From positions 1 to 64,000 of the forward strand of contig JAIOZK010000015.1 in the NCBI GenBank assembly GCA_021740625.1: a stretch of DNA of 64,000 bases. The letters run 5' to 3'. Below the pieces are notes generated by a model that did not search any database, was not told the DNA's origin, and saw only the letters and a list, made by a program, of their open reading frames with translations. The translations under genes were made by a program, and so were the position numbers. This document shows positions 1-64,000 of this stretch, one piece after another. Numbering within the stretch: the first letter of the stretch is position 1; each line of letters starts with the position of its first letter. The stretch is from Bacteroidales bacterium (GTDB lineage: Bacteria; Bacteroidota; Bacteroidia; Bacteroidales; JAIOZK01).

Positions 1-790
1 GGATTACAGAAGCTGAAACGGATATATTGTTGCATAAAGCATAATTTGTCGGGAAATACCCCCAGTTTGCCCACGGATATAGCTTTTCAAGAAGAGGTAC
101 CGGATAAGGCTGACTGTTGTAATCCGAAAAATCCCGCATTTGGTGACGCAACAGGCTCCTGTAATTAAGACTGTCGCCTGCATAAAAATCAGAGATCAGG
201 GCTGAAGACCTGTTATATCTTTGAATCCCTGTACTTCCACTACCATTCACAGTGAAATTGGTTCTAATGATGTAACCATCCGGCTCATCTTCTGCATTGA
301 ATTTCCAGTATTCATTGCCTCCAACCTCAAAAATGGCGGCATTGCTGTTGCTGTCAATGACTGCAAAATTGGCCCTTGTGTTCCTTCCGGTAATATTTGT
401 TGAATCGAGATAATCCTGAAAATCATCAATTGTAACGCAATTACCCAGCGCATAACGCATTACCGTGCCATTACCCGGTCCTGAACCACCTGTTAGATCA
501 TAAGTCAGTGAATTTAATATTGCAAAACCATATTCATTTACACCCATCCATGGTATATTACTGTATCCTGCATTGGCCACACAGATATAGTGAATATTAA
601 ATGAAGTAATGTACTTTACTTCATTGTTTGGGGCAGATGAATTATCTCTCGTTTTCTATATAAGTGGTCGCCCATCCGGAGTTGAAGAAGCTGATGCAGC
701 ACCTATTGTACATTCATCCAAATTGGACTGTGGGTATAAGATTATCTGTAAAAACAGTATTAACAGAACTGAAATAGATAACTTTTTCAT
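1..790 (-). pseudogene. C45-type Ntn hydrolase (acyltransferase-like), interrupted by an in-frame amber codon; runs off the left edge
   Basis: The gene starts at an ATG at 790 behind AGGAGG. A signal peptide (MKKLSISVLL onward) leads to CTIGAASASSTPDGRPLI, where Cys27 would be the N-terminal nucleophile exposed by autoprocessing, as in the acyl-CoA:6-APA acyltransferase/C45 and choloylglycine hydrolase-like families. Codon 45 is TAG (656-658), exactly where the family normally has Trp in a DGRPL-W-K-RD motif. The frame is then open through KTRDNSSAPN, NEYGFAILNSL and NAAIFEVGG to base 1, about 218 more codons without another stop. I infer a TGG-to-TAG nonsense change, either recent decay or an amber that is read through. 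The gene carries the same operator as 5752-6312 and 8070-9407. Confidence 0.8.
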
Positions 791-835
791 AATAACCTCC
801 TGTTTATTTCTGAAACAATGTTGAATGATCGTTCT

Positions 836-894
836 CAAATATATATTTCAATGGAGGTGAAATGCTAACACTTATGTTCCAATCTTTAACACTT
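836..894 (-). promoter_or_regulatory. AraC-type direct-repeat operator and -7 box of the C45 gene
   Basis: On the minus strand two AAGTGTTA boxes (plus-strand TAACACTT at 866-873 and 887-894) lie exactly 21 bp apart. They are followed after 22 bp by TATATTTG (836-843), a perfect Bacteroidota -7 box. No -33 TTTG is present, as expected of an activated promoter. The same boxes and spacings recur at 6339-6397 and 9443-9501. Confidence 0.75.
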
Positions 895-906
895 ATGGTC
901 CAACAT

Positions 907-952
907 GAAGGTTACGCGGAATTGCGCGGAGGTATCTTAGCGTTGTGCAGAG
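907..952. repeat. Degenerate 10-11 bp GCGG-type intergenic repeat
   Basis: Contains ttacgcggaattgcgcgg and related units of a repeat (TTACGCGGAG / TTGCGCGGAG / GTGCAGAG) that also flanks the other two kinase genes, here in the orientation opposite to the copy at 4260-4310. Non-coding. Confidence 0.6.
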
Positions 953-986
953 AAGTCTTAGGTCGAGAAAATGTAGATGAATGTTT

Positions 987-3900
987 TCAGGTAGTGTACT
1001 CGGATGGCAGCACTCCGAACTGATCCCGGAAGCATTTCGTGAAATAAGAAAGATTGTTAAACCCCACCTGGAAAGCAACTTCAGTAACATTACCGGCTTT
1101 GCTTTTCAACAATTCAGCAGCCCGGTTCAGCCTGATGGTCCGTATAAAAACACTGGGAGACTGGCCCAGCAGGGATCTGAATTTCCTGTGCAGCTGGGTT
1201 TTACTCATGGCGATTTCTTTCCTGAGGGATTCAATAGAAAACGCCTCATCCTCCAAATGATCATGAATAATCTCAACCGCCTTCTGAAGAAAGTGTTGAT
1301 CCATTGTCGTAAGATCATCTTCCGCCAGGTGAATAAGCCGGGATAAGCCATATTGCCTGATATTCCTGCCAAACCGCTCCTGCAGCTTTTTTCTTTGCTG
1401 AATAAGGTTTTTTACGCGAAGCTGAAGCTCTTGATGGTCAAATGGTTTGGTGATGAAATCATCGGCACCGGTTTCCAGTCCTTCCAGGCGGTCTTCAAGG
1501 GAGACTCTGGCCGTTAACAGTATTACCGGGATATGGCTGGTGCGCTCATCGGTTTTTAGTTTGCGGCACAATTCCATGCCATCCATTTTGGGCATCATCA
1601 CATCGCTGATGATCAGGTCGGGGACTTTTTCGATGGCTTTCTCATAGCCCTGTTCACCGTCCTCTGCCTCTGTCAGTTGTAATTCACCGGAAATATTGGA
1701 ACGGATGTAATGGCGCATGTCGGCGTTGTCTTCTACCAGGAGAAGGAGGGGCTTGTCTTTATCAGTTGCAGGTTGCAAGTTGCAGGTTGCAGGTTTAGGG
1801 GGATTTTCGATTGTCGATGGTCGATGGTCGATTTTCGATTTTCGATTGACACTTGCTTCCAGGGTATTTGATGCAATTTCTTCCTCCTTAAGATGTTCCT
1901 TACCCAGGGGAAGCATGACTGTAAAGCTGCTTCCTTTCCCTGTTTGCGAATCAACGCTGATTTTGCCGTGATGCAGTTCAACCAGTTCTTTGGTCAGTGC
2001 CAGGCCGATGCCGGTTCCTTCTCCGCTGTTTGAATCGTTGTCGTATGCCTGGTAAAAGCGATCGAAGATGTGGGGGAGGTGGTCGGGTGGGATGCCGTGG
2101 CCGGTGTCGGAGATTATTATTCCAGCGCACGGGCCAGCAGTGTTGGCAGTTGGCAATACGCAGTCTGCAGTATATTCACCAATAACAGACTGCCGACTGC
2201 CGACTGCCCACTGCTGACTGCTGACTGCCGACTGCTGACTGCAAATCTCAACCTCTACCCTGCCTCCGTCCTCTGTGAACTTAAACGCATTCGAGATCAG
2301 GTTGTAGAGGATCTTCTCGTATTTGTCCTTATCCAGGTAAACCGGGATGTTTTCCTGGTTAGCTTTAAATTCAAGTGCGATGTTCTTTTTCTTTGCCAGC
2401 GATTCAAACGACTGCACGTAAACCTTGCTTAGAGAAACGATATTTTCTTCTTTTACCTTAAGCTTCATATTCCCCGATTCAAGCTTGGAAAGATTCAGCA
2501 ATTGGTTGATCAGGTTTTGAAGCCGCCTGGCGTTTCGTTGCATGATGTTCAGGTCGGCTTGTGATCCCGGGTCATTGGTCTTGGATCTGAATTTTTCTAA
2601 TGGTCCAAGAATCAATGTGAGTGGTGTGCGGAATTCATGGGAGATATTGGCAAAGAAGCGGGATTTCATTTTGTCGAGCTCTTTGAGTTTGTTCGATTCT
2701 ACCTCTTTTATTTCAAGGTCGTGCTGGAGTTTTTGTTCTTTTAGTGCTGTCTTTATTCTTCTTTGTCTTATAAAAAGAATTGTTACCAGGAGTAATATCA
2801 ACAACAAACCGCCAAGTCCATAGGTTAGAATCTTCGACCGGTTGATGCGCAGATCTTTCAGCTCGTTTTCTTTTGCGAGTATGGCAATCCGGTTCTCGGT
2901 TTTCTCATTCTCCCACTCTGCCTCAAGCATGGTGATCATTTTCCTGTTGTCTTCCAGGAAAAGCCTGTCTTTGGATTCCTGCCACAAAATGTAATATTCG
3001 TGGGCATCTTTGTAATCACCAAGCGCTTTGTAAGCGAGATATATTTTTCGATAAACCCAACCTAAAACTTCTTCATAATAGTGGTCTTCGGCAATGGTCC
3101 AACCAAACGGATCAATCCCTTCATAATCTTTAATGTTAAAGTTTAATCTCGCTTCTCCGGTTTTTTTTATCCCCTCTTTATATATTTTTATTGCAGCCCG
3201 GTAATCTCCGGCCCCAGCCCTTAAATCCCCTAAACGATTGGTAACATGCAGCTTCATAAAATTTTTAATTAAGAAAGTATCCGTCATGCTTTTTACTTTA
3301 TGCAGGTATTTAAGGGCGTATGCGGTGTCATCGTGTGTCCTTAAATTTAGATAATAATAGGCCAGGTTATGATATATGGATAAGTAACCGGCATACTCAT
3401 TTTTGCTCTTGAAATTATATGTTTTTTCCAGATCGGTTGCGTTTAACAGCCAGTAAATGGCTTTCTTATAATAATTGCGAATTATTTCTTTATTTTCCTC
3501 CCAATACAAATAAGTAAGCCGGACTTTTCGGCCCGTATTGTAAGCTTTATTGTGGTAAACACTGGCGAAAAATGTGGTATCAGGATATTTTCGGAGAATT
3601 TCCAGTGCCTTATCCAGGCAGATATTCGCTGAATCAAATTTATTTGAATTGGTAAAGTAAAGGCTTGCTGAATTCAAAGCTAAAGCCTCACAATGATGGT
3701 CAGACAGTTCATGTGCAATTTGGATTTCTCTTTTTATTTGCTGTATTGCTTTTTCCAGTCTTCCGGCCCTGAAGTTTAGAAGTGAAAGTATTTCCAGGGT
3801 GTAGCCCATTTCCATGCAAACATCAATGTTCTCAAAAATCCTGAGTGCAGTTAAATAATTGACTACTGAATTTTTAAGGCTGTCCAGGAAAAAATACCCG

Positions 3901-4181
3901 TTGCCCAGGTTGAAGTATCCTGTAGCCTCTCCTTTTTTATAATCCACTGATTCGGATAACTGAATGGTTTGACTGGCCATTGAAATGCAGCTATCCGGGA
4001 ATTTATAACAAAGCTTGAATGCCATTTTATTCAGGGCATCGATTTTTTCGGTGCCTTCCAACTCAGGCAGCAGTTGATTCAGGCTGTCGGCATTGATGCT
4101 TGCCATTTCCCTGGAGATCTGGCCGGAAGAGGTTAAAGCAAACAGGAAAAAGACAACAATTAGTATTGACTTCAACTTCAT
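987..4181 (-). CDS. Hybrid two-component system 1: periplasmic TPR sensor, histidine kinase, receiver, AraC
   Basis: 1064 aa. The start is the ATG at 4181 ([16 protein letters not shown] signal peptide); the longer ORF adds 44 residues with no signal and reads through a repeat. Residues about 25-430 are TPR-like helices, then one membrane helix (about 452-472, [19 protein letters not shown]), HisKA with SHEFRTPL (about 515), HATPase with N box [13 protein letters not shown]1 SDTGHGIPP and G2 GEGTGIGLA, receiver with [11 protein letters not shown] (phospho-Asp near 858), and a C-terminal AraC/HTH_18 domain ending [10 protein letters not shown]. Unlike classic HTCS proteins there is no beta-propeller sensor. 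Heptamer repeats are embedded in the HATPase loop and in the kinase-receiver linker, both in frame. One of three paralogues (see 9574 and 13031-16169). Confidence 0.93.
1765..1792. repeat. GTTGCAR heptamer tandem repeat, four units, in the HK1 linker
   Basis: Plus strand: GTTGCAG, GTTGCAA, GTTGCAG, GTTGCAG. On the coding strand it encodes [11 protein letters not shown] between HATPase and receiver, in frame. Kinase 2 also has four units and kinase 3 has five. Confidence 0.9.
1806..1847. repeat. TCGATT-type heptamer tandem repeat, six units, in the HK1 linker
   Basis: Six 7-bp units (TTCGATT, GTCGATG, GTCGATG, GTCGATT, TTCGATT, TTCGATT) coding for [16 protein letters not shown]. The same six units occur in kinase 3 (13857-13898); kinase 2 lacks them and has unrelated linker sequence. 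Confidence 0.88.
2188..2243. repeat. GACTGCC heptamer tandem repeat, eight units, inside the HK1 HATPase domain
   Basis: Eight 7-bp units of GACTGCY/CACTGCT, translated as [18 protein letters not shown] between the strand after the N box and the G1 motif. A degenerate inverted copy (GGCAGTT, CGCAGTC, TGCAGTA) precedes it at about 2140-2172, so the insert can fold as an imperfect hairpin. Kinase 3 has only two units here; the difference of six units is 42 bp, which keeps frame. Confidence 0.88.
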
Positions 4182-4254
4182 TGGGTTTGGTTTGTTTTCA
4201 TAGGTAAAGATAAGAATATGAGGCACTTTATGCAAGTTGTATTGAAAAGGGGAA

Positions 4255-4312
4255 GATTCCCGGCTCTGCGGTCCTCCGCGGTTCTCTGCGCAACTCCGCG
4301 CAATAGCTTTCA
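4255..4312. repeat. CTCCGCG/TTGCG-type repeat upstream of kinase 1
   Basis: Contains gcggtcctccgcggttctc and ctccgcgcaatagc. It belongs to the same family as 6440-6495, 12838-12890 and 16250-16295, each just upstream of a kinase or surface-protein gene, and is inverted relative to 907-952. Confidence 0.6.
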
Positions 4313-4358
4313 ATCTCTTTTTTTTAAAGAAATGAATTTTGAAACATACATGATGTGT

Positions 4359-5516
4359 TTACGATATGCCAGCCAGGAAAGCCTCCAGGTCTGAAATAGA
4401 TAAGGCATTTATTTGTGCAGACAATGGATAGGATTTTTTTCCCGGAAACACAAGCTGCAACTGATCCAGCTTAAGATCTTTTATAGCAATGTGCATCGAA
4501 CGGGAAACCTTTGGTGCGTCCGTATATTTGATTTCAAACCCAATTCGTCGGCCTTTCATAAAAATCAACAGGTCCAGTTCAGCGCCAGCATGTGTTGACC
4601 AGAAATAATAGTTTTGACTTCCGGTGAATGAAATAATCTGTTCAATTACAAAGCCCTCCCAGGAGGCTCCCAGTTTTGGATGGGAAAGAATGGTGTTTTC
4701 CTGTAAAGTAAGAAGATTATGCAGCAAGCCACTATCCCTTATAAAAACCTTTGGAGCTTTAACCTGACGCTTTTTAAGGTTTTCATGCCAGGGCTGAAGT
4801 TGGCGTACCACAAAAGCATTGCTTAAAATGTCAAGATACTTTCGGGTGGTTGGTTCAGAAACACTCAGTGACCGGCCAATTTCGGAACCATTCCAAATTT
4901 GCCCGTGATAATGTGCAAGCATGGTCCAGAATCTGCGTAAGGCCTGAGATGGAATTGATATTCCAAGTTGTGGTATATCCCTTTCCAGGAATGTCCTGAT
5001 GAAATCATTTCTCCAGGCATAACTGTCAGAACCTTCTGACGCTAAAAAAGATCTTGGGAATCCTCCCCTCAACCACAGTTTGTTTACCTCACTTCCTGAT
5101 ATTTCGTCCAAAGTAAAACCCGTCATGTCGATGTAGCTAATCCGGCCTGCCAGCGTTTCTGATGATTTTTTAATCAAATCAGGTGAGGCACTTCCGAGGA
5201 TTAAAAACCTTGCCGGATGGTCTGAACGGTCAGCCAGGACCCTGAGTACTGGAAATAATTCAGGCATACGTTGAATTTCGTCTATAATGATGAGTCCTTT
5301 AAGTGATTCAAGTGCCAGTTTTGGTGCTGATATCAACTGCTGGTAACCAACAGGATCCTCCAGGTCGAAAAAAGTCGTTTGCTCCGTTCGAGATGCAATA
5401 TCCCTGCTGATCGTTGTTTTACCGCATTGCCTGGGGCCAAGTATTGCCGTTATCGGAGCACGCTTTATGGCATGTTCGATCATCTTTTTCAAACGTGGTC
5501 TTTCTATTTTTTTCAT
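4359..5516 (-). CDS. DUF4143-type AAA ATPase with C-terminal nuclease-like domain
   Basis: 385 aa. N-terminal AAA core with Walker A GPRQCGKTT (about residues 27-35) and Walker B LIIIDEIQ; a winged-helix-like middle containing GSEIGRSLSVSEPTTRKYLD; and a C-terminal DUF4143 domain with a PD-(D/E)XK-like signature (AELDLLIF, then FEIKYTD). These proteins are common, often multicopy, in Bacteroidota, and their role is poorly known (an antitoxin or DNA-associated function has been suggested). Upstream lies a 10-bp perfect inverted repeat. It lies between kinase 1 and the T9SS gene with about 177 bp to the former, so co-transcription with the signalling genes is not evident. Confidence 0.9.
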   Translation of the reverse strand: MKKIERPRLKKMIEHAIKRAPITAILGPRQCGKTTISRDIASRTEQTTFFDLEDPVGYQQLISAPKLALESLKGLIIIDEIQRMPELFPVLRVLADRSDHPARFLILGSASPDLIKKSSETLAGRISYIDMTGFTLDEISGSEVNKLWLRGGFPRSFLASEGSDSYAWRNDFIRTFLERDIPQLGISIPSQALRRFWTMLAHYHGQIWNGSEIGRSLSVSEPTTRKYLDILSNAFVVRQLQPWHENLKKRQVKAPKVFIRDSGLLHNLLTLQENTILSHPKLGASWEGFVIEQIISFTGSQNYYFWSTHAGAELDLLIFMKGRRIGFEIKYTDAPKVSRSMHIAIKDLKLDQLQLVFPGKKSYPLSAQINALSISDLEAFLAGIS

Positions 5517-5539
5517 TGAAATTTAAAAGTATATGTTTC

Positions 5540-5596
5540 AAATTTCAAGCAAAGATACATTAAAATGTTTAGATTTGAAAATAAACCTTGAAATTT
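5540..5596. promoter_or_regulatory. Nested AT-rich inverted repeats upstream of the DUF4143 ATPase
   Basis: AAATTTCAAG (5540-5549) pairs with CTTGAAATTT (5587-5596), and TTTCAAAT (5537-5544) with ATTTGAAA (5573-5580). They sit 20-80 bp upstream of the start codon at 5516 and may be an operator, possibly for autoregulation. Inferred only from symmetry. Confidence 0.4.
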
Positions 5597-5682
5597 AAAA
5601 TTTGATATTTTAATTTTCAATGATTATTGTGAACATACTCAAATTATGACTTTCATTTTCCGGGATTTAGCTCAGGTGATAT

Positions 5683-5721
5683 AAAAAACTCCCACAGAGC
5701 CCATGTAAGCGCTGCGGGAGT
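5683..5721 (-). terminator. Intrinsic terminator after the short T9SS gene
   Basis: On the minus strand ACTCCCGCAG and CTGTGGGAGT form a 10-bp stem with one G-T pair, followed by a T-tract. It lies 31 bp after the stop codon at 5752. Confidence 0.8.
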
Positions 5722-5751
5722 AAAACACTACTTATCACCCTGTAAGCTGAA

Positions 5752-6312
5752 TTATTCCAGTTTGATCAGTTTTTTGGTTTGCATGCCTTTAGTGGTTTTT
5801 AATGTGCAAAAATAAATACATGGCTTTAAATTGGCCGCAAAAAATACAATTTGCTGTTCTCCCTGCCAGGTGGCGGTGAAAAAGTACAGCTTGCCACCTC
5901 CCGGGATGAACCGGAAAGTATGCCTACCTTTATCCAACACCCTTTCTCTTTTGACAATAACCCGTCCCAGGATATCGGTCACCATGGTGCTGACCTTATC
6001 CCTTTCCGGGACATACAACGAAACGTTTGTCTGCTCTGCCACCGGGTTAGGATAATTCTGGAAGACCCGGAAGCCTTCTTTCCTCAGGTTAGTCTCCGGA
6101 ATTCCGACCTGATAATCCAAAACGAGTACCGTGTCAGGGTAATATAAAACCGTATCGCCTCCCTGGCTTCGGTTCATAACCTTGATGCTGTCTAACTGGA
6201 CGTAAGCCGCACTGTCGATAGCCGTGAATGTAAGATCAATGCTTGGCCTTTGTCCGAAAGTGGCTATTATTAAAAATAGCACTGTTACAGTAAGAATAAT
6301 TTTTTGTTTCAT
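5752..6312 (-). CDS. Short secreted protein with T9SS type A sorting domain, paralogue of the FISUMP proteins
   Basis: 186 aa with a signal peptide (MKQKIILTVTVLFLIIATFG). Residues about 25-130 are nearly identical to the N-terminal module of the two FISUMP proteins (DSIKVMNRSQGGDTV, FRVFQNYPNPVAEQT). The protein then ends in a complete type IX sorting tail (GMQTKKLIKLE) instead of a FISUMP domain. It is therefore probably exported by the T9SS and anchored or released at the surface. It looks like a recombinant or minimal form of the paralogues, with little besides the sorting module as cargo. Own AraC-type operator upstream, terminator downstream. Confidence 0.85.
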   Translation of the reverse strand: MKQKIILTVTVLFLIIATFGQRPSIDLTFTAIDSAAYVQLDSIKVMNRSQGGDTVLYYPDTVLVLDYQVGIPETNLRKEGFRVFQNYPNPVAEQTNVSLYVPERDKVSTMVTDILGRVIVKRERVLDKGRHTFRFIPGGGKLYFFTATWQGEQQIVFFAANLKPCIYFCTLKTTKGMQTKKLIKLE

Positions 6313-6338
6313 ATGACTTGGTTTTTGATGCTGTTTAA

Positions 6339-6397
6339 CAAATTTATGTACCGTAGCAGGTGAAATGCTAACACTTGTGTTTCATTCTTTGACACTT
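6339..6397 (-). promoter_or_regulatory. AraC-type direct-repeat operator and -7 box of the short T9SS gene
   Basis: Minus strand: AAGTGTCA and AAGTGTTA 21 bp apart (plus-strand 6390-6397 and 6369-6376), then 22 bp to TAAATTTG (6339-6346). Spacing is identical to the copies at 836-894 and 9443-9501. Confidence 0.75.
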
Positions 6398-6439
6398 ATG
6401 ATCCAAAATCGGGTTTTTACTTGCTTCATTGTCGTTTAA

Positions 6440-6495
6440 TTGGCTGCCAATACTCCGCGGTCCTTTGCGTAACTCCGCGTAATAGCTTTTAATAG
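6440..6495. repeat. CTCCGCG/TTTGCG-type intergenic repeat
   Basis: Contains actccgcggtcctttgcg and aactccgcgtaatagc. The stretch 6398-6604 holds only this repeat and the 3' flank of the FISUMP gene; the 71-aa ORF at 6368-6583 translates this repeat and is not a gene. Confidence 0.6.
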
Positions 6496-6604
6496 AATAC
6501 TCTTGAAAGATCAGGGGGTGTTTGTGATTTGTGAAGAGCTGTTGCTCAATGCCGTTCTCTTTGCCTCCGTGTATCATTTTCACCCCTCATTTGTTGGGGA
6601 ATTG

Positions 6605-7936
6605 TCAATCATCCCTCAAACAGCGAACACTGAAACCGAGTTGCTTGTAGGTGTAGCCCCGGCTTACTTCCGGGCCGAGGTAAAGGAGGTTACGGTTCCA
6701 TGCGTGGTGGATGCCTTTCTCCGTCGATGTCCACCAGTAGCTGAAGTTGCCAAAATTGTAGAAGTAACCACTGCCGTAGCGGACGCCACCGGGCAGACCC
6801 GAGAAGCCGAACAGGTCGGTGCCGTTGCCATTATAATACCATCCGCTGGTAGTCTTCAGATTCGTCCCGGCATCAGTTCCACGGTATTCAGAAGAAAAAT
6901 CCCATTCCGGATCACCGATCCCATACTGGCTGTCCACCGCCCCTTCCAGCACCTTCCATTCCTCGTCCGTGGGCAGATGCCAGCCCGGCGGGCAGATGCC
7001 CTGGGTGCCCTGCTGGGTAGTGTACTGCATCATCTCATTCCATTGGTATAGGCCGCCGTACTTGGTGCAACTGTCGGGTTCGTTATCGTAGCAGTATTTC
7101 TCATTGGTGTCATTATTGGCCATATTCTCACTTCCCGGAATCATTGTTCCTACGTTCAGGTTTTCTTTCAGCCAGCACTGGCTGAAGATCTGGATGGTGT
7201 TGTACACCTGCCCCTCGTAGCTCACAGTGGGCGTTCCCGGGCAGGGTATGTTGGTGGCAAACTGGAAGGTGTAATCCCCGCTTTCTTCAGGGGAATCCAG
7301 CATGCCGGATTGAAGGGTGTCAGAGCAGCCAATGTATAAAAGTTCATCACCCGGGCTGAAAGGGAAACTCCGGATATCCGTAGTTGCCTTTAATTGAGAG
7401 GATGAACTCTCGTATCCAATATATTCAAGTACACCTGTATTGTATGAACCGGGATTTGTTTGCAGGATTTTAATACTGCTGCGCTGTCCCTGCCAGGCGG
7501 CAGTGAAAAAGTACAGGTTTCCACCTCCCGGGATGAACCGTAAGGTATGCCTGCCTCTGTCCAACACCCTTTCACTTCTCACAATAACCCGTCCCAGGAT
7601 ATCGGTCACCACGGTGCTGACCTTGTCTTTTTCCGGGACATACAACGAAACGGTCGTCTGGTCTGCCACCGGGTTGGGGTAGTTCTGGAAGACCCGGAAG
7701 GCTTCATTCCTCAGGTTAGTCTCCGGAATTCCGACCTGGTAATCCAAAACGAGTACCGTGTCAGGGTAATATAAAACCGTATCGCCTCCCTGGCTTCGGT
7801 TCATCACCTTGATGCTGTCTAACTGGACGTAAGCCGCACTGTCGATGGCCGTGAAAGTTAATTCAAGCGTATTTTGACCCGGTAGAACAGATGATATACA
7901 AATGATGAAAGAAAAAAGTAGAATTTGTGTTTTCAT
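6605..7936 (-). CDS. Secreted FISUMP-domain protein 1
   Basis: 443 aa from the ATG at 7936 (MKTQILLFSFIICISSVLPG signal peptide, matching the paralogue's start). Residues about 20-190 are a T9SS-sorting-like beta module (FRVFQNYPNPVADQT, GRHTLRFIPGGG). Residues about 215-443 are a FISUMP domain with the hallmark YNTIQIFSQCWLKENL, YGGLYQWNEMMQY, CPPGWHLPTDEEW and a final FSVRCLRDD. FISUMP proteins are large families of exported proteins of unknown function in Bacteroidota and Fibrobacteres. There is no C-terminal sorting tail. It starts 133 bp after the FISUMP2 stop and lacks the AraC-type operator, so it is probably co-transcribed with FISUMP2. Confidence 0.9.
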   Translation of the reverse strand: MKTQILLFSFIICISSVLPGQNTLELTFTAIDSAAYVQLDSIKVMNRSQGGDTVLYYPDTVLVLDYQVGIPETNLRNEAFRVFQNYPNPVADQTTVSLYVPEKDKVSTVVTDILGRVIVRSERVLDRGRHTLRFIPGGGNLYFFTAAWQGQRSSIKILQTNPGSYNTGVLEYIGYESSSSQLKATTDIRSFPFSPGDELLYIGCSDTLQSGMLDSPEESGDYTFQFATNIPCPGTPTVSYEGQVYNTIQIFSQCWLKENLNVGTMIPGSENMANNDTNEKYCYDNEPDSCTKYGGLYQWNEMMQYTTQQGTQGICPPGWHLPTDEEWKVLEGAVDSQYGIGDPEWDFSSEYRGTDAGTNLKTTSGWYYNGNGTDLFGFSGLPGGVRYGSGYFYNFGNFSYWWTSTEKGIHHAWNRNLLYLGPEVSRGYTYKQLGFSVRCLRDD

Positions 7937-8000
7937 AATAACTTCCATTTATATGTTTCGTGTTTTGTGTTTGACTGAACAGTAGGAACACTGAACTTAT

Positions 8001-8069
8001 TTACAGTTTGATGATTTTATTTTGCATGTCAAGACCGCTATTAAGATGATTAAGGCGACTTACGATAGT
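8001..8069 (-). other. In-frame T9SS-tail-like extension behind the amber stop of FISUMP protein 2
   Basis: Directly after the TAG at 8070-8072 the same frame continues with TIVSRLNHLNSGLDMQNK and IIKL before TAA (8001-8003). A Lys-Ile-Ile-Lys-Leu end is typical of type A sorting domains. It may be a remnant of a sorting tail cut off by a stop, or an extension made by stop readthrough. It is short, so homology cannot be proven by eye. Confidence 0.45.
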
Positions 8070-9407
8070 CTATTCATCCTTGAGGCAACGGACGCTGAAA
8101 CCGTAAACAAAATAGTAGCCGAAGGTGTACCGGTGTACTTCCGTGCCGTTGTAACTAAGGCCGCGAAGCCACTTCCAGTGGCTAAATTTCTCCCCCGATG
8201 ACCACCAGGTGCCGTAGTAGCCAACATCGTTGAAGTCACCATAGTAGATGCGGCCTCCGCCGGGCAGACCTGAGAAGCCGAACAGGTCGGTGCCGTTGCC
8301 ATTATCATTCCATCCGCTGGTGGTCTTCAGGTTCTTCCCGGCATCATATCCACGCCATGCCCAGTAGTCATCCCATTCCGGATCACCGATCCAATACTGG
8401 CTGTCCACCGCTCCTTCCAGCACCTTCCACTCCTCGTCCGTGGGCAGGTGCCATCCCGGCGGGCAGATACCCTGGGTGCCCTGCTGGTTGGTGTATTGCA
8501 TCACCTCGTTCCTCTGGTAGAGGCCGCCGTACTTGGTGCAACTGTCGGGTTCGTTGTTGTAGCAGTATTTCTCGATGGTGTCATTGTCAGCCATGTCTTC
8601 ACTTCCCTGAATCATTGTTCCTACGTTCAAGTTTTCCTTCAGCCAGCACTGGCTGAAGATCTGGATGGTGTTATACACCTGTCCCTCGTAGGTCACCGTG
8701 GGCGTTCCCGGGCACGGGATGTTGGTGGCGAACTGGAAGGTGTAATTCACGCTTTCTTTAGGGGAATCCAGCATGCCGGATTGCAAGGTGTCAGAGTAGC
8801 CAATGTATAAAAGTTCATCACCCAAACTAAATGGAAAACTCAGTATATCCTTAGTTGTCTTTAATTGAGAGGATGAACTCTCGTATCCAATATATTCAAG
8901 TACACCTGTATTGTATGAACCGGGATTGTTTTGCAGGATCTTAATACTGCTGCGCCGTCCCTGCCAGGTGGCGGTGAAAAAGTACAGCTTGCCACTTCCC
9001 GGAATGAACCGGAAGGTATGCCTGCCTTTATCCAGCACCCTTTCACTTTTGACAATCACCCGTCCCAGGATATCGGTCAACATGATGCTGACATTGTCTT
9101 TCTCCGGGGCATACAACGAAACGGTCGTCTGCTCTGCCACCGGGTTGGGATAATTCTGGAAGACCCGGAAGCCTTTGTCATCCATATTGACTTCAGGCAA
9201 ACCTACCGGAAAATCCAGGATCAGGATAGTATCAGGATAATACAGTACCGTATCGCCTCCCTGGCTTCGGTTCATCACCTTAATGCTGTCTAATTGGACA
9301 TAGGCCACACTGTCGATGGCTGTGAAAGTTAATTCAATTGTATTTTGACCCGGGAGAACAGATGACATACAAATGATAAAAGTAAAAAGTAAAATTTGTG
9401 TTTTCAT
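8070..9407 (-). CDS. Secreted FISUMP-domain protein 2
   Basis: 445 aa, signal peptide MKTQILLFTFIICMSSVLPG, N-terminal sorting-like module (FRVFQNYPNPVAEQTTVSL), then FISUMP domain (CPPGWHLPTDEEW, GFSGLPGGGRIYYGDF) ending FSVRCLKDE and a TAG stop. Highly similar to FISUMP protein 1 except in the last about 80 residues of the FISUMP domain (the YWAWRGYDAG and YNGTEVHRYTFGYY region), which is where the paralogues vary. Preceded by ggaggttattATG and by the AraC-type operator, so it is likely first in a two-gene unit with 6605-7936. An in-frame sorting-like tail follows the stop. Confidence 0.9.
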   Translation of the reverse strand: MKTQILLFTFIICMSSVLPGQNTIELTFTAIDSVAYVQLDSIKVMNRSQGGDTVLYYPDTILILDFPVGLPEVNMDDKGFRVFQNYPNPVAEQTTVSLYAPEKDNVSIMLTDILGRVIVKSERVLDKGRHTFRFIPGSGKLYFFTATWQGRRSSIKILQNNPGSYNTGVLEYIGYESSSSQLKTTKDILSFPFSLGDELLYIGYSDTLQSGMLDSPKESVNYTFQFATNIPCPGTPTVTYEGQVYNTIQIFSQCWLKENLNVGTMIQGSEDMADNDTIEKYCYNNEPDSCTKYGGLYQRNEVMQYTNQQGTQGICPPGWHLPTDEEWKVLEGAVDSQYWIGDPEWDDYWAWRGYDAGKNLKTTSGWNDNGNGTDLFGFSGLPGGGRIYYGDFNDVGYYGTWWSSGEKFSHWKWLRGLSYNGTEVHRYTFGYYFVYGFSVRCLKDE

Positions 9408-9442
9408 AATAACCTCCGTACATTTTTATTTGTGAATCTTTC

Positions 9443-9501
9443 CAAATTTATGTTGCGGAGGAGGTGTAATGCTAACACTTATAGATCATTCTTTAACACA
9501 A
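9443..9501 (-). promoter_or_regulatory. AraC-type direct-repeat operator and -7 box of FISUMP gene 2
   Basis: Minus strand: TTGTGTTA and AAGTGTTA 21 bp apart (plus 9494-9501 and 9473-9480), 22 bp, then TAAATTTG (9443-9450). The distal box is the most degenerate of the three copies. Confidence 0.72.
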
Positions 9502-9573
9502 ATCGTGCATCCACTCCATAACTGACTTTCACATTTGTAATGGAAGAACGGATATGAAAAGAAATGATGCTTT

Positions 9574-12500
9574 TCAGGTTTTGAATTCGGAAGGGACAAC
9601 ACCGAATTGTTCTTCGAAGCATCTGGAGAAATACGACAGGTTATTAAAACCAACCCGGAAAGCAATTTCAGTTACATTGCCCTTATTGGCTTTTAATAAT
9701 TCTGCAGCCCGGTTTAGTCTGACCGACCTGATAAATCCGCTTGTTGATAATCCCACGAGGGATTTAAGTTTCCGGTAGAGTTGTGAACTGCTCAAAGCAA
9801 GTTCTTTTTGAAGTGTTTCGGCATTAAAATTTTCATCATCCAGATGAGTGCTTATGGATTCCAAAGCTTTTAGAAGAAATTTTTGATCCATGGAATTCAT
9901 TTCGCTTTCCGGCAGGTTTAAAACCTGAGCCAAACCCACTTTTTTGGCATTTTTTGTAACCCTTTCCTGTAATTTTTTTCGCTGATCGATAAGATTTTTG
10001 ATCCGGATTAGTAGCTCCTGCTGGTCAAAAGGTTTGGTAAGGAAATCATCCGCTCCGGTTTCCAGTCCTTCCAGGCGGTCTTCCAGAGATGCCTTTGCGG
10101 TAAGCAAAATAACCGGGATATGACTGGTGCGTTCATCGGTTTTCAACTTGCTGCATAATTCCATCCCATCCATTTTCGGCATCATCACATCGCTGATGAT
10201 CAGGTCGGGGACTTTCTCGATGGCTTTCTCATAACCGTGTTCGCCGTCCACTGCTTCTACAATTCGAAATTCACCGGAGATGTTGGAACGGATGTAATGG
10301 CGCATGTCGGTGTTGTCTTCTGCCAGGAGAAGGAGGGGCTTTTCGTTATCAGTTGCAGGTTGCAAGTTGCAGGTTGCAGGTTTAGAGGTGCTTGATTCCA
10401 CATGCTGGATTGTTGTATAATGTTCTTCCGTCTCATTGCTCTCGGCCTTAGGCCCTGCGCCGAAAGTAAATTCCTCAGGTTTAAAATGTTCTTTCCCCAA
10501 AGGAAGGGCAATGGTAAAAGTGGTTCCTTTTCCCTCCCGATCGGGGTCCGATTCAACGCTGATGGCGCCGTGATGCAGCTCAACCAGCTCTTTGGTTAAA
10601 GCCAGGCCGATGCCGGTTCCTTCTCCGCTGTTTGAATCGTTGTCGTTTGCCTGGTAGAAGCGGTTGAAGATGTGCGGGAGGTGGACGGGAGGGATGCCGC
10701 GGCCGGTATCGGAGACGGTGATGATCACCCCCCTCGGTCCCCCCTGAAGGGGGGAAGATGCTGCCCCTGAATTACTTTGTTTGTTAAGCAGGCTTTTCGA
10801 CTCTGGTGGAAGGCTGTTTGAGGTAATCTCAACCTTAACGCTTCCACCCGGCTCTGTATACTTAAAGGCATTCGAGGTCAGGTTGTAGAGGATCTTTTCG
10901 TATTTGTCCTTATCCAGATAAACCGGGATGTTTTCCTGGTTAGCTTTAAATTCAAGTGCGATATTCTTTTTCTTTGCCAGCGACTCAAACGATTGCACAT
11001 ATTCTTTGCTTAGTGAAACGATATTTTCCTCTTTTGCTTTCAACTTCATCTTCCCCGATTCAAGCTTCGAGAGGTTCAGCAACTGGTTGATGAGGTTTTG
11101 AAGCCGCCGGGCGTTTCGTTGCATGATGTTCAGGTCGGCTGCTGATTCTTTATCGCTGATCTTAGCTTTAATCTTATCAAGCGGGCCGAGGATCAGGGTC
11201 AGTGGTATGCGGAATTCATGGGAGATATTGGCAAAAAAGCGGGATTTCATTTTGTCGAGCTCTTTGAGTTTGTTCGATTCTACCTCCTTTATTTCAAGGT
11301 CGTGCTGTAGCTGTTGTTCTTTAAGCGCTGTCCTTATTCTCCTTTGTCTTATAAAAAGAATTGTTACAAGGAGCAAGATCAACAGCAAGCCGCCAAGTCC
11401 ATAGGTTAATATCTTCGACCGGTTGATCTTCAGGTCTTTCAGCTCATTTTCTTTGGCCAGTAATGATATCTGATTCTGTGTTTTTTCGTTTTCTGATTCT
11501 GCTTCCAACATGGCCAGCAGTATTTCATTATCTTTATTATAAGCTTCGTTATTGGCTTCAACTTTTAGTTTGTAATATTTCAGCGCATTTTTATAATCTC
11601 CAATTTTAAGATGAGCTTGATAAAGCAGATTATATGGCCATCGCCCCAGTGCAACCCTGTAATCCCGTTTCAAATTTAACATGGACAAAGGAGAGGTCCT
11701 TTTGTATATCCTTTCAGGAAAATTGGCTCTTCTTTCCTCTGACTTGCTAATGGCCAGTTTGTTGAGCGCAATGGATTCCCGGTAGTCACCTGACCCGTAC
11801 TTCTGCCATGCCAGTCCATAATAAGTCTTGAGAATTATATCATAAAAAACAGTATCATTTGTCAGGGCTACATCTAATATTTGATGCAAATATTTGATTG
11901 CCTTTTCGGTAGAATCAACTGAATCGATGAGGATCAATCCTATGGCCAGGTGATATTTTATATAAGGGGAATAATACAGTTGCCATAATTTATCACGTCT
12001 ATCGGTTAAATTATAATATGCCATGGCTTGATAAGCCCATTCAATTATAAGGTTTTTACTGTTCTGGCCAGTAGGATTCCGGTTCCCCCATGCGATGGCA
12101 ACCCCGGACAAGAGAAAGTAAGTTTCTACCAACAACTCATTATCGGGATGAACTTTAAGAATATCAAGTGCCTTTTGATGATAATAATAGGCTGAATCCC
12201 ATTTAGCGGATTCACTTTCATCGTACCAAAAACAATTGGCAAGTCTATTATAAGCTATAGCCTGATAATGAAACATTGATAATTGTTTGTAAATATTCAC
12301 TGCTTTTTTCTGATAATTCACGGCATTTCGAAATCTGCCGGCGGACAGGTTAATATGTGTCAGAATCCCAAGCAGCATGCCCATTTCATTGCATGGGGGT
12401 AAGTTTTCGTATATTCTTAGTGCTTTTAAGTAGTACACCACCGAAGTCTTTAAGCTATCTTTCATACTATATGCATTAGCTGCATTAAAATATCCGTCGG

Positions 12501-12756
12501 CAATTCCTTTGTTGTAATTGATTTTTTCAGCCATTGCGATGGTCTTCTCTGTAATGGCGATACAACTGTCAGGAAATTCACCAAAGATGCTTAAAGCAAT
12601 TTGATTCAGGGCATCTATTTTTTCGGTGCCTTCCAACTCAGGCAGTAGTTGATTCAGGCTGTCGGCATTGATGCTTGCCATTTCCCTGGAGATCTGGCCG
12701 GAAGAGGTTAAAGTAGACAGGAAAAAGATAACAATAAATATTGACTTCAACTTCAT
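9574..12756 (-). CDS. Hybrid two-component system 2: TPR sensor, histidine kinase, receiver, AraC
   Basis: 1060 aa from the ATG at 12756 ([20 protein letters not shown] signal). TPR sensor ([23 protein letters not shown] and similar helices), membrane helix at about 450-470, His[10 protein letters not shown], HATPase ([28 protein letters not shown]), receiver [11 protein letters not shown], AraC domain ending [10 protein letters not shown]. The first 60 residues and everything from the membrane helix on closely match kinase 1, while the sensor differs strongly. The HATPase loop holds a different insert ([12 protein letters not shown], a C6-TGAA-G6 palindrome) from that in kinases 1 and 3. The kinase-receiver linker has the four-unit GTTGCAR repeat and is intact. 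Confidence 0.93.
10352..10379. repeat. GTTGCAR heptamer tandem repeat, four units, in the HK2 linker
   Basis: GTTGCAG, GTTGCAA, GTTGCAG, GTTGCAG, identical to the kinase 1 array; it encodes [11 protein letters not shown] in frame. Confidence 0.9.
10739..10754. repeat. C6-TGAA-G6 palindrome inside the HK2 HATPase domain
   Basis: CCCCCCTGAAGGGGGG is a perfect 6-bp stem with a TGAA loop, flanked by CCCCCCTCGGT. Translated as [11 protein letters not shown] just before the G1 box, where kinases 1 and 3 carry GACTGCC heptamers. This palindrome type is typical of Bacteroidota intergenic repeats. Confidence 0.8.
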
Positions 12757-13030
12757 TGGGTTTGGTTTGTTTTCATAGGTAAAGATAAAAATATGAGGCA
12801 CTTAATGCAAGTTGGATTGAAAAGGAATACATTCCTGACTCCGCGGTTCATTGCGGTCCTTTGCGTAACTCCGCGTAATAGCCTTCAATCTCTATTTTTA
12901 AAGAAATGAATCAGAAGGTTTTATTAATAAGTTGTTACACAAAGTTGCGCGAAATTTACGCAGAGCTACGCAAAGGTTTCGCGGAGTTTCGCGGAGAGGA
13001 GTTAGGAAAACAAAAAGTAGATAAATGTTT
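12757..13030. other. Intergenic block: conserved kinase leader plus two opposed GCGG-type repeats
   Basis: The first about 135 bp upstream of kinase 2 closely match the leaders of kinase 1 (4182-4310) and kinase 3 (16170-16295), including gggtttggtttgttttcata, atgaggcactt and the CTCCGCG/TTTGCG repeat (12838-12890). The part next to kinase 3 (12940-13005) carries the repeat in the opposite orientation (tttcgcggagtttcgcggag), so the two can pair as a long imperfect hairpin. No gene seen. Confidence 0.6.
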
Positions 13031-13840
13031 TCAGGTAGTGTACTCGGATGGCAGCACCCCGAACTGCACCTGGAAGCATTTCGTGAAATAAGAAAGATTG
13101 TTAAACCCGACCTGGAAAGCAACTTCAGTGACATTACCGGCTTTGCTTTTCAACAATTCGGCAGCCCGGTTCAACCTGATGGTCCGTATGAAAACGCTCG
13201 GGGACTGTCCCACAAGGGAATGAAGTTTACGCCGCAGTTGGGCTTTGCTCATTTTCAGTTGCCTCTGGAAAGTTTCTGTAGAAAAGTTTTCGTCTTCCAT
13301 ATGCTTATTCACGATCTCAACTGCTTTGTTCAGGAATTTCTGATCGGTGGAGTTTAATTCGCTTTCCGGGAGGTTTAAAACCTCTGATAAACCCAGTTGT
13401 TTTGCCTTTTGTAAAAACTTTTCCTGCAGTTGTTTTCTTTGCCGGATAAGATTTTTAATTCGCACAAGTAACTCATGCTGGTCAAAGGGTTTTATAATGA
13501 AATCATCCGCTCCGGTTTCCAGGCCTTCCAGGCGGTCTTCCTGGGAAGCTTTGGCAGTTAAGAGTATGACCGGAATATGACTGGTTCGCTCATCCGTTTT
13601 CAATTTCCGGCACAGCCCTATGCCATCCATTTTGGGCATCATCACATCGCTGATGATCAGGTCGGGGACTTTTTCTATGGCTTTCTCATAGCCCTGTTGG
13701 CCATCCACTGCCTCTGTTATGTGAAATTCATTGGAAATGTTGGAGCGGATGTAGTGGCGCATGTCGGTGTTGTCTTCTACCAGGAGAAGAAGGGGCTTGT
13801 CATTATCAGTTGCAGGTTGCAAGTTGCAAGTTGCAGGTTG
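13031..13840 (-). pseudogene. Output half of hybrid two-component system 3 (receiver and AraC), out of frame with its kinase
   Basis: Receiver ([35 protein letters not shown]) and AraC domain ([24 protein letters not shown] end), about 80-90% like the C-terminus of kinase 1 by eye. It is preceded in its frame only by shadow sequence; the listed ORF start at 14020 lies in the wrong frame of the HATPase domain. The true upstream part ends in TGA four codons into the fifth heptamer unit. Deleting one 7-bp unit from 13809-13843 joins the two halves exactly as in kinases 1 and 2. Internal reinitiation (for example the Met of NTDMRHY) is possible but there is no clear ribosome binding site. Confidence 0.85.
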
Positions 13841-16169
13841 CAGGTTTAGGGGGATTTTCGATTGTCGATGGTCGATGGTCGATTTTCGATTTTCGATTGA
13901 GGCTTGCTTCCAGGTTATTTGATTCAATTTCTTCCTCCTTAAGATGTTCCTTACCCAGGGGAAGTATGACTGTAAAGCTGCTTCCTTTTCCTGTTTGCGA
14001 ATCAACGCTGATTTTGCCATGATGCAGTTCGACCAGCTCTTTGGTCAGTGCCAGGCCGATGCCGGTTCCTTCTCCGATGTTTGAATCTTTTTCGTCTGCC
14101 TGGTAAAAGCGGTCGAAGATGTGCGGGAGTTTTTGGGGTGGGATGCCGCGGCCGGTATCGGAGATTTTTATGCCAGCGCACGGGCCAGCAGAGTTGGCAG
14201 TAGGCAGTTCGCAGTCTGCAGTATATTCAACAGCATCAGACTGCCGACTGCAAATCTCAACCTCTACCCTGCCTCCGTCCTCTGTGAACTTAAACGCATT
14301 CGATATCAAGTTGTAGAGGATCTTTTCGTATTTGTCTTTATCCAGATAAACAGGGATGTTTTCTTCGGTGGCTTTAAATTCAAGAGCGATGTTCTTTTTC
14401 TTGGCCAGCGACTCAAATGACTGCACATATTCTTTGCTAAGAGAAACGATATCTTCTTCCTTTACGCTCAACTTCATTTTTCCCGATTCCAGCTTCGACA
14501 GGTTCAGCAATTGGTTGATGAGGTTTTGAAGCCGCCGGGCGTTTCGTTGCATGATGTTCAGATCGGCCTGTGATCCCGGGTCATTGGTCTTGGATCTGAA
14601 TTTTTCTAATGGTCCAAGAATCAATGTGAGTGGCGTGCGGAATTCATGGGAGATGTTGGCAAAGAAGCGGGATTTCATTTTGTCGAGCTCTTTGAGTTTG
14701 TTCGATTCTACTTCTTTTATTTCAAGGTCGTGCTGTAGCTTTTGTTCTTTTAGTGCTGTCTTTATCCTTCTTTGTCTTATAAAAAGAATTGTTACAAGGA
14801 GCAAGATCAACAGCAAACCGCCAAGGCCATAGGTTAAAATCTTCGACCGGTTGATGCGCATATCTTTCAGCTCGTTTTCTCTGGCCAGCAAGGATAGCTG
14901 GTTTTGTGTTCTTTCACTTTCTGATTCTGCTTCAAGTACGGCAATCAGCTTTCTTTTTTCCTGATTGCTTATTTCCTGAAACGTATTTTCTTTTAGCCTG
15001 TAATATTCCAACGCATTTTCAAAGTCTCCCAATTTCATATATAAATTGTAAAGGCTATCATATACCATCATTTTAGCAGACAGATTTAGGTACTTTAAAT
15101 AATAAGGGGACATTGCACCCATATCAATATGTGAATCCAGGTAGCTTGTCATTCTCTCTTCAGCAATCTCCAATCCCTTCAGATACAGTTGAATCGCATC
15201 CTTGTGGTCTCCTTCCCTTGATTTTATGGATGCAAGAAGACTATATGTCGTCATTTCTAGGCCAATTATTTCAACAGTATCGATCATCTCCTTTACTGAA
15301 TACAAATACCTCAGACCAGGATTTGCTGAATCGATCGGCTCATTTTCTAAATAGGCTTCTGCAAGATCATTAAGTATGTCATGACGCAGCCATAAATAAA
15401 ATGGGTTTGTTACTGAGGTTCTTTTGATCAGCGCGTATGCCTTTTCTCCCCATTCTATGCTTTTCCGGTAATGCTCATGACTGCCGGGATCAGTATCGCC
15501 TTTGCGCAGCTCACTACTTTGAAGTATACCATAATTATTGATTAGGGATAATGTATCGGGATGATCTTTTAAAATTGCCTGGGCTTTTAATGCATAGTAA
15601 TTTGCAGAGTCCAATTCATTTTTCCACCTGAAAGCCACAGCCATCTCCTGCATCGAAATAGCTGTACCGACAAAGTCACCCAGTTCATCATTTATCCTGA
15701 TCCTGCGCTTATCATATTGAATGGTTTTATCAATTCTTCCTGCACCGAAATTGATATTTGATAGCACCTCCATCGCATACCCCATCTCTTTGCAGAGGGG
15801 AATTTCTTCATATATCCTGATCGCTTCAAGCAAATATCCAAATGAAATCTTCAGGCTATCCAGGAATTTGAAATTTCTGGCCAGGCTGAGATAAGCATCT
15901 GCAATACCCTTCTGGTAACCCATTATCTCAGACAGCGCCATTGCTTCCTCCGCCAGTTTGATGCTGCTATCCGGGTTGTTTACTGTGAGAAACAGGGAAA
16001 TTTTATTCAGGGCATCAACTTTTGGGGTTCCTTCCAGTTCATGCATAACTTGTGAAAGACTGTCAACATTTATCAATCTCAGATCCCTGATCATTTGACC
16101 ATAGGTCTGAAAAGATGACAAAAAAGTCATCAAGAAAATGATCACAGACAAAACTGACTTCAACTTCAT
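13806..16169 (-). CDS. Sensor and kinase half of hybrid two-component system 3, truncated by a heptamer frameshift
   Basis: 787 aa from the ATG at 16169 ([20 protein letters not shown] signal). TPR sensor unlike those of kinases 1 and 2, membrane helix at about 446-466, His[10 protein letters not shown], HATPase with [21 protein letters not shown] and GEGTGIGLA. From the membrane helix through HisKA it is essentially identical to kinase 1. It ends in [13 protein letters not shown]-stop because the linker repeat has five units. As written the protein senses and phosphorylates but lacks receiver and DNA-binding output. It could still signal through a separate receiver, or be an OFF state of a switchable gene. 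Confidence 0.9.
13809..13843. repeat. GTTGCAR heptamer tandem repeat, five units, site of the kinase 3 frameshift
   Basis: GTTGCAG, GTTGCAA, GTTGCAA, GTTGCAG, GTTGCAG. One more unit than in kinases 1 and 2; 35 bp is not compatible with the frame set by 28 bp, and the extra unit creates TGA just past the array on the coding strand. Confidence 0.92.
13857..13898. repeat. TCGATT-type heptamer tandem repeat, six units, in the HK3 linker
   Basis: Same six 7-bp units as in kinase 1 (1806-1847), so only the neighbouring GTTGCAR array differs between the two linkers. Confidence 0.85.
14239..14252. repeat. GACTGCC heptamer, two units, inside the HK3 HATPase domain
   Basis: GACTGCC and GACTGCA, preceded by the same degenerate inverted units as kinase 1 (ggcagtaggcagttcgcagt). 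Translated as [14 protein letters not shown] before the G1 motif. Confidence 0.75.
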
Positions 16170-16669
16170 TGGGTTTGGTTTGCTTCCATAGGTAAAGATA
16201 AGAATATGAGGTACTTTATGCAAGTTGGATTGAAAAAGGATACATTCCTGACTCCGCGGTTCTTTGCGGTCCTCTGCGTAACCCCGCGTAATAGCTTAAG
16301 ATTTGGACCTTTTAAATGATAGAATAAAGTGGTTTGAAAATAATTTTTCAGGATTTATTTTTTGATTACATTTGTATGATTCCACCTTGCCCATTCCCAT
16401 TTTCAAGGGATAAATTGCCGGCAACTTTCTACCGGCTCAGATGCCAACCCGGATTAACAGACAAGATAAATTCCACAGTAGACCTATAGTCTTTTGCCTG
16501 CGGATTGATTGAATTGTTGAACCATTAAAATTGAATCGAAAACAGCTTGTTAAGATTCGCTTTTACATTTATCAAGAACAAACAGGGCTGGATTGTAAAT
16601 GGATTTCAGTGGGGTGATGATTTCCAGGATCTGTTTGAATAAATTTTAGATGACATCCTAAAAAGACAA
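16170..16669. other. Intergenic region between kinase 3 and hypF
   Basis: 500 bp between divergent genes. Bases 16170-16300 are the conserved kinase leader with the CTCCGCG/TTTGCG repeat (16250-16295). A lone -7-type box TACATTTG lies at 16367-16374 on the plus strand without a properly spaced TTTG. A small palindrome gccggcaactttctaccggc is at about 16418-16437. No gene is seen in the rest; the hypF promoter is probably here but I cannot fix it. Confidence 0.5.
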
Positions 16670-18958
16670 ATGTTGTCGGGAACAATTCCTAATTTTGCCC
16701 CAGTGGCAACATTTGTTATCAACATACATGGTAGAGTTCAGGGAGTTGGCTTTCGGCCTTTCATCTATCGCCTCGCTGTGCGGAATGAGCTTAAAGGATG
16801 GGTAGAAAACCGCACCGATGGCGTCCGAATCAAAATTAATGCTGAGCCGGATCAGGCGGTCCGTTTCGTCCGTGCCATCCGGGAAGAAAAGCCGCCGGCA
16901 TCTCATATCGTTGAGATTATCTCGAAGGAAGACAGTGCGGAAGATTTCAGTGATTTTCGCATTCTAAAATCCGAAAACAGCGGTGAAGAGATCACACAGG
17001 TGAGCCCCGATATCGCCTTGTGTAAGGATTGCCTGGAGGATATGAAAACACAATCCCACCGGCTGGACTATCCCTTCATCAACTGCACCAATTGCGGACC
17101 GCGTTTCACCATCATCCGCGATCTTCCCTACGACAGGGAAAAGACCAGCATGAAGCCGTTCCGCATGTGTGAGCGTTGCCGGGCAGAATATACGGAAATC
17201 CTCGACAGGCGATTTCATGCCCAGCCAGTGGCTTGCAGCCTTTGTGGCCCGGAATACAAACTCCATTGTAAAAAAGAAGTCATCAGTGATTTTGACCAGA
17301 TCATCAGAACTTCTGCAGAACTGATTCGTGAAGGAAAGATCCTTGCCATCAAAGGGATGGGCGGATATTTCCTGGCCTGTGATGCACAGAATGAAAAAGC
17401 GGTCGACCGCCTGAGACTAGCCAAGAACCGGGATGGCAAACCCTTCGCAGTGATGTTCCGCAACATGGATAGCCTGAAAGAATTCCTGCATATGCAAAAG
17501 CCCGAAGAAGATATCCTGCAAAGCTGGCGCAGGCCCATCCTTCTGGCCAAAAAGAAAAAAAGCCTCGCTTCGGGTGTTAGCGTTGGTTTTTCAACCACCG
17601 GCGCCATGTTGCCTTATATGCCCTTGCACTACCTTTTATTCGAAAAACTGGAACTACCGGCCATCGTGCTGACCAGTGGCAATATTTCGGAAGAACCCAT
17701 CATCATTGATGACAAAAAAGCCCTGGAAGTTCTGGGACCGTTCAGCGATGCAGTACTCACCTACAACCGCGAGATCCACAATCGTACGGATGATTCCGTA
17801 ACAACTTATGTGAATGGGCGGGAAAGATTGCTGCGTCGTTCAAGGGGTTATGTCCCGGAACCCTTCATCGTAAGCAACAAAGTGGAAGGGATCCTTGCCA
17901 CAGGGGCCGAACTGGTCAACTGCTTTTCTCTGGGCAGAAACAGGCAGGCCATCATGAGCCAGCATATTGGGGATCTGAAAAATCTGGAAACACTTGAGTT
18001 CTATAGGGAATCAATCGGGCGGTTTAAAAAACTTTTTCAGTTCAATGCAGAACTGATCGCACATGACCTGCACCCCGATTATCTTTCAACCCGATGGGCC
18101 AAAGAGCAAAATATAAAATTGCTTGGCATCCAGCATCATCATGCACACATTGCCTCCTGCATGGCAGAACATGGTCTCGATGAAAAAGTGATCGGTGTGG
18201 CCATGGATGGTGTGGGCTATGGTGATGACGGCAAAATCTGGGGTGGTGAGTTCCTCTTGTGTGATTATGCAGGCTATGAAAGAAAATTGCATTTCGAATA
18301 CATTCCCATGCCCGGTGGAGATGCTGCCACCAAGAATCCCTGGCGGATGTTGCTGGGATATCTTTATCATTATCAAAAGGAAGACCTGCAATTGGATCAG
18401 TTCGAAGTACTTCAATCAATTGCACCGGATCAATCTCAACTGGTTTTAGATATGCTCAGAAAAGATATCAATTCACCCCTGACCTCCAGTGCGGGCCGGC
18501 TCTTTGATGCTGTTTCTGCTTTGCTGGGCCTATGTACAACAGCATCCTTTCATGCTGAGGCACCCATGAAACTCGAATCTGCAGCAGCAAAAAACATTAA
18601 TGATTCTTATTCGTTCACCATTGCAGAAGATATTTCGTTTAAAGAAACATTTACAGCGATCATTGCAGATTTGAACAGAGGAATGGATAAAGGAATTATT
18701 TCGGCCAAATTCCACAACACCTTAATTAATACTATCTTTGCAGCCGCAAAGAAAATCAGTCTGGAAAGCGGTATAAACAAGGTCGCCCTGTCGGGCGGAA
18801 CGTTTCAAAACAGGTACTTGTTAGAAGGAGTCGAAACGAAACTTTCAGAGAATGGTTATAAAGTTTTCTCCCAGGAAAAGATACCTGCCAACGATGGAGG
18901 CCTTGCCCTCGGACAATTGATGATCGCTGCTGAAAAAAGGAGGTTAGCATGTGTTTAA
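16670..18958 (+). CDS. hypF: Carbamoyltransferase HypF, NiFe-hydrogenase maturation
   Basis: 762 aa, usual length. It makes the thiocarbamate on HypE from carbamoyl phosphate, the precursor of the CN ligands of the NiFe site. Domains in order: acylphosphatase (INIHGRVQGVGFRPFIYRLA, residues about 16-100), two zinc-finger pairs (CKDCLEDM, CTNCGPRF, CERCRAEY, CSLCGPEY), YrdC-like domain (about 200-390) and a C-terminal Kae1-like domain with HHHAHIASCMAEHG and SGGTFQNRYL. First gene of the hypFCDE unit; it overlaps hypC by 10 bp. Confidence 0.97.
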   Translation: MLSGTIPNFAPVATFVINIHGRVQGVGFRPFIYRLAVRNELKGWVENRTDGVRIKINAEPDQAVRFVRAIREEKPPASHIVEIISKEDSAEDFSDFRILKSENSGEEITQVSPDIALCKDCLEDMKTQSHRLDYPFINCTNCGPRFTIIRDLPYDREKTSMKPFRMCERCRAEYTEILDRRFHAQPVACSLCGPEYKLHCKKEVISDFDQIIRTSAELIREGKILAIKGMGGYFLACDAQNEKAVDRLRLAKNRDGKPFAVMFRNMDSLKEFLHMQKPEEDILQSWRRPILLAKKKKSLASGVSVGFSTTGAMLPYMPLHYLLFEKLELPAIVLTSGNISEEPIIIDDKKALEVLGPFSDAVLTYNREIHNRTDDSVTTYVNGRERLLRRSRGYVPEPFIVSNKVEGILATGAELVNCFSLGRNRQAIMSQHIGDLKNLETLEFYRESIGRFKKLFQFNAELIAHDLHPDYLSTRWAKEQNIKLLGIQHHHAHIASCMAEHGLDEKVIGVAMDGVGYGDDGKIWGGEFLLCDYAGYERKLHFEYIPMPGGDAATKNPWRMLLGYLYHYQKEDLQLDQFEVLQSIAPDQSQLVLDMLRKDINSPLTSSAGRLFDAVSALLGLCTTASFHAEAPMKLESAAAKNINDSYSFTIAEDISFKETFTAIIADLNRGMDKGIISAKFHNTLINTIFAAAKKISLESGINKVALSGGTFQNRYLLEGVETKLSENGYKVFSQEKIPANDGGLALGQLMIAAEKRRLACV

Positions 18959-19212
18959 GCATACCCGCTAAAGTTGAAAAAATAGAAGGAGAAAATGCCA
19001 CAGTATCCGTTGGAGGCGCTACCTACAAAGCAAGCCTGCAAATGCTGGATGATGTGGAAGTTGGTGATTACATCCTGTTGCATACCGGCTTTGCCATTCA
19101 AAAACTCAGTCCGGAGGAAGCCGAAGAATCCCTGAAAGTTTTTGAGGAATTCGAGGAACTAAACAAACAACTCGATGAAGAAGAAAAAGAAAGCGGCAAA
19201 CGCATTACCTGA
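18949..19212 (+). CDS. hypC: HypC/HybG family hydrogenase chaperone
   Basis: 87 aa. Starts MCLSIPAKVEKIEG; Cys2 (after Met removal the N-terminal Cys) is the residue that binds the iron and the hydrogenase precursor. It partners with HypD in assembling Fe(CN)2CO. The start overlaps the end of hypF, implying translational coupling. The acidic, helical C-terminus (EEAEESLKVFEEFEELNKQ) is an ordinary HypC tail. Confidence 0.96.
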   Translation: MCLSIPAKVEKIEGENATVSVGGATYKASLQMLDDVEVGDYILLHTGFAIQKLSPEEAEESLKVFEEFEELNKQLDEEEKESGKRIT

Positions 19213-19221
19213 TATTTCCCC

Positions 19222-20301
19222 ATGAAATTTATCGACGAATACCGTGACAAGGAAATTGTCAGGAAGCTTCTTGGAGAAATCCGGAAAATATCCAGGAAAG
19301 AAATAGCTCTGATGGAAGTCTGTGGCGGGCATACCATGTCCATACAGAAATTCGGCATTCCCTCCCTCCTGCCCTCCAGCATCCGTTTGTTATCCGGCCC
19401 GGGTTGCCCGGTATGTGTCTCCCACAGGGGATACATCGACAGGGCGATCGCCTTTGGACGTTTGCCTGATACCATTATCACCACTTACGGCGACCTGATC
19501 AGGGTCCCGGGATCGACCTCCTCCCTTGATAAGGAAAAGGCCGAAGGCAGAGACATCCGCATCGTATACTCCATCCTGGATGCCCTGGACATTGCGAGGA
19601 AAAATCCCGGTAAAAAAGTGATCTTCCTGGGAATCGGTTTTGAAACCACGGCCCCCGGAAGTGCAGCAGGAATCCTGAATGCTTCAAAGGAAGGCCTTGA
19701 TAATTTTTACCTCTACAGTTCCCACAAAGTGATGCCCCCGGCCATGGAAGCCCTGATCGACGAAGGCGTCAGGATCAACGGATACATTGCACCCGGGCAT
19801 GTCACTACCATAACAGGTCCCGAGATCTATGTAAGCATCCCCGAAAAATTCGGACTGGGCGTCGTGGTTTCCGGGTTTGAACCGGTAGATCTGCTGAAAG
19901 CCATTTATATGCTTGTAAAACAGCATGAAACCGGAAAACCCGCGGTAGAAATCGCTTATACAAGGGCGGTGAAAGCCGGGGGCAATCAGAAAGCAAAAGC
20001 CATGCTCGAAGAAGTTTTTGAATACCGGGATGATTGGTGGAGAGGACTGGGCAAGATACCACAGAGCGGACTGGGAATCAAATCAAAATACAATGCCTTT
20101 GATGCTGAAAGCAGGATCGAGGTGGCAGTGGAAGAAACCAGGGAAGACAAAGGCTGCATTTGCGGGGAGATTCTGAAAGGGCTGAAAACACCCAAAGACT
20201 GCAAGCTTTTCGGCAAGGTCTGCAAGCCAAACAATCCCGTGGGTGCATGCATGGTTTCAAACGAAGGCGCCTGCCATGCTTATTACAGATACAACAGATA
20301 A
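19222..20301 (+). CDS. hypD: Hydrogenase maturation factor HypD
   Basis: 359 aa. A [4Fe-4S] protein that with HypC carries the Fe(CN)2CO fragment. Signature motifs are MEVCGGHTMSIQKFG, LLSGPGCPVCVS and GFETTAPGSAAG; C-terminal Cys residues (KGCICGEIL, CKLFGKVCKPNNPVGACM) fit cluster ligands. 9 bp after hypC, 3 bp before hypE. Confidence 0.97.
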   Translation: MKFIDEYRDKEIVRKLLGEIRKISRKEIALMEVCGGHTMSIQKFGIPSLLPSSIRLLSGPGCPVCVSHRGYIDRAIAFGRLPDTIITTYGDLIRVPGSTSSLDKEKAEGRDIRIVYSILDALDIARKNPGKKVIFLGIGFETTAPGSAAGILNASKEGLDNFYLYSSHKVMPPAMEALIDEGVRINGYIAPGHVTTITGPEIYVSIPEKFGLGVVVSGFEPVDLLKAIYMLVKQHETGKPAVEIAYTRAVKAGGNQKAKAMLEEVFEYRDDWWRGLGKIPQSGLGIKSKYNAFDAESRIEVAVEETREDKGCICGEILKGLKTPKDCKLFGKVCKPNNPVGACMVSNEGACHAYYRYNR

Positions 20302-20304
20302 ACA

Positions 20305-21318
20305 ATGGAAAACAAGATATTACTCGGACACGGCAGCGGCGGGCAGATGACCCATGATCTGATCACAGATTTGTTTGTGCGCTATTTCCGGAATGATTAC
20401 CTGGGCCCGCAAACCGACAGCAGTATCCTACCGGTAAACACCAGAAACATTGCATTCACGACCGATTCATTCGTGGTGGACCCCATCTTTTTTCCCGGTG
20501 GGGATATTGGCAAACTGGCAGTGGCAGGAACTGTAAATGATCTGGCTGTTTCCGGGGCAAAACCCTTGTATCTGAGCTGTTCCTTCATTATTGAGGAAGG
20601 ATTTCCTATCAAAGACCTGGAAAAGATCGTTCAATCCATGGCGGATGAAGCCGCCAAAGCTGGTGTCCTGATTACAACGGGTGACACCAAGGTGGTGGAC
20701 AAAGGCAAATGTGATAAGGTTTTTATTACAACCACCGGTGTCGGAGAATTGCAGGAAGATCAAATCCACATCAGCAGCGGAAACAAAGTAAAACCCGGCG
20801 ACAAGATCATCATCAACGGATCCATTGCCGATCACGGTATGGCCATTATGGCAGCAAGGAATGAGCTGAACATACAATCGGCAATCACTTCCGACTGCGC
20901 ATGCCTGAACGGTCTCATTGCAAAAGCCCTTTCTGCAAGCAGCAATATTAAATTCATGCGCGATGCCACCCGGGGCGGACTGGCCACTGTTTTGTCAGAA
21001 CTATCTTCCGGAAAGAACTATGGTGTGCATGTGGAAGAGGATCATATCCTGATCAAGGAAAATGTCAGGGGGATCTGTGAGTTGCTGGGTTTCGATCCGA
21101 TCTATGTAGCCAATGAAGGCAAAGTGGTCGTGGTGGTGGATCAGGAGGATGCAGCCGCTGTGGTCGATTCAATGAAAAAACATCCCTTTGGAAGAGATGC
21201 CGCCGTCATCGGTGAGATATCTGAAGATCATCCGGGAAAATCCTGGCTTACAACAGAAATCGGAGGAAAAAGACTGATTGATAAACTGGCCGGGGAACAG
21301 CTCCCCCGCATCTGTTAA
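20305..21318 (+). CDS. hypE: Hydrogenase maturation factor HypE, carbamoyl dehydratase
   Basis: 337 aa. An AIR synthase/PurM-fold enzyme that dehydrates the C-terminal S-carboxamide to thiocyanate and hands CN to HypCD. Starts ILLGHGSGGQMTHDLI and ends in the diagnostic PRIC, with the terminal Cys as the modified residue. The last bases overlap the convergent zinc-ribbon gene by 4 bp. Confidence 0.97.
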   Translation: MENKILLGHGSGGQMTHDLITDLFVRYFRNDYLGPQTDSSILPVNTRNIAFTTDSFVVDPIFFPGGDIGKLAVAGTVNDLAVSGAKPLYLSCSFIIEEGFPIKDLEKIVQSMADEAAKAGVLITTGDTKVVDKGKCDKVFITTTGVGELQEDQIHISSGNKVKPGDKIIINGSIADHGMAIMAARNELNIQSAITSDCACLNGLIAKALSASSNIKFMRDATRGGLATVLSELSSGKNYGVHVEEDHILIKENVRGICELLGFDPIYVANEGKVVVVVDQEDAAAVVDSMKKHPFGRDAAVIGEISEDHPGKSWLTTEIGGKRLIDKLAGEQLPRIC

Positions 21319-21716
21319 ATACCATATTCCCGTGTATACTTTCGAATGGCCGATTCAAGATCTTCGAACATTACATAGTGATTCTTACATCCATTGCGGG
21401 AACAAATACTCACCACACCACCAATCTCAATGTTAAATTTCACCATGGTTGCATCACATACCTGGCATTTGATGAGCGTATTGAGTTTTTCCTGACAATG
21501 CGGACAATAAAAATCAACAATCGCCTCATGCGGTATCTGCAAGTCGGTTTCATGATCATAACAACCATAGGTAGAACACAACCACATTTTACCCCTTTTG
21601 CCATTGGTGGAAACTTCAACCATCACACTGGGCATGTTGTTAACCGTACGATTATAATCCATTAATGTATGCCTGCATTTCAGGCATTTTAAATTCAGAG
21701 AAATTTGTTTAGCCAT
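21315..21716 (-). CDS. Zinc-ribbon protein of unknown function inside the hyp cluster
   Basis: 133 aa, start behind a strong AGGAGG. At least three Cys pairs: CLKCRHTL, a CSTYGC pair, CPHCQEK with CQVCDA, and CSRNGC, so it is probably a small multi-zinc protein, with the CSTYGC and CSRNGC motifs arranged as an internal duplication. I do not recognise a named family. It is convergent with hypE and divergent from hypB, interrupting the hyp genes. It is not HypA (no N-terminal MHE) although a metal-handling role would fit; that is only inference from position. Confidence 0.75.
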   Translation of the reverse strand: MAKQISLNLKCLKCRHTLMDYNRTVNNMPSVMVEVSTNGKRGKMWLCSTYGCYDHETDLQIPHEAIVDFYCPHCQEKLNTLIKCQVCDATMVKFNIEIGGVVSICSRNGCKNHYVMFEDLESAIRKYTREYGI

Positions 21717-21880
21717 GGGAATCCTCCTGAAAGTTTAGATTAATGATTAAATATATTAAATTCCATATGTTAAATCAAGAACAACACTTAGTATAGAATT
21801 ATTCTAAATAGGATGCTGTACGAAATATAAAAGAGCAAAAATGGTTTGAAGCTATACGCAAAAAAGCAGAATAATATTAG

Positions 21881-21888
21881 TAACTTTG
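21881..21888 (+). promoter_or_regulatory. -7 box of hypB
   Basis: TAACTTTG matches TAnnTTTG 30 bp before the hypB ATG. No TTTG at the right -33 spacing. It lies downstream of the ORF-track ATG at 21846, supporting 21918 as the real start. Confidence 0.5.
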
Positions 21889-21917
21889 CAATTCTAAATC
21901 ATTTAAAAACAAACACT

Positions 21918-22799
21918 ATGTGCGGTACTTGCGGATGCGGGGAAGAAGGTTCCGTTAGCATCAGGAAACCAGGAGAAACAACAGCTCAAATGCACGAGCA
22001 TACACATACACATGTTCATGAACACGATGGTCACAGTCACGAACACGGGCATACGCATCATCACCATCATGAATATGCCCATGACCATGAACATCATGAC
22101 AACAGCGATCATGCCCATCATCACACACATGCGGATCATGATCATTCACATGGTAAAGAAATCCAACTGGAAGTTGATATCATGCAGAAGAATAACCTGA
22201 GAGCTGAAAGGAACCGGGGTTATTTCGAAGCAAAAAACATACTGGCATTAAACCTTGTCAGTTCACCAGGTTCGGGAAAAACAACATTGCTTGAAAGAAC
22301 CATCAAAGAAAAAAAGGACAAATTTGACTTCAACATCATCGAAGGCGATCAACAAACCATGAACGATGCAAACCGCATCGAGTCAGCCGGGGCACCTGTT
22401 GTGCAGGTAAATACCGGAGCGGGTTGTCATCTCGATTCTGACATGGTAAGTAAAGCCGTGAAAAAACTGGAACCAAAAGATGATTCTGTCCTGATCATTG
22501 AAAACGTTGGCAACCTGGTCTGTCCATCCCTTTTCGACCTGGGTGAGACCAAGAGGGTTGTGATCGTGAGCACCACAGAGGGCGAGGACAAACCCATCAA
22601 ATATCCCAATATGTTCCAATCCTCCCAGCTTTGCATCATCAACAAAACCGACCTCCTGCCCCACCTGGATTTCGACCTGGAAAAGATGAAGGAATATGCC
22701 AGGCAGGTCAACCATCATCTTGAATTCATTGAACTCTCTGTAAAAACCGGAGAAGGAATGGATGAATGGTATGCCTGGCTGGAGAAGGAAGCTGGGTGA
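21918..22799 (+). CDS. hypB: Hydrogenase nickel incorporation GTPase HypB with His-rich nickel store
   Basis: 293 aa from the ATG at 21918. The N-terminus MCGTCGCGEEG holds the CxxCGC high-affinity nickel site. Residues about 25-78 are extremely His-rich (HEHTHTHVHEHDGHSHEHG and so on), a nickel-storage stretch as in HypB/nickelin. The GTPase core has SSPGSGKTTLLE (P-loop), IEGDQQT, the metal-binding CHLD and NKTDLL. It delivers nickel to the hydrogenase large subunit. Separated from hypFCDE by the opposed zinc-ribbon gene. Confidence 0.97.
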   Translation: MCGTCGCGEEGSVSIRKPGETTAQMHEHTHTHVHEHDGHSHEHGHTHHHHHEYAHDHEHHDNSDHAHHHTHADHDHSHGKEIQLEVDIMQKNNLRAERNRGYFEAKNILALNLVSSPGSGKTTLLERTIKEKKDKFDFNIIEGDQQTMNDANRIESAGAPVVQVNTGAGCHLDSDMVSKAVKKLEPKDDSVLIIENVGNLVCPSLFDLGETKRVVIVSTTEGEDKPIKYPNMFQSSQLCIINKTDLLPHLDFDLEKMKEYARQVNHHLEFIELSVKTGEGMDEWYAWLEKEAG

Positions 22800-23020
22800 G
22801 TGAGCGACTAAGAAACTCAGGGACCGGGTGACATAGTGTAAATCAAGTCACACTCAACAAAGTCGAAGTGTGAGGGTTCATTCTTCGACTCTGCTTATAC
22901 TGACAGCCAATATCATACACCACCAAAACGCAGAATACACTTATTACTAACATTGTATTTTATTCAAATACTATCATAAAGAACTGTTATCCATTACCAT
23001 ATATTCGTTATTTTTTCACA
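22800..23020. other. Intergenic region between hypB and rex
   Basis: Begins with degenerate 7-8 bp repeats (gagtgagcgactaagaaac, gggaccgggtgacatagtg) of the type seen after 62452, followed by a palindromic cacactcaacaaagtcgaagtgtg (about 22850-22873) that may end hypB transcription. The rest is AT-rich, leading to the rex operator. No gene seen. Confidence 0.45.
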
Positions 23021-23073
23021 ATGTTAATTTATTAACAATTTCTTTGTTTTTATGAATACTGGGTTTAAATTTG
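23021..23073 (+). promoter_or_regulatory. Rex operator and promoter of rex
   Basis: ATGTTAATTTATTAACAA (23021-23038) contains the perfect palindrome TGTTAA-N4-TTAACA, one base off the Rex-site form TTGTTAA-N4-TTAACAA. Just downstream are TTTG (23043-23046) and TAAATTTG (23066-23073), separated by exactly 19 bp, a textbook Bacteroidota promoter. Rex would bind directly upstream of the -33 box, so the gene is probably autoregulated. Confidence 0.82.
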
Positions 23074-23100
23074 CAACATACACATTTCAATAAATTGGGT

Positions 23101-23742
23101 ATGGACAAAAACAAGATGAAACACCTGCCGCACAAGACGATTGAGAGATTGAGCCAGTACAGGAGAGCCCTGCTTCTTTGCCACGCCCAGGGCCAAACCC
23201 ACATCTTTTCCCATGAAATTGCCAAGATACAGCACATTACGGCAGTTCAGGTAAGAAGGGATATTATGTTGATAGGATATACAGGCACATTGCGCAAAGG
23301 ATACAACATCGAGGAGTTGATAGCATTGATTGGCAGAATACTCGATACAGATGAGGGCATCAAAGCCTGCGTAGTGGGCATCGGTAACCTGGGACGTGCT
23401 TTTATCAATTACTTTAAAGGCAAACGGACCAAGTTATCCATCGTAGCAGCTTTCGACAACAACCCAAACAAGGTCGTCAAAAACTTCTGCAATACAGAAA
23501 CATTTCACATCGACGAACTGGAAAGAATTGTCAAGCAAAAGGGTATAAGCATCGGCATCATCACAGTTTCGCCGGAAGCTGCCCCTGAAGTAACCGAAAA
23601 ACTGGTCAAAGCCGGTATAAAAGGTATTCTTAATTATACTCCGAAACCGGTCAATGTGCCTGCGCATGTATATCTGGAGGAATACGACATGATCACCTCA
23701 CTTGAAAAAGTCGCCTTTTTTGTAAAAACGCATTCAGAATAA
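23101..23742 (+). CDS. rex: Redox-sensing transcriptional repressor Rex
   Basis: 213 aa from the ATG at 23101. The ORF-track ATG at 23071 lies inside the -7 box and cannot be used; 23116 is an alternative. N-terminal winged helix (KTIERLSQYRRALLLC, AVQVRRDIMLIGYTGTLRKGY) and a Rossmann domain with GIGNLGRAF that senses NADH/NAD+. The C-terminus VAFFVKTHSE fits the swapped helix. Rex controls fermentation and respiration genes, consistent with an anaerobe that makes NiFe hydrogenase. Confidence 0.93.
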   Translation: MDKNKMKHLPHKTIERLSQYRRALLLCHAQGQTHIFSHEIAKIQHITAVQVRRDIMLIGYTGTLRKGYNIEELIALIGRILDTDEGIKACVVGIGNLGRAFINYFKGKRTKLSIVAAFDNNPNKVVKNFCNTETFHIDELERIVKQKGISIGIITVSPEAAPEVTEKLVKAGIKGILNYTPKPVNVPAHVYLEEYDMITSLEKVAFFVKTHSE

Positions 23743-23754
23743 TTCCTGTTTCAA

Positions 23755-24420
23755 TCAGGAAGATGCACTGGATGCTGCAGTGATGGCAACGGTGCTGGCA
23801 ATTGCAGCTTCCAGTTCTTTGATGGCTTTTTCTACACTTTTGGAAACTACATTCTTGTCAGAAAGTTCCTTCAACTTTCGGCGGATTTCTTTTCTTTCTT
23901 CCTTATTAACGGACAATACCTTATCCATTTTGCAAGCATTGATCAGCCCCAGGAGACCGGCATTTCTCTCGGGAATACTGGCAAGATTTTCAAGATTGGA
24001 CTTCAATGTTACTATCAGATTTTCCCTGGCCTTCCGATCTAAAAGACTTACCAGCTTGTAGGGTATGATCCAGAATTTCTTACTTTCGATCTTCAGAATA
24101 CCTTTTCGCTGCATATCCCCGAAAATATGAAATCTGAATTTTCTTCCCCTGACCGAATTATTGGATATCAGGTTTTTGATCCTGGGTGGTCGTTTGGATT
24201 TCCTGATCTTCTCCATCAGGAAGGCCTCAACACTGCCTTCCCTGGTTTTACTACTTTTCAGTTTTACCCGTTTGTCACGGAAATCAATCTTCTCTTCAAA
24301 ATAAAGATCCATCAGTACGCTGCCGAAAAGGCCTACATTCAGTTTTTGACCTGAAATAACATAACGTGGTTTTTCAGGGTGAAGGGCAAGTAGCAGAAAT
24401 TGTTCAGAAATCTTTTCCAT
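23755..24420 (-). CDS. GPP34 (Golgi phosphoprotein 3/VPS74-like) family protein
   Basis: 221 aa. Starts EKISEQFLLLALHPEKPR and has the all-helical GPP34 pattern with GSVLMDLYFEEKIDF and RGILKIE-like strands (FGDMQRKGILKIESKKFW). In eukaryotes the family binds PI4P and Golgi enzymes; the bacterial role is unknown, perhaps at the membrane. The last about 30 residues are an Ala/Ser-rich tail. Convergent with rex (12 bp between stops). Confidence 0.85.
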   Translation of the reverse strand: MEKISEQFLLLALHPEKPRYVISGQKLNVGLFGSVLMDLYFEEKIDFRDKRVKLKSSKTREGSVEAFLMEKIRKSKRPPRIKNLISNNSVRGRKFRFHIFGDMQRKGILKIESKKFWIIPYKLVSLLDRKARENLIVTLKSNLENLASIPERNAGLLGLINACKMDKVLSVNKEERKEIRRKLKELSDKNVVSKSVEKAIKELEAAIASTVAITAASSASS

Positions 24421-24447
24421 TTTATATGATTTGGATGATTAAATATA

Positions 24448-26064
24448 GTGATTTTCCCGACATTATTACTTATTTCATACAACAACAGTAATTCTCCCAA
24501 CTCAGCACCTTTTACTATTTTTGCATTCGGGCAATGGATAAATAATGATCAAGCGGTGAAGAAGCATCTGCAACATCCCATATTTAAAATTATAACCCAA
24601 GCGGCGGAAAACTTGCAGGTCGATGCATATGTGGTGGGTGGCTTTGTACGCGATATTTTCCTGGAAAGGATATCTAAAGATGCCGACATTGTTACAATTG
24701 GAAGTGGTATTGAGCTTGCGAAAGAAGCAGCAAAGCTCGCAAAGATTTCCCCGCCAAAGGTTTTTAAAAACTTCGGAACTGCCATGTTGCAATACAAGGA
24801 TTGGGAAATTGAATTTGTTGGAGCCCGCAAAGAGTCCTATCGCAAAGATTCCAGAAAACCTATCGTAGAAAACGGCAGCCTGGAAGATGATCAGAACCGC
24901 CGTGATTTTACCATCAATGCCCTGGCGATCAACCTGGGAACCCAGCATTATGGAGAACTGCTCGATCCTTTCAATGGCTTGCAGGACCTCCACGACAGCA
25001 TCATCAGGACACCGCGGGATCCGGCGATCACCTTTTCTGATGACCCCCTGCGTATGATGCGTGCCATCCGTTTTGCCACGCAATTGGATTTTAGCATATC
25101 AGCCGAAACGTTTGAGGGTATAAGAAAAAGTGCCGATCGCATCAGCATCATCTCCAAAGAGCGTATCATGGATGAAATGAACAAAATCATCCTGTCTAAT
25201 AAACCTTCCAAAGGATTCATTCTGCTCCACCAAAGTGGCCTGATGAAGTTGATTTTCCCGGAATTCGAAGCCCTGCGGGGAACCGAGTACGTCGATGGCA
25301 AGGGCCACAAAGACAACTTTTATCACACCCTGGAAGTGCTGGATAAACTTTCTCAAAAAACTGATAACCTCTGGCTGCGGTGGGCCGCTATTCTGCACGA
25401 TATCGCCAAACCGGCCACCAAGCGATATGAACCAGAAACAGGCTGGACCTTTCACTCCCATGAATTTGTAGGTGCTAAAATGGTTCCTCGCATATTCAGG
25501 CGCTTCAAACTGCCCGTAAATGAAAAGATGAAATTTGTTCAGAAACTGGTGCAACTTCACCTCAGACCAATTGCGCTTACCGAAGAGAATGTTACCGACT
25601 CTGCCATCAGGAGATTGCTCTTTGAAGCCGGTGATGATATCGATGATCTGATGATGCTGTGTGAGGCAGACATTACTTCCAAAAATCCCAGGAAAGTCAA
25701 ACGCTATTTGCGTAATTTCAAAATGGTACGCAGAAAACTACAGGAAGTTGAAGAAAAAGACCGCATACGAAACTGGGAACCACCGATCAGCGGAGATATT
25801 ATCATCAAAACTTTCGACATCAAACCCGGACCCAAAGTGGGTGAAATTAAAACAGCCATCCGGGAGGCCATCCTGGATGGAGAAGTGGAACACGATTTTA
25901 AGAAAGCTTTTCGTTTTATGCTGAAGATCGGCAAAGACAAAGGTCTGGACGCACAGCTTGACCTGCATGATTTTAATGATCAAATGCTGCATTGGTACAA
26001 AAAAAAGGATCAACAACAAACAGAGCTTCCAAACGGATCAAATAATAAGAAAATTCAGGAATGA
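24448..26064 (+). CDS. cca: CCA tRNA nucleotidyltransferase with HD domain
   Basis: Adds or repairs the 3' CCA of tRNA. Nucleotidyltransferase core VDAYVVGGFVRDIFLER and DADIVTIG (catalytic Asp pair), FVGARKESYR, DDQNRRDFTINALA; then an HD domain (LHDIAKPAT, FHSHEFVGAKM). The listed ATG at 24448 adds about 36 hydrophobic or asparagine-rich residues absent from the family; a TATTTTTG -7 box at 24516-24523 lies inside them. Translation more likely starts near 24556 (GTG, VKKHLQHPIFKII). The stop overlaps the miaA ATG by 4 bp, so the two tRNA genes are coupled. Confidence 0.93.
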   Translation: MIFPTLLLISYNNSNSPNSAPFTIFAFGQWINNDQAVKKHLQHPIFKIITQAAENLQVDAYVVGGFVRDIFLERISKDADIVTIGSGIELAKEAAKLAKISPPKVFKNFGTAMLQYKDWEIEFVGARKESYRKDSRKPIVENGSLEDDQNRRDFTINALAINLGTQHYGELLDPFNGLQDLHDSIIRTPRDPAITFSDDPLRMMRAIRFATQLDFSISAETFEGIRKSADRISIISKERIMDEMNKIILSNKPSKGFILLHQSGLMKLIFPEFEALRGTEYVDGKGHKDNFYHTLEVLDKLSQKTDNLWLRWAAILHDIAKPATKRYEPETGWTFHSHEFVGAKMVPRIFRRFKLPVNEKMKFVQKLVQLHLRPIALTEENVTDSAIRRLLFEAGDDIDDLMMLCEADITSKNPRKVKRYLRNFKMVRRKLQEVEEKDRIRNWEPPISGDIIIKTFDIKPGPKVGEIKTAIREAILDGEVEHDFKKAFRFMLKIGKDKGLDAQLDLHDFNDQMLHWYKKKDQQQTELPNGSNNKKIQE

Positions 26065-26963
26065 TGCCGGGTACTCTTGTAGTAATATGCGGCCCGACAG
26101 CCATTGGCAAAACAGAACTTTCCATACAACTGGCCAAAGAACTGGGAACGGAAATTATCTCAGCAGATTCCCGGCAGTTTTACAGGGAAATGAATATCGG
26201 TACAGCCAAACCCTCCCCTGCCCAGCTTTCAGCAGTAAAACATCATTTGATCGGTCATTTGTCCATCCAGGATACCTACAATGTTTCCATGTTTGAACAG
26301 GATGCGCTTTACATTCTGAAAGAAATTTTCAGAACGAAATCTCATGCAATACTATGCGGAGGCAGTGGCTTGTATATCGATGCATTGTGTCGTGGCATTG
26401 ATGATTTGCCGGATGCCGACACGGAAATCAGGAAGAAATTGCAAGATCAGCTTGATAATGAAGGTATCGAATCTCTTCAAAAAGAACTCCAAATCCTCGA
26501 TCCTGAATATTATGCTGAAGTGGACCGGAACAATCCCAAACGCCTGATGCGAGCCATTGAAGTATGCCGCATTGCCGGTAAGAAATATTCAGACCTCAGG
26601 AAAAGTCAGCCCAAATCACGGGAGTTTAATATTATAAAAATTGGCCTGAACACAGACAGGGAAAAATTATTTGACAGGATCAACCGGCGCACGGAACGGA
26701 TGATTGAAAAAGGACTGCTTAAAGAAGTCATGGGTCTTAGACCCTATAAGAACGAAAACGCACTGAATACAGTCGGGTACAAAGAGATCTTCAATTACCT
26801 GGATGGATCAACCGAACTAGCCCACGCCATCGAAAAGATCAAAACCAATACGCGCCGCTATGCCAAAAGACAACTGACCTGGTTCAAAAAAGATCCAAGT
26901 ATTCAATGGTTTGAACCAGGGCAATTCTACACCATCCTGGAATTTATTCACAAAAAAAGTTAA
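26061..26963 (+). CDS. miaA: tRNA dimethylallyltransferase MiaA
   Basis: 300 aa. Transfers dimethylallyl to N6 of A37 in tRNAs reading UNN codons. P-loop CGPTAIGKTE, then IISADSRQFYREMNIGTAKP and HHLIGHL, GGSGLYIDAL, and the C-terminal NTRRYAKRQLTWFKKD motif. ATGA overlap with the CCA gene. Confidence 0.96.
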   Translation: MMPGTLVVICGPTAIGKTELSIQLAKELGTEIISADSRQFYREMNIGTAKPSPAQLSAVKHHLIGHLSIQDTYNVSMFEQDALYILKEIFRTKSHAILCGGSGLYIDALCRGIDDLPDADTEIRKKLQDQLDNEGIESLQKELQILDPEYYAEVDRNNPKRLMRAIEVCRIAGKKYSDLRKSQPKSREFNIIKIGLNTDREKLFDRINRRTERMIEKGLLKEVMGLRPYKNENALNTVGYKEIFNYLDGSTELAHAIEKIKTNTRRYAKRQLTWFKKDPSIQWFEPGQFYTILEFIHKKS

Positions 26964-26970
26964 TCAGGAA

Positions 26971-27019
26971 TTTGTTATATAAAAATGATTGCATACTTTT
27001 GTTTCGTATTTTTACGAAA
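26971..27019 (+). promoter_or_regulatory. Promoter and ArsR-type operator of the arsenic operon
   Basis: TTTG (26971-26974), 19 bp, TACTTTTG (26994-27001): an exact Bacteroidota promoter. Immediately after it, TTTCGTA-TTTT-TACGAAA (27002-27019) is a perfect 7-4-7 palindrome covering the predicted transcription start, 6 bp before the arsR start codon, as expected for repression by the first gene product. Confidence 0.85.
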
Positions 27020-27025
27020 TACAAA

Positions 27026-27346
27026 ATGAAAAAAGAGATCATAACATCAGAGCATGAAAAGCTTGCCCGTTATGCGAGAGCCCTGGCTCATCCCGTACGG
27101 GTCTATATCATGGAGCTGCTTTCGAACCAGAGTTGTTGTTTCAGCGGGGACCTGGCGGAGATATTGCCGATCGCCCGATCAACACTATCGCAGCATTTAA
27201 AGGAATTAAAAAATGCCGGGCTGATACAGGGAAGTATCGAATATCCCAAGATCCGGTATTGCATAGAGCCCAAAAACTGGGCCCAGGCCAATAAACTTTT
27301 TCGTGAATTAATGAACCAGCAAAAACCAGTTCAGGATGGAAATTAA
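27026..27346 (+). CDS. arsR: ArsR/SmtB-family repressor
   Basis: 106 aa from the ATG at 27026; the longer ORF would start before the transcription start. Winged helix-turn-helix (ARYARALAHPVRVYIMELL, PIARSTLSQHLKELKNAG). Arsenite would be sensed by Cys residues in NQSCCFSGDL, with another Cys in RYCIEP. Overlaps the next gene by 11 bp. Confidence 0.92.
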   Translation: MKKEIITSEHEKLARYARALAHPVRVYIMELLSNQSCCFSGDLAEILPIARSTLSQHLKELKNAGLIQGSIEYPKIRYCIEPKNWAQANKLFRELMNQQKPVQDGN

Positions 27347-27569
27347 AATATTGGGATCAGGTTGTGCGAAATGTCAAAAACTTGAGAAAATGACAATCAA
27401 GGCATTGCATGAACTGAACCTGAAAGCAGATGTTCAGAAAGTCGACGACATCATGCAAATCATGAATTATGGAGTTAGCTCCACTCCTGCCCTTGTCGTC
27501 AACGGCAGTGTAAGGATCAAAGGTAGAATTCCAGGCATTGATGAAATTAAAAAAGAAATCACCAGATAA
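27336..27569 (+). CDS. Small thioredoxin-family protein (TM0996/MTH895 type)
   Basis: 77 aa, a glutaredoxin-sized thioredoxin fold with GSGCAKCQKLEKM (CxxC) and cis-Pro motif VSSTPALVVNG. Its start overlaps arsR. In such operons it precedes ArsF/ArsG-like genes and probably passes electrons to the membrane-bound partner; it may correspond to ArsE. That assignment rests on gene order. Confidence 0.85.
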   Translation: MEIKILGSGCAKCQKLEKMTIKALHELNLKADVQKVDDIMQIMNYGVSSTPALVVNGSVRIKGRIPGIDEIKKEITR

Positions 27570-27579
27570 AACTTAAAGC

Positions 27580-28014
27580 ATGAAAAAACTAGTTTTTTGG
27601 TCAGTGATCATTACCATCACCGGATTTTCAATGTTAATTTCCTGCAATCCGGGACAAAACAAAAAAGCTGAAAAACCAGAAATAATAAATACAAACGATC
27701 AGATCAAGGTTCTGTATTTTCATTTCACTCGTCGGTGTGCAACCTGCAACGCAGTTGAAAAAGAAACGGAAAAAGCCCTGGCTGACCTGTATCCCAACCA
27801 TATAGAATCTGGAAAGATCAGTTTCGAATCCGTTAACCTTGACCTGAAAGCCGGCAAACAAAGCGGGGAAAAGTACGGAATTAATTCCCAAACCCTGGTC
27901 GTGATTGGGGGGCAAAATAAAATGGATATCACAACGGATGGTTTCATGTATGCCCTCACAAAACCAGACAAGCTGAAAGAAACAATCAAACAAACCATTG
28001 AACCAATATTATAA
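27580..28014 (+). CDS. ArsF-family thioredoxin-like lipoprotein
   Basis: 144 aa. Lipoprotein signal (FSMLISCNPGQ, with the Cys as the lipidation site), then a thioredoxin-like domain with FTRRCATCNAVEKETE (CxxC). Matches the family named nitrophenyl compound nitroreductase subunit ArsF; the name is inherited from arsEFG of Shewanella, where reduction of aromatic nitro-arsenicals was reported. Here a thiol-redox role together with the neighbouring small thioredoxin and permease is the safer reading. Confidence 0.82.
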   Translation: MKKLVFWSVIITITGFSMLISCNPGQNKKAEKPEIINTNDQIKVLYFHFTRRCATCNAVEKETEKALADLYPNHIESGKISFESVNLDLKAGKQSGEKYGINSQTLVVIGGQNKMDITTDGFMYALTKPDKLKETIKQTIEPIL

Positions 28015-28026
28015 GATTAATAACTG

Positions 28027-28734
28027 ATGGAGTTTCTACAGGAGATCCTGGATAATACAAAGTGGCCGATTATCTCAGCATTTATACTGGGATTGATGAC
28101 CGCAATAAGCCCCTGTCCGCTGGCAAGCAATATTACAGCCATTGCATACATCAGCAAAGATCTCCAGAACAGAAAAAAGGTTTTTATCAATGGGCTGGTA
28201 TATACACTGGGGCGAGCCTTTAGCTACACCGCCTTGGGTGTCGTTCTTTTCATCGGAGCAGGACGTTTGAATTTTGCAGGTTTTTTTCAGCAATGGGGAG
28301 AAAGGATTCTGGGACCATTGCTTATGCTGATCGGAATATTTATGCTGGGCATCATCCGCTTTTCCATACCGGGCTTTGGAAACTTTAACGAGAAAATGGA
28401 GAAAGTCGGCAGACAGGGCTACCTGGGAGTCTTTCTCATGGGTGTCGTATTTGCTCTTGCATTTTGTCCTTACAGCGGCATACTATATTTTGGATTACTG
28501 ATCCCCATGACGATCGTAAGTGCAAAAGGACTTTTGCTCCCGCTTGTTTTTGCCGCAGGAACCGGTCTGCCGGTAATCATTTTTGCCTGGTTGATCGCTT
28601 TTACGCTTAATGAAGTCGGACTGTTTTACAACAGGCTGAAAACTTTTGAAAAATGGTTCAGAAAACTGATTGCAATTGTTTTTATCGCAGTGGGTTTGTA
28701 TTATGTGATTATTATATATTTCAATATTTTGTAA
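28027..28734 (+). CDS. ArsG/DsbD-like membrane protein
   Basis: 235 aa, about six membrane helices, first with GLMTAISPCPLASNI and a matching Cys in LAFCPYSGILYF, the Cys pair typical of CcdA/DsbD electron carriers. Family name: aromatic aminobenzylarsenical efflux permease ArsG. It could export an organoarsenical or move electrons across the membrane to the ArsF-like lipoprotein. Sequence alone does not decide. Confidence 0.82.
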   Translation: MEFLQEILDNTKWPIISAFILGLMTAISPCPLASNITAIAYISKDLQNRKKVFINGLVYTLGRAFSYTALGVVLFIGAGRLNFAGFFQQWGERILGPLLMLIGIFMLGIIRFSIPGFGNFNEKMEKVGRQGYLGVFLMGVVFALAFCPYSGILYFGLLIPMTIVSAKGLLLPLVFAAGTGLPVIIFAWLIAFTLNEVGLFYNRLKTFEKWFRKLIAIVFIAVGLYYVIIIYFNIL

Positions 28735-28793
28735 GAGATGCTTAAGATAATGAAAGAAGCATGCAGAAAATAAAAATTATAAATGAATAAAGA

Positions 28794-29507
28794 ATGAGGG
28801 ATCGGCAAAACAAACAAACAGGATGTCTCGAGTGTGGTGAGGAATTGCAATACCTCGAACATGACGAGGAAATGAAATGTAGCTATTGTGAATTGGACTT
28901 TATTTCAAATGTAAAGTGTGTTTGGGGTCACTACATCTGTGATGATTGTCATGCTTATGATGCCGTTGAGGTGATCAGGAATGTCTGCCTGAGTACAAAA
29001 TCCGTGAACCCTGTTTTGATCGCACAAAGATTATTTGAGCACCCGTCTGTAAAGATGCATGGCCCTGAACATCACTACCTGGTACCGGCTGCTTTGCTGG
29101 CTGCAGCAAAAAATACCGATGGCGATTCCATGAACCTGAAACAGGCCCTGAAGGTTGCCGAACACAGGTCGGCCAATATACTGGGCGGATTTTGCGGCTT
29201 TTATGGATGTTGCGGAGCAGCTATCGGAACAGGTATTTTCATCAGTGCATATACACAGGCAACACCTTTATCCAAAGAGGGCTGGAGCAATGCAAATTTA
29301 ATGACATCAAAATCGCTGGAAAAGATTGCCAGGCTGGGAGGACCAAGATGCTGTAAGAGAGATACCCTCCTGGCTATTGAAACGGCAATTGACTTTTTCG
29401 AGGAGAAATATCATGTACAGCTTGAAAAAGAGGAAAAAATTCACTGTAGTCATTCGGATCAGAACAAAGAATGTATCACTGTAAACTGTCCATATTTCAA
29501 TCATTAA
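28794..29507 (+). CDS. DUF5714 protein with N-terminal zinc ribbon, in the arsenic operon
   Basis: 237 aa. N-terminal Cys pairs CLECGEEL, CSYCELDF, then CVWGHYICDDCHAYDA; DUF5714 core with HHYLVPAALLAA, GGFCGFYGCCGAAIGTGIF and GGPRCCKRDT. Many of the Cys residues are conserved in the family as I know it and look metal- or arsenic-binding. Function unknown; DUF5714 also occurs fused to radical SAM or methyltransferase proteins. Located between the ArsG-like gene and arsC in the same direction. Confidence 0.8.
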   Translation: MRDRQNKQTGCLECGEELQYLEHDEEMKCSYCELDFISNVKCVWGHYICDDCHAYDAVEVIRNVCLSTKSVNPVLIAQRLFEHPSVKMHGPEHHYLVPAALLAAAKNTDGDSMNLKQALKVAEHRSANILGGFCGFYGCCGAAIGTGIFISAYTQATPLSKEGWSNANLMTSKSLEKIARLGGPRCCKRDTLLAIETAIDFFEEKYHVQLEKEEKIHCSHSDQNKECITVNCPYFNH

Positions 29508-29534
29508 TCCATTATAAAACAGCTTATAATCATT

Positions 29535-29954
29535 ATGAAAATATTAATACTATGCACCGGTAACTCCTGTCGCAGCCAGATGGCAGAAGGCTTTTTAAAA
29601 TCCTTCAACGACAAGCTTGAAGTTTTTTCCGCCGGAACCGAACCGGCTGATGAAGTTCATCCCAAAGCCATTCAGGTAATGCAGGAATTGAGTATTGACC
29701 TGAGCAAAAACAAACCCCAACAAGTAGATGAATTTCTGAATGATTCATTTGACTATTTAATAACTGTTTGCGATGATGCCAACGAAAGCTGCCCGGCATT
29801 CTTCGGTAAGGTAAAGAACAGGCTCCACATAGGTTTTGAAGATCCGGCCAAAGCCGAAGGCAATGAAGTGGAAGTCTTACAGGTATTCAGGAAGGTCAGG
29901 GATCAGATAAAAGAGAAGTTTTACGAATTCTATAAAAACAACATACAATCATGA
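29535..29954 (+). CDS. arsC: Arsenate reductase, low-molecular-weight phosphatase type
   Basis: 139 aa. Reduces arsenate to arsenite with thioredoxin. P-loop CTGNSCRSQMAEGF at residues 7-20 and a downstream redox Cys in VCDDANESCPAF. Overlaps arsM by 4 bp. Confidence 0.95.
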   Translation: MKILILCTGNSCRSQMAEGFLKSFNDKLEVFSAGTEPADEVHPKAIQVMQELSIDLSKNKPQQVDEFLNDSFDYLITVCDDANESCPAFFGKVKNRLHIGFEDPAKAEGNEVEVLQVFRKVRDQIKEKFYEFYKNNIQS

Positions 29955-30763
29955 AATTCGAAAAGGATGATTTAAAAGAGGTCGTAAGGACACGGTATAA
30001 CCAGATTGCACAGCAAAGCAAAGAAAAAAATGAAACCTCCTGCTGCGGAAGTACCGATTGCTGCGGAGAAGTCGATTATACCATCTTCAGTGATGATTAC
30101 TCCGAATTACAGGGTTATAATACTGATGCTGATCTGGGCCTGGGCTGCGGACTGCCAACCGAACATGCCGGTCTCAAAAAGGGAGATACCGTAATTGACC
30201 TGGGCTCAGGAGCCGGAAACGATTGCTTCGTAGCCCGCTCCATTGTGGGTGAAGAAGGCATGGTATGGGGACTGGATTTTGCCGGTGCCATGCTCACCAA
30301 AGCCAGGAAGAATACAAAAAAGCTGGGTTTGAAAAACATTTCCTTCGTGAAAGGGGACATTGAGAGCATGCCTTTTGAAAATGAACTGGCCGATGTGATC
30401 ATCAGTAATTGTGTGCTGAACCTTGTCCCTGATAAAAACAAAGCGTTTTCCGAGATTTTCAGGGTATTGAAAACGCTTGGCCACTTCTGTGTTTCTGATG
30501 TTGTGCTGGAAGGAAAACTGCCCGAAAACATACGGAAAGCAACCGAAATGTATGCAGGTTGTGTATCAGGTGCGCTTCAGAAAGATGAGTACCTTGAAAC
30601 AATCCGGGGAAATGGTTTCACTGGTATCGAGATCAAAAAAGAAAAAAAGATCAATGTTCCGGATGAGTTACTGTTACAATATATTTCCAGGGAAGAGCTC
30701 AAAACATTCAGGGAAAACAAAAGTGGGATATTCAGCATCACTGTAACCGCAAATAAAGCTTAG
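29951..30763 (+). CDS. arsM: Arsenite S-adenosylmethionine methyltransferase
   Basis: 270 aa. N-terminal SCCGSTDCCGE, then the SAM-binding motif VIDLGSGAGNDCFVA and the family motif LGLGCGLPTEHA. Later Cys residues in ISNCVLN and MYAGCVSGAL supply the arsenite-binding set. Coupled to arsC by a 4-bp overlap and 3 bp from acr3. Confidence 0.94.
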   Translation: MKFEKDDLKEVVRTRYNQIAQQSKEKNETSCCGSTDCCGEVDYTIFSDDYSELQGYNTDADLGLGCGLPTEHAGLKKGDTVIDLGSGAGNDCFVARSIVGEEGMVWGLDFAGAMLTKARKNTKKLGLKNISFVKGDIESMPFENELADVIISNCVLNLVPDKNKAFSEIFRVLKTLGHFCVSDVVLEGKLPENIRKATEMYAGCVSGALQKDEYLETIRGNGFTGIEIKKEKKINVPDELLLQYISREELKTFRENKSGIFSITVTANKA

Positions 30764-30766
30764 TTT

Positions 30767-31822
30767 ATGAAAACAGGAAAAAAACTATCCTTTTTAGATC
30801 GTTACCTGACCCTCTGGATTTTTGCTGCCATGCTTGTGGGAGTTTTCTGGGGTCATTTCTACCCGGGCATTGCGAATTTCTGGGATCAGTTCAAATCAGG
30901 CACCACCAACATACCGATTGCGATCGGCTTGATCCTGATGATGTACCCTCCCCTTGCAAAAGTCAGGTATGAAGAATTGCCCCGTGTTTTCAGGAATGTG
31001 AAGATACTCGGCATTTCACTGGTGCAGAACTGGATCATCGGCCCAATACTGATGTTCGTGCTGGCGATCATCTTTTTGCCGGCTTACCCGCATTATATGG
31101 CCGGACTCATTCTGATCGGGCTGGCCCGCTGCATCGCCATGGTGATCGTGTGGAACGACCTGGCCAAAGGCAACCGGGAATATGCCGCCGGCCTGGTGGC
31201 TTTCAACTCCATTTTCCAGATCATCTTCTTTTCCCTTTATGCCTGGATATTCATCACAGTATTGCCCGGATGGCTGGGCTTAAAATCCTTTGAAGTGGAC
31301 ATCACCATCGGGGAAGTGGCCAAAAGCGTACTGATCTATCTGGGAATACCTTTTGCCGCGGGATTCTTGACCAGGACGGTCCTGACCCGTATTAAAGGCA
31401 AAGAATGGTACGACAAAAAATTCGCCCCGAAGATCAGTCCTGTTACACTCATCGCCCTCTTATTTACCATTCTGGTGATGTTCAGCCTGAAAGGCGAATA
31501 CATCGTAAAGATCCCGCTGGACGTGGTCCGCATCGCTATTCCGCTGGTCATTTACTTTGTCATCATGTTCCTGGTTTCATTTTGGATGGGCAAAAAAGCC
31601 GGTGCCGATTATTCCAAAACCACTACCATCGCTTTTACAGCAGCCAGCAATAATTTTGAACTGGCGATCGCAGTTGCCGTAGCGGTTTTCGGTATCAATT
31701 CAGGTGAAGCATTCGCTGCAGTGATCGGACCTCTGGTGGAAGTACCCGTGCTAATCGCCCTGGTGAATGTGGCGCTGTGGTTTCAGCAGAAGTACTTTGC
31801 GGGAGAACGCACTAGAGTATAA
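30767..31822 (+). CDS. acr3: Arsenite efflux permease, ACR3 family
   Basis: 351 aa, about ten membrane helices. ACR3 hallmarks are [18 protein letters not shown] (conserved Cys) and [20 protein letters not shown]. It exports arsenite produced by ArsC. Last gene of the operon. Confidence 0.95.
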
Positions 31823-32120
31823 AGGGCATTTTAGTCTGTAGGCTGAGATTTGTAGTCGGCATTAGGCAGTCGGCAAGGCCACGGCAGACAGGCAGGTGGC
31901 AGATTGCATACCTTGATTACAAATTCGAAGATGTCCTTTAAAGCTGACAGGTTTGATAATTGATCGGTACAACTCAAGACTAAAAATTCAAAACTCAAAA
32001 CTCAAAACTCAAAACTTATTGCTATCTTAACTTTCCTTGATTTATTTTAACATATTTTAAGCTTATGCTTATATTTACACCTTTACTTTTGATCCGTAAT
32101 CAAGAGCAATCGACCATTAT
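31823..32120. other. Repeat-rich intergenic region after the arsenic operon
   Basis: Holds degenerate GGCAGTC-type heptamers (tagtcggcattaggcagtcg, 31852-31905), the intergenic cousin of the repeat in kinases 1 and 3, then a clean four-unit CAAAACT heptamer array (about 31988-32016). A -7 box TACTTTTG at 32084-32091 precedes the cyclase gene by 29 bp. No gene seen. Confidence 0.65.
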
Positions 32121-34196
32121 ATGACAGAAAGCAAGAAAGTACCCCGTTTTCATGGTTTGAGGATCTACCTTATAGCAACGATCCTGTATATTTTCCTTGT
32201 TTTGCCTCTTTCACTGATCCTGCTGGCCAAATACGGTCCCGACTGGGCAGACAACGGAAACTCATCTTTTTTGATCTATGGGAATAATGAAACCCAGCTT
32301 TCTGATACCATCCCGCAAGTTCAGGATGAAGTTTTGCCCAGGGACTCCCTGGAATCTGAATTGGAATCAGAAATCCAGGCGACAGAAGAGAACATACAAA
32401 AAGATGAGCAAATGCTTATCAAAACCATCAACCTTTTGCCCCAGTTGCTGATCATTTCCTTTCTGGTTGGTTTTGCTTTCAATCTTCCCTTTAAAATTTA
32501 TTTCAACCGCAAGAGAAAGAAAAAAACAATTTCCGAAGGGCTCAAGAAATTTGTCAAAAGATTTATTCTTAAAGTACCCATGATCAATGTGGGCATACTT
32601 TCCATATCATATGGCCTCATACTCATTTATATGCTCTATGTTATTATTTTCCACAACCATGATTTCAGTGATATTGTAAGCCGCTTTTATATACGTTACT
32701 TTTTCATTTCGGTTCTGGCTTCCCTGCTTACACTGATCTTTGTTTATAACTGGGAAAAACACCGGGTACATATCAGATACCTGGATTTTGTCTTTTCAAT
32801 GGAAGAATTGAAGAAAAGGATATTCAAAGTGAAGGCCGGCAAGATCAGGAACAGGCTCTGGGTCTCCTCCGCAGTAACCACACTGCTGCCATTGATCCTG
32901 GTAATATTTTATCTTTTCCTCGGACTGACCAACATACAGGAGTTAAACCTACAGGAGATTGATGACAAGGGTTGGAGAATATTGCTGGGTAAGTATTACG
33001 ACTTGCTGGAAGAAGGCAGTCTGAGTTTCAGCAACATGCAGGACCTTTTCTATGTCAATATTTTTGACAGCATCCTGATGCTCACCGGTATCTTTTCCGG
33101 GATTTTTGTAGCCTTCATCTACATCCTCTTTTTTGTAAACTGGACCACCAGTGACATTGTGCTACCCGTAAGCGAATTGTTGCGGAAGATGGAGAAAACA
33201 GGCAAGGGGGAAATGGACCAGTTCAGCATCGTAAGGACCAATGATGAAATTGGTGTATTGACCGAAGGGTATAACGATATGTCGCAGAAAATCAAAGATT
33301 ATATCACAAGCATTTCCAGGATTAACCAGGCCAATGCACGATTTGTACCCAAGCAGTTCCTCGAATACCTGGGCAAGGAAAGCATTGCCGATATCAGCCT
33401 GGGCGATCAGGTACAGCAGGAAATGACTGTGTTGTTTTGCGACATCCGCAATTTTACCACGATTTCGGAAGACATGACCCCACGGGAGAATTTCAATTTC
33501 CTGAACAATTACCTGGGGTATATGGAACCTATCATCCGCCGCAACAAAGGATTTGTAGATAAATACATTGGAGATTCCATCATGGCTCTTTTCAGCCAGC
33601 GTGCCGAGGACGCCCTCAATGCAGCCATCGAAATGCGTATCAAGCTGGTGGAGTTCAATCAGGTGATGGAACAATTTGGGAAACCTCCCATCAGCAATGG
33701 TTTCGGAATACACACCGGAAACCTGATGCTGGGGATCGTGGGCGGTGAAGGCAGAATGGACGGAACCGTTATTTCTGATGCCGTGAACCTCAGCTCACGC
33801 CTGGAAGGACTCAATAAACTTTATGGAGGATCCATCATCATATCAGAAGACACCCTGATCAGGATCAACGACCCGAGTCATTATAATTACAGGTTCCTCG
33901 ACATTGTAAAAGTCAAAGGCAAAAAAGAAGCTGTCTATATTTTTGAAGTCCTGGATGGAGAACCTGCCGAAATCAAAGAATTGAAGATCAGTACCAAAAC
34001 AGAATTTGGCAAAGCACTGCAACTCTATAAAAACATGCAGTTCGAAAAAGCCCTGGAGATATTCCTCAGCATCTATTCCGAAAATCCGGATGACAAAGCT
34101 GCCAAAGTATACCTCAACAGGTGTAAAAAACTGATACGGGAAGGGGTTCCCGATGATTGGGACGGAATTCAGAAATTTGAGAACAAATTTGAATGA
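32121..34196 (+). CDS. Membrane-bound class III adenylate/guanylate cyclase
   Basis: 691 aa. Six predicted membrane helices in the first about 340 residues with an extracytoplasmic loop after helix 1, a HAMP segment (SELLRKMEKTGKGEMDQFS), then a class III cyclase domain: metal-binding Asp in LFCDIRNFTTISED and KYIGDSIMALF, transition-state region VISDAVNLSSRLEGL. The Lys of DKYIGD fits ATP rather than GTP. The C-terminus has a TPR-like KALQLYKNMQFEKALEIFLS. Followed by an HD protein on the same strand. Confidence 0.9.
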   Translation: MTESKKVPRFHGLRIYLIATILYIFLVLPLSLILLAKYGPDWADNGNSSFLIYGNNETQLSDTIPQVQDEVLPRDSLESELESEIQATEENIQKDEQMLIKTINLLPQLLIISFLVGFAFNLPFKIYFNRKRKKKTISEGLKKFVKRFILKVPMINVGILSISYGLILIYMLYVIIFHNHDFSDIVSRFYIRYFFISVLASLLTLIFVYNWEKHRVHIRYLDFVFSMEELKKRIFKVKAGKIRNRLWVSSAVTTLLPLILVIFYLFLGLTNIQELNLQEIDDKGWRILLGKYYDLLEEGSLSFSNMQDLFYVNIFDSILMLTGIFSGIFVAFIYILFFVNWTTSDIVLPVSELLRKMEKTGKGEMDQFSIVRTNDEIGVLTEGYNDMSQKIKDYITSISRINQANARFVPKQFLEYLGKESIADISLGDQVQQEMTVLFCDIRNFTTISEDMTPRENFNFLNNYLGYMEPIIRRNKGFVDKYIGDSIMALFSQRAEDALNAAIEMRIKLVEFNQVMEQFGKPPISNGFGIHTGNLMLGIVGGEGRMDGTVISDAVNLSSRLEGLNKLYGGSIIISEDTLIRINDPSHYNYRFLDIVKVKGKKEAVYIFEVLDGEPAEIKELKISTKTEFGKALQLYKNMQFEKALEIFLSIYSENPDDKAAKVYLNRCKKLIREGVPDDWDGIQKFENKFE

Positions 34197-34318
34197 TATA
34201 AGCCCGGACCGCTGAAAAACCAACTGCCTGAATAATTAAACAATACAGGATCTTTCAAAGAGATTTTGTAATTTCGAATAATACTGGAATGAAACGCACT
34301 TGAAAAGAAGGACTGAAA

Positions 34319-34906
34319 ATGGATTTTGAAAAAGCACGCGAATATATCATACAAAGGATTGAACAAAATATCAATCCCAATCTTTTCTATCATAACCTTG
34401 ACCATACCCTGGATGTGTTAGAATCTGCCACTCAGATTGCTGCCAATGAAAAGCTCGGACAAAAAGAATTTATACTCCTCAAAACAGCCTGTCTCTATCA
34501 TGATTCCGGCATGCTGATTGACTATGGATCCCATGAGGAGCAATCCTGCAAAATTGCAAAAGATTCCCTGGATCAATTCAATTATTCAAAAAAAGACATT
34601 GAAAGTATCTGCGACATGATCATGGCCACGAAATTACCGCAGCAGGCCAGCACCATAATGCAGCAAATTATTTGCGATGCTGACCTGGATTACCTGGGGC
34701 GGGATGATTTCTTTATGATCTCTCACAGGCTGCGCCTTGAATGGATCCGGATGGACATCATCAATTTTAATTTGAAAGACTGGTATGCGAACCAGATACA
34801 GTTTCTTGAATCACATCAGTATTTTACAAACTGGGCCAAACAGGAGCGGGAAGCAGGGAAACAGAAAAACCTGGAAATGATCAAAGAAATATGCTCAGTT
34901 GAATAA
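34319..34906 (+). CDS. HD-domain protein
   Basis: 195 aa. Metal ligands HNLDHTLDV and LYHDSGM, then a later Asp in ICDADLDYLG give a complete H-HD-D set, so it is probably an active phosphohydrolase. Located 122 bp after the cyclase on the same strand, which makes cyclic-nucleotide turnover possible; that is inference from position only. Confidence 0.8.
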   Translation: MDFEKAREYIIQRIEQNINPNLFYHNLDHTLDVLESATQIAANEKLGQKEFILLKTACLYHDSGMLIDYGSHEEQSCKIAKDSLDQFNYSKKDIESICDMIMATKLPQQASTIMQQIICDADLDYLGRDDFFMISHRLRLEWIRMDIINFNLKDWYANQIQFLESHQYFTNWAKQEREAGKQKNLEMIKEICSVE

Positions 34907-34979
34907 TTCATAATTAATTAAATTAATCTCGATAATTATTTTCTATATTTGTTGAAGAATTAATTAAAAGCGTTCGAAA

Positions 34980-35807
34980 ATGAATAATGTTCTCTTAGTG
35001 CCTACAGATTTTTCCGATGTTACTGCAAACGCCGCCAGGATGGCAGGCAATGCAGCAAAATATCTTGGTTTTAAGATCAGCCTTTTGCATGTGATCGACA
35101 AAAACACAAAGGCAACTTTGAAAAAAGAAGGTAAAGATATCAATGCAGTTCACGAGGAATTGAATACCCAGGCCGCAGAATTGAAAAAAGAATTTGGGGT
35201 CGAGGTTGATACCATCGCCAGGGAAGGAAATATTTTCAGTACCATTGGTGAAACAGCCAAGGACATTGGTGCCAATCTGATCTTTATGGGTACCCATGGA
35301 AAAATCGGTATGCAGAAACTGACAGGCAGCTACGCGCTGAAAGTGATCACCAGCTCCGAAGCCCCTGTCATCGTAACCCAGAAAAGATATTTTGAAAAGC
35401 AATATACCGATATTGTGCTGCCGATCACAAGTGATTCCGGTCCATGGGAAAAAACAAAATGGGCTGCCTATATCGCAAAACAGTTCAACGCCAAGATACA
35501 TATTTATCACCTCGACAGTGAAGGCATAGAGGATGCAATTGTTTTGATTACAAACCACTTCAAGGCAAACGAAGTGGATTATTCTATTACCAAAGCCGGC
35601 AGGAGCGGGAACTTCACCAAACAGGTGATCGATTATGCCACCGAAACCAATGCCGGCCTTATCATGATCATGACCAATCCCGAAAAAGGTTTTTCATCTT
35701 TTATACTGGGCAGCTACGACGAAGATATTATTTTCAACACCTCTCAGATCCCGGTGATGTGCATCAACCCAAGGGATGTGAACTGGAAAAAGATTGTTTC
35801 TCGTTAA
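34980..35807 (+). CDS. Universal stress protein, two Usp domains
   Basis: 275 aa. The first UspA domain has the nucleotide motif GTHGKIGMQKLTGSYALKV; the second (residues about 145-275) is degenerate with ILGSYDEDIIF. A -7 box TATATTTG (34944-34951) 29 bp upstream. Unlike the two Usp genes at 46454 and 57569 it has no TTGGCA box. Intrinsic terminator follows. Confidence 0.9.
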   Translation: MNNVLLVPTDFSDVTANAARMAGNAAKYLGFKISLLHVIDKNTKATLKKEGKDINAVHEELNTQAAELKKEFGVEVDTIAREGNIFSTIGETAKDIGANLIFMGTHGKIGMQKLTGSYALKVITSSEAPVIVTQKRYFEKQYTDIVLPITSDSGPWEKTKWAAYIAKQFNAKIHIYHLDSEGIEDAIVLITNHFKANEVDYSITKAGRSGNFTKQVIDYATETNAGLIMIMTNPEKGFSSFILGSYDEDIIFNTSQIPVMCINPRDVNWKKIVSR

Positions 35808-35836
35808 TTTTTATGAATGTCACTAACATTTACCGA

Positions 35837-35861
35837 GGTCCGGCTTTGCCGGGCCTTTTTT
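35837..35861 (+). terminator. Intrinsic terminator after uspA
   Basis: GGTCCGGC-TTT-GCCGGGCC stem (one G-T pair) followed by TTTTTT, 30 bp after the stop. Confidence 0.92.
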
Positions 35862-35924
35862 GTTCCTGTGATGCAAGTATAACAAATACTTAAATATTTA
35901 CCTTTGCTACCTCAATCAATTCTT

Positions 35925-39516
<3,592 letters not shown>

Positions 39517-39517
39517 A

Positions 39518-39574
39518 AACCGCTAAGTTGCCAGGACGCTATTATAAACTTAGCGTCTTCCTGCCTTAGCGGTT
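39518..39574. repeat. CGCTAAG-type hairpin repeat between ligA and the GIN gene
   Basis: AACCGCTAAG and GACGCTA on the left pair with TAGCGTC and CTTAGCGGTT on the right around a short AT loop; further TTAGCGCC follows. Lies between two convergent genes, so it may end both transcripts. The CGCTAAG unit is a common Bacteroidota intergenic repeat. Confidence 0.65.
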
Positions 39575-39593
39575 CAACTTCTTAGCGCCTTAC

Positions 39594-40316
39594 TTAATTC
39601 TGATCAACGTCCGCCGCCCCGCTCACATGCTTCATCACCCTGGGATTGCCTTTGAAGTCAACCGAAGAGGCTCCCGAAGCATCAATCTTCAATTCTTCAG
39701 AAACATTGATCTCTACATCCGATGATCCGCTGGCTTCGATCTCAGCTTCTTTCACCTTCAGATCCCATCCATCAAATTCAGAAGCTCCGGAGAAATCACC
39801 TTTTAACTTGTCTGCATTACCCTTCATCTTAACTTCTGTCGCACCACTGATGTTCAAACGGATAATTGCAGCCTCCAGCTCCATTTCCACTTCGCTGGCA
39901 CCACTGGCAATCAGGCCGAAATCACCCAGTTCCAGTTTATCTTTGGCTTCCAGTTCTGCAGCGCCGCTGATCTCGATGTTTTCCAGTTCAACGAAGCTTA
40001 TATAAAGATTAAGCTCCCCGGCATCCCTGAATCCTTTCTCCTGGTATATCTTCAGAGTATTGCCCTTTACTTCTGTGACAATATATCCGATGAGGTTGTC
40101 ATCCGCTTCTACCATGCATTTTTCTGCAGTACCCTGCTTCAGTATGATATCAAATGCACCCCCTACCTCGATAGCATTGAAGCTGCCGATCTGTCTTTCT
40201 TCTTTAACCACATCGCCGCTTCCTTTAATTCCCTGTGCGATACAGCTATTCAGCATAAAACCGGTTGTCATGACTATGACCAGGCTCGTAAGAAAATTTA
40301 ATCCTTGTTTTTTCAT
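39594..40316 (-). CDS. GIN-domain (DUF2807) secreted or lipoprotein
   Basis: 240 aa from the ATG at 40316. Signal with FMLNSCIAQG, where the Cys may be lipidated. The remainder is a right-handed beta-solenoid-like head domain with recurring short motifs (ISGAAELEAK, ASGASEVEME, ISGATEVKMK, FSGASEFDGW, ASGSSDVEIN, ASGASSVDFK), one about every 17-21 residues. Role unknown. Last gene of the sigma/anti-sigma operon. Confidence 0.88.
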   Translation of the reverse strand: MKKQGLNFLTSLVIVMTTGFMLNSCIAQGIKGSGDVVKEERQIGSFNAIEVGGAFDIILKQGTAEKCMVEADDNLIGYIVTEVKGNTLKIYQEKGFRDAGELNLYISFVELENIEISGAAELEAKDKLELGDFGLIASGASEVEMELEAAIIRLNISGATEVKMKGNADKLKGDFSGASEFDGWDLKVKEAEIEASGSSDVEINVSEELKIDASGASSVDFKGNPRVMKHVSGAADVDQN

Positions 40317-40333
40317 AATGATCAATTTATTTA

Positions 40334-41380
40334 TTAAAGATTCACATTTGCATTTTTACATTTTATGATTACTTCCGATTGAGGTGAGGTTTCTTCCCCC
40401 ACAGTACCAGAATAGTAGAATTTGGTATAACCTTCGGTTTCCTTCGAGACCTTCGCCTCGTCTTTTGGGTAATTTACCGAACCGTATTTTGCTTCAGCTT
40501 CCAAGGTGTAGCTGGCATCACTGTCTATGCCAATACTGGCATTCGCGTATTCCGTATTGATGTGGATCTTGTTGAAGTTTTTATTGATATTTTCCACTTC
40601 CAGATTTCCGTATTTCATTTCAACCATGAGGTCTTTGCTCAACTCATCGATTTCCACATGTGTAAACTTGGAATCCATTGCAAAGGAAAAACATTCATCA
40701 ATATCAATTTCATCATATTGAGATTCCAGTTCGATGCTGCGTATGTTTTCCGCTTCAAGCTGGCTGTATTCCGACTCAACAGCCATTGAAGCAGCCTGGC
40801 CAACAAAAAACTCCGAATAAGCGATCTCCATTTTAGCTTTGTTCAATCGATTGATGCTTGCACTGCTGTATTTGAGAAAAAGTTCAACATCATTGTTGTT
40901 CAGTGCAATAATATTCAAAACACCATATTTAACACCGATCTTAGCCTCGCCGCTGATCTCCTCTGCATGCAGCTTTCCGTATTCCATCAGCAGGTCAACA
41001 TGCATGGATGCAGGCATCATGATGTTCATGATCACTTCGTAATTGCAATCATTCTTGCATTTCACATCCGAGAGGTCTACATATGCTTCAACCAGATCTT
41101 TCGAACCTGAGATATTGACTTTAATATCTTTCAGTACCTTGTTGGCTTTTTCTTTTGTATTTGCTACAACCTGCATTTCAACATCGAATGCTACCTGGTT
41201 TTTATCCCAGTTTTCAATCCTGATCTCCCCATATTTGTTTTTTGCTTTCAACAGGGCATCTGCATTCACATTGAATTCTTTTTTGATTGTACTGGTGACC
41301 TCCTCATCCTGGGCAAAAAGATTGCTGCTAAACAGGCTGATCAAGAGAATTCCGCTTAAGAGTAAAATTGTTTTTTTCAT
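40334..41380 (-). CDS. Secreted DUF4097-like beta-repeat protein
   Basis: 348 aa, signal peptide MKKTILLLSGILLISLFSSN. Repeated short beta motifs with YG- or Y-centred cores (KNKYGEIRIENW, MEYGKLHAEEISG, VKYGVLNIIA, MKYGNLEVENI, AKYGSVNYPK) suggest a solenoid related to DUF4097/GIN folds. A single Cys pair in VKCKNDCNYE. 17 bp before the GIN gene and probably its partner in envelope stress or surface sensing; function unknown. Confidence 0.8.
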   Translation of the reverse strand: MKKTILLLSGILLISLFSSNLFAQDEEVTSTIKKEFNVNADALLKAKNKYGEIRIENWDKNQVAFDVEMQVVANTKEKANKVLKDIKVNISGSKDLVEAYVDLSDVKCKNDCNYEVIMNIMMPASMHVDLLMEYGKLHAEEISGEAKIGVKYGVLNIIALNNNDVELFLKYSSASINRLNKAKMEIAYSEFFVGQAASMAVESEYSQLEAENIRSIELESQYDEIDIDECFSFAMDSKFTHVEIDELSKDLMVEMKYGNLEVENINKNFNKIHINTEYANASIGIDSDASYTLEAEAKYGSVNYPKDEAKVSKETEGYTKFYYSGTVGEETSPQSEVIIKCKNANVNL

Positions 41381-41528
41381 AATAATTAATATTGGTTAGT
41401 GAATTACAGCGTTGCGTGGTTTTGATTATGCAAGATATTGGTTGTCAGTCTGAGACCGGAGTCGAAGACTGGGTTTACAGTGACTTACATTCAAACCAAA
41501 CAACGCGTTTTTGATTTATAATTTTTGA

Positions 41529-42068
41529 TCAATTCTCAATTGTATTTATTTTATCAAGGATCTGGTCCAGCACATTGCTCATCAACTGGTAGTTATTCAC
41601 CAGGGCATGAAACAACCTGCTGTTCTGCCCACTGCTTTCAAAATCTTCTTCAAGCTGCCGGGTTGAACGCTCCAACTGGTCGATCTCTTCCGTGGCAAAT
41701 TGCTTCAGTTCTGCACAATCCGGATTTTCGCAGCTCATTTGCTGGATCTTTTCCAGTTTCTTCTCTTTCTGAAAACCATAATATTTTTTGATGTTTTGCA
41801 GTTCCTGCTCATAATTCTCATCAGTCATAACCTGAGAAGCCAGCTCTCTGCCAGTATTATAGGGCTGATCAGGCAAGAGGAAAGATATTGCAAACACGAT
41901 CACAAACACAGCCGCCACTTTCCATGCAATCCCGAAAACCATGCGTTTTCTTTGTAAGGTTCTGGAATATCCAAGTTTTTCGCTGAACCTGTCGAAGTGT
42001 CCTGCCGAAGGTTCATGCACATCGAAGGATTCTTTGTTCTTTTTTATTTTTTCTTCAAGTACCGACAT
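41529..42068 (-). CDS. Putative membrane anti-sigma factor
   Basis: 179 aa: cytoplasmic N-terminus (HFDRFSEKLGYSRTLQRKR), one membrane helix (about 45-65, WKVAAVFVIVFAISFLLP), and a coiled-coil periplasmic part (LEKIQQMSCENPDCAELKQ, TRQLEEDF). It begins 11 bp after the ECF sigma gene, the usual place for the cognate anti-sigma factor. It has no clear similarity to FecR; the call rests on topology and position. Confidence 0.7.
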   Translation of the reverse strand: MSVLEEKIKKNKESFDVHEPSAGHFDRFSEKLGYSRTLQRKRMVFGIAWKVAAVFVIVFAISFLLPDQPYNTGRELASQVMTDENYEQELQNIKKYYGFQKEKKLEKIQQMSCENPDCAELKQFATEEIDQLERSTRQLEEDFESSGQNSRLFHALVNNYQLMSNVLDQILDKINTIEN

Positions 42069-42079
42069 AACAATTCTTT

Positions 42080-42673
42080 TTAATTGGCCGAATGAAACAG
42101 GGCCGTGTTCTTTAATTCCTTTGATAATCGCTTCCTGGCTCTGGAATAACGGGTGCGGGCATTTTCATAGCTGATGTCAAGGATATTCGAGATTTCCTCA
42201 TGATCGTATCCTTCCAGCAGGTAAAGAGAAACAATCACGCGGTAATCATCCGGGAGTTCCTCTATCTTTTTCCTGATCTCACTGATTTTGTATGAAAGGA
42301 TTTCCAGGTGATCCTCTTCCTCCTGAAGGGCATTCTCAACATCGATATTTTCAATGGGAACATATGTTTTCCTTCCCTTATAAAGATCAATGGACTTATT
42401 GATGACGATGCGCTTCAGCCATGCACCGAAAGTGGATTGCCCGTCAAACTGCCCAATCTTCCTGAAAGCATCCAGGAAAGCCTCCTGCATGGCATCTTCT
42501 GCTTCTGCTTTATTTCCGGTTATTCTATATGCTGTATTGTACATGGCTTTGTAGTATAATTTATACAACTCGAACTGGGCTCTCCGGTCATCCGAACGGA
42601 TCTTGTCTATCAGTGCATCGGTTTTTGGTGTATTGCTTTTCTCCAAACCTGCTTGATTTTTGTCTAAAGACAT
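42080..42673 (-). CDS. ECF RNA polymerase sigma factor
   Basis: 197 aa from the ATG at 42673. The longer ORF start at 42766 overlaps a terminator and is rejected. Sigma2 with YNTAYRITGNKAEAEDAMQE and AFRKIGQFDGQSTFGAWLKR, sigma4 with LPDDYRVIVSLYLLEGYDHE. Leads the four-gene unit sigma, anti-sigma, DUF4097-like, GIN. Confidence 0.94.
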   Translation of the reverse strand: MSLDKNQAGLEKSNTPKTDALIDKIRSDDRRAQFELYKLYYKAMYNTAYRITGNKAEAEDAMQEAFLDAFRKIGQFDGQSTFGAWLKRIVINKSIDLYKGRKTYVPIENIDVENALQEEEDHLEILSYKISEIRKKIEELPDDYRVIVSLYLLEGYDHEEISNILDISYENARTRYSRARKRLSKELKNTALFHSAN

Positions 42674-42743
42674 AAAAAAATATTTGATGTTACACTTTCT
42701 CAGAATTTTCTGAATTAAAAATACAAAGACCGGAAGTGAAATA

Positions 42744-42773
42744 CAAAAAAAGTCCCGCGCATTCAACGCGGGG
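42744..42773 (-). terminator. Intrinsic terminator of the TonB-dependent receptor gene
   Basis: Minus strand: CCCGCG-TTGAATG-CGCGGG, then ACTTTTTTT, about 105 bp after the receptor's stop. It isolates the sigma operon from the receptor transcript. Confidence 0.85.
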
Positions 42774-42879
42774 CCAAGCGACTCAGGAGGCTAAGCAGCA
42801 ATTTTTAAAGGAAAACCAGCCTCCGCATTCAAGTCATTCAACCGGAGAACAGTTGTTAACGGAATCCGCATCTACTTGA

Positions 42880-45351
42880 TTAATATCCGTAATCCATCTC
42901 CTCACCCGTATTTTCCTGCAGTTTTCTGTTTTTTTCACCATCCTGTTGATAATTGTTGATCCTGTAGCTCAGGGTGAGTTGTACTATTTGCGATTCACGT
43001 TGCATCATGATATGTTCATAATAATCATCCTGGTCAGCAGTAAATTCTCTTTTTGCCGTTCCAAACAAATCCCGTATCTGCAAGGTGGCCGAAGCTTTCC
43101 GGTTGAAGAAATCATGACGAATCGCAAAATCACTCATGAACATACCCTTATAAGTCCCCTGCAGACTTGCCGAAGGCCCCCGGTATCTCAGCATAAGCTG
43201 AGCCCTGCTGGAAGGCAGGAACTTATAAGTTGTATTGAAATGAGCATTGTAGTTGGTACTTTCCTTTACAACGTTTTCGCTTGAAAGTTCACCATCCAGT
43301 TTATAAAAATACAGACTGCCACTGATATTGAAATTCAGCTTTTTACCCAGATGACTGCTAAACATCAACTCTCCACCCAGGCGGTGATCTTCATTCAGAT
43401 TTTTGACAGTATGCAGTACCATTCCATCTTCCATTGGCGTCAGTATCCTGGTAATTCGATTCTCAGTATGCCGGTAAAAAGTTTCAAAAGAGAAAAATGT
43501 ACTGCCCCACTTTTTGAGATAAGACAGCTCATAAGAATTCACATATTCGGGCTTTAAATCCGGATTTCCCTGCCAGAAATTTTTGATATCCTTATAGCGC
43601 TTGAATGGGTCCAGGTAGCGCCCTCTGGGTCGGTCTATCCTTCGTGAATAACTCATCATAAGCTGGTTATCGTTTGTAAGCTGTTTCGACAAATGCATGG
43701 AAGGAAACAGGTCAAAGCGATCAATATTAAACTCTGAACCGGTCCTGGAATCCGTAATGCTTCTTAATGTATATTCTCCCCTCAGGCCCAATTGATAGCC
43801 AAAACTCATGCTTTCAATTTCATCAGAAAAGGTGGTGTAGGCGGCCCAGATTTCCCTGTCATAATCCGAAGAACTGCTGAACGCATCGTCTTCAACCCAA
43901 CCTACATTTTCCACATATCGCTCAAAAGTCTGGACTTCATCATCATTTTCAATCCTGCTTTGAAAACCGGCCTGCAGGTGGGACGATTCATCGAATGGCA
44001 GGGTGTAATCCAGGTTTGCCCTGATTTCTTTCGAATCACCTGTTTCCTTGCTATTGATACTGTTCAGGGTCTCCAAATTAATCCAATTTGCATCCGTAAG
44101 CCATTCCAGGGTTTTGTCCTCACTTGTTCCTTCACGGTCCGACCAATATAAGGAAGCCTCAATCTTGTGACCCGGTTTGTTGAAATTATGCGTAAGATTG
44201 GTGTTAAGCCTGTAAAAACCTCTTGGTCTTTTCATCTCCGACTCCGATTTATAATATATGCTTGTATCTCCGGGCTCTATCCACTCGTGGTTTTTTCCAT
44301 TCCCGCTGAATCCAAACTCAAAACTTCCGTATTCCCCGGAAAACCCCAGTGTTGTTTTCTCGCTAATGTACCAGTCGGTGCCGAACTTAATATTGTATCC
44401 GCCCCGGTGCATGGTCCTGTCATCATTACTTTCAAGAAATGTTGTGGTATCCTTGTACCCGGTTCTTCGCTCAGATTCGCGGTCCATACTAAAGTCATCG
44501 CTGCGATAATCAAAACCGCCATAAATATTGAACTTACCCAAACGCTGGTTCAGCAGAATATTCCCGGAATACTTATTATTTGTGCCCATACCAAGATTTA
44601 CCAAACCCGTCAAACCTGGGTCTTCTTCTTTCTTGGTGATCACATTCAATATGCCGCCGGTTCCGTCGGGATCGTATTTTGCAGAAGGATTGGTAATGAT
44701 CTCAATACTTTTGATTGTACGTGCAGGAATTTGCTGCAAGGCATCGCTTCCCTCTAGCACGCTGGGCCTGCCGTTGATAAGCACCTGAAAGTTTTCGCTT
44801 CCGCGGATGCTTACATTCCCTTCAATATCCACATCCACAGAGGGTGTGTTTTCCAGAACATCCACAGCCGTGCCACTGGCAGATTTCAGATTCTGGCTCA
44901 CATTAACCACTTTTTTATCGATCTTGTATTCAAAAGGGAGCTTATCGGCTACCACTTCCACCTGATCCAGGGAATAGCTTCCGGGACTGATCCTGATATC
45001 GCCCACTTCAACATCAGGCTTGCCGCTCTGCACATTGATCTTGTCCCTGTATGTTTTCGCATAACCAATGAAATCAGCCGTCAAATAATACATTCCAAAA
45101 GGAACCATTTGAATGGCAAACTTTCCATCCGAATCTGTCACCCCGCCAGTAACCATCGTAGAATCTTTTTGACTGTAAAGTATGATGTTGGCATATTCAA
45201 CAGCCAGCCCGCTTTTTTCATCCAGTACCATTCCATACACACTTCCATATCCACGGGCAGAGCCTCTTTTTCCACCTCCCACATCGTGATCTTGTGCCAC
45301 GATCGTGTGGCTTGCAAGAGCCAACAAACAAAACAGTAAAATCCTTTTCAT
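42880..45351 (-). CDS. TonB-dependent outer-membrane beta-barrel receptor
   Basis: 823 aa. Signal peptide (MKRILLFCLLALASHTIVAQ), carboxypeptidase-regulatory-like domain (YGMVLDEKSGLAVEYANIIL), plug with DVLENTPSVDVDIEGNVSIR and INGRPSVLEG, then a beta-barrel (outer membrane protein beta-barrel family 3). Substrate unknown and no SusD partner. No TonB-box consensus could be assigned. Own terminator downstream; divergent from the DUF3108 gene. Confidence 0.9.
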   Translation of the reverse strand: MKRILLFCLLALASHTIVAQDHDVGGGKRGSARGYGSVYGMVLDEKSGLAVEYANIILYSQKDSTMVTGGVTDSDGKFAIQMVPFGMYYLTADFIGYAKTYRDKINVQSGKPDVEVGDIRISPGSYSLDQVEVVADKLPFEYKIDKKVVNVSQNLKSASGTAVDVLENTPSVDVDIEGNVSIRGSENFQVLINGRPSVLEGSDALQQIPARTIKSIEIITNPSAKYDPDGTGGILNVITKKEEDPGLTGLVNLGMGTNNKYSGNILLNQRLGKFNIYGGFDYRSDDFSMDRESERRTGYKDTTTFLESNDDRTMHRGGYNIKFGTDWYISEKTTLGFSGEYGSFEFGFSGNGKNHEWIEPGDTSIYYKSESEMKRPRGFYRLNTNLTHNFNKPGHKIEASLYWSDREGTSEDKTLEWLTDANWINLETLNSINSKETGDSKEIRANLDYTLPFDESSHLQAGFQSRIENDDEVQTFERYVENVGWVEDDAFSSSSDYDREIWAAYTTFSDEIESMSFGYQLGLRGEYTLRSITDSRTGSEFNIDRFDLFPSMHLSKQLTNDNQLMMSYSRRIDRPRGRYLDPFKRYKDIKNFWQGNPDLKPEYVNSYELSYLKKWGSTFFSFETFYRHTENRITRILTPMEDGMVLHTVKNLNEDHRLGGELMFSSHLGKKLNFNISGSLYFYKLDGELSSENVVKESTNYNAHFNTTYKFLPSSRAQLMLRYRGPSASLQGTYKGMFMSDFAIRHDFFNRKASATLQIRDLFGTAKREFTADQDDYYEHIMMQRESQIVQLTLSYRINNYQQDGEKNRKLQENTGEEMDYGY

Positions 45352-45443
45352 AAGTTAATTTTTGCTATTAGACAATGGAAAGGTCAAAAACATGCGTTAC
45401 TGGAAAAAAATTCAAGAAAAAGAAATCCTTACATTTGCGATCA

Positions 45444-46259
45444 ATGAACAAGCTAAAGGATCATCTGCTGCTCATACTTTTGTTGCTGGCCTACCTTGCA
45501 ACGCAATCACAATGCATTGATACGAATAAAGCCTTCCGCGAAGGCGAACAACTCAAATACCAGATGAGCTACCAGTGGGGATTCATCTGGATCAGGGCAG
45601 GTGAGGTATATTTTAAGGTAGATCGCGGAATGTACAAAAACCGCGATGCTTACCACTTCACAGCTACGGGTGGAAGTTTAAAAAAAATCGACTGGCTTTT
45701 CAAAGTCAGGGAGCACCTTGAATCCCGGGCAGCAGTGCCGGATTTGAAACCCATGTTTTTCGTTAGAAATTCCCGGGAAATGGGATTTCTCAAATACAAC
45801 AGCATTTTGTTCGATGATAAAACGAATGAAATATATACGAAGGTCAGCACATCAAAAAACCTCTCCAACATGGATACTTTGCAAAAACTTCCCTGCACCT
45901 ATGATGTGATCACGGCTGCCTACGTCTTGAGAAACCTGGACTATGACAATCTAAAACCGGGCGACAGCCTGCAGGTACATACCATACTTGATAACAGGGC
46001 TTACAATTTTCTGGTTAAATATTCAGGCCGGGAAACCGCCCGGGATGCATCCGACGAAGAATACAATTGCATAAAGCTATCTGCCATCCTGGAAGAAGGC
46101 ACACTTTTCAAAAGCGGTGAAAGCCTGACCATCTGGGTCACGGATGATGAGAACAAACTTCCCGTAAAGGCAGAAGCAGAAATCCTGATCGGTAAGGTAA
46201 ATGCCTTTCTGGTTTCTTCAAAAAACCTGAAACATCCTGAAAAAGCTAAAATCCAGTAG
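45444..46259 (+). CDS. DUF3108 secreted protein
   Basis: 271 aa from the ATG at 45444 (MNKLKDHLLLILLLLAYLAT signal). DUF3108 features: FREGEQLKYQMSYQWGFIWI, GEVYFKV, then PCTYDVITAAYVLRNLDY and a final lipocalin-like strand. Probably periplasmic, function unknown. A -7 box TACATTTG (45430-45437) ends only 6 bases before this ATG, so the mRNA may be almost leaderless; no -33 box is seen. Confidence 0.85.
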   Translation: MNKLKDHLLLILLLLAYLATQSQCIDTNKAFREGEQLKYQMSYQWGFIWIRAGEVYFKVDRGMYKNRDAYHFTATGGSLKKIDWLFKVREHLESRAAVPDLKPMFFVRNSREMGFLKYNSILFDDKTNEIYTKVSTSKNLSNMDTLQKLPCTYDVITAAYVLRNLDYDNLKPGDSLQVHTILDNRAYNFLVKYSGRETARDASDEEYNCIKLSAILEEGTLFKSGESLTIWVTDDENKLPVKAEAEILIGKVNAFLVSSKNLKHPEKAKIQ

Positions 46260-46409
46260 AAATCCTGTGGAAAAATATTCACAATCAATGATGAAATACA
46301 CAAAAAACGAATTCATTATTCAGGGTTATTCCACATATTAAAATTGAGTATTACCTGCTTATCAGGGATTAGGGGCAGGATAATGTATCCCTGAAACCAT
46401 TCAAATGAT

Positions 46410-46424
46410 TTGGCATATTCTTTT
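46410..46424 (+). promoter_or_regulatory. TTGGCA-type promoter element upstream of the UspA operon
   Basis: TTGGCATATTCTTTT; TGGCA begins 43 bp before the ATG at 46454. It resembles the -24 part of a sigma-54 promoter (TGGCAC) but lacks the -12 GC. A CAGGGAT...ATCCCTG inverted repeat (about 46364-46394) lies just upstream, where an activator could bind. Confidence 0.45.
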
Positions 46425-46453
46425 AATCCTTATTGTCAAAAAAGGAGGAATAA

Positions 46454-47332
46454 ATGTCGAGCATTTTGATCCCGGTCGATTTTTCAGCAACATCAAAAAA
46501 CAACATACAGTACGGATTGAATCTGGCCAGGGAAACTGGCAGAAACATAGAATTGCTGTATGTTGTGCAAATCGACTACCCCTCATACGGGCAGATAGGC
46601 CCCATAGAACCCCTGTCGAACCCTGCTGGAACAGGAACTATTTCCCCCATAAATATTAAAGAACAGGAAGAAACTGCAAAAAATGAATTTGACAAATTAC
46701 TGCTGGAAATAAAATCTAACATCCCGGAGGATGTTAATATTGAAACAAATATCAGGACAGGTATTTATCCCGATGTGGTCATCGAGGAATCCAGCAGGAA
46801 AAAGATTGAGATCATTCTGCTGAACAGCAGAGGGAAGGAAGAAAAACTACAGGGAATGGCCATTGAATCCATCGATGCAATCCTGGAAAGTGCCCCTTGT
46901 CCCACCATTATTATATCACCCCAGACAAGGTTTGAAAATATCAAGAAGATCTTGTATGCAACGGATTTTCAAAAAGAAGATATCGAATCACTCAAAGAGC
47001 TTTCAGGTTTTGCAGGACGGTTCAAAGCTGATATACTGGCGCTGCATATCACTGAAAACCCTGACTTCAGGGAAAGGATTGAAAAAAAGGGATTCAATGA
47101 ACTGGTCAGTGAAAAGGTGGGATATCCCCATATCAGCGTGATGAGTATGCCTTCCGATAAAATTGCAAAAGGAATTGCAAACTATGCATATAATACCAGC
47201 GTCGACATGATCGCATTGCTGAAAGAAAACAAAGGTTTCTGGAAAAGTCTTTTCAGTAAAAGTACCACCGAAAGACTCATGAAAGAAACCGATCTGCCAA
47301 TCATTGTTTTTAACCAGGCAAATAAAGGATAA
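46454..47332 (+). CDS. Universal stress protein, two Usp domains
   Basis: 292 aa behind a very strong AGGAGG. First domain MSSILIPVDFSATSKNN to about 150, second from IKKILYATDF. The nucleotide loop is degenerate (NSRGKEEKLQGMAIESIDAI), so ATP binding is uncertain. First gene of a unit with the baeRF-like gene (3 bp), FAD reductase and secreted protein; carries the TTGGCA box. Confidence 0.9.
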   Translation: MSSILIPVDFSATSKNNIQYGLNLARETGRNIELLYVVQIDYPSYGQIGPIEPLSNPAGTGTISPINIKEQEETAKNEFDKLLLEIKSNIPEDVNIETNIRTGIYPDVVIEESSRKKIEIILLNSRGKEEKLQGMAIESIDAILESAPCPTIIISPQTRFENIKKILYATDFQKEDIESLKELSGFAGRFKADILALHITENPDFRERIEKKGFNELVSEKVGYPHISVMSMPSDKIAKGIANYAYNTSVDMIALLKENKGFWKSLFSKSTTERLMKETDLPIIVFNQANKG

Positions 47333-47335
47333 TTT

Positions 47336-48493
47336 ATGATAAACATGGATAAGAAGACATTTGAAGAACTTGCAGAATTTCATGAACCGCATTGCACAAG
47401 CATATACATACCGACTCATAGAGCCGGACAGGAGGTGAATAAAGGACTGGATAAAAAATTATTTAAGAACAGTCTGAAGAAAGTGAAAGAGGAATTAAAA
47501 CATGTTTACCAGATGAGTGAACCGGAAATCAATGATTATCTGGCACCTGCCAGTGAATTACTTTCAAAAAGTGATTTCTGGAATTACCAGTCGGACGGGC
47601 TGGCAGTTTTCATCGGCAAAGACTTTTTCAGGCATTTTACCTTGCCGGTCCATTTTGAGGAATACTATTATGTGGCGGATCATTTTTACCTGAAACCGCT
47701 CCTGCCGCTGCTGAATGAAGAGGCAAACTTTTACATACTGGCACTCAGCCTGCATGATGTTAGGCTTTATGAAGGACATCCTCATCAGATAGACGAACTT
47801 GTGGTTGATGATCTGCTGCCGGAAAGACTTGAAGAAGCTGTGGGTTTCGATTACAGGCAAAAATACCTGCAGTTCCGGGAGGGACAATCCGGAACCGATA
47901 AAACCATTTTTCATGGACATGGCGAAGGAAAAGATGAAAAGAAGGAAGAAGTGTTAAAATATTTCAGGGCAGTTAACAATGGTGTGATGCAGGTACTCCA
48001 CGATAAAAAATCCCCCCTGATCATTGCAGCAGTCGATTATCTCATACCGATTTACCGTGAAGCAAATGAATACAATCATCTTCATAATGAGCATATTCAG
48101 GGAAATCCGGAACACAGCGATCCGGTCCTTTTGCATGAAAAGGCCATGAATATTCTGAGCGATTATTTCGCAAAGGATCAAAAAGTGAAAATCAAAACCT
48201 TCGAAAGAGAACTGAGCAACAAGAAGGCTTCCTTTGAAGCAAAAGAAATCATCCCGGCTGCCCTTAATGGAAGAGTCGACACCCTTTTCATCAGAAACAG
48301 GTCCAGCCTGTGGGGCACTTTTGAGAAGGACACGAACAGCATAAACAAAGAAGACCAAAAAACTCCTCACAATGCCGACCTGCTGAACACTGCAGCCATT
48401 AACACACTGATGCAAAGTGGCAAAGTATTTCTTCTTGAAAAAGAAGAAATGCCTGAACCAGGCAGTCTTGTGAATGCAATTTACAGATACTAA
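47336..48493 (+). CDS. baeRF-family (bacterial archaeo-eukaryotic release-factor-like) protein
   Basis: 385 aa. Typical start LAEFHEPHCTSIYIPTHRAG and middle LSLHDVRLYEGHPHQIDEL, followed by an eL30/Pelota-like C-terminal domain (GRVDTLFIRNRSSLWGTFE). Relatives of eRF1/Dom34; a ribosome-rescue or stalling role under stress has been proposed but is not established. Located in a stress operon, 3 bp after uspA. Confidence 0.85.
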   Translation: MINMDKKTFEELAEFHEPHCTSIYIPTHRAGQEVNKGLDKKLFKNSLKKVKEELKHVYQMSEPEINDYLAPASELLSKSDFWNYQSDGLAVFIGKDFFRHFTLPVHFEEYYYVADHFYLKPLLPLLNEEANFYILALSLHDVRLYEGHPHQIDELVVDDLLPERLEEAVGFDYRQKYLQFREGQSGTDKTIFHGHGEGKDEKKEEVLKYFRAVNNGVMQVLHDKKSPLIIAAVDYLIPIYREANEYNHLHNEHIQGNPEHSDPVLLHEKAMNILSDYFAKDQKVKIKTFERELSNKKASFEAKEIIPAALNGRVDTLFIRNRSSLWGTFEKDTNSINKEDQKTPHNADLLNTAAINTLMQSGKVFLLEKEEMPEPGSLVNAIYRY

Positions 48494-48522
48494 GACGGAG
48501 ATATAAAACAAAAGGAGATATT

Positions 48523-49761
48523 ATGAAAAAATATAAATATGTTATCATTGGTGGCGGCACCACTGCCGGATATGCAGCGAAAGAATTCGTCAAACAGGGG
48601 TTAAATAAAGGAGAACTGTGCATCATTTCGGCTGAAAACATCTTACCCATGGACCGGCCTCCCCTTTCAAAAGATTTCATCACAACAAACATGGATAGAA
48701 AAGACATTCTTGTGAATGATTCTGACTTTTACAACAATCACGGAATCGATATTCTGCTGAATGTCAGGGCCGATTCTATCGATTTTGAAGACAAAGTTGT
48801 TGCACTGAACAAAGGCAGCAAGATCGGATACGACAAATTATTAATTGCTACCGGAGCAGAACTCAGGTACCTCGCCGTTAATGGCCACACCCTCAACAAC
48901 ATTCATTATCTCCGTACAATCGAGGATGCGGAAAACATCAGGAAGGCTGCCCGGGAGGCCAGTAAAATTGTTGTGATCGGCTCACAATACATCGGTACTG
49001 AGATGGCTTCTTCATTGAAACAACTTGGCAAAGAAGTCACTATGGTATACCCCGAAGACCGCTTACTTTCCAAATTTGCATCTGCCGATATCGCAGGCTT
49101 TCTCCAGAATTACTATCGCGATCAGGGAATTGAGCTTATCAATCATGATGAAGTGGTTCAGTTCAACGGCAACAAAAAAGTTGAAGAAGTTGAACTACGA
49201 TCCGATAATATCATAAAAGCCGATATGGTGGTTGCCGGTATTGGGGTAAAACCCAATATCAATGCAGTTAAAAAAACGAACATTGCATTGAACGACGGTA
49301 TCCTGGTAAATGCATACCTGGAAACCAACATCCCGGATGTTTATGCTGCCGGTGACGTGGCAAGGTTTCCCGATAAGACTTTTGATCAGTTACGCCGGGT
49401 GGAACACTGGGAAAATGCCTTCAAACAGGGAAAACATGCGGCAAAAGTATTGAGCGGACAAAAAGAACCTTATGAATTCCTGCCTTTCTTTTTCTCCGAT
49501 ATATTTGATCTCTCCTATGAATATTATGGAGATAACAAGGAAGCCGATACGGTCTTCAACAGAGGAGATGTAAAAGCAGGCGATTTTAGCACCTGGTGGT
49601 TCAGGAATGATGTGCCCGTAGCTGCATTTATCATGAGCAGTCGCCCCGAAGTAGAAGGTGAAAAAGCCAGGGAATGGATCAGCAACCAAAGTATACTTGA
49701 GGCCGAAAAGATCGAGAACGAAGATATTGAATTACATGATATGATTATAAAAGAAGGATAA
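48523..49761 (+). CDS. FAD-dependent NAD(P)H reductase, rubredoxin/monodehydroascorbate-reductase type
   Basis: 412 aa behind AAAAGGAG. FAD motif YVIIGGGTTAGYAAKEFV, NAD motif VVIGSQYIGTEMASSL, second FAD motif VYAAGDVARFP with RRVEHWENAFKQGKHAA, and a reductase C-terminal domain. Soluble; probably passes electrons from NAD(P)H to a small redox partner, for instance in oxygen or peroxide defence. It is followed after 3 bp by a secreted protein gene. Confidence 0.88.
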   Translation: MKKYKYVIIGGGTTAGYAAKEFVKQGLNKGELCIISAENILPMDRPPLSKDFITTNMDRKDILVNDSDFYNNHGIDILLNVRADSIDFEDKVVALNKGSKIGYDKLLIATGAELRYLAVNGHTLNNIHYLRTIEDAENIRKAAREASKIVVIGSQYIGTEMASSLKQLGKEVTMVYPEDRLLSKFASADIAGFLQNYYRDQGIELINHDEVVQFNGNKKVEEVELRSDNIIKADMVVAGIGVKPNINAVKKTNIALNDGILVNAYLETNIPDVYAAGDVARFPDKTFDQLRRVEHWENAFKQGKHAAKVLSGQKEPYEFLPFFFSDIFDLSYEYYGDNKEADTVFNRGDVKAGDFSTWWFRNDVPVAAFIMSSRPEVEGEKAREWISNQSILEAEKIENEDIELHDMIIKEG

Positions 49762-49764
49762 ACT

Positions 49765-50706
49765 ATGATTTGCAAAAAATTTAAATCAATCGTCATCTTG
49801 CTTTTAATGACAATACCAAGCTCGCTTGTCATGGCACAAAATACCAATATGGAAATCCATGAAAAGTATGCCGGAGATATTGTTTTTGCAAGGGAAAAGA
49901 TCAATTTTGAAAACATCAACAATGGGATACTGAAAGACAATTTCAAGCTTTTAAGCAGTATCTATGGCAAAATCTTCCTGAAAAAACCGCTTGCGGATTA
50001 TTATGAAGATTTTGACTGGACCTATGATTACAATGATGAAAAATACAAGTACAATTTTTCCACTGTCATTTATATAGATGGCAAGATGGAGATCAAATGG
50101 TTGGACGAGCTGTCAAGAGAGGCTTTTAATAAATTCACAGCTTTTGACATCATCATTGCACCGGATGAAAAAGACAAAATGAGGTACAGCGAACAAAGCA
50201 GTGACTGGAAAAACAAAATTTCCATGCTGAGCGAAGGCAAACATGAAATCAGGGTTGAGATGCGGGCTGAAAACATTTCCAAACCGGGCCTCATGAAAGA
50301 TCCGCTGGCAAGCGGTGATTTCAGCCTGCAGGTGGAAAAGTCCAAAATGGATGAATTCAGGCGTAAATTCGGTATCCGCCTTCCTGAAGCAACCATTATC
50401 GCGCCTGAAGTAGAAGAAGGTGTACTCGTTGCCAGTAAAAACATGTACAATGGCATGACACCGGTTAAAGCCATCATTATTGAACCAACAGGTCAATGGC
50501 AGTACAGTCGCGATATTGAAGATAATATACTCTCCAGGAATTTTATTGCTGCCGTTGTTTTGAAAAGCTTCGACGGGGATTGTTTCGTTAAAACTGCCAG
50601 GTATTTTCAGGAACATAAAGGGAATTATCAATTCGACGATGTCCGAATGTCGGAAAAACTGGAGGATTACCTGAACTATCAAATTCCCTGTGAGAACATC
50701 AAATAG
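49765..50706 (+). CDS. Secreted protein of unknown function in the stress operon
   Basis: 313 aa. Signal peptide MICKKFKSIVILLLMTIPSS. No family recognised: alternating beta/alpha sequence, with WTYDYNDEKYKYNFSTVIYI and a late PTGQWQYSRDIEDN. Only one Cys pair near the end. Translationally close to the reductase gene, hence part of the same unit, which makes a periplasmic role in the stress response plausible. Confidence 0.75.
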   Translation: MICKKFKSIVILLLMTIPSSLVMAQNTNMEIHEKYAGDIVFAREKINFENINNGILKDNFKLLSSIYGKIFLKKPLADYYEDFDWTYDYNDEKYKYNFSTVIYIDGKMEIKWLDELSREAFNKFTAFDIIIAPDEKDKMRYSEQSSDWKNKISMLSEGKHEIRVEMRAENISKPGLMKDPLASGDFSLQVEKSKMDEFRRKFGIRLPEATIIAPEVEEGVLVASKNMYNGMTPVKAIIIEPTGQWQYSRDIEDNILSRNFIAAVVLKSFDGDCFVKTARYFQEHKGNYQFDDVRMSEKLEDYLNYQIPCENIK

Positions 50707-50904
50707 ATGGCTGCATTGTGCATATTCATCAACATCATATGTAAAGACTTATACACAGGCAAATCACCGTTTTTAAGGTGCAACATCAGGAAAAGCCCGG
50801 ATAAAGGCCTTAAACGTACAATCACCTGCAGGTTTGTTGCAATGGTATCAAGTTTGAATTTTAATAAAAGAAATTGAATGTAGAATCTCAAAAAAAGATT
50901 GATT

Positions 50905-51108
50905 ATGAAAATTGTAAAAGTTATAGAAGTAATTGCAGGATCGGAAAAGAGTTTTGAAGATGCCATTCAGAATGCTCTGGAACAGGCATCCAAATCAGTT
51001 AAGAACATCAAATCAATTTATGTAAAAGAGATGAATTGCAACGTAGAGAACAATCAAATCGTTTCTTACGGTGTCAATGCAAAAATCTCTTTTGAAGTAG
51101 ATGAATAA
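50905..51108 (+). CDS. Dodecin-family flavin-binding protein
   Basis: 67 aa from the ATG at 50905. KVIEVIAGSEKSFEDAIQNA and the beta-hairpin YGVNAKISFEVDE match dodecin, a dodecameric flavin store. The usual flavin-stacking Trp (V-W-x motif) is replaced here (KSIYVKEMNCN), so ligand binding may differ. Followed by a strong terminator. Confidence 0.88.
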   Translation: MKIVKVIEVIAGSEKSFEDAIQNALEQASKSVKNIKSIYVKEMNCNVENNQIVSYGVNAKISFEVDE

Positions 51109-51134
51109 GGGTATTTGATCCCAGATGCTTATTT

Positions 51135-51179
51135 TTGTCCGTGGAGATGATGATTAGATTCTTCACGGACAATTTTTTT
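51135..51179 (+). terminator. Intrinsic terminator between dodecin and DUF302 genes
   Basis: TTGTCCGTG pairs with CACGGACAA around a 20-base loop and is followed by TTTTTTT. It ends 17 bp before the DUF302 ATG, so that gene is either separately transcribed or controlled by attenuation. Confidence 0.85.
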
Positions 51180-51196
51180 AACCAAATAAAAATATT

Positions 51197-51586
51197 ATGA
51201 AGTATTATATCAACAGAGAAATTAAATCAGGCTTTGAAGAAGCCATTGAAAAAGTTACAGAGGAATTAAAAAAAGAAGGTTTTGGTGTATTGAGCGATAT
51301 TGATGTTAGCGCAACATTGAAGAAAAAACTGGATGTGGACTTTCCCAGGTACAGGATACTGGGGGCCTGCAATCCCGGATTTGCACACAAGGCACTCCAG
51401 GAAGAAGAAAAGATAGGAACCATGTTACCATGCAACGTGATCGTACGCGAAATTCCGAATGATTACGTAGAAGTAGCAGCCATAGATCCTGTAGCATCCA
51501 TGCAGGCTGTCGAGAACGAAAAAATAAAGCCCATTGCCGAGGAGGTAAAAAAACGGCTTACAAAAGTCATTACACAACTAGGATAA
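51197..51586 (+). CDS. DUF302-family protein
   Basis: 129 aa. Family pattern: EEAIEKVTEELKKEGFGVLS near the start, YRILGACNPGFAHKAL and MLPCNVIVREIPNDYVEVAAIDP. Small soluble protein, function unknown, frequently found next to redox and stress genes. No promoter of its own is obvious between the terminator and the start codon. Confidence 0.9.
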   Translation: MKYYINREIKSGFEEAIEKVTEELKKEGFGVLSDIDVSATLKKKLDVDFPRYRILGACNPGFAHKALQEEEKIGTMLPCNVIVREIPNDYVEVAAIDPVASMQAVENEKIKPIAEEVKKRLTKVITQLG

Positions 51587-51600
51587 TAAACAGTATTTAA

Positions 51601-51680
51601 CTTCAGGGCAGAACCCTGGGCCCATTTTCCGATGCAAAGCATCGGGGAAACTTGCCTGACGGTCAGGTTAAACCATAACT
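51601..51680. repeat. Small palindromes after the DUF302 gene
   Basis: Perfect CCGATGC-AAA-GCATCGG (51629-51645) and CCTGAC-G-GTCAGG (51655-51667 approximately), typical intergenic palindromes of this genome; they may end the DUF302 transcript. Confidence 0.55.
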
Positions 51681-51712
51681 TCCTGTCCACGGGAGCAAAC
51701 GCGAAAGCAGAA

Positions 51713-51760
51713 TAAAAAAATGGTCATTTCGCTCAAAACAGTACAGAACGAAATGACCAT
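51713..51760 (-). terminator. Intrinsic terminator of the encapsulin-GNAT operon
   Basis: ATGGTCATTTCG (51720-51731) and CGAAATGACCAT (51749-51760) form a perfect 12-bp stem; on the minus strand it is followed by a run of T. Located 34 bp after the GNAT stop. Confidence 0.9.
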
Positions 51761-51793
51761 CTCAATTATTAATTATTAATTACTAACTGTCAA

Positions 51794-52240
51794 CTATTTG
51801 TCTCCGGTCCAGCGCATTTCCAGGTATTTATTGGTATATCCTACTTTCTCGTAAAGATAGCGTGCTGGATTATCCGGTTCAACATGCAATTTCATGGTAC
51901 CATCGGCCATCTGATGTGTTTTTTTCATCAGTTGCCGGCCGAGGCCTTTCCCTCTGAAATCACGATGCACTGCAATATAAACCAGGATGTTTTCAGGGAT
52001 ATAGCCTTTCATTCCGGTTTTATTCACCACTACAGCACCTGCCAACTGCTCATCGATATACCCCATCAGTACATATCCCCCGAAAGAATCGAATTCTTTC
52101 ATTGCGAAGTCAACACATCTGGTAATATCTTCTTTGGGATCTCCAAACTGGTCAAGATGCTTGTATAAAAAATCGATCAATTTTTCTTTTTCCTCTGCCG
52201 GAATACCGGATTCCGGCGTATACTCTTTGATTTTTAACAT
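51794..52240 (-). CDS. GNAT-family N-acetyltransferase
   Basis: 148 aa. Acetyl-CoA loop VHRDFRGKGLGRQLMKKTHQ and a C-terminal LYEKVGYTNKYLEMRW. Substrate unknown. It begins 11 bp after the encapsulin gene, so it is the third gene of the encapsulin operon, an uncommon partner. Confidence 0.88.
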   Translation of the reverse strand: MLKIKEYTPESGIPAEEKEKLIDFLYKHLDQFGDPKEDITRCVDFAMKEFDSFGGYVLMGYIDEQLAGAVVVNKTGMKGYIPENILVYIAVHRDFRGKGLGRQLMKKTHQMADGTMKLHVEPDNPARYLYEKVGYTNKYLEMRWTGDK

Positions 52241-52251
52241 ATCTGTTTTTA

Positions 52252-53046
52252 TTATTTTAGTAAAACAAAAGCGGCGGGGTCGATCACCTGGAATGTAAAT
52301 GCTTCTGTAAAATAAAGCTGGACATTGTTGCGGTCATGGGTTTCATAACCGATCGAAATATCTTTGCCCAGGGTAATTTTAAAATCACCGCCTCTTTCCG
52401 ATACCACAAATGCGCCTTTCAGGTTGGGAGCCAGGATCAGGCTTCCGCCGAGAATGTGCTCCAGTTGTTGCCGCAATGGATAACCGTGCACAAAAGTAGA
52501 TATATTCTCCCACTTTTCAACATCCAGCACCAAACTGTATGGGCCTTCGATGGCAGAAGTTTTCAACACACTCAATGCTTCCGTTACGGCATGCAAGATC
52601 TTTGAAGAATCCTCCGGAAAATCGTGCGCCTGGTTTTCCGCCATATTTTTCAATCCTTTAATATTGGCATTTTTCAAACCTTCATAAATAGCATTTTCTT
52701 CGAAGGCCGCCAGTCGTTTGGCTGCTTTTTCCAGGGGATCCAGGTCGATATCCTTGGCACCCCGTTCAATATTATCAAGTTCCCATAAATCAAGCTTAAA
52801 AGCTGTTCGCACCTCAATCAAGGGATGTACTTCCTGTATCCCATATTGCAATTCCTTTTTATCCTGGTTTTTGGGTATGTGCAATCTGCCAGCCGGTATG
52901 GCACCCATGTCCAGACCATTCGGGCCATCCACATCGGCAAACTTCCTGGCCGACAAATCCGATTTAAACACCTCGCTTGCCTGCTCATTGATTTCCTCCC
53001 ATGCTGCTTCGGTAATGGGAGCAAGTTGTTTTTTCAAAATATCCAT
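52252..53046 (-). CDS. Family 1 encapsulin shell protein
   Basis: 264 aa from the ATG at 53046 behind AAGGAGA. HK97-fold capsid protein: MDILKKQLAPITEAAWEEIN, ARKFADVDGPNG, GAIPAGRLHI and the C-terminal GYETHDRNNVQLYFTEAFTF. It self-assembles into a compartment that loads cargo carrying a short C-terminal targeting peptide. The cargo gene lies 13 bp upstream. Confidence 0.95.
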   Translation of the reverse strand: MDILKKQLAPITEAAWEEINEQASEVFKSDLSARKFADVDGPNGLDMGAIPAGRLHIPKNQDKKELQYGIQEVHPLIEVRTAFKLDLWELDNIERGAKDIDLDPLEKAAKRLAAFEENAIYEGLKNANIKGLKNMAENQAHDFPEDSSKILHAVTEALSVLKTSAIEGPYSLVLDVEKWENISTFVHGYPLRQQLEHILGGSLILAPNLKGAFVVSERGGDFKITLGKDISIGYETHDRNNVQLYFTEAFTFQVIDPAAFVLLK

Positions 53047-53059
53047 AATATATTCTCCT

Positions 53060-53401
53060 TTACTTGATTTTACCGATTCCCAGATCACTTTCATTTTCAC
53101 CTTCCTCCTCCTCACCTTCTTCCAGTTCGGTGATATTACCATCGGTAAAGAGATAGGTCTTCAGATTCTCATCCCATGCATCCATATTTCTCCTCAGCCA
53201 TTCGATGGCCATGCATGCATGCTCGATCTCCTCATCCCGGTTGTGGGCAAGAATCTGCTTCAGCCCTTCGTCGCTGGTTATATCAATGCGCTGGTTGTAC
53301 CAGTCGACGGCTTCAATTTCTTCTTTCAAACTTACCAGAGCGCGTGTAATGTCCCTGGCCTTTCCTGATAATTCATTTGCTGGTTCGTGATATTGTGACA
53401 T
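53060..53401 (-). CDS. Encapsulated ferritin-like protein, encapsulin cargo
   Basis: 113 aa from the ATG at 53401 (MSQYHEPANELS). Two-helix EncFtn domain with metal-binding residues in LKEEIEAVDWYNQR and RDEEIEHACMAIEWLRR; it oxidises Fe(II) and feeds iron into the encapsulin shell. The linker is acidic (ELEEGEEEEGENE) and the end SDLGIGKIK is a recognisable encapsulation targeting peptide. First gene of the operon, with a TTGGCA box 42 bp upstream. Confidence 0.95.
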   Translation of the reverse strand: MSQYHEPANELSGKARDITRALVSLKEEIEAVDWYNQRIDITSDEGLKQILAHNRDEEIEHACMAIEWLRRNMDAWDENLKTYLFTDGNITELEEGEEEEGENESDLGIGKIK

Positions 53402-53428
53402 AATTTTCAATTTTTTTGATTGTCATGG

Positions 53429-53444
53429 GAAAAAACCCTGCCAA
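53429..53444 (-). promoter_or_regulatory. TTGGCA-type promoter element upstream of the encapsulin operon
   Basis: Minus strand TTGGCAGGGTTTTTTC; TGGCA starts at 53443, 42 bp before the EncFtn ATG. Same distance as for Hsp20. Confidence 0.45.
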
Positions 53445-53472
53445 TAAAAACTTTCCTGATTTATTATAATTT

Positions 53473-53802
53473 CTATATGATACGATTCGATCTCATTGTA
53501 TTCTTTGGTATTCTCACATAGAGTATATTCCCGTCTACATTGGCGGATATCAATCTTGAATTTGCATTTGCCGGCAATTTGAAATTACGCTCATACACCT
53601 TTTTACTTTCATGGCCCATGATGCGCTTCTTTCTAATGGAAAGCTGCAATATATCATCCTTCACATTCATCTTCAGATCATCCTGCCCAAAATCAGGCAC
53701 GGCAATGCTTATCGTATAATCCTTTTTGTCTTCACTAATATCTATGGGGCGTTTACTGTAGGGGTTTCTTTTTATCAATTCTTCTTGGTTTATCTTTTCC
53801 AT
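53473..53802 (-). CDS. Small heat-shock protein, Hsp20/alpha-crystallin family
   Basis: 109 aa, short for the family. Alpha-crystallin domain with DYTISIAVPDFGQDDLKMNV, ERNFKLPANANSRLISANVD and GNILYVRIPK. The usual N-terminal arm is reduced to about 20 residues and the C-terminal I-x-I tail is only RSNRII. Holdase for unfolding proteins. TTGGCA box 42 bp upstream. Confidence 0.92.
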   Translation of the reverse strand: MEKINQEELIKRNPYSKRPIDISEDKKDYTISIAVPDFGQDDLKMNVKDDILQLSIRKKRIMGHESKKVYERNFKLPANANSRLISANVDGNILYVRIPKNTMRSNRII

Positions 53803-53829
53803 AAGTTAACCTCTTAAAGCAATATGAAC

Positions 53830-53845
53830 CAAAATAAGATGCCAA
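53830..53845 (-). promoter_or_regulatory. TTGGCA-type promoter element upstream of hsp20
   Basis: Minus strand TTGGCATCTTATTTTG; TGGCA starts at 53844, 42 bp before the ATG at 53802. Confidence 0.45.
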
Positions 53846-53868
53846 CAATTGCGATGGAATTAACGAAC

Positions 53869-54000
53869 TTATGAAATGCTTTCAATTTCAAATGCTCCAT
53901 TAATTTTCTCGGTAAAGAAATAAAATACCGCAATGCAGATTGTAGAATAATATTCACAACAATGGGAATGAATTTCTTCAGCTTCGATGGGATGACCCAT
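53869..54000 (-). CDS. Possible 43-aa ORF coupled to the response-regulator gene
   Basis: Too short for the ORF track. [20 protein letters not shown] to stop at 53869. Its ATG overlaps the TAA of the sigma-54 regulator by one or two bases (ATAATGG), a coupling arrangement. No known family; it may be chance. Confidence 0.25.
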   Translation of the reverse strand: MGHPIEAEEIHSHCCEYYSTICIAVFYFFTEKINGAFEIESIS

Positions 54001-55349
54001 TATGATCTTGTGGGATCGATATTGAACTTATTGATCTTATTATACAAGGTTTTCCGGTCGATCTTCAGTATCTTGGCGGCCCTGGATTTATTAAAATCAG
54101 CTTTGTGCAGGGCATCCAGAATAACCTGCCGTTCGGCATGATGCGAAGCCTCTTTAAGATCTACATCAGATCGCGGATCAGTTGACTTTTCCGAAAAATG
54201 ACCGGGACGCCTGATCTCATCCGGGATATGGATGCTTTCAACAACTTCATTATCGCAAAGCAATACAGAACGTTTGACAACATTTCTGAGCTCTCTCAGG
54301 TTTCCCATCCATTCATAGTTCTGCAATATTTTTTTAACCTCATCATCAAAGTCTTTTACAGATTTATCCAGTTCATCATTGGCCTGTTCCCTGAAATAAT
54401 CTGCAAAAATTACAATATCCTCAGGCCTTTCCCGAAGTGGGGGCACTTTTATTTTAAATTCATTGATCCTGTGGTAAAGATCATCGCGGAAATTATTTTC
54501 CTTCACCATATTCACAAGGGGCTCATTGGTAGCTGCAATGATCCTCACATCAATGCGAATATCCTTATTCTCTCCTACCCTGTTTACCGTGCGCTCCTGA
54601 AGTACGCGCAATAGTTTTACCTGCACCTCATAAGGCAGGTTACCGATCTCGTCAAGGAACAGGGTACCGCCATGGGCTGCTTCAAAGGAACCCATTTTAT
54701 CCTTAATGGCTCCTGTAAAAGCGCCTTTAACATGCCCGAAGAGCTCGCTGTTGGCCAATTCATACGGGATTGCACCGCAATCAACGGCTATAAATGGTTT
54801 TTCTTTTCGCTTGCTGTTGTAATGAATGGCCTTGGAAACATATTCTTTTCCTGTTCCCGTTTCGCCTTCTATCAGTACAGTCATATCGGTGGGCGCCACG
54901 ATCCTGGCCAGTTTCAGAATTTCTTTCATCTGCCGGCTTTCCCCGATTACAAATTCTTTTTCAAAGCTTTTCTTTCCCCTGCTTTTGCGCCTGCCCTTCA
55001 ACGCCTGTTTGATGAGTGAAAGCATTTCCTCAGGACGAATGGGCTTGGTAACATAATCAAATGCCCCCGCCTTGATCAGCTTGACGGCTGCCGATACTTC
55101 AGCATAAGCAGTAATGACGATCACTTCCAAAGTACTGTTCATCCTTTTGATGCTATTCAGGATGTTCATGCCGTCGCTGTCGGGCAACCTGTAATCCAGC
55201 AGCACCAGGTCATAATTATTGTCTTTGAGCTTTTGAAGTCCTTTGTTTCCAGCAAAGGCTACATCCACTGCATAGCCTTCTTCTTTCAGAAAGTTTTCCA
55301 GCAAAGTGCAGATATAAGTATCATCATCAATGACCAGTATTCTCTTCAT
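54000..55349 (-). CDS. Sigma-54-dependent response regulator, NtrC/AtoC type
   Basis: 449 aa. Receiver ([29 protein letters not shown] with the phospho-Asp), AAA+ domain with [26 protein letters not shown] (the sigma-54 contact loop) and [20 protein letters not shown], and a C-terminal Fis-type helix-turn-helix ([20 protein letters not shown]). It activates RpoN promoters. Start 9 bp after the PAS kinase gene, its likely partner. Confidence 0.95.
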
Positions 55350-55358
55350 AATACGTAT

Positions 55359-57308
55359 CTATTGTTTTAATTCTTTTTTCAATTCCCTGATGATGTGGTC
55401 TGAGCTATCAACAATCTTATGAATCATCTCAGGTATTGTGCCATAATTTTTCTTTCGTAGGGTGAGGTCTTCAGTATGCTCAAGTAATTCGACAAGATGC
55501 ATGGCCTGGATATGCCTGCCGGAGGGGATCATTTTATGCGCCAGTTCTCCGATGCTTTTCCAATCTTCTTTTTGCAGAAAATGCCTCATTAGCTTTATAT
55601 TGGAGTGTGTATTGGAGATAAAGGTATTGACCATTGTATTGAAGAATGTCTTGTTCCCCCTGGTTGTGCTTTCAAGCTCTGCCAGGTTGTAAGGCCTGTC
55701 CTGATCCACAAAAACCTGTTCTGTCGCCTTTTCCTCTTCTGTTTTGCTGAGTGTTTGCATATCCTCAATGTTTTCATCGAAGAAAAACCGCACAAGTGTA
55801 TCAAAAAGTTCTGATTCGTTAAAAGGTTTTAACAGATATCCATCCATGTCTGCATTCAAAAATCTCCGCAAGTCCCTTTCGATTACATTTGCCGTTACAG
55901 CCAGGATGTACAGCGGTTCTTTTCTTTGCTTTTTCATTTTGCGGATACGCTGTGTTGCTTCCATACCACTCATGCCCGGCATATGAATATCCATTAGGAT
56001 GATATCAAAATCGTGTTCCTGGCACATTTCAATCGCCTGGAAACCATCCACAGCAATCTTATATCGAACGTCCCATTCATCGAATATGGTTTTTGCCAGC
56101 AAGCGGTTTAATTCGTCGTCGTCAACCAGCAGGATGAATTTATTTTTTAATACAATGGGATCAATGTGAACCTGTTGCGTTGCGGGCAGCTTCTCTAAAG
56201 GCACTTTCTTAAAGGGCAGTGTCACGATAAACTCCGAACCTTCTCCGGGAGTACTTTCAATGGCAATTTTACCATTTTGCATTTGTACCAGTTTTTTTGC
56301 AATCGTGAGTCCCAGTCCGCTCCCTCCAAATTTCTTTGTAATTCCACCATCAGCCTGGGTAAACTCTTTGAATATCAATTTACGTTTGCTTTCTTCTATT
56401 CCGATCCCGGTATCAATTACCCTGAAAATGATCCCAACCTCATCTGCATATTCATTTTCTATTTCAGCAGAAACGGTAACTGATCCTTTCTCAGTAAACT
56501 TAATTGCGTTGTTTACAAGGTTAAGCAAGATTTGTTTCAGCCTGACCACATCGCCTGATATCGGATAATCCAACCGATGACTCTTGATCATAAACAGCTC
56601 AATTCCTTTTTTTTCTGCTTTCAGTCGTTCAATATTTTCAATCTCACTGAATACATCTCCCAGGTTAAACACTTTGCTTTCGAAGTTAATTTCTCCGATT
56701 TCTACCTGGGATAGGGTAATGGTTTCATTAACAATGGAAAGCAAATGAGAAGAGGAGTCCCTGATTGCATTCAAAAAAGTACTTTGCTTTTCATCCAGCT
56801 TGGTTTTCAGGAGCTGTTCCGTAAATCCGATCACAGTATTCAATGGTGTCCTGATTTCATGACTAACGCTGGCCAGAAATTTACTTTTGGCCTCATTGGA
56901 ACGCTCTGCACGCTTCATAGCTGACTTCAGGGCTTCAGCGCTCAATTTATCTTCGGTAATATTTTCAAATATGAGCATGCACGCTACAACATCCTCACTG
57001 TTGTTCTCCCTGATCGGTACTGCCTGAATGAAATAATAGTGATCATTGATCATCAATTCATGCGAAACACTGGTACCTTTCATAGAAACCCGCAAAAGGG
57101 GATTCAGGGCATGATAAACCTTTGTTTCAAAAAACTCACGAATGTGTCCTTTTTCGCTCAAATTTCTATCCCGAAATGTTTTACGCAATTCCGCTCCCTC
57201 TGCCATGATTGCTTGAAGATCCCTGTCGATCAGCCATATCATAGCATTGGGTATATTCCGCAGCATTTGCATCAGAAGTTCCTGTTTTCTGCTTGATTTA
57301 TCCTCCAT
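55359..57308 (-). CDS. Cytoplasmic PAS hybrid histidine kinase with receiver and HPt domains
   Basis: 649 aa, no membrane helix. PAS (residues about 12-125), HisKA VSHEIRTPLNTVIGF, HATPase (NNAIKFTEKG, DTGIGIEESK, GSGLGLTIAKKLV), receiver (ILMDIHMPGMSG) and a C-terminal HPt with GELAHKMIPSGRHIQAM. The domains allow a full phosphorelay to the adjacent sigma-54 regulator. Being soluble it probably senses an internal signal such as redox or oxygen; no heme or flavin signature was assigned. Confidence 0.93.
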   Translation of the reverse strand: MEDKSSRKQELLMQMLRNIPNAMIWLIDRDLQAIMAEGAELRKTFRDRNLSEKGHIREFFETKVYHALNPLLRVSMKGTSVSHELMINDHYYFIQAVPIRENNSEDVVACMLIFENITEDKLSAEALKSAMKRAERSNEAKSKFLASVSHEIRTPLNTVIGFTEQLLKTKLDEKQSTFLNAIRDSSSHLLSIVNETITLSQVEIGEINFESKVFNLGDVFSEIENIERLKAEKKGIELFMIKSHRLDYPISGDVVRLKQILLNLVNNAIKFTEKGSVTVSAEIENEYADEVGIIFRVIDTGIGIEESKRKLIFKEFTQADGGITKKFGGSGLGLTIAKKLVQMQNGKIAIESTPGEGSEFIVTLPFKKVPLEKLPATQQVHIDPIVLKNKFILLVDDDELNRLLAKTIFDEWDVRYKIAVDGFQAIEMCQEHDFDIILMDIHMPGMSGMEATQRIRKMKKQRKEPLYILAVTANVIERDLRRFLNADMDGYLLKPFNESELFDTLVRFFFDENIEDMQTLSKTEEEKATEQVFVDQDRPYNLAELESTTRGNKTFFNTMVNTFISNTHSNIKLMRHFLQKEDWKSIGELAHKMIPSGRHIQAMHLVELLEHTEDLTLRKKNYGTIPEMIHKIVDSSDHIIRELKKELKQ

Positions 57309-57568
57309 TTATCAATGTAATTTTAAAACAAAAGTAGAGTGATTTCTACACTTCTCCACAGTTTTGCAGTCAGATTCAATTCAAATTAATAATACAAAAA
57401 ATATGAATATAAACAAAAATAACACCTGCAAGTGTTGATTTTCAATCTCTGATAAAAATCTTTATCGTTTAAACCATGGCCACAGGTTCAACTGTATAAA
57501 GATGGCATAACCTTCGTGAGTAATATACAGGAATCTAAATCACCTAACACACGTAATATTTTTTAGCT
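57309..57568. other. Divergent intergenic region between PAS kinase and uspA
   Basis: On the minus strand a TACTTTTG -7 box lies about 20 bp before the kinase ATG. On the plus strand ATGGCATAACCTTCG (57502-57516) resembles a sigma-54 -24/-12 element 66 bp before uspA (TGGCA start at 57503). The middle is AT-rich without a gene. Confidence 0.45.
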
Positions 57569-58414
57569 ATGAAAAGAATACTTGTACCGACAGACTTTAC
57601 GGATACCGCAGAAAACGGACTTGACGTTGCGGCAGATCTTGCCGAAGAACTGAATGCTGAAATTCTATTGCTGAATGTAATCTATCCTGTAAGAGGTACC
57701 ACTTTTACCGCAATGGGTGACATTAACAAAATGCCCAGGGGTGAAGCCGACCGTTTTATGGTAGAGCTTGTGCGTACCAACAAAGTCAGATTACAGGAAG
57801 AGATCAAAAACTACGAAGACAGGAATATCACAATCACTCCACATATCGACTTTGAGAACAAAACCCATGGTCTCAATCATTTTGTAAAAGAAAATGAAGT
57901 TGATTTTATCGTAATTGGAACAAAAGGCAGCAAATCTTTAACAGAATACCTATTTGGCAGTCATACGGAAAATATTATCAAGGCTTCTGATTGCCCTGTT
58001 ATATCGATAAAAGAACCAACGAAAGATTTTAAGCCCAAAAATATTGTTTTTGCAGTTGACATTCAAAAGGAAGAATATTACGGTATAGATGACCTCCAGG
58101 AGTTCGCGGAAGAATTCAACAGCCAGGTACATTTCCTCTATGTCATGGATGATGGTGTCGATAACAACGAAGCAGTAAGCAAATTACAAAACCTGGCCGA
58201 TTCAAATCATTTTAAAAACTACACCATCAATACGCTCGAAAACAGCAATGTTGAGAACACCATAAAAAAGTTCGCCAGGCGGAAGGAAGCCGACATGCTT
58301 GCCGTGGTATCAGAAGGTAAGAAGGGGATCAAAGAACTTATCTTCGGCAGCGTAACCAATGATATCATCAATAATATGCATGAGCCTGTTCTCGTAATGA
58401 GCAAAGAAAAGTGA
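57569..58414 (+). CDS. Universal stress protein, two Usp domains
   Basis: 281 aa. First domain MKRILVPTDFTDTAENGLDV with nucleotide loop GTKGSKSLTEYLFGSHTENI; second domain with EGKKGIKELIFGSVTNDII, so both loops keep the G-x2-G-x9-G pattern better than the other two Usp genes. Divergent from the PAS kinase/regulator operon, which makes it a natural target. Confidence 0.9.
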   Translation: MKRILVPTDFTDTAENGLDVAADLAEELNAEILLLNVIYPVRGTTFTAMGDINKMPRGEADRFMVELVRTNKVRLQEEIKNYEDRNITITPHIDFENKTHGLNHFVKENEVDFIVIGTKGSKSLTEYLFGSHTENIIKASDCPVISIKEPTKDFKPKNIVFAVDIQKEEYYGIDDLQEFAEEFNSQVHFLYVMDDGVDNNEAVSKLQNLADSNHFKNYTINTLENSNVENTIKKFARRKEADMLAVVSEGKKGIKELIFGSVTNDIINNMHEPVLVMSKEK

Positions 58415-58458
58415 TTTTATTTCCATAATCCCTGTATATTTGTTTGAAATTTAACTGC

Positions 58459-59202
58459 ATGCAATTCAATAAACATGTTGAGGAAAAGCTCATCATGAAG
58501 ATGTTCAGGGATGCATACCAGGATTTCCCAAAAGGCAGGCTTGTAAAATCCGAATCGCCTGATTTTTTCCTCCGGGAGGCCCGAAAGAAAAAAACCGGTA
58601 TTGAACTTACCAGGTTGCACGACGGAAATCATGATGCGAACAATCCGGCTGAAGTCATGACAACCGAATCCTACCTGGTACAAAAAACCTCCCGGAACTT
58701 TTACAACAAACACAACACACCCCTCCTGGTCAAATTCTTTTTTAATGAAACGCCAATAGAACGGGAAGATACTGATATTTATGCCGATTTCCTGAGCCTC
58801 TACATTGAAAAACTACTGGATACAATATCGCTGAAGTCATTGAACATATTAGAAGTACACGATAAATTACCTGACTTTCTCGACGGAATTGCCCTGATTT
58901 CTCATCCTGATTTCAAAGAATCATGCTGGAGCCCTGCCAAAAATTTCCTGATCTATGACCTGAGCAAGGATATACTCCAGAACACCATCAACCTGAAAGA
59001 AGAAAAATTGAAACTATACCAGAGCAGGGATTTTGATAAATACTGGCTGGTGATCAGCACATTGAAGATCAATCCCGGCAAAAAGTTCAACATCAGAAAT
59101 AAAATTGAGAAATGGAGTTTCCAAAGCGGTTTCGACCGGATATTGCTTTATGAGATCCTTTCCAACAGGGTGTTTGAATTGAATACACCTGGTTCGGAAT
59201 AA
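58459..59202 (+). CDS. Unknown protein with a PD-(D/E)XK-like motif
   Basis: 247 aa from the ATG at 58459; a -7 box TATATTTG (58435-58442) makes the ORF-track ATG at 58444 unlikely. No family recognised. Residues about 32-55 read SPDFFLREARKKKTGIELT, a P-D-x(n)-E-L arrangement as in restriction-endonuclease-fold proteins, preceded by a helix. A later KYWLVIST strand and hydrophobic end give no further clue. A nuclease fold is inference from one motif. Confidence 0.6.
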   Translation: MQFNKHVEEKLIMKMFRDAYQDFPKGRLVKSESPDFFLREARKKKTGIELTRLHDGNHDANNPAEVMTTESYLVQKTSRNFYNKHNTPLLVKFFFNETPIEREDTDIYADFLSLYIEKLLDTISLKSLNILEVHDKLPDFLDGIALISHPDFKESCWSPAKNFLIYDLSKDILQNTINLKEEKLKLYQSRDFDKYWLVISTLKINPGKKFNIRNKIEKWSFQSGFDRILLYEILSNRVFELNTPGSE

Positions 59203-59220
59203 TATCTTAAGAATTAGATG

Positions 59221-59325
59221 AGGATTTTATTGCTCGATTGTTCGATTGTTCCGACTTTTATCGAAGGTTCATGTCCGGGAGATGGGCTTCGATTGACTTG
59301 AGGTGATTCGATCGATTGCCCCCCC
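59221..59325. repeat. TCGATTG heptamers in the intergenic region before the ABC permease stop
   Basis: tgctcgattgttcgattgtt is a short 7-bp tandem array of the unit found in the linkers of kinases 1 and 3; further cgattgac and cgatcgattg follow. Shows that the coding repeats belong to a genome-wide family. Confidence 0.6.
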
Positions 59326-61704
59326 CTATTCATAACGCAATGCATCCACGGGCTTGGTTCTGGCTGCTTTCACGGATTGATAAATGACTGTGACAACAGC
59401 CTGGATATAAGCAAGGGCTGCTGCCAAGAGGAAAAACCACCAGAAATGCATGATCTCAATGCGGTATTCAAATTTTTGCAACCAGTTTTCCATAAAATAA
59501 TAGGCCACAGGCCAGGCAATGAGGTTGGCAATAAGAGCCCATTTTGTGGTGCTGTTCAACAACAGGAATACAATGCTGCCTGCATTGGCGCCCAGTGTTT
59601 TTCTTATACCAATCTCCTTTCTTCTTTTTTGCATGATCAGTGCCGTTAAGGAAAAAATCCCAAGGATGGAGATCAGTATGGCGAGTATGGCCGCATAGGT
59701 AAAAAGCCTGAAGCTCCTGTTCTCTGCATCATACAGATTTTGAAAAGCTGCATCCACGAAAAAGTAATCCGTTTCATAGGCGGGATCAAAAGCCTGAATT
59801 TTTTCTTTTATTTTCTGCAGGCTCTCCTTTGTGCTCCCGGGAACAATGCGAACGGAAACATAGGAGAAATAATGGCTCGACATTTTCAGGATCAGGGGTT
59901 CGATGGGACTGTGCAGGGATTTCACATGATAATTTTTCAACACACCAATGATTCTCCCCTTCCTGTCCATTTCATAAATGTTTTTTCCTACCGGATCTTC
60001 AAGGCCCAGTTTTTCTGCAGCAATTTCATTCAGGATGAATTTAGCCGTATCCAGTCCGTATTCTTTAGAAAAGTCCCTGCCCGCAGCCAATTCTAAACCA
60101 TAGGTTTCCAGATAATCATGCTGTACGCGGTTGATGTTGATCAGAATGGAATTATCGAAATCATCCCCTTCCTTATGAACCATATTGTTGCTGCTTCTTT
60201 CTTTACCCGGAACCAGGTTAGAGGCCGTAACACTGATTACTTGCGGAATTTGCTCCAGTTCAGTTTTCAAACTTTCGTAGCTGTTCCTCAATTTTTCAGT
60301 AAAATTCTGATAGACAACGACATTTTCCTTGTCAAATCCCAGTTCTTTGTTTTTCACAAAGCTCATCTGTGCATAAAACAACAGTAATATCACGATCATA
60401 AAAACCGAAATACTGAATTGAAACACCACCAGCACCTTTCTCAGCGTATATTTTCCGCCGGATTGCGAAGCTCCGCGAATGGCTGAAATGGGTCGTATGC
60501 CCGACAGGTAGAAGGCAGGATATGCCCCAGACACAACTCCTACCAGAATCACAAATAAGATCATTGCAATCAGCTTTGCTAAGCTTTGCCACCAGATAAT
60601 CGGAATGGTGGTGTTCATCAGCATGCTGAAACGCTCGGCCAGTAATTCGACCCAGACCAGTGAGAACACAAATGCGATCAGGGACACAACAACGGATTCG
60701 AAAATAAATTGCCTCGCCAGACTGCTTCGATAAGCCCCTGCAACTTTTCTGATGCCGATTTCCCTTGATCTTTTTTCATATAATACAGTTGACAAATTAA
60801 TAAAATTAATGACCGCGATCAGGATCACAAAAAAAGCAAGAGCCGAAAAAATATAGATATTTGAAATACTGCTTGTTTTCGCATATTCAAAAGTATAACC
60901 CGATCTTAAATGAATATGGTTGAGGCTTTGCAGCCATGAATCCACTTCAATGGTAAAATCACCAAATAAATCATCGATCAGTTTCATTGTCAATGTATCG
61001 ACCCGGTATCCCATGCTGTCGGGATTGGCACTTTCGGCAAGAAGCAAATAAGTGGGAAAGCTGATGCCATCCCTTGTGGTAATATCATATTCGGGATTGC
61101 ATATGGTGGTAAAGGAAGCGATTAAATCGAATTGCAGGTGAGAGTTCAGTGGAGGATCTTTCATAACACCTGTAATGGTGTAATTGTCTCCATCAATTTT
61201 CATACTTTGCATAAAGGGATCTTTCTTTCCAAAAACTTTTTGTGCAAGACTTTCGGTAAGCACAACGCTGTATGGATCGACAAGTGCATCATCCCTGTCG
61301 CCGCTGATCAACTGATAATCAAAGATCTGGAAAAAAGTTGAATCAATATAAATCCCTTTTGTATTGGTGAACTTTCTACCATCCTCTTTGTCGATCTCAA
61401 AACTGGCAAAGCTATAGGTGCGCACTGCATTTTCGACGCCGGGCAATTGCCGGCGTGCTTCAATACTGAGCGCCCCGATCGTAAAAGGAGCTGAAACTTC
61501 CCGACCGGCCGTTTGTGTTTTCAGCACCACGCGATAGATCCTGCCCTTCTTTTCATTAAACTGGTCATAACTCAGTTCATGGATGATGTAATTCAGGATC
61601 ATAAAACATACGGCCAGTCCGACTGATAAACCAAATACATTGATTATGGTAAAGCCCAAATGCTTTTTCAAAAACCTTAAGGTAACTTTTATGGCATGCA
61701 GCAT
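59326..61704 (-). CDS. FtsX/MacB-type ABC transporter permease
   Basis: 792 aa. N-terminal helix (GFTIINVFGLSVGLAVCFMI), periplasmic MacB core domain, then two FtsX domains with the hallmark RSREIGIRKVAGAYRSSL and RRKEIGIRKTLGANAGSI, ending ARTKPVDALRYE. Eight membrane helices expected. Bacteroidota encode many such permeases, often next to an ATPase gene; none is in the window. Paralogous to 62584-64000. Confidence 0.93.
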   Translation of the reverse strand: MLHAIKVTLRFLKKHLGFTIINVFGLSVGLAVCFMILNYIIHELSYDQFNEKKGRIYRVVLKTQTAGREVSAPFTIGALSIEARRQLPGVENAVRTYSFASFEIDKEDGRKFTNTKGIYIDSTFFQIFDYQLISGDRDDALVDPYSVVLTESLAQKVFGKKDPFMQSMKIDGDNYTITGVMKDPPLNSHLQFDLIASFTTICNPEYDITTRDGISFPTYLLLAESANPDSMGYRVDTLTMKLIDDLFGDFTIEVDSWLQSLNHIHLRSGYTFEYAKTSSISNIYIFSALAFFVILIAVINFINLSTVLYEKRSREIGIRKVAGAYRSSLARQFIFESVVVSLIAFVFSLVWVELLAERFSMLMNTTIPIIWWQSLAKLIAMILFVILVGVVSGAYPAFYLSGIRPISAIRGASQSGGKYTLRKVLVVFQFSISVFMIVILLLFYAQMSFVKNKELGFDKENVVVYQNFTEKLRNSYESLKTELEQIPQVISVTASNLVPGKERSSNNMVHKEGDDFDNSILININRVQHDYLETYGLELAAGRDFSKEYGLDTAKFILNEIAAEKLGLEDPVGKNIYEMDRKGRIIGVLKNYHVKSLHSPIEPLILKMSSHYFSYVSVRIVPGSTKESLQKIKEKIQAFDPAYETDYFFVDAAFQNLYDAENRSFRLFTYAAILAILISILGIFSLTALIMQKRRKEIGIRKTLGANAGSIVFLLLNSTTKWALIANLIAWPVAYYFMENWLQKFEYRIEIMHFWWFFLLAAALAYIQAVVTVIYQSVKAARTKPVDALRYE

Positions 61705-61863
61705 AAACTCTTGTCTTTGAAAAATGGGACGAACGAAAAAGGAAAAAGTTACGTGCTTGCTTGGCAGAATTTACTATCTTTAAAAAGAATTACCCCGCTG
61801 CAGAGCAGGGGAGTATCAAAAGGAAAAACTTGTCCGCCTACTGGCGGATTAAAAAATTATTCA

Positions 61864-62451
61864 ATGAAATCAAAACTCGGTCCACAACGTATTATGTTTC
61901 CCCTGCCCACCGCACTTGTGGTAGCAGGCAACATGGAAAGATCAAATATCATAACCATAGCATGGATCAACATGCTTACCGGGCTGCCGCCAACCCTTGG
62001 AGTCTCGATTGGATCAAAAGGCTATTCCGCTGAACTGATCAAAAAGAACAAAGACTTTTCAGTAAACCTGGCCTCGGTGGAAATCATGAGAGAAGCTGAT
62101 TTTTGCGGGATCACTTCCGGTGAGGAAGTTGACAAATTCTCCGCCACAGGCCTCACAAAGATACCATCTGATAAGATCCATTCGCCGATCATACAGGAAT
62201 GCCCGGTCAATATCGAATGCAAACTGGTCGAAACCAGGATGACCGGAAGAACCCATCAGCTTGTCGGTGAAATCTTGCAAACACACGTGGATGAGGATAA
62301 AATCAGAGACACAAAACGCCCTGACTCAATTGACATATTATCCATCAATCCGCTGATCTATTATTCCAGGGCAAGGGAATACTGGGCCCTTGGAAGAAAA
62401 GTCGGGGATGCTTATAAGATCGGATATGAGTTGAAGCAAAGGAATGACTAA
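61864..62451 (+). CDS. Flavin reductase family protein
   Basis: 195 aa from the ATG at 61864; the 56 extra residues of the longer ORF translate repeat palindromes (taccccgctgcagagc, tccgcctactggcggat) and are rejected. FMN-binding split barrel: FPLPTALVVAGNMERSNIIT, TGLPPTLGVSIGSKGYSAEL, DFSVNLAS and GRTHQLVGEI. Probably an NAD(P)H:FMN reductase or a flavoprotein with bound FMN. It sits on the plus strand between two minus-strand permease genes. Confidence 0.9.
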   Translation: MKSKLGPQRIMFPLPTALVVAGNMERSNIITIAWINMLTGLPPTLGVSIGSKGYSAELIKKNKDFSVNLASVEIMREADFCGITSGEEVDKFSATGLTKIPSDKIHSPIIQECPVNIECKLVETRMTGRTHQLVGEILQTHVDEDKIRDTKRPDSIDILSINPLIYYSRAREYWALGRKVGDAYKIGYELKQRND

Positions 62452-62583
62452 GAGATTGAGAGACTGAGTGACCTCTGAGTTTCCACTGAGGCAGCAATAC
62501 ATAACAGAACTTACGAAACATTCAAACGCCAGTATATCCTGATCCGGAGAGAAACAGGAAACATCACACATCCTATTAGATGA

Positions 62584-64000
62584 TCACTCATACTTCACCA
62601 CTTCGGCCGGGTTGGTATTGGCAGCCCTGAGGCTCTGGTAACTTACTGTTATAAATGCCAGCACGAAAGCCAGCAAACCGGCAAATAAAAAGATCCATAA
62701 ACTCAAAGGAATGCGGATGGCAAATCTTTCGAGCCAGTTTTGCATGATATACCAGGCCACCGGCCAGGCGATGACATTGGAAATGATCACCAGCTTCGAA
62801 AAATCCCAAGACAACAATCTCACTACGTTTCCCGATGAAGCCCCAAACACTTTGCGTATCCCTATTTCCCGGGTGCGTTGCTCAACCATGAAGGCTGCCA
62901 GTCCCAACAAACCGAGACAGGCAATCAAGATTGCAAGGATTGAGAAATATAGGAATAACTTGCCGAAGTTGCGCTCACGCTGATAAACCTTTTTAATCCA
63001 GCTGTCCATAAACTCATACACGAAAGGTTCACCCGGTACCAGGCTTTTCCATTTTTCCTCAATTTTCGACAAAGAATTTTGCAGATCATTCATATTCATT
63101 CTCAGGGCAAGATATTCGAAACCCTGCCATGGCTCATTGGTAATGATCAGGGGCAATACCTCAATGTAAAGGGGGGCAAAATAAAAATCTTTGACCACGC
63201 CGATCACTTTGTGCTTGCCGTTTCTTTCGATCTCTTTCCCGATGGGCTCCTTCCATCCGAATTCCTTCACAAAAGCCTGGTTCACCAGGTATTGATCATC
63301 ATCCAGCGAAGAAACATCTGAAAAACCCTCCCCTTTCGCAATTTCGATATCCATGGTTTCCAGGAAGTCCTCATCCACATCCAGCACATTGATCATGACC
63401 GGCTCTTCATATCCCTCGGGGAAATACCCATTCCGTGTAAAATTCCACCCGGGCATGGCAGAAGTGGCACCGGCAGCATAAACAAATGGGAAAGCTTTGA
63501 GTTCGTTTTTCAAGACTTCCACACTTTCTTTTGCATGATCACCCAACAGGGGAAAATATACAATACTTTCTTTTTCATAACCCAGGTCCGTTTTATTCAA
63601 ATGATTGAGCTGTCTGTAAATTACAATGGTTGAAATGATCAATACGGTGGTTATACAAAACTGAAAGACTACCAGCACATTGCGGAATAACGTTTTCCCG
63701 GATGGTGAGAACCAGCCTCCTTTCAGTACTTTAACGGGTTTAACCGACGACAGGTAAAAAGCAGGATAACTTCCACTCAGTATTCCCACCAGGATCACCA
63801 GCAAAAACAATCCAAGCAGCAATACCAGATTGTCAGATGAATACAAACTAAGATTTTTTCCGACAATATTGTTGAAAGAGGGCAAAAACAATTCAACCAG
63901 CATCATTGCCAGTACTGCAGATGCAAAACTCATGATCAAAGCTTCTGTAAGAAACTGCCAGCGCAGCGACCTGCGTGTTCCACCCAGTACTTTACGGATA
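62584..64000 (-). CDS. FtsX/MacB-type ABC transporter permease, partial (5' part beyond the right edge)
   Basis: The frame is open through the window's end: the codons above 63939 read IRKVLGGTRRSLRWQFLTEA, the end of the first FtsX motif, so the ORF-track start is internal. Visible are the periplasmic loop, the second FtsX domain with QRTREIGIRKVFGASSGNVV and the end AANTNPAEVVKYE. Paralogue of 59326-61704 with the same final motif. About 470 residues are visible of an expected 780-800. Confidence 0.93.
   Translation of the reverse strand, partial: IRKVLGGTRRSLRWQFLTEALIMSFASAVLAMMLVELFLPSFNNIVGKNLSLYSSDNLVLLLGLFLLVILVGILSGSYPAFYLSSVKPVKVLKGGWFSPSGKTLFRNVLVVFQFCITTVLIISTIVIYRQLNHLNKTDLGYEKESIVYFPLLGDHAKESVEVLKNELKAFPFVYAAGATSAMPGWNFTRNGYFPEGYEEPVMINVLDVDEDFLETMDIEIAKGEGFSDVSSLDDDQYLVNQAFVKEFGWKEPIGKEIERNGKHKVIGVVKDFYFAPLYIEVLPLIITNEPWQGFEYLALRMNMNDLQNSLSKIEEKWKSLVPGEPFVYEFMDSWIKKVYQRERNFGKLFLYFSILAILIACLGLLGLAAFMVEQRTREIGIRKVFGASSGNVVRLLSWDFSKLVIISNVIAWPVAWYIMQNWLERFAIRIPLSLWIFLFAGLLAFVLAFITVSYQSLRAANTNPAEVVKYE

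Follow-up and report, generated by a model that had tools for sequence, protein, structure and literature searches.

The window analysed here covers bases 1 to 64,000 of a Bacteroidales contig of 96,160 bases (G000:C19), and its base 1 is the end of the assembled sequence, not just the edge of the window. The gene that runs into this end on the minus strand encodes a secreted C45-like hydrolase and is interrupted by an in-frame TAG. Beside it lies HTCS1, a TPR-HisKA-HATPase-receiver-AraC hybrid regulator that is one of three paralogues within 16 kb, and between the two is an operator-like twin direct repeat (Table 1).

Read on the minus strand from base 790, the hydrolase frame gives MKKLSISVLLILFLQIILYPQSNLDECTIGAASASSTPDGRPLI, the stop and then KTRDNSSAPNNE, that is, 44 codons, TAG, and 218 stop-free codons down to base 2. 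No frameshift or further stop was found in the 654 bases past the TAG, and this part of the frame scores as coding. The initial annotation had described the amber codon with these codon counts, together with a preserved signal peptide, nucleophile Cys and ribosome-binding site. Both descriptions are confirmed, with the addition that the left limit of the frame is the contig end as well. A search of the rest of the genome did not recover the missing second half: the first 141 bases of the window gave only chance-level matches, and the C-terminal half of a relative hit unrelated sorting tails only.

Table 1. Features of the hydrolase locus and related sites (window coordinates unless a locus is named)
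Feature	Position	Strand	Remark
Interrupted secreted C45/PF03417-like Ntn hydrolase gene	2..790	-	Cut at base 1 by contig end
In-frame TAG, codon 45	656..658	-	Relatives mostly Trp (TGG) there
Predicted nucleophile Cys27 codon	710..712	-	5' of the stop; Cys invariant in relatives
ATG start and AGGAGGT ribosome-binding-like sequence	788..802	-	Read directly; AGGAGGT at 795-801
Operator-like twin direct repeat, ACACTTATGTTCCAA-N6-ACACTTATGGTCCAA	868..903	.	21-bp period; upstream of hydrolase
HTCS1, hybrid regulator adjoining the hydrolase	987..4313	-	Likely start MKLKS, base 4181
Other operator-like twin repeats	6371-6406; L131:13227; L132:1785, 3325, 6672, 11021, 17978
FISUMP paralogue	6605..7948	-	TGA at homologous end position
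TAG of FISUMP gene 8070-9407	8070..8072	-	Ordinary terminator; 22 codons to next stop
Palindrome-bearing tRNA-Arg(CCG) copies	L057:804-898; L096:2658, 3390 (G000:C18)

The window protein is an Ntn hydrolase of a T9SS-secreted subgroup. With X put at the stop position, it passed the curated Pfam gathering cut-off for PF03417 (45 bits against 23.2; E=1.4e-11), and it shares with the C45/PF03417 (AAT) Ntn hydrolases and acyltransferases this profile score and the Cys nucleophile. Cys27, Arg48 and Asp49 are retained and are invariant in alignment A2. All members match the NCBIfam model NF040521 (C45_proenzyme), yet L047, an intact relative, reaches only 50.9 bits against a cut-off of 85, and we therefore call the protein C45-like instead of C45_proenzyme. 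Unlike the systems described by PF03417 and NF040521, the subgroup has in addition a T9SS tail at the C-terminus, and the present copy is interrupted. Its nearest relatives are 54-63% identical, about 500 residues long and carry a T9SS sorting tail; they come from MAGs of Bacteroidota, Calditrichaeota and Marinimicrobia. The C-terminal sorting domain is found in six of six relatives, and here the contig stops before that region. The Ntn fold is supported for the intact relative L047, whose AlphaFold model (mean pLDDT 69.9) is most similar to isopenicillin N acyltransferase (IAT, 2x1c; rank 1, E=4e-8) and to a C69 dipeptidase (5iau), with acid ceramidase also among its top matches. A sequence search of solved structures gave weak matches only.

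The TAG had been placed at a position where the family has TGG. This holds for the T9SS-tailed subgroup, in which the residue is always Trp, but not throughout: across 44 loci read by pattern, some duplicates among them, 38 carry Trp and 6 carry Phe, Tyr or Leu, and L047 and L048 provide two further Trp. The order yielded about 78 matches from 75 genomes; of these, the window hydrolase alone has a TAG, and one other match carries TAA.

Is TAG read as an amino acid in this genome? RF1 is present (496 bits; cut-off 423). No CUA anticodon occurs among the 38 detected tRNA genes, a list that is incomplete in lacking Ile and Glu tRNAs, and neither PylS (22 bits; cut-off 178) nor SelB was found above cut-off. 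In an 881-kb sample made up of the window and 41 other stretches, TAG terminates 91 of 508 long ORFs (18%), and the mean in-frame extension past the stop is 21 codons for TGA, 38 for TAG and 72 for TAA. A looser hexamer screen of the sample returned 116 stops flanked on either side by coding-like sequence, of which 16 (14%) are TAG, so that TAG is not enriched; by eye, the top pairs resemble neighbouring genes that share a frame, or cases with another stop. With a strict coding-score threshold, four pairs remained and none had TAG. Genome-wide, 150 T9SS tails and 90 receiver domains (240 in all) held no TAG and one TGA. Of the checks proposed in the initial annotation, the search for suppressor tRNA-CUA genes among the detected tRNAs and the survey of TAG frequency and in-frame extension in the sample were both negative. 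For amber recoding, this genome gives a clean negative result.

Two candidates in this survey were rejected. A TAG within a T9SS tail on contig C35 had been suggested by a weak BLAST match, and a profile search shows no stop inside that tail. A tRNA of type “???”, considered as a suppressor or tRNA-Sec, proved to be a copy of tRNA-Arg(CCG) that contains an inserted palindrome. It is identical to the adjacent copy apart from this perfect palindrome of 20 bp (CCTGCCTGCCGGCAGGCAGG) within the D loop; the same palindrome lies in a third, partial tRNA-Arg(CCG) copy and nowhere else in the 881 kb.

We compared the hydrolase with its six subgroup relatives at conserved positions. It is altered at 12 of 97 columns that are invariant in the six (13 of 98 counting the stop); each relative in turn is altered at 2-4 of about 88 invariant columns, in leave-one-out sets that are not independent. 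When scaled by branch length, about 4.3 changes are expected in the hydrolase (P ~0.002), its terminal branch being 0.45 and the longest 0.50. At columns that already vary, it does not stand out (25 of 96). Divergence is highest in the last residues that can be read (I279F, S284A, I285L and R287N, numbered by alignment column), and P rises to ~0.06 once the four changes closest to the contig end are excluded. The excess of change at conserved sites points to relaxed constraint, and such relaxation would favour a real pseudogene over a base-call error.

Neighbouring genes are damaged too. HTCS3 (13031-16295) is split by a frameshift that stems from a heptamer array (13807-13848) in the linker between kinase and receiver. 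Compared with HTCS1, this array contains an additional 7-bp unit (TTGCAAC), and the linker measures 172 bp versus 165 bp (168 bp in HTCS2). Period-7 arrays are the commonest short-period class in the sample (27, versus 0-12 at other periods), and six of them lie in the three HTCS genes. A slipping heptamer in the coding linker of a regulator could serve as an on/off switch. At a similar locus in genome G001, an N-terminal HTCS fragment is fused to a FISUMP C-terminus (L131:6101-7362, contig C36), the debris of a deletion. Elsewhere in the genome of the window, the kinase and receiver-AraC parts of another HTCS paralogue match about 1.4 kb apart (L135, G000:C3:88000-96000), with TAG codons in the aligned stretch (e.g., C3:92006); this may be another decayed regulator.

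Upstream of the hydrolase, ACACTTATGnTCCAA occurs twice at an exact spacing of 21 bp. Eight such operator-like sites were found, all with the 21-bp period and all in the window or in G001 loci, with none in the rest of the sample. They precede genes for secreted proteins beside HTCS regulators in the two genomes, and the cargo varies while regulator and operator stay constant. This recurrence before cargo genes supports the AraC-type operator of the initial annotation. The one genome sampled from the same genus, G001, has the 3' part of an HTCS1 orthologue (88.6% DNA identity) and the operator; the slot behind them holds a Receptor-L/T9SS protein instead of the hydrolase, and the hydrolase was not found in that genome. 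Because the same regulator and operator there stand before a different secreted protein, the hydrolase is probably one of several exchangeable cargo genes able to occupy the slot behind HTCS1. Related hybrid regulators with one shared operator would thus take interchangeable secreted cargo, and the HTCS locus seems quick to turn over and decay.

There are several possible explanations for the TAG in the hydrolase gene. Recent decay, sequencing error and suppression had all been offered at the outset; decay and error survive the present analysis, with decay favoured, and suppression is left without support. We consider a young nonsense mutation in a gene that the cell can dispense with and exchange the most likely cause, a consensus error the second and suppression a distant third. 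The TAG might be a consensus error or the allele of a minor strain that the assembler incorporated near a contig end, with the gene intact in the population. This is a realistic but clearly less probable reading: the gene does run into the contig end with its other half missing, and a single base difference would account for the stop in a readable frame that is otherwise open and coding-like. Against it, the TAG lies 656 bases inside the contig, in-frame stops are very rare in the assembly (one in the 240 conserved domains) so that the base error rate looks low, and other conserved residues of the hydrolase are altered too. A variant of the decay explanation is that the frame is the remnant of a longer-dead gene, with further disabling changes past the contig end. 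The divergence of the last readable residues and the missing remainder of the gene would fit, but 654 bases past the TAG without a frameshift or further stop make it rather unlikely. Since this variant overlaps with a young pseudogene, the likelihoods that we attach to the readings do not sum to one.

Readthrough of the amber codon, by a suppressor tRNA or by near-cognate misreading, could in principle give a low level of full-length hydrolase. The frame is open past the stop, the start, signal peptide and operator are intact, Tyr, Phe or Leu stand at the site in some relatives so that misreading could yield an active enzyme, and the tRNA list is incomplete. We nevertheless regard readthrough as very unlikely given that RF1 is present, a CUA tRNA is absent among the 38, PylS is below cut-off, TAG is a normal and frequent stop without enriched readthrough, and constraint on the hydrolase looks relaxed rather than kept. 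Code 15, in which TAG is read as Gln, is used by crAss-like phages (PMC9523058), and the likeness to the present case is an in-frame TAG in a Bacteroidota setting; here, in contrast, the gene is cellular, RF1 is present, TAG is used as a stop and a suppressor tRNA was not found. A brief literature search found no comparable cellular case. That a cellular Bacteroidota gene would use low-level, gene-specific amber readthrough to make a secreted Ntn hydrolase under a hybrid regulator is the least probable proposal of all.

The hydrolase gene is thus probably a young nonsense pseudogene. We infer that the stop is truly in the DNA of the cell and that the full protein is not made. In this explanation, a recent nonsense mutation would have inactivated a secreted C45-type Ntn hydrolase gene that had been exchangeable cargo behind the TPR/histidine-kinase/receiver/AraC regulator and its 21-bp-period operator. 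Translation would halt after 44 residues, leaving an inactive peptide with the signal peptide and the nucleophile Cys and without the catalytic domain; a translational restart downstream of the TAG would give a product without either signal peptide or nucleophile. The damage to neighbours at the locus (the HTCS3 frameshift and the HTCS-FISUMP fusion remnant in G001) speaks for a pseudogene. The lack of a second disabling change in 218 codons, the weakening of the conserved-site excess to the higher P value and the fact that the assembly lacks the gene's second half speak against it. The hydrolase is like other nonsense pseudogenes of accessory genes in its single in-frame stop within an otherwise intact frame and in its absence from the nearest sampled genome, and nothing notable differs. 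One broken accessory gene is an ordinary event and of little weight alone.

A second TAG, that of the FISUMP gene at 8070-9407, had been noted as followed by an open frame that continues into a sorting-like tail. The letters bear out an extension of 22 codons, ending KIIKL, but not its meaning as recoding: the paralogue has its TGA stop at the homologous position (SVRCLRDD versus SVRCLKDE), the Fib_succ_major profile already reaches its end two residues short of the TAG, and the sorting-tail-like domain of both FISUMP proteins is internal, around residue 90. The FISUMP TAG is an ordinary stop. The region 5752-9407 encodes three neighbouring exported proteins with a common module of about 160 residues at the N-terminus. 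The T9SS sorting-like domain has an internal position in this module (at about residue 90) and is followed in two of the proteins by a FISUMP domain.
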